A stretch of DNA of 21,694 nucleotides, taken from IMG/VR virus record IMGVR_UViG_3300022932_000026, positions 1-21,694 of that record, one strand, 5' to 3'. Below the pieces are notes generated by a model, which was not told the DNA's origin, did not search any database, and saw only the letters and a program-made list of their open reading frames with translations. The translations under genes and the position numbers were made by a program. This DNA comes from a virus. Below, in pieces: positions 1-21,694 of this stretch. Position 1 is the first letter of the stretch. The number at the start of each line of letters is the position of its first letter.

Positions 1-1174
1 CTTGGACGGCGATCTCGGTGTGCGACACGCCCTCAATGTCTCCCTTTTGCAGCTCCTTGAGCTGTTTTTTGAAGGACGATACCGGCAGACCGCTGTCGGC
101 TTTCAGCGCATGGAGGATTTTGTCGATCTCCAGCGTGTCGAGCTTCTCTGACCGGGAGATTTTCTTCAGGATCAACTGGACGCAGGACATCCGGGCCACG
201 GTGTTATTTGCGTTGTGGTCATAGACGTTGCGAATATATTTGATGATGTCTTCGAATAGCCATTCCTCTTGGTTCTCATCGAACTTGAGGCCCCAAACAT
301 CTTTCTCTTCCTCTGTCAGACCATCATCCCAACCCGGTGGGAGCATACGGTTCTTTGAATTAACATCTTGTAAAACATATTGAATGATTTGGGACAGGCC
401 CTTGTTTACATCGATGCTGTCATTCTCGACCTTCTGCATTTTCTCATCGAACCAAACCTTCATATCTTCCAGTCCGGCCTTCAAAGTTATCTCGCCGCGC
501 AGGATCGCATGTGAAAGCAGCCCGGCATACCGGTTCATTTGCACGTCACGCGCACCCATTGGTACGAATTCCATGGTTTTGAACTTGCCGCCGTGTGCGC
601 CTTTGACCCGGAGCGTCACGATTTTACCAATCGCTTCGCGGATCAGGTCTTCAGCATTGGCCGGGAGCATCGGCAGCTGGTCGTAATGATCGACGAGATC
701 GCCAGTCGAGACGTATGGCATATTGGTTTTAGGGTGGATGGATGGTGGCAACACCACCTGATTACCAGTTGAGAGAATTTCAACCACAGGGCGACCGTGC
801 GCATCATAAATTTTACGCGCGGCTTGGCCGTTGAAGCGGTATGCCAGCACGAAACCTTTATGGCCGACCCGGCTCCACTGCGAGCGTGGGAGACAGGCGA
901 GCAGAGCCGCCTCCACATCCGCGTTGTCATAATCATAATCGACCATAATCAGGCCGGATTGAGAACCCAGCGGAAGTCCGATATTGTTTGATTTATATAG
1001 GCGTAACCACGTTTCCTGCTCTGCCGGCGACGGCATCTTCGAACACCATTGCTGCCAATCGTCGAAGAAAGGACGCTTCTCTGCCACGCGCAGCGGGATG
1101 ACTGGCAACCCTTTGGCCCAGTAGCGGGGCGCGGTGTTTGCAAAGATGTGATGTGGGTTGAAAATGTCTGTCAT
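1..1174 (-). CDS. Prim-pol type DNA primase/polymerase, N-terminal part (runs off left edge)
   Basis: My reverse-strand translation is open from an ATG at 1174 to the window edge (391 codons, no stop). The N-terminus reads like the bifunctional primase/polymerase family (archaeo-eukaryotic primase fold). There is a 'GLPVIPL' opening, then 'NNIGLPLGSQSGLIMVDYDYD' carrying acidic metal ligands D79, D81 and D83 (motif I, DxD). A Lys/Arg stretch lies near 102-113, E132 follows, and 'LPPSIHP' gives the S145-x-H147 motif II. Residues from about 170 on are helical with no Walker A motif in view. A helicase half beyond the edge would fit the family but is not visible. The start ATG overlaps the stop of the upstream gene (ATGA, 1171-1174), so the two are probably translationally coupled. 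Likely role: priming and/or copying phage DNA. The fold is clear; whether it acts mainly as primase or polymerase is inference. Confidence 0.85.
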   Translation of the reverse strand, partial: MTDIFNPHHIFANTAPRYWAKGLPVIPLRVAEKRPFFDDWQQWCSKMPSPAEQETWLRLYKSNNIGLPLGSQSGLIMVDYDYDNADVEAALLACLPRSQWSRVGHKGFVLAYRFNGQAARKIYDAHGRPVVEILSTGNQVVLPPSIHPKTNMPYVSTGDLVDHYDQLPMLPANAEDLIREAIGKIVTLRVKGAHGGKFKTMEFVPMGARDVQMNRYAGLLSHAILRGEITLKAGLEDMKVWFDEKMQKVENDSIDVNKGLSQIIQYVLQDVNSKNRMLPPGWDDGLTEEEKDVWGLKFDENQEEWLFEDIIKYIRNVYDHNANNTVARMSCVQLILKKISRSEKLDTLEIDKILHALKADSGLPVSSFKKQLKELQKGDIEGVSHTEIAVQ

Positions 1175-1647
1175 GATGAAGCCGACCCGTCTTTGGAGAA
1201 TTTCTCCAAGCGGGTCATGACTTCGGTACGCTGATCGGCGTTCAGGATGTCATCCATAATGCCCATGACGGACGCCATGAATTGATCGACGGAGCGGAGG
1301 TTCTGCATTTTCTCTTTGAGAGACACCAGCTTTTCCATCAGGGTGACGGATAAACGGAAGTAGGTGTTCTTGTCAGCGGATTTGTCGCTGTCTTTAACGT
1401 CTTCCCAATAATCCGTCAGGCGTTTGTGAAGATCGTTGATGTTCGCTGTCAGTTCATCGTCTGACATATCGGCGGCGTGACTGTCGAAATCGTTTGTTTT
1501 CAACTCACCGCAAAATAATTGTTTAATGAAATCTGAATATGGACAATCAGGACGATTGAAGAGATTTGGATTATATTCGTAAAGCTGGCTGATCTGCCGT
1601 AACGGCTTTTCATCCAGCACTGGATAGTGCTGTGGTTGGTCTGACAT
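1171..1647 (-). CDS. Helical hypothetical protein, 158 aa, upstream of prim-pol
   Basis: I do not recognise the family. I chose the ATG at 1647 because a near-perfect ribosome binding site (GGGGGAG, minus strand 1659-1653) sits 5 nt before it. A longer reading from 1689 would add 14 residues without a good site. The protein is acidic and mostly helical. Residues 1-60 are Pro/Asp/Asn rich, and residues about 75-155 are charged amphipathic helices ('LVSLKEKMQNL', 'FMASVMGIMDDIL'). The gene is the first of a leftward unit, ends in an ATGA overlap with the prim-pol gene, and is divergent from the terminase. No small terminase gene is seen beside the large subunit, so a small-terminase role is conceivable from position and helical character. 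A replication accessory role is equally possible. No motif decides it. Confidence 0.8.
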   Translation of the reverse strand: MSDQPQHYPVLDEKPLRQISQLYEYNPNLFNRPDCPYSDFIKQLFCGELKTNDFDSHAADMSDDELTANINDLHKRLTDYWEDVKDSDKSADKNTYFRLSVTLMEKLVSLKEKMQNLRSVDQFMASVMGIMDDILNADQRTEVMTRLEKFSKDGSASS

Positions 1648-1652
1648 ACTTA

Positions 1653-1659
1653 CTCCCCC
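1653..1659 (-). promoter_or_regulatory. Strong ribosome binding site setting the start of the 158-aa gene
   Basis: The minus strand reads GGGGGAG here, followed by 5 nt and the ATG at 1647. It is among the best Shine-Dalgarno matches in the window and decides the start in favour of the shorter protein. Confidence 0.8.
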
Positions 1660-1696
1660 GAGTTCATTGTCATGTGATTGTGGGATCATGATGCCT

Positions 1697-1726
1697 AAAA
1701 TATTTTGATTGTAAAGAGAAATATTT
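1697..1726. promoter_or_regulatory. Pair of AT palindromes in the divergent intergenic region (possible operators)
   Basis: AAAATATTTT (1697-1706) is a perfect 10-bp palindrome. AAATATTT recurs at 1719-1726, exactly 21 bp (two helical turns) after the AAATATTT core at 1698-1705. They lie between the leftward replication unit and the rightward terminase gene, where both promoters must be unless transcription enters from outside. A weak plus-strand promoter match is TTGTGG, 17 nt, TATTTT, which overlaps the first palindrome. AT-rich DNA makes such words by chance, so an operator role is only a suggestion. Confidence 0.3.
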
Positions 1727-1743
1727 TCGTTAAGACTGAGAGA

Positions 1744-3483
1744 ATGACCAATTTATATATTGACCAATTCCTAAATCTTGCTAAAGAGCGGTTCTCCATT
1801 GACAGCTTGTCAATGTCGAACACTGAATGGATTTGCAAGAACACCTCGTTGAAGAAACGTCCGTTTTCGTTTAAAGGCTATCACTTTCAGGAAGCCATTA
1901 CGAACGACATGCATCCCAACATGGATGTGATAAAAATTTCACAGGTGGGAATTACGGAAATCCAAATTCGTAAGGCTTTGGCTTTTCTGTTGCGTAACCG
2001 TGGCACCTCGCTGATTTTTTCGTTGCCAAATGAAGACATGCAAGGACGCGTAGCCTCGACGCGTGTAAAACCAATCGTGTCAGCCGATAAAGTATTCAAC
2101 TCACCGATGGACAAAGCAGCCAAGGTGACGCGTTCACTTGAGATCATGCAGTTCGATCAATCGTTCCTGTATTTGGTACAAGCGTCCGAAGCATCTGCGA
2201 CATCCATTCCGGCAGACGCCGTGTTTAATGATGAGGTCGATTTATCAGACCAGAAAATTCTCTCCCTGTTCAACTCACGGATGCAGAACTCAGATTGGAA
2301 AATCTCCCAGCGATTTTCAACACCGACATTCCCGGCGTTCGGGATTGATCTCAATTACCAAACGACGGATCAACATAATTATCTGTGTAAGTGCAACAGC
2401 TGTGGTCATTGGAACGATCCCCAGTTTGATCACCGCTTCCTTCACATCCCCGGATTGCCCCAAGACATTCCATTATTCGAAGTGACCAAAGAGGCTTACA
2501 GCGAAACACTCGATTTCGTCAACGCGTATGTCATGTGCGAACGCTGCCAAGCACCACTGGAATTGGGCAATCCTGAGAACCGCCAGTGGATTGCGAATTT
2601 CCCCAGCCGTGTCAACAGCCGTGGCTATAAGATTTCTCCTTTCGCTACCGAGCGTTTATCTTTGGATTACATCTTCGGCCAGATGTGGAAGTATCAGGAA
2701 ACCGAATTCATCCGTGGTTTTTATAACACAGTGTTGGGCCAAGCCTATTCGGATGGGAACATCCAAATTCCGGTCGAAGATATTCTGGCCTGTATGACCA
2801 CACACTCCGCGCAGATCACACCCGACAAACATGAGAACCTGTGGCTGGGAATTGATATGGGTCAAACCTGTCACGTGATTGTCGGGCGCGGGAACGACGA
2901 AGACAATCTGGAAGTCATCCAGATGCACCAAGTGAACGTGTCGGGTATTGTACCATGGGTCGAAACATTTTGTGAGACTTACAATGTTGTTGGCGGTTGC
3001 GTTGACCGTCACCCGTATGAGCCGACAGCGCGGGACATCTTCAAAGCAAGTGGTGGGAAAGTCCTGCCGGTTGAATACCGTGGCTTGAAAGACACCAACC
3101 TCGTGCGTGACCATGAAGACAATGTCATCCATGGACAGGCCAATCACACCTTCTTCCTTGATAACTTCGCCGCTAAAATCCGCAAGCGCAAAATCCGCAT
3201 CTCCGGTTACGGCAACCAGAAGTCTGTCTATTCACAGCATTTGCGCGAGATGGTGCGGAACGAAGAGCCGGGCAAACCCGCGCAATGGGTGAAACTCAGC
3301 GGGGAGGATCACTATCTTCACGCCTCTGGCATGATGGTGATCGCGCCGAAGTTCGCCGAGCTGATCCGTTTCCACAACAAGACCGACCAGCGTTCGACAA
3401 TCTTTGCCAGTGTGATGGACCCGAATATCCTTTCGAGCGGTTTGACAGGCTTCACCAAGGTGGGTCTAATAACAAATAACTAG
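1744..3483 (+). CDS. terL: Terminase large subunit (lambda gpA-like packaging ATPase/nuclease)
   Basis: This is the DNA packaging motor and cutter; it docks on the portal. From the ATG at 1744 it has 579 aa, close to lambda gpA (641). The ATPase half shows 'KISQVGITE' (K64-E72). As in lambda gpA, the Walker A lysine is at the start of the loop rather than in the classical place. 'VFNDEVD' with D163/E164 is the Walker B and catalytic carboxylate. A zinc ribbon typical of the gpA family follows: C217-x2-C220 and C265-x2-C268. The RNase H-like nuclease shows 'GIDMGQT' (D371), 'CVDRHPYEP' (D421) and 'GEDHYLHA' (D522) as metal ligands. A TTG reading from 1705 is also open but has no ribosome binding site. 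The site at 1744 is itself weak. It is the first gene of the rightward block; the portal follows after 54 nt. Confidence 0.93.
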   Translation: MTNLYIDQFLNLAKERFSIDSLSMSNTEWICKNTSLKKRPFSFKGYHFQEAITNDMHPNMDVIKISQVGITEIQIRKALAFLLRNRGTSLIFSLPNEDMQGRVASTRVKPIVSADKVFNSPMDKAAKVTRSLEIMQFDQSFLYLVQASEASATSIPADAVFNDEVDLSDQKILSLFNSRMQNSDWKISQRFSTPTFPAFGIDLNYQTTDQHNYLCKCNSCGHWNDPQFDHRFLHIPGLPQDIPLFEVTKEAYSETLDFVNAYVMCERCQAPLELGNPENRQWIANFPSRVNSRGYKISPFATERLSLDYIFGQMWKYQETEFIRGFYNTVLGQAYSDGNIQIPVEDILACMTTHSAQITPDKHENLWLGIDMGQTCHVIVGRGNDEDNLEVIQMHQVNVSGIVPWVETFCETYNVVGGCVDRHPYEPTARDIFKASGGKVLPVEYRGLKDTNLVRDHEDNVIHGQANHTFFLDNFAAKIRKRKIRISGYGNQKSVYSQHLREMVRNEEPGKPAQWVKLSGEDHYLHASGMMVIAPKFAELIRFHNKTDQRSTIFASVMDPNILSSGLTGFTKVGLITNN

Positions 3484-3537
3484 ACAGCCAACGGAATACC
3501 GTTTAAGACTTGAACTGATCCATATTTTGGAAGACCC

Positions 3538-5007
3538 ATGGCCCTACCCAACATTATTCAAGTCCTGTTGCCAAAAAAGAAGCCAACCGCGAACGGGGCT
3601 TCTGTTACAGGGACGTATCAACCGCAGAATAATGCGAACGTTCTGACAGCTCCAACCTATCGAAATCACCTTGCTGATCTGTTCACCAGCCGTGTCAGTA
3701 ATGATGCGCGGACCTTGCTCAAGGATTTGATCAAGTACGATAGTGATATGTCTGCCACACTCCACGCCTTTTTAACGACGGCGGCGACGGAACTTCAGGC
3801 TTATGTCTATGACGCGCAGGGTGTGTTGGACCGTGAAGGTCAAAAGCAGCTCGATGCGCTTTTCAGTATTATGTTTAAGCGTAACGATTATACCACAGGT
3901 TTTACCTTCACCAAATCGCTGCGTGAGATTTGCGAAGACTTTCGTTATATGTTGTTGCTGCGCGGCGGTATCGCCTGTGAATTGATTTTTGACAAACTTC
4001 TGTTGCCAAGCCAAATCCGTCAGCTTGATCTGGCGACTATCCAATGGCGTGAAACCCAGCCGGGTCTGTATAAGCCTGAGCAGCTGCCTGTTGGTTCCAA
4101 CAAAGCGATCCCTCTCGACAGCACCAACATCTTTGTGAAGCTGTACCGTCAGAACCCGACCGAGATTTATCCTGAAAGCATCTTCGTATCATCCATCAAT
4201 ACGATCTCCGCCCGGCAACAGGTCATCAATGATCTGTATCGTATCATGCAGAAGACCGGGTATCCCCGTCTTGAGATCACCGTGGTTGAAGAAGTCCTGC
4301 GTAAGAATGCACCGTCCAGCATGCAAACTGATGAAAGCCTGATGCGTCAATGGATTTCTGCCCGGATGAATGAGATTGCCGTCTCGGTCACAGAGATGCG
4401 CCCAGACAGCGTGTATGTCCACACTGATGCCATTACGTCCAATATCCTGAACAAGGGTGGCCCCGGCACAGCGTTCGACGTGACGGCCATTATCGACGTT
4501 CTCAACGCACAGAACCAAGCCGCCCTTAAAACCATGGCGACCATCATTGGCCGTGGTAAGTCCGGCGTGAACACCGCGTCCGTCGAAGCACGGGTGTTTT
4601 CGAAATCTGCTGACATGCTCAACGGTCCGCTTGCCGACATTCTGCAGGATATGTTGACCTACGCCATGCGTCTGCAAGGTTACGCCGGGTACGTTGAATG
4701 TGAATTCGCACCGGTTGAGCTGCGTCCAGACCTCGAACTGGAACCACAGCGCACGATGAAACAGGCGCGTTTGCTGCAGGATTTAAGCCATGGCCTGATC
4801 ACGGACGACGAATATCACATGGAAATGTACAGTCGTCCACGTCCTGATAGCTCCCCGGAACTCTCCGGCACCGGCTTCTATGAAGGTTCGTCGAACGTTG
4901 ACGCCTCAAATATCAGCCCGAACTCTGACCCTCTCGGTCGCAGCATCACCCCTGAGAATTCCAAATCTGCCAAGTCGAACACTGTGAAGAAGCCCGCCTC
5001 CAAGTAA
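3538..5007 (+). CDS. Portal protein
   Basis: The portal is the dodecameric ring at the special capsid vertex through which DNA enters and the tail attaches. The 489-aa length, the position between the terminase and the protease, and the sequence character all fit. The N-terminal part (about 50-110) has 'SNDARTLLKDLIKYDSDMSA' and a following 'LHAFLTTAATEL', typical of portal wing and clip helices. The central part ('SARQQVINDLYRIMQKTGYP', about 221-240) and the long amphipathic stretch at 310-400 fit the stem and crown. A C-terminal 'LSHGLITDDEYHMEMYSR' is the usual portal motif linking a helix to a 'hG.iT.dE' turn. The last 50 residues are Ser/Pro/Asn rich and probably disordered. A GGAAG ribosome binding site (3529-3533) precedes the ATG by 4 nt. 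Confidence 0.88.
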   Translation: MALPNIIQVLLPKKKPTANGASVTGTYQPQNNANVLTAPTYRNHLADLFTSRVSNDARTLLKDLIKYDSDMSATLHAFLTTAATELQAYVYDAQGVLDREGQKQLDALFSIMFKRNDYTTGFTFTKSLREICEDFRYMLLLRGGIACELIFDKLLLPSQIRQLDLATIQWRETQPGLYKPEQLPVGSNKAIPLDSTNIFVKLYRQNPTEIYPESIFVSSINTISARQQVINDLYRIMQKTGYPRLEITVVEEVLRKNAPSSMQTDESLMRQWISARMNEIAVSVTEMRPDSVYVHTDAITSNILNKGGPGTAFDVTAIIDVLNAQNQAALKTMATIIGRGKSGVNTASVEARVFSKSADMLNGPLADILQDMLTYAMRLQGYAGYVECEFAPVELRPDLELEPQRTMKQARLLQDLSHGLITDDEYHMEMYSRPRPDSSPELSGTGFYEGSSNVDASNISPNSDPLGRSITPENSKSAKSNTVKKPASK

Positions 5008-5024
5008 CTACCCACTAAAATTTA

Positions 5025-5061
5025 TTGACGGCAACAAACTTTTAGAGTTAATGTGACATTA
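5025..5061 (+). promoter_or_regulatory. Weak promoter candidate and 13-nt palindrome before the protease gene
   Basis: TTGACG (5025-5030), 16 nt and GTTAAT (5047-5052) make a poor sigma70-like promoter match. TAATGT-G-ACATTA (5049-5061) is a perfect palindrome ending 1 nt before the protease ATG at 5063. It occupies the place where a Shine-Dalgarno sequence should be; none is present. It could be an operator, or simply the reason translation of the protease is weak. Confidence 0.25.
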
Positions 5062-5062
5062 C

Positions 5063-6232
5063 ATGAGCAAACGCGTTACCATCACTGAAAAAATTCAAGC
5101 ACGTATTCGTGCTGCCGTCGGCGACCCCGATTTGAACACGAATGATTTGGCTGTTTACGAAGCGCGTTTCCTCACGACCGAGCCACTGACTAAAGGTGGT
5201 TTTTTCAATAAGGCGCGGGTATCGCCGCCGACCTTGTTTCAGATGGCTGCTTATCTGACTGAAGAAGGCAAAGCCCGTCCGCTGCACATTATGCATGAAG
5301 ATGATATTTTACCAATCGGTAAAGTATTTTCTGCCGAAGCGCGCACCATGGCGAATGGCGAAACAGAATTACGCGGACAGTTTTACATCCCACTGTCCGA
5401 AACAGCATCGTTGACGAAACTTGACAATGCTGTCGTTGATGAAGTCAGCGTGGGTATGTTGAATACCCATGCATTCTGTTCTGAATGTGAGTTTGATTAC
5501 TTCGGAGCAGAGGCTGGCTGGACAAACTTCATGGACCTGTCTTGTAGCGAAGGTCACAAGATCGGTGTTGATGGTGTCCACGTCCGTCTCGCTGGATTGG
5601 AAAGCTGGTCAGAACTTTCTCTGGTTGGTGCCGGTGCAGCGAAGAATGCAAAAATCATGCCTCGCATTAAGCAGGTCATGGCCAAAGCTGACTACGAACG
5701 ACTGGCTGCAAGCGGCGCACCTGCCGATGCTCGTTTAGTAACAACGTCCTACAAAATTGAGGACGCAACCCCACCAACACAGGAAGAACCCAAGATGGAT
5801 TTAAAAGAAATCTTGGCACAGCTGAGCGCAAGCACAACTGATGCCGCCACCGTCAAAGTTGAATTGGCTACAGCCAAGGCGACTGTTGACACACAAGCTG
5901 CTCGTATCACTGAACTCGAAACACAACTGGCTGCGTCTGCCGCAACCGTTGATGCCGACAAGGCCACGTTGCAAACAGAATTAGATGCTGCAAAAGCAGA
6001 CCTGAAAACTGCAGACGAGAAACTCGTTCCGCATTTCGAAGCTGCCTTCACAGCATCTGGTGATGCCAAAATCGAAGCTCCTGTAGGTCTGGTCGCTAAA
6101 CTGGCTATGATCGAAGAGAAAGCTTTGAAATTGCATCAAGTTGTCGGTGCTAAATCCGACGCAACTGATAAACAGGCAACCCTTCAATCAAATGAAGATG
6201 CTCGTAAATCTGCCTTCAAATTGTCTAAATAA
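5063..6232 (+). CDS. Prohead maturation protease with C-terminal scaffold domain
   Basis: This 389-aa protein combines a serine-type prohead protease (about residues 25-205) with a coiled-coil scaffold (about 245-389), as lambda gpC does. Protease features are 'PLHIMHEDD' (candidate catalytic H75 or H78), 'VDEVSVGML' (candidate nucleophile S129) and 'SELSLVGAGAAKNAKI' at 183-198, the usual end of the family. An unusual Cys/His cluster follows the serine motif: C139-x2-C142, then C161-x3-H165, probably binding zinc. The C-terminal part is Ala/Thr/Lys/Asp-rich heptad sequence ('ITELETQLAASAATVDADKA'), typical of scaffolds that are digested after assembly. The start has no Shine-Dalgarno site, unlike its neighbours, which fits low protease dosage. 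Catalytic residues are assigned by motif only. Confidence 0.87.
   Translation: MSKRVTITEKIQARIRAAVGDPDLNTNDLAVYEARFLTTEPLTKGGFFNKARVSPPTLFQMAAYLTEEGKARPLHIMHEDDILPIGKVFSAEARTMANGETELRGQFYIPLSETASLTKLDNAVVDEVSVGMLNTHAFCSECEFDYFGAEAGWTNFMDLSCSEGHKIGVDGVHVRLAGLESWSELSLVGAGAAKNAKIMPRIKQVMAKADYERLAASGAPADARLVTTSYKIEDATPPTQEEPKMDLKEILAQLSASTTDAATVKVELATAKATVDTQAARITELETQLAASAATVDADKATLQTELDAAKADLKTADEKLVPHFEAAFTASGDAKIEAPVGLVAKLAMIEEKALKLHQVVGAKSDATDKQATLQSNEDARKSAFKLSK
5781..5786 (+). promoter_or_regulatory. Internal ribosome binding site for nested scaffold
   Basis: AGGAAG lies inside the protease gene, 8 nt before an in-frame ATG at 5795. This is a better translation signal than the one at the start of the full-length gene. 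Confidence 0.6.
5795..6232 (+). CDS. Nested capsid scaffold protein (internal start in the protease gene)
   Basis: An ATG at codon 245 of the protease gene is preceded by AGGAAG with 8-nt spacing and would give a 145-aa protein. It begins 'MDLKEILAQLSAS' and consists almost wholly of predicted coiled coil, with a compact C-terminus ('VGLVAKLAMIEEKALKLHQV') that could contact the capsid protein. The start falls exactly where the protease domain and its Pro-rich linker ('DATPPTQEEPK') end. This mirrors lambda C/Nu3, where the scaffold is made separately and in excess from inside the protease gene. The architecture is seen directly; separate expression is inferred. Confidence 0.65.
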   Translation: MDLKEILAQLSASTTDAATVKVELATAKATVDTQAARITELETQLAASAATVDADKATLQTELDAAKADLKTADEKLVPHFEAAFTASGDAKIEAPVGLVAKLAMIEEKALKLHQVVGAKSDATDKQATLQSNEDARKSAFKLSK

Positions 6233-6243
6233 GGAGACTAATT

Positions 6244-6714
6244 ATGCCAGCTATCGGTAAAGTATCGTTGAAGGGTCTGCCAGTCGAAGATTTCATTAAC
6301 ACGTTTCTCGTCAAAATTGGTGGCTCCGAAGCAACACAGGCAGACGCAGGTAATGCTGCGATGTCAATCGATACCACCACTGCCAACCAAGTAAAACTTG
6401 CTGTTGATGGTGAACGTATCTACGGTCGTCTCGAAGTTCGTGAAGACCGTGTCCAAGAAGGTATTGTTGTTGGTTCTATCGCTCGTAAGGGCGGAGTGAC
6501 TTTCAATGTATCTCCTACCGTTTCACTCAGCTCACCAATTACCAACCCAGCTATTGGTGATTTCCTTGTTGGAGCCGTTAATGGTTCTGCCAAAGGTGGT
6601 TTTGTCCGTAAGGCCAGCACCGCTGAAATCCAAGCCGGTAAGTCTAATTGGCAGGTTGTTGAACTCATTACAAATGCAGACACGACTAAGTCTGTAGTTG
6701 CCATCGACGTATAA
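6244..6714 (+). CDS. Head decoration (capsid cement) protein, lambda gpD position
   Basis: This 156-aa protein lies between the scaffold and the major capsid gene, the place of lambda D. It is rich in Gly, Val, Thr and Ala with short beta strands ('GIVVGSIARKGGVTFNVSP', 'GDFLVGAVNGSAKGGFVRK') and has no signal peptide or membrane segment. Decoration proteins trimerise on the expanded capsid and stabilise it against DNA pressure; that role is inferred from position, size and composition. Translation should be high, because AAGGAG stands 8 nt before the ATG and the same kind of site opens the capsid gene 12 nt after its stop, as expected for two proteins needed in hundreds of copies. Sequence identity to gpD itself is not evident by eye. 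Confidence 0.7.
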   Translation: MPAIGKVSLKGLPVEDFINTFLVKIGGSEATQADAGNAAMSIDTTTANQVKLAVDGERIYGRLEVREDRVQEGIVVGSIARKGGVTFNVSPTVSLSSPITNPAIGDFLVGAVNGSAKGGFVRKASTAEIQAGKSNWQVVELITNADTTKSVVAIDV

Positions 6715-6726
6715 GGAGAACTGAGA

Positions 6727-7914
6727 ATGTCAAACCAAACCCGCCCACTCAGCGAGATCAAAAAAATCAGCGCAAGTGACCTGAAGACCAAATTGAAAGC
6801 CGAGTCCGTTTCGACTTCTCAAGATGCCGGTCTGCAATTGTTGAAAGATGCCCAATCGTTTGGCGTCGGCATGCGCGACTACCTGATCTTGGCTGTTGAT
6901 CGCGGTGAAGAAACAAAACTGAATGGTTATGAACTCATGCTCTCTGAGCTGAACCTGCCATTCCGTAATGACTTCGAGAATGGTATCTCACTGCAAGCTG
7001 CATCTGAGACATTCCAGACTTACTCCGGTACACGTGCTTTGTTCCCGACTGTTATTGATGATATGCTGCGTTTTGCAAATCGTCAGGACCAGCTGGAAAG
7101 CGTCGCTCCGCTTGTTGCCAACACCCGCACCACAGCTGGTGTGGAATTGTTATCCACAATCGTAGATGATGACAGCAAAGATCGTGACAGCTTCGTTATT
7201 GCTGAGATGTCGAACATCCCTGTTCGTACAATCAAAACCAGCGAAAAAACGGTCAAGTTCTACAAGCACGGTTCTGCAATTCGTACATCCTACGAATTCT
7301 CACGCCGCGCTTCACTGGATATCTTGATCCCGTACGCGAACCGTATTGGTCGTGAACTGGAACGTTCCAAGCTGGCTGCTGCTGTTGGTACCCTGATCAA
7401 TGGTGACGGTGCTTATGCTGCTGCTCCAGTGGTCAACCAATCGTCCTACAACACCGCGACCGGTGTTACCGCTACAGACGGCAAGATCAACTGGCAGCAC
7501 TTCGTGTACTGGCTGATCCAACGCGCTCAAGCCGGTGTACCAGTCGATACCGTTGTTATGAACTGGGACGGATACTACCAGTGGTTGACACTGTTCACCA
7601 ACCCAACCTCTGCTACAGGTGCGCCAGCCATGGACAACCTGCGTCAGATGGGCGTGGATGTTGATCGTAATGCTAAAGGCATTCAGTTGCTGTCACGCAT
7701 TACACCAGTTCTGGCGAGCGTTATGCCAGCCGGTCAACTGTTGGGTCTGTCACAAGCAGACACGCTGGAAGAATTGGTTGAAGCCGGTTCCGACATCAAC
7801 GAAACAGATCGTGCTATCAAAAACCAAACCATCACTGTTGTCCGTACGGAAAACAGCGGTTACCGCCTGGTCTTTGGTGACACCCGTTCGATCTTTAAGT
7901 TCAAAGAAGCTTAA
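6727..7914 (+). CDS. Major capsid protein, HK97 fold
   Basis: This is the shell subunit of the head, 395 aa. The first 85 or so residues are helical and charged, like the delta domain removed by the prohead protease. The HK97 core seems to begin near 'FQTYSGTRALFPTVIDDML' (about 98-116). 'IKTSEKTVKFYKHGSAIRTSYE' followed by 'ANRIGRELERSKLAAAVGTLINGDG' is the E-loop strand and long spine helix typical of the fold. 'VVMNWDGYYQWLTL' and 'LLSRITPVLASVMPAGQLLGL' fit the A-domain. AAGGAG precedes the ATG by 8 nt. A strong terminator 19 nt after the stop suggests a transcript end that favours high capsid output. The cleavage site cannot be placed from sequence alone. Confidence 0.9.
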   Translation: MSNQTRPLSEIKKISASDLKTKLKAESVSTSQDAGLQLLKDAQSFGVGMRDYLILAVDRGEETKLNGYELMLSELNLPFRNDFENGISLQAASETFQTYSGTRALFPTVIDDMLRFANRQDQLESVAPLVANTRTTAGVELLSTIVDDDSKDRDSFVIAEMSNIPVRTIKTSEKTVKFYKHGSAIRTSYEFSRRASLDILIPYANRIGRELERSKLAAAVGTLINGDGAYAAAPVVNQSSYNTATGVTATDGKINWQHFVYWLIQRAQAGVPVDTVVMNWDGYYQWLTLFTNPTSATGAPAMDNLRQMGVDVDRNAKGIQLLSRITPVLASVMPAGQLLGLSQADTLEELVEAGSDINETDRAIKNQTITVVRTENSGYRLVFGDTRSIFKFKEA

Positions 7915-7932
7915 GTCGAATAAGTCCAAACT

Positions 7933-7972
7933 AAAGGCCCACCCGCCCAAAAGTGGGTGGGCCTTTTCTTTT
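7933..7972 (+). terminator. Rho-independent terminator after the major capsid gene
   Basis: A perfect 12-bp stem (7933-7944 with 7955-7966; arms begin AAAGGCCCACCC) encloses a 10-nt loop and runs into TTTTCTTTT. It is followed after only 19 nt by the next start codon (7992), leaving no room for a new promoter, so downstream genes probably depend on read-through or antitermination. Confidence 0.9.
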
Positions 7973-7991
7973 CAATCCTACGGAGAAACCA

Positions 7992-8546
7992 ATGACAAAA
8001 TGTATCGTCGAAACTACCGGTGAATTTGGATTGGTCAACAATGACTATTCCGCCATTCACTCCCACCGTCCAACCGTGACACGTAAGACCCAACTGGTCG
8101 AAGTGAAGGTTGCTGATCGTCAATTGCGCATGCTGGCATCCACTTTGCCGGATCAAGCAAATGATGAAGATTTCCTCACTGTTCTGAATGAAGTTGGAGA
8201 CACTAAACTGGCTGTGTCAGCTTATTGCTCTGAGTTCGGTATTGATAACCAAGGTGATGAAATCGCCATCGAAGGTTCAGCTATCACTGTAGCCGCTCAA
8301 GAAGCTGCTGACGCCATGGCAAAAGAAATTGCTGAAGCCAAGGCAAAGGAAGACGCTGATGCGAAAAAAGCTCAAGAAGAAGCCGATGCCAAAGCTGCTG
8401 AAGAACAAGCTGCTAAGGATGCCGCTGATACAAAGGCTAAAGCTGACGCCGATGCCGAAGCCCTCGCCACTAAAACTGCTGAAGACTTGGCTGAAAAGCA
8501 AGCTCTTAAAGACAAACTGAAAAACCAACATAACAATAAAGGCTAA
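7992..8546 (+). CDS. Coiled-coil protein in the lambda FI position, 184 aa
   Basis: I do not recognise a family. The ATG at 7992 is chosen because GGAG (7982-7985) stands 6 nt before it; an open reading upstream runs through the terminator and is not credible. Residues 1-95 form a small beta-rich domain ('TRKTQLVEVKVADRQLRMLAST'). Residues about 100-180 are a highly charged Ala/Lys/Glu/Asp helix with repeated 'AKEDADAKKAQEEADAKAAE'-like units, resembling TolA-type stalks. It sits directly after the capsid gene, where lambda has FI, a packaging helper that docks terminase onto proheads. A matching role is a positional guess, because the domain order differs from gpFI. It could also be a minor head protein. 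Confidence 0.8.
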   Translation: MTKCIVETTGEFGLVNNDYSAIHSHRPTVTRKTQLVEVKVADRQLRMLASTLPDQANDEDFLTVLNEVGDTKLAVSAYCSEFGIDNQGDEIAIEGSAITVAAQEAADAMAKEIAEAKAKEDADAKKAQEEADAKAAEEQAAKDAADTKAKADADAEALATKTAEDLAEKQALKDKLKNQHNNKG

Positions 8547-8548
8547 TC

Positions 8549-9274
8549 ATGACACGGTATGTTGCGAACAATCAGGTATCATCACACAAAATCAGCTTCA
8601 TTGTTGATGGGGATTTTGTGTCGCCTGATAGCGCGTCATACAGTTTATATGATAACGACGGTGTTATCGTCGAAGCTTTACAGGATGTTGTAATCACGAT
8701 TGGCAGCGAACAAACGTTCGCTGCCATTACTATTCCGGCAGATGCCAACACACGTGTGCTGCCAACAGAAATTCGCTTCCTCGAAGTCACCTATGTGGTT
8801 GATGGTGCGACTTATACCACCACAGAATTCTACATCATCAAGGAAAATATCCGTCTCCCTGTTGATAAAAATGATGTTCGTCTTTTATTTGGTGCGCTAC
8901 AGAATGAGCTGCCCGACGACATGATTGATTTGATCAGTGCCTTTGGACTGGTTAAAGAAGACCTTCCTGATATCGATCTTGATGCGATCATCAGCACAGG
9001 CAGCGAATTATTGCCGTCTTTGATCTCGGCGATCAAATATCGTGCAGCAATGACGCTCTCTATCAGCGTTCAGAATTCCATGATGCAAAGTGAACAAGCT
9101 GATAACAACAGCTATAAACGTTTTGATAATAAAAACTTTGCCGACTTCTTTGATAACTTCTCCGCTGAATATCGTCGCGCTCTTGCTATCCTACTTGGTG
9201 ATGCTGTTCCTGTTATTGGCGCACCAGTCTTCAGTTTGATGGTGACTGGCGTTGACCCTGTGACGGGAGCATAA
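8549..9274 (+). CDS. Head-tail connector (adaptor) protein candidate
   Basis: This is a 241-aa protein starting 2 nt after the previous stop, with AAAGG as its ribosome binding site. Residues 1-100 are beta-rich, like an Ig-type sandwich ('YSLYDNDGVIVEALQDVVITI', 'IRFLEVTYVVDGATYTTTEFY'). Residues 105-225 are helical ('DKNDVRLLFGALQNELPDDM', 'FADFFDNFSAEYRRALAILLG'), like gp6/gp15-type adaptors that form the ring under the portal. The next three genes are all connector or tail-completion types, which supports the assignment. Its stop overlaps the next start (TAATG), so translation is coupled. The exact ring position is inference. Confidence 0.6.
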   Translation: MTRYVANNQVSSHKISFIVDGDFVSPDSASYSLYDNDGVIVEALQDVVITIGSEQTFAAITIPADANTRVLPTEIRFLEVTYVVDGATYTTTEFYIIKENIRLPVDKNDVRLLFGALQNELPDDMIDLISAFGLVKEDLPDIDLDAIISTGSELLPSLISAIKYRAAMTLSISVQNSMMQSEQADNNSYKRFDNKNFADFFDNFSAEYRRALAILLGDAVPVIGAPVFSLMVTGVDPVTGA

Positions 9275-9813
9275 TGGCCAGTCCTCTTCTTCATGTTGGT
9301 CGCCGGTTTCGTTCCAAATTCAAAACGATTGAGGGACGGGAATTCTACGGCCAGATTTTGGAGCCACCGGATACCAGCCGGGTGAGTAACTTCTTGTCGG
9401 CTCGTCGTTATTTACGGACACAGCCAGATACGAAGATCAAAGCACGGGATGTTGTGATCGTCACAGGCCAGAAATATGTGGTTGCCGAACACGGAACAGG
9501 TTTCTATGTGACGCCGATTTACAAGCATTTTAAAATGTTTGAAGTTGATATGATCGAACAGGCGTGGGGCGCACGGTCAGTAAACCATCCTGTAACCGGT
9601 CAGCCTGAAACGATCCGTGATGTTGATAAAGGCATGGTTCACATCTCCATCCAGCCAGCTGCTCTCGTTCAGGACAGTACCCTTATCCCACAAGAGATGG
9701 AGATCGGTGTATCCAATGTTGATCTGCAGGTTGAGGACAAAGTCGGAAACTTTATTGTGATCAAATCAGATAAAGTTTTAGGTGTGACCCTTCTTACTTT
9801 GAAGGCTTTGTAA
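9274..9813 (+). CDS. Head closure / head-tail joining protein (gpFII-like position)
   Basis: A 179-aa protein with a TAATG overlap at each end. It is mostly beta: 'REFYGQILEPPD', 'IKARDVVIVTGQKYVVAEHG' and 'YVTPIYKHFKMFEVD' look like the small beta-barrel head-closure (stopper) proteins that plug the connector after packaging. The long C-terminal beta part ('QVEDKVGNFIVIKSDKVLGV') is extra relative to the roughly 110-120-aa members I know. There is no signal peptide, membrane segment or cysteine cluster. The assignment rests on order (adaptor, closure, gpZ-like, gpU-like) and on beta content; no diagnostic motif is visible. Confidence 0.6.
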   Translation: MASPLLHVGRRFRSKFKTIEGREFYGQILEPPDTSRVSNFLSARRYLRTQPDTKIKARDVVIVTGQKYVVAEHGTGFYVTPIYKHFKMFEVDMIEQAWGARSVNHPVTGQPETIRDVDKGMVHISIQPAALVQDSTLIPQEMEIGVSNVDLQVEDKVGNFIVIKSDKVLGVTLLTLKAL

Positions 9814-10424
9814 TGGCTTTTAAAGACGATATCGCGCGGATCGAGAAACGATTGTACAGTCTTGCCTCGACAGGTGTGGAAGAAATCCTCCGCTCGAAAG
9901 CAAAATTGATTGAGAAAAAACTGACAGAATTACAAAATCAGTTCTTCACGATCATGATCCAGAAAGTGGTTGGAGCCTCAGGCCCGCCCGCTTTAGGGTC
10001 TTACACACCACCCCGGTGGAAGTCTTTGAACACGAAATACGCTGCGACAAAACGCAAGCAAGTCAATCCGGGGTTCTTTAAAAACACTGGTGGCTTGCAG
10101 CAATCACTTCGTCAGTCCCGTGCGTTGAACGCATTTGGTCGTCCGTCGGTGAATATCGGCAATGCTGTGACACGTCAGGGTAAAGTTAATCTTGACCCGA
10201 AGACCCGTGGCCGCACACGTCCAGTGTTTATCATCGACCTTTATCCGAAGGTTGAAGAAAGTTTGAATAACGGAAAAGCGTTGGCGCGTTATTTTTCACC
10301 GAAGGTTGCTTACAAATTAACCAACTGGCGTGGCCGTGAAGACCGTCCTATCATTGCAGAATATATGAAATGGTGGTTAGATGTGAAAGCCCGTCGGGCT
10401 GTTACCGAAGTTCTGGGAGCCTGA
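9813..10424 (+). CDS. Tail completion / neck protein (HK97 gp10 or lambda gpZ type)
   Basis: A 203-aa basic protein starting inside the previous stop codon (TAATG). An N-terminal amphipathic helix ('DDIARIEKRLYSLASTGVEE', extending to about residue 50) is followed by a Gly/Pro-rich part ('GASGPPALGSYTPPRW'). A conserved-looking 'FFKNTGGLQQSLRQ' segment comes next: the 'tG.L..Sl' turn is typical of gp10/gpZ-type proteins. 'EDRPIIAEYMKWWL' near the C-terminus matches the 'RP.l.p' ending of that family. Such proteins sit at the head-tail joint and finish the tail end before joining. Confidence 0.7.
   Translation: MAFKDDIARIEKRLYSLASTGVEEILRSKAKLIEKKLTELQNQFFTIMIQKVVGASGPPALGSYTPPRWKSLNTKYAATKRKQVNPGFFKNTGGLQQSLRQSRALNAFGRPSVNIGNAVTRQGKVNLDPKTRGRTRPVFIIDLYPKVEESLNNGKALARYFSPKVAYKLTNWRGREDRPIIAEYMKWWLDVKARRAVTEVLGA
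10415..10419 (+). promoter_or_regulatory. Ribosome binding site that sets the tail terminator start
   Basis: GGGAG lies 7 nt before the ATG at 10427, inside the last codons of the preceding gene. It rules out the longer open reading from 10370, whose 19 extra codons overlap that gene out of frame. Confidence 0.65.
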
Positions 10425-10426
10425 TC

Positions 10427-10882
10427 ATGGTTGACAATACGTTCATCGATATTAAATCGTCCTTGCTGAAATACTGCAAGGACGTGATCGCGCGTTATCC
10501 ATCTATCATGCCCGGTTGGACTGTTTTTGATTTCGACAGTCATGCCAGTGTGAACGAAATGCCAAACACAGATGTTCTTGGCATCATGGAATATTCAGTT
10601 TCAAATCACGATAATCATTATTATGTAACGTGTATGATTACCGTCTGTACAAAATCTGACGACGCCCAGTTGAAGCGTTTGCATCCTGCTATGAACGCTC
10701 TGTTCGGTGAATTAAAACCGGGCTGGGGAGGTATTCAGGTTGTGAATTCCAACACCGGTGACGCCGTCGGTAATCTGAAAGTGATGGAAAATGTGACAGC
10801 CCTGCCAGTTGGCCGGGCCGATAACCGCCCCATTCAGATGATCGCCGTTGAGTTGGGTTCTTCGTTTTTAGTCCCGCCTTAA
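10427..10882 (+). CDS. Tail terminator protein (lambda gpU position)
   Basis: 151 aa from the ATG at 10427, 2 nt after the preceding stop. It has an N-terminal helix ('FIDIKSSLLKYCKDVIARYP'), then beta strands ('GIMEYSVSNHDNHYYVTCMI'), a helix ('DAQLKRLHPAMNALFGEL') and terminal strands ('NRPIQMIAVELGSSFLVPP'). This alpha/beta layout, length and position just before the tail tube gene fit gpU-type terminators. These cap the tube at the length set by the tape measure and form the head-binding face. No sequence motif is decisive. Confidence 0.65.
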   Translation: MVDNTFIDIKSSLLKYCKDVIARYPSIMPGWTVFDFDSHASVNEMPNTDVLGIMEYSVSNHDNHYYVTCMITVCTKSDDAQLKRLHPAMNALFGELKPGWGGIQVVNSNTGDAVGNLKVMENVTALPVGRADNRPIQMIAVELGSSFLVPP

Positions 10883-10926
10883 CATCCCAAAATTATCTTG
10901 GACTATTATAGATGATCTATGGTAGT
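10879..10926 (+). promoter_or_regulatory. Candidate promoter and imperfect inverted repeat before the tail tube gene
   Basis: The 81-nt gap before the tail tube gene holds TTAACA (10879-10884) and TATTAT (10904-10909) at 19-nt spacing, each 5 of 6 to the sigma70 boxes. An inverted repeat (10902-10913 with 10915-10926, two mismatches that become G-U pairs in RNA) overlaps the -10 box. This could be a promoter with an operator, or an mRNA hairpin. The spacing is long, so support is modest. Confidence 0.3.
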
Positions 10927-10963
10927 TTGAGATAGTAATTCAAGACCCACAAGGAGAACTACT

Positions 10964-11743
10964 ATGCCGGGTTTAGCTAAAACCAATGCTTTCATGCTGG
11001 GTACAGCGACTGTCATGTTAGGCGGAATGAGTGATTTGTATGATCTGAACCCTATTGAGAATTCAATTGGTTTGGTTAAAAACTTTACTTTGAGTGCCGC
11101 ACCGACATTTACTGAACTCACACAGGGTGTGCAGAACACCGTTGTAGACTCCACGATCACGGGCAACCCTGTCCGCGCTCAAATGGAAACCTATGAATAC
11201 ACTGCCAAGAACTTTGCTTATGCATTGGGCTTGGAAGGCGCACCAGCTATGACTGTTGCCGGTAACACTACCATCACAACTACCAGTGGTGCTGTTAACG
11301 GTGCGTCATCTCCTGCTCCTCTGATCTTACCAGTGACTGCCGCTACAGGCATTACCACCGGTAAGTTCCTGATGATCTCTGTTGATAATGAAGATCACTT
11401 CATTATCCGTAAAGTTGTTTCGGTTGCTTCTCTCAACGTCACTGTTGATAAAGCTCTGCCGAGCATTCCATCAGGTGCCAAGGTTCGTGTTGTTTCTGAT
11501 CTCGCTATCGGCAGCAAAAACGACCAACCATACTACTCGGCACAGGTTAACGGCAAACTGTCCAACGGCGATCCAATCGTTATGTTGTTGCCGAAAGTCC
11601 GTATTGTTGCTGGTTTCAGCATGGCCTTCACTTCGTCCGACTATGGTAACATGCCGTTCGAATTAGCCGTATATGATCAGGTTTCTACCGACCCGTTCTA
11701 TGCTGACTTCCCGAACCAATCTGCTAAAATTCTGCGTAGTTAA
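10964..11743 (+). CDS. Major tail tube protein (lambda gpV-like)
   Basis: A 259-aa protein with an AAGGAG ribosome binding site 9 nt before the ATG, as expected for a protein made in hundreds of copies. The two flanking parts, residues about 1-100 ('IGLVKNFTLSAAPTFTELTQ', 'ETYEYTAKNFAYALGLEG') and 180-259 ('YYSAQVNGKLSNGDPIVMLL', 'FSMAFTSSDYGNMPFEL'), look like tube-protein beta strands that stack as hexamers. Between them, residues about 114-182 form what looks like an inserted small beta domain ('GKFLMISVDNEDHFIIRKVV', ending 'GAKVRVVSD'), probably displayed outside the tube. A strong hairpin follows the gene. Position between the gpU-like gene and the G/GT pair is canonical. Confidence 0.82.
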   Translation: MPGLAKTNAFMLGTATVMLGGMSDLYDLNPIENSIGLVKNFTLSAAPTFTELTQGVQNTVVDSTITGNPVRAQMETYEYTAKNFAYALGLEGAPAMTVAGNTTITTTSGAVNGASSPAPLILPVTAATGITTGKFLMISVDNEDHFIIRKVVSVASLNVTVDKALPSIPSGAKVRVVSDLAIGSKNDQPYYSAQVNGKLSNGDPIVMLLPKVRIVAGFSMAFTSSDYGNMPFELAVYDQVSTDPFYADFPNQSAKILRS

Positions 11744-11765
11744 TTAAAACTAGCTATTGCGTATT

Positions 11766-11804
11766 AAATTGCCCCCTACTACAGTAGGGGGCAATTTTAA
11801 TTTT
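11766..11804 (+). terminator. Rho-independent terminator after the tail tube gene
   Basis: A perfect 15-bp inverted repeat (11766-11780 with 11783-11797), core GCCCCCTAC, forms about 14 pairs closing a tetraloop and is followed by TTTTAATTTT. The A-rich left flank would also let it act leftward. The next start codon (11816) follows within 12 nt, leaving no room for a promoter. Confidence 0.88.
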
Positions 11805-11815
11805 AGGGGAACCCG

Positions 11816-12286
11816 ATGACCGAACCAACACCTACCGAGTATGTTGACGTTAACGATTATATTACTATTCCAGTGAAGGGTCCCAAACAGGACAAAACTG
11901 AAGATCAAGAATTTTTCATGTCGGCTGGTTTGATCCGCCGTCTGGTCAGTATTTTACAACACCGGGGCGATGTCTCTGAAATGTATACTGATCCTCTTAT
12001 CCAAGAATTGCTTATCCTTGAGACTGTTACACCACGTAATGAGCGGGGTGTTGACCTTGCTACCCAGACAACTCTTGATGATTATGTGATGACCCAAGCC
12101 GACGCCGATAAACTTTTGGCATGGATCGAAGGCCACGTGTTCAATTTTTTTATCAAGATGGGGACACTCGTGAGCCAAGCAGCGGCAAATCCGAACAGCC
12201 CGCTACAGAAATTACTGCACTCAGCGACTGGTTTAAAGGACTTAGCGCAGACGAAGCTGTCTGTTGGGGCTTCGGATGTAAATTAA
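11816..12286 (+). CDS. Tail assembly chaperone, short form (lambda gpG-like)
   Basis: 156 aa, with AGGGGA as ribosome binding site about 8 nt before the ATG. The body is acidic and helical ('FFMSAGLIRRLVSILQHRGD', 'ADADKLLAWIEGHVFNFFIK'), as expected of gpG-type chaperones, which coat the tape measure and recruit tube protein but are absent from the virion. A T7 run at codons 110-112 is a -1 slippery site linking this frame to the one that ends at 12501. The residues after the slip point ('IKMGTLVSQAAANPNSPLQK' onward) are only in the short form. Position between tail tube and tape measure is diagnostic. Confidence 0.87.
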   Translation: MTEPTPTEYVDVNDYITIPVKGPKQDKTEDQEFFMSAGLIRRLVSILQHRGDVSEMYTDPLIQELLILETVTPRNERGVDLATQTTLDDYVMTQADADKLLAWIEGHVFNFFIKMGTLVSQAAANPNSPLQKLLHSATGLKDLAQTKLSVGASDVN

Positions 12287-12501
12287 GTGACATTCCCAAG
12301 CTTTTGTGGCACAGTACACAGAGGGATATACAAACGCAACTGAAGCTGAAACTGGGATTTGAGATGGCTTATTCAAATCAGGATTTCCAAGCGGTTGCTT
12401 ATGTTGTTTCTCGCGCCCTCGGTGGCGAACCAAAGAAAACGGTTGAGCCAAGAAATATTGATGAGGCCGTCATGCAATTGGATGCGGTGTTTGGGAATTA
12501 A
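11816..12501 (+). CDS. Tail assembly chaperone, frameshifted long form (gpGT-like)
   Basis: Read 11816-12151 in the first frame (112 codons), then slip back one base and continue 12151-12501 (116 codons plus stop), giving a 228-aa fusion. The T-part reads 'YQDGDTREPSSGKSEQPATE' through 'LSDIPKLLWHSTQRD' to 'EAVMQLDAVFGN', with an acidic/Pro/Ser linker followed by a helical domain. The T-part has no good ribosome binding site of its own; its first ATG (12121) lies upstream of the slip site inside G. The fusion is made in small amounts in lambda, where the G:GT ratio matters and the T domain binds the tube protein. The tape measure gene begins on the base after this stop. Confidence 0.85.
12128..12151 (+). 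other. Programmed -1 ribosomal frameshift site (T TTT TTT)
   Basis: Seven T residues (12145-12151) lie as T-TTT-TTT relative to the first frame, so both tRNAs re-pair perfectly after a -1 slip. GAAGG at 12128-12132, 12 nt upstream, could act as a stimulatory Shine-Dalgarno-like element. I see no convincing downstream hairpin. Confidence 0.82.
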
Positions 12502-15500
12502 ATGAGTACGGAAAAGTTAAACATTGATACCGTTGTCAATACTTCGCAGCTTGAAAAAGCTGCGAAGCAAATGGATAAAATGGCTAAGTTTGCTGAAGTT
12601 GCAAACGTCAGTGTTAAACGTTTGAATGAACAGCTGGCGAAGACTGAAGAACGGTTACGCCAAGCCGGTACCACTCAGAAAAAATTTAATGACAGTCTCC
12701 GTAATACTTCTTCTGGATCGACAGGGGCGCAGGATAAGCTCGCGCAACAAGCTGGTAATGCAAAAAACGTAGCAGCTAATCTCCGTAATACAAATGCGGA
12801 ACTTGCACGTACTGTTCTGCTTGAAGAGAAACGTGCTATAGCCGGTGAACGCGCTCAACGGGTTTTAGCCTTAGCGACAACCAAACAGGTTCAGCTTGCT
12901 CGCACAGTCAGTGATCTTCGCTTACAGCAGGAAGCCCAGCAAATTCGTGTTGATCGTGCGGAAAGCACCTATCATAAAAATTCAACAGCTCGTAATCAAA
13001 AGCAGTTATCCGACGAACGTCAGTTGTTGCAAGCGATCAAGAACCGTACGACGGAGATTAATAAGGCCGCTGCTGCATCTGCCCGTCCGGCTAAAGTTCC
13101 TTTAACACCACAGGAAAAAGGCGCACAAAAAGTCGAGAACCTTTTCGGTGATGGTGGTGCTGCTCTGTTTAAAATTCAAGCAGGATTGCTGCTGAATTAT
13201 CAGATCATGAACCAGTTCATTAATGCGTTCCAATTTGGTACAAAATTTGTTGTTGACTTTGATGCGTCATTAAAAGATTTACAAGCCACCGTCGGTATTA
13301 CGAATACCGAAATGGAAGGTTTGGGTAAAAAGATTATTTCTGTTTCTCAAGGAACGAAATTCTCTGCCGTTGAAGTTGCTAAAGCTGCCGTAACATTAGG
13401 TCAGGCCGGTTTTTCAGCACGTGAAATTGGTGCGTCGCTTGAAGGTGTAACCTTGCTGGCAACGGCCACCGGTAGTGATCTTGCTACGTCGGTGGATGTA
13501 GCTTCATCGGTTGTTACCGTGTTTAATCTTCGTGCTGAAGACATGACCCATATCGCAAACGTTGCAACCACAGCGATTAATGAAACGAAACTGACAATCG
13601 ATAAACTCGCGCAAGGTATGCAATACGCTGGTAACATTGCAGCCGAAGCTGGTCTGACGTTTGAAGAAACAACCGCTGTCTTGGGCGCAATGGCTAATGC
13701 TGGTATTCGTTCCGGCTCTACATTGGGTACAGGTTTGCGTCAGGTCTTGATTGAGCTGATGAACCCAACTGAAAAACTTCGTAAGAAATTAGGCGAAGTT
13801 GGTTTGAGTGTTGAAGATGTTGATATTAAAGCACGTGGCTTTACTGAAGTCATGGAAACATTGCGCGACGCTGGTTTCAGTGCCAGCACTGGATTTGAAG
13901 CTTTAGAAACACGTTCTGCCGCTGCGTTTGCTGCGATCCAAAGCAACCCCGCAATCTTGAATAATTTAAAAGAAGCATTTCTTTTAACGAACGCTGCGGC
14001 TAAAGCCAATGAAACGCAGATGGACTCCCTAAAAAATACCACCTCTCAATTTGCAGGGGTATTAGGTGTCACATTCGTTCAAGCTTTTGAACCTGTCAAA
14101 GTTGCACTGCGCGAATTTTTACAGTTGATGACCTCGCTTTTAAAAGCGTTGAATGAAAATAAAACTCTTTTACCTGTTATTGGTACCCTTATTACTGGAC
14201 TTGTTTCTGCAACAGCTTTAGGTAGCCTTTCTAAACTTGTTTCTAATCTTGTTAAAATGAGTGCAGTGTTTGGTCCGATGGGTTTAACAGGCGTTGCAGC
14301 TTTTACGAAGGTTGCCGCAGCGGTTACTGTATTGGTGGGAGCCGTCGCACTTTTAAATGGTTCATTTGACAGTACGAAAATTAAACTTGATCAGTTACAA
14401 GCTGCAGCTGATAAAGCTAAAGGTGATAGCGATAGCACCGACACAACTCTTGGATCATTGCAAGAAGCACGTGATCGTTTGTTGACACGTTCTGGTGCCT
14501 TGAAAGGTAAGCCAAACGAATTGTTCACTGAAATGGTGGCTCTTCAAACACAGTTCGGTCAGTATGGTTTAGAGTTAGATACAAGCGTCACACCAAGTGT
14601 TGAAAGCTTGGCAGGTGCTGTAGATAAATTGATTAAGAAAATGCAGGACCTTGCTGCAGTACAAGCAAAAACAAAAACCACAACGCAAAGCAGTTTACTG
14701 CAAGGTATTGCAGCATCAACACCCGGAGGATTTAAAAGCTATATTGCTAACGATCCTTCGCGTGATATTGCCAAGCAAGTAAGTGATTTTCAAAACGTAG
14801 ATTTTAATCAAAGCAGTCCAACTCAACGTTTAGATTTTAAGAAGCGATTGAGTAGCTTCCGAGATACATTATTCGGAATGATCAATAAAAGTGCTGATGA
14901 ATTAAAAGCATATGAAACGGATTTGGATGCTACAAGCTTCTTTAGCAAATTTAAAAAAGAAGATTTGAAATCTAAAATCGCTAACGTCAAGCTGGTTGCT
15001 GAACGTTTAGAGACTGTAAAAAATGTTGTTGATCAATTACAAGCGGGTATCAACATTGTCGATATCGACGGTGCTGGAGAAGTTGGTAAGAATTTCTCAC
15101 GTACGAAGTTAGGAGCATCTGTTAATTCAGTATTGACGCAAGGTATTATTGATCTTAGTACCGAAAAAGCAAAACTGCGTGATGACTCCACACCTAAACA
15201 ACGTCTTGAAGTTGAGAAGCGTTTGATGGAATTGAGCAAGGCTCTTCGTCAAACTATTCTGACGTTAATTACAAACGGTAAAGATGAAGCCCTGTTACAA
15301 TTACAGGAATTCATTGGTAAGCCTGTAACTGAAAGCGAACTGGAACCGGTCCTCGCAGGTGTTGACGCGCAGATCGAGGCACAGGTTAGTGCAAACAACA
15401 GTGCTTTCGATACCAGTGCTAAAGAAACTGTTGATACTTTTAATCACGTGTTGGAAGCTGCGAAGAACGCACTGGATGCAGTTAAAGAAAAATTCGCTCA

Positions 15501-16608
15501 TGTTGCTGACAAGATTGAAACTGAGATCGCCCGCTTTGATGCGATTTCGGCGGAGAGCGTTGAGGGCGGTGGGTTGTATGGTCGTTATAACGATCAGGAG
15601 CTGAAGGTTTTTGGTGACCGTCAGAAGGGTCTGAAGACCGACGCGCTGAAGGCTAAGATTGCTGCTTCCTACGATGTAGAGGCCGGGCTGCGAAATGTAA
15701 TTGGCGCACAAGGTGCGATTGTTTCTAAACGCACCCAACAAGCTGGAGTAAACCCTTCAGATAGTGATGCGATCCAAGCCCGTATGGCGGCTGAGAAGGA
15801 TATGATCGCTCTACAGAATGAGCTTAACAGCGTTTTGACCGAACGCGCCCGTAACCAAGACTTGGTTAATGCGGCAGAAGGTCGTTCGATTGAAGCCAAC
15901 ATTCCCTTGCGTGAACAGATGCGCGGGATCATCGATGATTATCGTACTCGCCTTATAGTTGAAAGTGAGTGGGCTTACAATTTGCGGACCAATGTAACTG
16001 GAGCATTGGACGCCGGGCGTAACAGCATGTCCCAGTTCTTTCAGGATGCCGTTAGTGGGACGAAGTCAGTTGGTTCGGCCTTTGCTGATATGGCGAAAAG
16101 CATCATCTCCAGCATGCTTAAAATCGCGTCTGATAAGCTTGCTGCCCAAGCCTTCGGCTTTATGGCGGACATCGGTCTGTCGATCTTTGGTGGATTGGGT
16201 AAAGGTCGCGTTACGGGCGGAGGTCAAACTTATGGTCCACCGGCCCCTTCGATGTATACGGGTGGCTCAATCCGCCGTGCCGCGGGTGGTGCTGACATTG
16301 GTCGTGACACTACACCGATCCTCGCCCGCCCCGGTGAGTTTATCATGCGGAACTCCGCCGTGGATATGATCGGTGCCGATAACCTGTCTGCCTTGAACGC
16401 TATGGGCAACCGCCGAGTGTCCCAAGCCACAGAGGGTATTCCGTCCCCGGCGAATGAGAATATGGGCGGTAGCGTTCTGAACGTGTACGTTGTAAGCCCG
16501 GATCAGAAGCCGTCCCTCAGCAAGGCTGATGTTCTGGTGACGATCTCCGAAGACATCATGCGCGGTGGTAACACGAAGAAACTTATTAAACAGGTGGTCT
16601 TTCAATAA
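12502..16608 (+). CDS. Tail tape measure protein
   Basis: 1368 aa; the longest gene here. Residues 1-215 are coiled coil ('LEKAAKQMDKMAKFAEVANV', many Gln/Ala/Arg heptads). Residues about 253-535 match the TP901-type tape measure core ('DFDASLKDLQATVG', 'QGTKFSAVEVAKAAVTLGQA', 'GSTLGTGLRQVLIELMNPTE'). Two hydrophobic stretches at about 555-577 and 593-620 are candidate membrane-spanning segments, as in other tape measures that help DNA cross the host membrane. Residues 625-1100 are mostly helical. The C-terminus has a lambda gpH-like part ('FFQDAVSGTKSVGSAFADMA', from about 1177) and the common 'RDTTPILARPGEFIMRNSAV' segment. Tail length scales at about 0.15 nm per residue, giving roughly 200 nm. 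The start directly follows the chaperone stop; the stop overlaps the next start (TAATG). Codon use shifts from AT-rich to GC-richer near 15500. Confidence 0.92.
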   Translation: MSTEKLNIDTVVNTSQLEKAAKQMDKMAKFAEVANVSVKRLNEQLAKTEERLRQAGTTQKKFNDSLRNTSSGSTGAQDKLAQQAGNAKNVAANLRNTNAELARTVLLEEKRAIAGERAQRVLALATTKQVQLARTVSDLRLQQEAQQIRVDRAESTYHKNSTARNQKQLSDERQLLQAIKNRTTEINKAAAASARPAKVPLTPQEKGAQKVENLFGDGGAALFKIQAGLLLNYQIMNQFINAFQFGTKFVVDFDASLKDLQATVGITNTEMEGLGKKIISVSQGTKFSAVEVAKAAVTLGQAGFSAREIGASLEGVTLLATATGSDLATSVDVASSVVTVFNLRAEDMTHIANVATTAINETKLTIDKLAQGMQYAGNIAAEAGLTFEETTAVLGAMANAGIRSGSTLGTGLRQVLIELMNPTEKLRKKLGEVGLSVEDVDIKARGFTEVMETLRDAGFSASTGFEALETRSAAAFAAIQSNPAILNNLKEAFLLTNAAAKANETQMDSLKNTTSQFAGVLGVTFVQAFEPVKVALREFLQLMTSLLKALNENKTLLPVIGTLITGLVSATALGSLSKLVSNLVKMSAVFGPMGLTGVAAFTKVAAAVTVLVGAVALLNGSFDSTKIKLDQLQAAADKAKGDSDSTDTTLGSLQEARDRLLTRSGALKGKPNELFTEMVALQTQFGQYGLELDTSVTPSVESLAGAVDKLIKKMQDLAAVQAKTKTTTQSSLLQGIAASTPGGFKSYIANDPSRDIAKQVSDFQNVDFNQSSPTQRLDFKKRLSSFRDTLFGMINKSADELKAYETDLDATSFFSKFKKEDLKSKIANVKLVAERLETVKNVVDQLQAGINIVDIDGAGEVGKNFSRTKLGASVNSVLTQGIIDLSTEKAKLRDDSTPKQRLEVEKRLMELSKALRQTILTLITNGKDEALLQLQEFIGKPVTESELEPVLAGVDAQIEAQVSANNSAFDTSAKETVDTFNHVLEAAKNALDAVKEKFAHVADKIETEIARFDAISAESVEGGGLYGRYNDQELKVFGDRQKGLKTDALKAKIAASYDVEAGLRNVIGAQGAIVSKRTQQAGVNPSDSDAIQARMAAEKDMIALQNELNSVLTERARNQDLVNAAEGRSIEANIPLREQMRGIIDDYRTRLIVESEWAYNLRTNVTGALDAGRNSMSQFFQDAVSGTKSVGSAFADMAKSIISSMLKIASDKLAAQAFGFMADIGLSIFGGLGKGRVTGGGQTYGPPAPSMYTGGSIRRAAGGADIGRDTTPILARPGEFIMRNSAVDMIGADNLSALNAMGNRRVSQATEGIPSPANENMGGSVLNVYVVSPDQKPSLSKADVLVTISEDIMRGGNTKKLIKQVVFQ

Positions 16609-16991
16609 TGGAAACCTTTAATTTCCCATATCACACCTTTGAAACGACCAATCCTGAAAGTGGTATTCGTGGACAATTCGGGGGGAATTATGTGTTCACA
16701 GCCCCGCCGTCCGATCCTGATCAACGGATTTTCACCTTGCATTTCTCGGTCATGAAGTTCTACGTGAACGGTATGGGAAACGTTGATGAGACGATCAACC
16801 CAAAACTGAACATGTATGCGCTGATTAAATTTTATCAAGCGCATAAGCTCCATTCAAGTTTCTTGTATAATCATCCGGTGCATGGTACGTTGATCTGTAA
16901 GTTTCAAACCCCCTTGACGGAACCCGAAGGTATTCGGGGCGGCGGCGGGGCTGTAAAAGAATTCACTGTTAGCCTGATTGAAATTCCGTAG
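16608..16991 (+). CDS. Minor tail protein, gpM-like tail-tip component
   Basis: 127 aa, starting within the tape measure stop codon. It occupies the lambda M slot (after H, before L) and has the same overall shape as gpM. There is an N-terminal strand pair, a central strand-rich part ('QRIFTLHFSVMKFYVNGMGN'), a helix ('LNMYALIKFYQAHKLHSSFL') and then 'HGTLICKFQTPL' with a final 'VKEFTVSLIEIP' strand. gpM sits at the distal end of the tail tube and links it to the tip. Similarity is of layout and position; I see no diagnostic motif. Confidence 0.65.
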   Translation: METFNFPYHTFETTNPESGIRGQFGGNYVFTAPPSDPDQRIFTLHFSVMKFYVNGMGNVDETINPKLNMYALIKFYQAHKLHSSFLYNHPVHGTLICKFQTPLTEPEGIRGGGGAVKEFTVSLIEIP

Positions 16992-16999
16992 GAGATAAT

Positions 17000-17440
17000 A
17001 TGGCCGTTACGTCCACCCCATTCCGTAGTTTTCTCCTTGCTGTCGGGACAAACGACCTTGATTTAACCGCTGATACCTTCAAAATTATCTTGGTGAATGC
17101 CTACACATTTGATGTGACGCATGATACCTTCTCCGATATTTCTGCAAATGAGATTGCTAACGGCAACGGTTACACAACCGGTGGTCAGTCCCTATCGAAC
17201 GTCAGTTGGGCATGGAACTCTGGTATTTCCAAATGGAAATGGGATGCTGATGATCTGACATGGACTGCTGTGGGTGGGGCTATTGGCCCAGCGAACGGTG
17301 CTATTATCTTTGACAACACGACCAGTGATAAAAAACTGGTCGCCTTCATCGATTTCGGTCAGTCTGAAACTGCCGGACAAGATACAGATTTTAAAATCAC
17401 TTTCGGAGCAAACGGTATTTTTACCTTCGGACTGGTTTAA
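17000..17440 (+). CDS. Small beta-rich phage protein, paralogue 1
   Basis: 146 aa; TAGGAGA overlapping the preceding stop is the ribosome binding site. It opens 'PFRSFLLAVGTNDLDLTADTFKIILVNAY', has 'ANGNGYTTGG' in the middle and ends in a Gly/Asp-rich strand region ('DTDFKITFGANGIFTFGLV'). The same plan, with the same central motif, occurs in the gene at 17503: N-terminal 'F.sF...', 'DT.K..L.N', 'ANGNGYTTGG', 'W.a.GaiGP..gai.'. I know this kind of protein from phage tail regions but not a proven function. All-beta character and position suggest a virion or tail-tip surface protein. Trp content (4 in about 30 residues near 70-95) is unusually high. Confidence 0.75.
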   Translation: MAVTSTPFRSFLLAVGTNDLDLTADTFKIILVNAYTFDVTHDTFSDISANEIANGNGYTTGGQSLSNVSWAWNSGISKWKWDADDLTWTAVGGAIGPANGAIIFDNTTSDKKLVAFIDFGQSETAGQDTDFKITFGANGIFTFGLV

Positions 17441-17675
17441 GGAATTCATTGACACAACCGGCAGACCCTGCCAATTTAAATCAACACTAATGGAGAGCAT
17501 GGATGGCCAGTTCATTTAATAAATTTCAATCGTTTGTCGAGGCATTGGCTGAAAAAGTCCACAACCTTGGTAGTGACACTTTAAAGGTTGTGTTGACAAA
17601 CACTACACCTGTTGCAACGAACACACAGCTGTCGAACATTACCCAGATCGCTAACGGCAACGGTTACACAACCGG
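17156..17675 (+). repeat. 26-nt exact direct repeat shared by the two paralogous genes
   Basis: 26 identical bases occur at 17156-17181 and 17650-17675, in the same reading frame of each gene, encoding the shared 'ANGNGYTTGG' motif. The copies begin 494 bp apart. The rest of the two genes is much more diverged at the DNA level, so the block is either under strong constraint or was recently copied by gene conversion. Confidence 0.85.
17449..17480 (+). promoter_or_regulatory. Weak promoter candidate between the paralogues
   Basis: A perfect TTGACA (17449-17454) lies in the 62-nt gap between the two paralogous genes. The nearest -10-like box is TTTAAA (17475-17480) at a long 20-nt spacing, with a small GGCAG/CTGCC hairpin (17460-17472) between them. 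Too poor to call firmly. Confidence 0.2.
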
Positions 17676-17922
17676 CGGCGCGACGGCGACAACTTCATCC
17701 TCAGCCCAATCCGCTGGTACCTATAAACTGGTGCTTGCAGATGTTGTTTGGACAGCCTCTGGTGCGATGGGTCCATTCCGTTACGCTGTTCTTTACAACG
17801 ACACCGCAACGAACGACGAACTGATTGGCTGGTGGGATTACGGCACAGCTATCACCTTGGCTTCAGGCGAGACATTCACAGTTGATTACGACGGCACCAA
17901 TGGTGTCCTTACTCTGGTATAA
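17503..17922 (+). CDS. Small beta-rich phage protein, paralogue 2
   Basis: 139 aa; GGAGA at 17492-17496 precedes the ATG by 6 nt. It opens 'FNKFQSFVEALAEKVHNLGS', then 'DTLKVVLTNTTPVATNTQLS', 'ANGNGYTTGG', 'VVWTASGAMGPFRYAVLYND' and 'DELIGWWDYGTAITLASGET'. It is the more typical member of the pair, since the 'GPFRYavLYND..lIGwWDYG' run is the part I recognise from uncharacterised phage structural-region proteins. It is predicted all-beta, with no signal peptide or membrane segment. It is probably a virion surface or tail-associated protein, perhaps with diversified binding relative to its neighbour. Function unknown. Confidence 0.78.
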   Translation: MASSFNKFQSFVEALAEKVHNLGSDTLKVVLTNTTPVATNTQLSNITQIANGNGYTTGGATATTSSSAQSAGTYKLVLADVVWTASGAMGPFRYAVLYNDTATNDELIGWWDYGTAITLASGETFTVDYDGTNGVLTLV

Positions 17923-17933
17923 AGGAAAGCGTC

Positions 17934-18194
17934 ATGACAGACTTTCAAAAATTAAAAATTGAATTGGAAACGGAACTGGCAGCTTTGACAAAGAAAGCTG
18001 ATCCGATCCGTACTGAGTTGGACAAACTGAAAGAACAAATTCTTCCAGTGGAAATGAAAATTCGCACGTTACACAATCAGTTGAAAGAAATTGAGCAACC
18101 TCATAAAGCAGAACTGGTCATGAAGATCGCTGCCATTGATGATGTGTTGAAGAATTTCCCATCTCCTGTTGCGGAAACTATCGATCACAAATAA
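17934..18194 (+). CDS. Small coiled-coil protein, 86 aa
   Basis: AAAGGA precedes the ATG at 17934. Nearly the whole protein is one charged helix with heptad character ('LKIELETELAALTKKADPIR', 'LDKLKEQILPVEMKIRTLHN', 'IEQPHKAELVMKIAAIDDVL'), ending in a short Pro-rich tail. Prolines at about 24, 38 and 56 probably break it into a helical hairpin. It lies between the paralogous pair and the large tail-tip gene; its stop codon is inside a hairpin that covers the next ribosome binding site. It may be a chaperone or trimerisation partner for the large protein, as small coiled-coil proteins next to fiber genes often are, but nothing proves this. Confidence 0.72.
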   Translation: MTDFQKLKIELETELAALTKKADPIRTELDKLKEQILPVEMKIRTLHNQLKEIEQPHKAELVMKIAAIDDVLKNFPSPVAETIDHK

Positions 18195-18217
18195 CCTCTA
18201 ACCCAAGGGAGAGGTTA
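18192..18217 (+). promoter_or_regulatory. Hairpin hiding the ribosome binding site of the large tail-tip gene
   Basis: TAACCTCT (18192-18199) and AGAGGTTA (18210-18217) are perfect 8-bp complements around a 10-nt loop that can partly pair further (CCC with GGG). The Shine-Dalgarno sequence GGGAGAGG (18207-18214) is buried. The left arm starts at the stop codon of the upstream gene (TAA, 18192-18194) and the right arm ends on the A of the next ATG (18217). A ribosome finishing the upstream gene would open it. Confidence 0.6.
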
Positions 18218-21200
18218 TGACTGTACCAAATGTAGGTCATCGATACCAAGTCGGTAAATCAGCGTCGTCGTTTTCGTTATCTATGGCGTCGATGAATATT
18301 GGCGACTTGATGATCCTTGCAGTCGAAACATCCAACCAAGCGGTAAGTACCCCAGCTGGTTGGACAATCATGACTGGATCACCATGGTCACTTGGTAGTG
18401 CGGCAAACGTAAATGGTATTCGTTTAAGTGTATTTTATAAATACGCAACATCCACATCTGAAAGTGTAACGGTTCCTGACTCTGGTGATCATCAGACGGC
18501 TATTTTATTCAGCACAACTGACGCGCGTTCAACAAATCCTTTTCATGACATTGTTGTAAGCACCGGAACAACAGGGACAACCGTTTCTTCTCCAAGCTTA
18601 AATAATCAATACAATGACTCTGCGTATGTTTTTATTCCCGCCACTGGTGCTGATAGTACAACACCTTTTACGACAGCATCTAACAGCACAATTGGTACCC
18701 TTAGCCGCTTAGATGGTACAGGATCAACCGATGGTAATGGTGGTGGAGTAACAGTTTTTTATGCTGACAATAATAATGTTCCTCCACTGGGTACGATTGC
18801 TGGATCATCTTCTACTGCACCAACTTCTGCTCCGTGGATTGGTTTAGCATTTATGATCCGAGGTACAACACCTGTCGGTATTACAGCAAGCACTGGAAGT
18901 TTCCAAGTACAACCTTATGGTTATGGAAGTGCTGATCTTTATAAAACAAACTCTGACGGCTCTATTACGATTGAAGATTTTGAAGCTAGTTTTGAGGCAG
19001 GAGATACTAAATTATCTTGGGCTGCTGACGATAGTACAAACAGTATAAACTATAATACCGACAGTGTTATTTCCGTTGGAAGTTATAATAGTTCACATCA
19101 AACTGAAGGCCTGTATTGCTGGGATGTTATACAAGATAACGGAACCGATCCTGGTTCCGGTGGAACAGATATTTTATTAGACAGTTTTGAAACTATCACA
19201 AGTAACGTACCAACAGGAGGTGTGGCAGGAATTACATGGCGTAATGCTGCAAATATTGGAGCCTTGGTTCTTAACGGAACTCGTTCTGCTGTAACGACAT
19301 ATCACTCTGAAGGAACTAAAGCTCTCCAGATTACAAAAACCCTTGCAGGTGATGCCATGGGACTGGCATCTGGAGATTGGATTGGTAGTTCTCCTACAAA
19401 TGCTTCGTATATTGATATAACAGGGTATAATGTAGCGTATGATGTTTGGACAACATCACCAAATATTCAAGCCGTGCTATATGTATTAGATATTAATGGT
19501 GTTGTTGTTGCTGGAAATGCAGGAACGATTATTCCAGATGATGGTACACTTACAACTATTGTTGCAGGTCCAGTTGATTCCGGGGATTTAACACAAGTTA
19601 TTGTAGCTATCATCTTTTTTGGGGATGATGGAGTTAATACTGTTTATGTGGATAAACTTCGTTTAACAACAAGTGAAGGAGGAGGGAATCGCGCGCCGAT
19701 ATTAGTTGGAGAAACAATTTCCCAGAATATTATTTTAAAGAAAGATTATTTAGCTGTCGATATAAATCCATACGTTATTCCTTCAGGAGGTCTAATTTCT
19801 GTTGGGTTATATGATCCTTTTACTGATACAGTTGTTGATAATATAACAACTAATTCTACAGGACAACAAACTTTATCATTTGACTTATCATCCTATACGA
19901 CAGGTGATTTTTCTAGTGGTGCTGAAATTATAATCTCTGCGGCAGATTTAAATACTTATCCAGTTGTTCCTTCCGCTTATGGTGAACATAAATATTACAT
20001 TGATAATATGCGGATCACGGATAGCGTCGCGCTCGCGTATACGCTTGAAGCGACAACTCAATCGTTCGCACTCACCGGTCAGTCAGTCAATTTTAATCGT
20101 ACCTATAAATTAGAAGCTGCACCTGCAGCACTGACAATGACAGGTCAGAATGCTTCGTTGATCTCAGCGCGTTCGATGATCAGCAATCCCGGAACATTTA
20201 TTTTCACTACGATTGATGCTCAGTTAAATAAAGGTGGAACACTTGCGGCTTTGCCGGGAGCTTTTGCTTTGACCGGGCAGACAGCGCAGCTGTCACGCAC
20301 AGCTATTCTGACAGCCGATAGTGGTACGTTTACGTTTAGTGGTATCTCTGCAAATCTACTAAAACAATTTAATTTCTCTGCATCCTCTGCAGCCTTTACG
20401 ATGACAGGCCAAGCAGCAGGTTTGTTCAACACGCGTAAGATTGAAGCCCCGTACGAACCGTTTACCTTAACCGGTCAGACGGCGACAATGGTCTATGGTC
20501 GTAAAGGTTATTCAGATGCCGGTTCGTTTGCCTTTACAGGGCAAACTGTCAACTTGAAGAAAGTGCATTACGTTTATCCACCGACGATCCAATTCGGTTT
20601 TCAATCCATTGCGCCAAAGATCGCTACCGGGTCTTCAGCCCTTCCGCCAGAAATTGAATTTGAAGTTGATTTCATCGTCCCTTACTTTGTCGGCGAGCGT
20701 CCATTCACGCGCGTCTCTCCGCCGACACGTGACTTTGCGTTTGACTTTCCAGATACCGAGGTCGCAACAGGCGTTAATGCTGTTGCTCCGACAATCGAAT
20801 TCAAAATGCGAACCGGTATTCAGTATTTCAAAATCCAGCTGGTAGCCTGTGTCGGTTCACCGGCTCCGGTTCAGCATATTGCAGACAGTAAGAAACTGGA
20901 AGCCGATGCCTATGTCGAACTGTTCGATATTATTTTGTCCGACAATGTCACGCGTATTTTGCTGAAGCAGAACAGCAACGTGACATGGCAGGGTCAGACA
21001 TACGAAGGGACAGGTATTCAGATTGAGGGTGTTGCGCGTTATGCCGATGATCAATTATCTCGTCCGAAGCTGACGATCTTTAACCCGCAAGGTGTGTTTT
21101 CATATTTGATCGATCAAGGTCATTTAGAAAATGCGATTGTGAAACGTACTCGTGTTCTGAAAGAGCATATTGACGCCGACCTACCCGTCTATCGTGTCGA

Positions 21201-21342
21201 GCAATGGCGCGTGGCGCGTGTTGCGAATGTTAAAAAGGGCTTTATTGGTTTAGAACTCCGTGGTATGTTAGACGGACAGAACTTCCTGACCCCCGGTCGG
21301 ATGTTTATCCCACCTGATTTCCCGACTGTGAGCCTGAACTAG
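18217..21342 (+). CDS. Large tail-tip protein: adhesin-like modules and tandem repeats fused to a lambda gpL-like C-terminus
   Basis: 1041 aa in five parts. Residues 1-222: beta module of the 'GDLMILAVET...TPAGWTIMT...FYKYAT' type seen in phage surface proteins. About 229-602: Ser/Thr/Asp/Asn-rich segment with jelly-roll-like stretches ('DFEASFEAGDTKLSWAADD', 'ILLDSFETITSN', 'NVAYDVWTTSPNIQAVLYVL'), possibly carbohydrate binding, and AT-richer at DNA level. 610-784: eight tandem repeats of about 22 aa with core 'F.LTGQ.A.L'. 788-868: about four 'PP.I.F.F' repeats. 869-1041: gpL-like domain ('NVTWQGQTYEGTGIQIEGVA', 'RPKLTIFNPQGVFSYLI', ending after 'LTPGR'). lambda gpL (232 aa) continues into an iron-sulfur cysteine domain; here the protein stops without it. 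The next gene is gpK-like, which supports the gpL call. The fusion puts receptor-binding-type domains on a tip assembly protein. Confidence 0.8.
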   Translation: MTVPNVGHRYQVGKSASSFSLSMASMNIGDLMILAVETSNQAVSTPAGWTIMTGSPWSLGSAANVNGIRLSVFYKYATSTSESVTVPDSGDHQTAILFSTTDARSTNPFHDIVVSTGTTGTTVSSPSLNNQYNDSAYVFIPATGADSTTPFTTASNSTIGTLSRLDGTGSTDGNGGGVTVFYADNNNVPPLGTIAGSSSTAPTSAPWIGLAFMIRGTTPVGITASTGSFQVQPYGYGSADLYKTNSDGSITIEDFEASFEAGDTKLSWAADDSTNSINYNTDSVISVGSYNSSHQTEGLYCWDVIQDNGTDPGSGGTDILLDSFETITSNVPTGGVAGITWRNAANIGALVLNGTRSAVTTYHSEGTKALQITKTLAGDAMGLASGDWIGSSPTNASYIDITGYNVAYDVWTTSPNIQAVLYVLDINGVVVAGNAGTIIPDDGTLTTIVAGPVDSGDLTQVIVAIIFFGDDGVNTVYVDKLRLTTSEGGGNRAPILVGETISQNIILKKDYLAVDINPYVIPSGGLISVGLYDPFTDTVVDNITTNSTGQQTLSFDLSSYTTGDFSSGAEIIISAADLNTYPVVPSAYGEHKYYIDNMRITDSVALAYTLEATTQSFALTGQSVNFNRTYKLEAAPAALTMTGQNASLISARSMISNPGTFIFTTIDAQLNKGGTLAALPGAFALTGQTAQLSRTAILTADSGTFTFSGISANLLKQFNFSASSAAFTMTGQAAGLFNTRKIEAPYEPFTLTGQTATMVYGRKGYSDAGSFAFTGQTVNLKKVHYVYPPTIQFGFQSIAPKIATGSSALPPEIEFEVDFIVPYFVGERPFTRVSPPTRDFAFDFPDTEVATGVNAVAPTIEFKMRTGIQYFKIQLVACVGSPAPVQHIADSKKLEADAYVELFDIILSDNVTRILLKQNSNVTWQGQTYEGTGIQIEGVARYADDQLSRPKLTIFNPQGVFSYLIDQGHLENAIVKRTRVLKEHIDADLPVYRVEQWRVARVANVKKGFIGLELRGMLDGQNFLTPGRMFIPPDFPTVSLN
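20044..20829 (+). repeat. Two families of protein-level tandem repeats in the large tail-tip gene
   Basis: 20044-20571 encodes eight units of about 22 residues with the pattern 'F.(L/F/M)TGQ.A.L'; units 3 and 5 are degenerate ('FIFTTIDAQL', 'FTFSGISANL'). 20578-20829 encodes about four units of 'PP.I.F.F....P...G'. The repeats are diverged in DNA, so they are old duplications rather than a recent expansion. Such repeats commonly form stacked beta segments in phage fibers. Confidence 0.75.
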
Positions 21343-21343
21343 A

Positions 21344-21694
21344 ATGACAGATAAATCGATCCGGCATGAGAAGCTTAATGGAGGTTATCTCCGTTACGAT
21401 CATTTGCTTGGTAAATCATTCGAGCATGGGAAGCAGGATTGTTATACAATCCTTGCAGATTTGTTTAAAGATAATTTGAATGTAACTTTGACAGCCTACG
21501 CCCGGCCCGATGACTGGTGGATCGACGATGATATGGACTTAGATTTATATCGCCAGAATTATGAGCGTGAAGGTTTTCAATTAGTCGATATGCAGCATGT
21601 GCGTGACTTGCGTATTCTCGACGTTGCTTTGATCTCTATCCCTGATCCCCGTAATCCGAAACGTACGGTGATTAATCATTGTGCCATTTATGTT
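21344..21694 (+). CDS. NlpC/P60-type cysteine peptidase, gpK-like tail-tip protein (runs off right edge)
   Basis: An ATG at 21344, 1 nt after the preceding TAG, opens a frame of 117 codons to the window end. It reads 'MTDKSIRHEKLNGGYLRYDH', then 'FEHGKQDCYTILADLF' with C33 as the candidate catalytic cysteine (the 'G..DCy.l' motif of the NlpC/P60 family). 'TVINHCAIYV' follows, with H112 as the catalytic histidine in the usual 'H.aiyv' strand. The third residue would lie beyond the edge. In lambda the equivalent (C-terminal half of gpK) follows gpL and is needed for tail-tip assembly; such peptidases are thought to cut peptidoglycan cross-peptides during assembly or entry. The ribosome binding site is weak, so translation probably depends on coupling with the upstream gene. 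Confidence 0.88.
   Translation, partial: MTDKSIRHEKLNGGYLRYDHLLGKSFEHGKQDCYTILADLFKDNLNVTLTAYARPDDWWIDDDMDLDLYRQNYEREGFQLVDMQHVRDLRILDVALISIPDPRNPKRTVINHCAIYV

Follow-up and report, generated by a model that had tools for sequence, protein, structure and literature searches.

Does a tail-tip protein of the gpL type carry its own adhesin arms, and if so, how was such a gene assembled? The question is raised by a gene near the end of the virus record IMGVR_UViG_3300022932_000026, which we analyzed over its whole length of 21,694 bases (the window). The record is a single metagenomic contig and covers the phage only up to a truncated K gene. A first-pass annotation, made from the letters of the sequence, had placed a gpL domain at the end of a 1041-residue protein, behind a long adhesin-like and repeat region.

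A gpL hub domain ends a 1041-residue protein

The gene is one continuous open reading frame on the plus strand (18217–21342), encoding 1041 aa without internal stops; its architecture, an adhesin-like extension followed by gpL, was also found in a second contig, L075. Its ATG is preceded by the Shine-Dalgarno-like sequence AAGGGAGAGG (18205–18214, plus strand), a strong ribosome-binding site with a duplex energy of -8.4 kcal/mol. Near the gpL domain, start codons lack such a site, and this includes the only in-frame ATG there, at 20806 (+0.1 kcal/mol). Within the repeats, TTG codons at 20251 and 20269 do follow Shine-Dalgarno-like sequence, but starts there would still yield a chain of repeats and gpL. 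As there is no good internal start for gpL, each hub subunit should bear the extension, unless the chain is cut later.

The gene occupies the L slot. It is bordered on the 5' side by a homologue of the distal tail protein M (16608–16991, plus strand; phrog_34212, E 1.5e-37) and on the 3' side by a homologue of K of the NlpC/P60 type (21344–21694, plus strand; phrog_30, E 1.6e-21), which is truncated at the end of the record. With the tape measure gene at 12502–16608, the order tape measure, M, L, K fits, and the additional cassette described below lies between M and L. The intact K homologue in the related L014 matches NLPC_P60. M of the window is 39–47% identical to M of JWF and 2-1 (Achromobacter), Seuss (Caulobacter), Lumi (Xylophilus) and KB12-38 (Pseudoalteromonas).

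The hub domain itself spans residues 881–1041 (20857–21339, plus strand) and was recognized by several methods. Pfam PF05100 (Phage_tail_L) matched residues 918–987 with E 7.9e-6 and 25.8 bits, barely above the cut-off of 25; phrog_18 matched residues 886–1031 with E 8.5e-20; and an HMM of the clade, of which the window protein is itself one of the seeds, matched residues 881–1041 with E 1.9e-72. An AlphaFold model built from 21 related sequences had a core pLDDT above 90. Its best fold match in the PDB was lambda gpL (8iyk_L, E 2.3e-9), with a TM score of 0.61 by a query that includes about 35 unstructured N-terminal residues; the next matches were tail-tip proteins from T1, Sf11, JBD30, Chi and the Rhodobacter gene transfer agent. 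The assignment of the C-terminal end to gpL in the first-pass annotation was thus borne out by Pfam, PHROGs and the structural comparison with lambda. No relative turned up when bacterial genomes were scanned with the gpL domain.

That annotation had further noted that the iron-sulfur part of gpL seems to be missing. Indeed, no cysteine is found in the last 160 residues, the lambda-type C-terminal four-cysteine 4Fe-4S domain is absent and the protein ends with the HDI; the absence is, however, normal in the sampled clade, whether gpL is fused or not. A separate gpL of 153–209 aa is encoded in 30 of 32 distinct relatives used for the tree, none of them with the Fe-S part. Since the standalone proteins also lack it, the absence is, judged from these sequences, a property of the group and not a result of the fusion. 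Some other gpL homologues have likewise been reported to lack the cluster (PMC13243795), so that the cysteine domain marks a subtype rather than the HDI family as a whole. The size of about 230 residues given earlier for gpL holds for lambda but not for the clade of JWF and Seuss. For example, JWF, 2-1, Seuss, Lumi and KB12-38 encode a separate gpL of 153–165 aa close behind M, mostly ending in FPxVSL or similar.

The extension consists of distinct modules

The N-terminal beta domain (residues 1–215; 18217–18861, plus strand) belongs to a family present in about 20 virus contigs. An HMM built from 14 other virus contigs, with the window excluded, matched residues 1–204 with E 2.6e-36, pLDDT was mostly 75–95 and matches in BFVD were to phage minor tail proteins and unnamed proteins. 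For residues 1–786, the N-domain included, the PDB held no fold match at E <= 0.001, and hence no carbohydrate-binding or known receptor-binding fold; in the underlying model, 1 of 16 alignment rows (the L063 repeats) was misplaced over the N-domain, which may have lowered confidence. Residues 216–598 (18862–20010, plus strand; GC3 0.16–0.21) are beta-rich at best. The family search gave no match, and between about residues 240 and 600 strands are predicted mainly at 404–485, where pLDDT is about 50–60.

The next module comprises eight F.LTGQ-type repeats of about 22 residues each (residues 608–782; 20038–20562, plus strand), of which six carry TGQ and two are degenerate. They are 36% identical to repeats of L063 (BLASTP E 1e-21), and a tblastn search with residues 590–842 found matches in two other phage kinds (E 1e-14). 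Four PP/AP...F.F motifs, read directly from the protein, form the linker to gpL (residues 783–862; 20563–20802, plus strand); L075 has about one. Most of the module order proposed from the letters alone therefore stands, namely the surface-type beta module, the eight repeats (two of them degenerate) and the four proline-phenylalanine motifs. The jelly-roll-like segment placed at about 240–600 was not confirmed, because residues 216–598 are mostly below pLDDT 50. Collection scans with the repeats alone or the N-domain alone found nothing, and the scan succeeded once the sequence of Erythrobacter phage XM05 was added. One repeat match among 289 genomes (G169) was dropped, as its source is an autotransporter-like protein.

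Parts of the extension occur as separate genes

Between M and the fusion gene the window encodes two phrog_644 proteins, at 17000–17440 (plus strand; E 1.4e-23) and 17503–17922 (plus strand; E 9.3e-20), and an 86-aa open reading frame (17934–18194, plus strand) that is probably a coiled coil, given scattered weak coiled-coil matches only. The first phrog_644 protein shares 39% identity with its counterpart in G001, which occupies the same slot, and the second is 52% identical to the protein that precedes an N-domain/repeat protein in L063. The phrog_644 protein is a possible partner of the adhesin. As a side observation, the two copies are adjacent paralogues with 38% identity; in L063 and L064, other phrog_644 genes lie before or beside those of N-domain proteins, and further ones sit in the M–L slot of G001 and upstream of the L075 fusion.

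In L063, a short contig in which neither M nor L was detected, the phrog_644 protein is followed by a 516-aa protein composed of the N-domain and LTG repeats. The N-domain and repeats form a protein of their own there, so the cassette exists elsewhere as separate genes. G001, the 81-kb contig of L014, is the unfused sister of the window. Its M–L space holds a phrog_644 protein, a long fibre-like open reading frame running over the contig ends, which we infer to join from a shared repeat, and open reading frames of 417 and 115 aa.

In the tree, the grouping of L014 with the window and L075 is supported (99/99), and the branch uniting only the two fused members, the window and L075, is weak (87/39). 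In L014, 47 residues precede the gpL match and align weakly with the linker. L014 may never have been fused or may have been split again. Overall, the fusion was rare in our sample (2 of 32 relatives). Among 398 Pseudomonadota genomes, we found 26 genes with PF05100; none has a long N-terminal extension, and two have an internal insertion of about 190 aa.

A second fusion shares the repeats and gpL domain but not the outer modules

Looking for other gpL genes with a long N-terminal extension, as the first-pass annotation had proposed, did yield one: L075 encodes an 809-aa protein ending in gpL, with a phrog_644 gene upstream and K downstream. Residues 610–1040 of the window protein align with residues 423–808 of L075 (431 residues, 39% identity, E 3e-88), straight through the junction between repeats and gpL. 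On comparison, the outer modules of the two proteins showed no recognizable relation. The window gene also changes composition at this border. The best single change point lies at codon 597/598 (position 20008; log-likelihood gain 33.9), with GC3 of 0.22 for codons 1–597 and 0.46 after, and adjoins the start of the L075 homology at residue 610. In the L075 gene no jump of this kind was seen; the gain was 6.0 and the change ran the opposite way. The position of the break beside the start of homology suggests that the head of the window protein was exchanged onto a conserved chassis of repeats and gpL.

This pattern helps to weigh the alternative that the extension serves as a structural decoration or spacer, for stability, aggregation or weak unspecific sticking rather than specific host recognition. 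That the repeats are of low diversity, that the N-domain family, to which no function is assigned, is common in phages and that no lectin or CBM fold was matched would all suit a spacer. However, outer modules that differ between the two fusions while stalk and gpL are kept are what is expected of host-range parts, and the composition points to exchange, so that we consider a mere spacer unlikely. Alternatively, the chain could be cut during assembly; the extension would then be a pro-region or an adhesin that is attached separately, and the virion would contain a normal gpL of about 160 aa. No protease domain or self-cleaving module was recognized in the chain by Pfam and PHROGs searches, and the repeat–gpL junction is kept between the window and L075; we therefore regard cleavage as rather improbable, even though all other sampled relatives function with a standalone gpL and the parts are encoded separately in the sister G001. 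Finally, a merger of adjacent genes by sequencing or assembly error, conceivable for a single metagenomic contig whose parts are separate genes in G001, was set aside as highly improbable: L075 carries the same repeat–gpL fusion with homology through the junction, which is a strong argument against an assembly accident and largely refutes it, and start codons near the gpL domain lack a ribosome-binding site.

A candidate adhesin arm on the tail hub

The reading we favor, and hold to be somewhat probable, is that the long gene of a mobile adhesin cassette, situated between M and L in this lineage of JWF/Seuss-like siphophages of ~80 kb, was fused in frame to gpL, placing adhesin arms on the hub. 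The cassette, a phrog_644 gene and an N-domain/LTG-repeat protein, would have entered between M and L, and the in-frame fusion would have brought adhesin and hub into one polypeptide. Three copies of the HDI combine with gpJ in lambda to make the last tail ring, which is stacked on six gpM (PMC10721106). By analogy with lambda gpL, the C-terminal HDI is predicted to sit in the last tail ring with J, below the M ring, in three copies with C3 symmetry. The repeats would form a beta-rich stalk and residues 1–600 three lateral heads that may contact the host surface before J engages, and exchange of heads could then alter host recognition.

In this protein the gpL domain is C-terminal to a long adhesin-like and repeat region within one gene; a function in adhesion or receptor binding is suggested by position and analogy. 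Of the earlier proposal that the tip protein itself carries side fibers or receptor-binding modules, the presence of the modules in the same chain holds, while no known binding fold was matched. That gpL acts as a carrier, with an N-terminal repeat stalk and swappable heads on every subunit and thus three arms at the last ring, could in our judgment equally well prove right or wrong. The fused L075 retains a 1078-aa J-like protein and a further fibre-like open reading frame after it, and receptor binding may thus be mainly the task of parts other than the arms; judging from L075, the fusion probably adds to other fibres and does not replace them.

The fusion protein is a decorated tail-tip protein, and such decorations are already known on Dit/M-type proteins, inside or behind hub domains and at the end of J. 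Lambda gpL (PF05100, 8iyk_L) resembles it in the HDI fold, the slot between M and K and the predicted place in the last ring; in contrast, the window protein has 880 residues before the HDI and no C-terminal 4Fe-4S domain. The standalone proteins of JWF, Seuss and Lumi share the gene order and the short HDI without the Fe-S part, but are unfused (153–165 aa), and the M–L space of these phages has no phrog_644 cassette. The hub protein of roseophage R4C (RcGTA gp13) is of the gpL type and has an oligosaccharide-binding domain as part of its own chain (PMC10276861). In that protein of 291 aa, the additional domain (residues 162–243) is placed behind and within the iron-binding part, whereas in the window the added part is at the N-terminus and about five times the size of the hub domain. 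Similarly, the evolved Dit of skunaviruses is a tail-tip ring protein enlarged by added modules and has been shown to aid adsorption (PMC10688798). The carrier in that case is the hexameric distal tail protein, with internal insertions of carbohydrate-binding folds, while here it is gpL/HDI, and M is separate and normal-sized. Distal-tail decorations have also been reported in LSH1 (PMC13243795). In EBPR siphovirus 2 gp72 (JF412297; L007 5017–7776), F.LTGQ-type repeats precede another domain that may be hub-related. This C-terminal domain is different (phrog_8917, residues 410–919), its hub role coming from a weak phrog_177 hit (E 0.073), and gp72 had no sequence match in the PDB.

In the literature searched, we found no exchangeable adhesin mounted on the hub through the N-terminus of gpL. 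If gpL does mount exchangeable heads, one could predict from sequence where the host-contacting parts sit and in how many copies, and adhesins not yet recognized may be concealed among genes annotated as "minor tail protein L". As a single clade contains two fused contigs and one unfused sister, the fusion of a tail-hub gene is open to direct study.

Other enlarged tail-tip genes and features of the window

Several other tail-tip genes among the relatives were enlarged in other ways. In two prophages, L073 (1434–2681) and L074 (1480–2748), the HDI of gpL is interrupted midway by about 190 additional aa, while the cysteines are kept; in L073 the insert looks by eye like a beta domain of the carbohydrate-binding-module type and has no Pfam match. 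The gpL homologue of Synechococcus phage S-CBS4 (L017 6064–7461; 465 aa) has a long extension that is C-terminal, not N-terminal. Within the clade studied here, M is doubled in Acinetobacter phage EAb13 (L016 7019–7921) and in L043 (7632–8534); M of L044 (7248–8222) contains about 200 inserted aa, and M of L032 (8001–8915) has a C-terminal Calx-beta-like part (E 2.4e-5, just under Pfam's cut-off).

In the window itself, the overlapping open reading frames 11816–12286 and 12121–12501, located before the tape measure gene, resemble a tail-assembly chaperone pair made by frameshifting. Such a pair, produced by ribosomal frameshifting, is annotated in Seuss, and a T-rich stretch, TTTTTTTA, is found at 12145 of the window. 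The open reading frame for the terminase large subunit of the GpA ATPase type (1705–3483) is listed with a TTG start, and its true start may lie further in.
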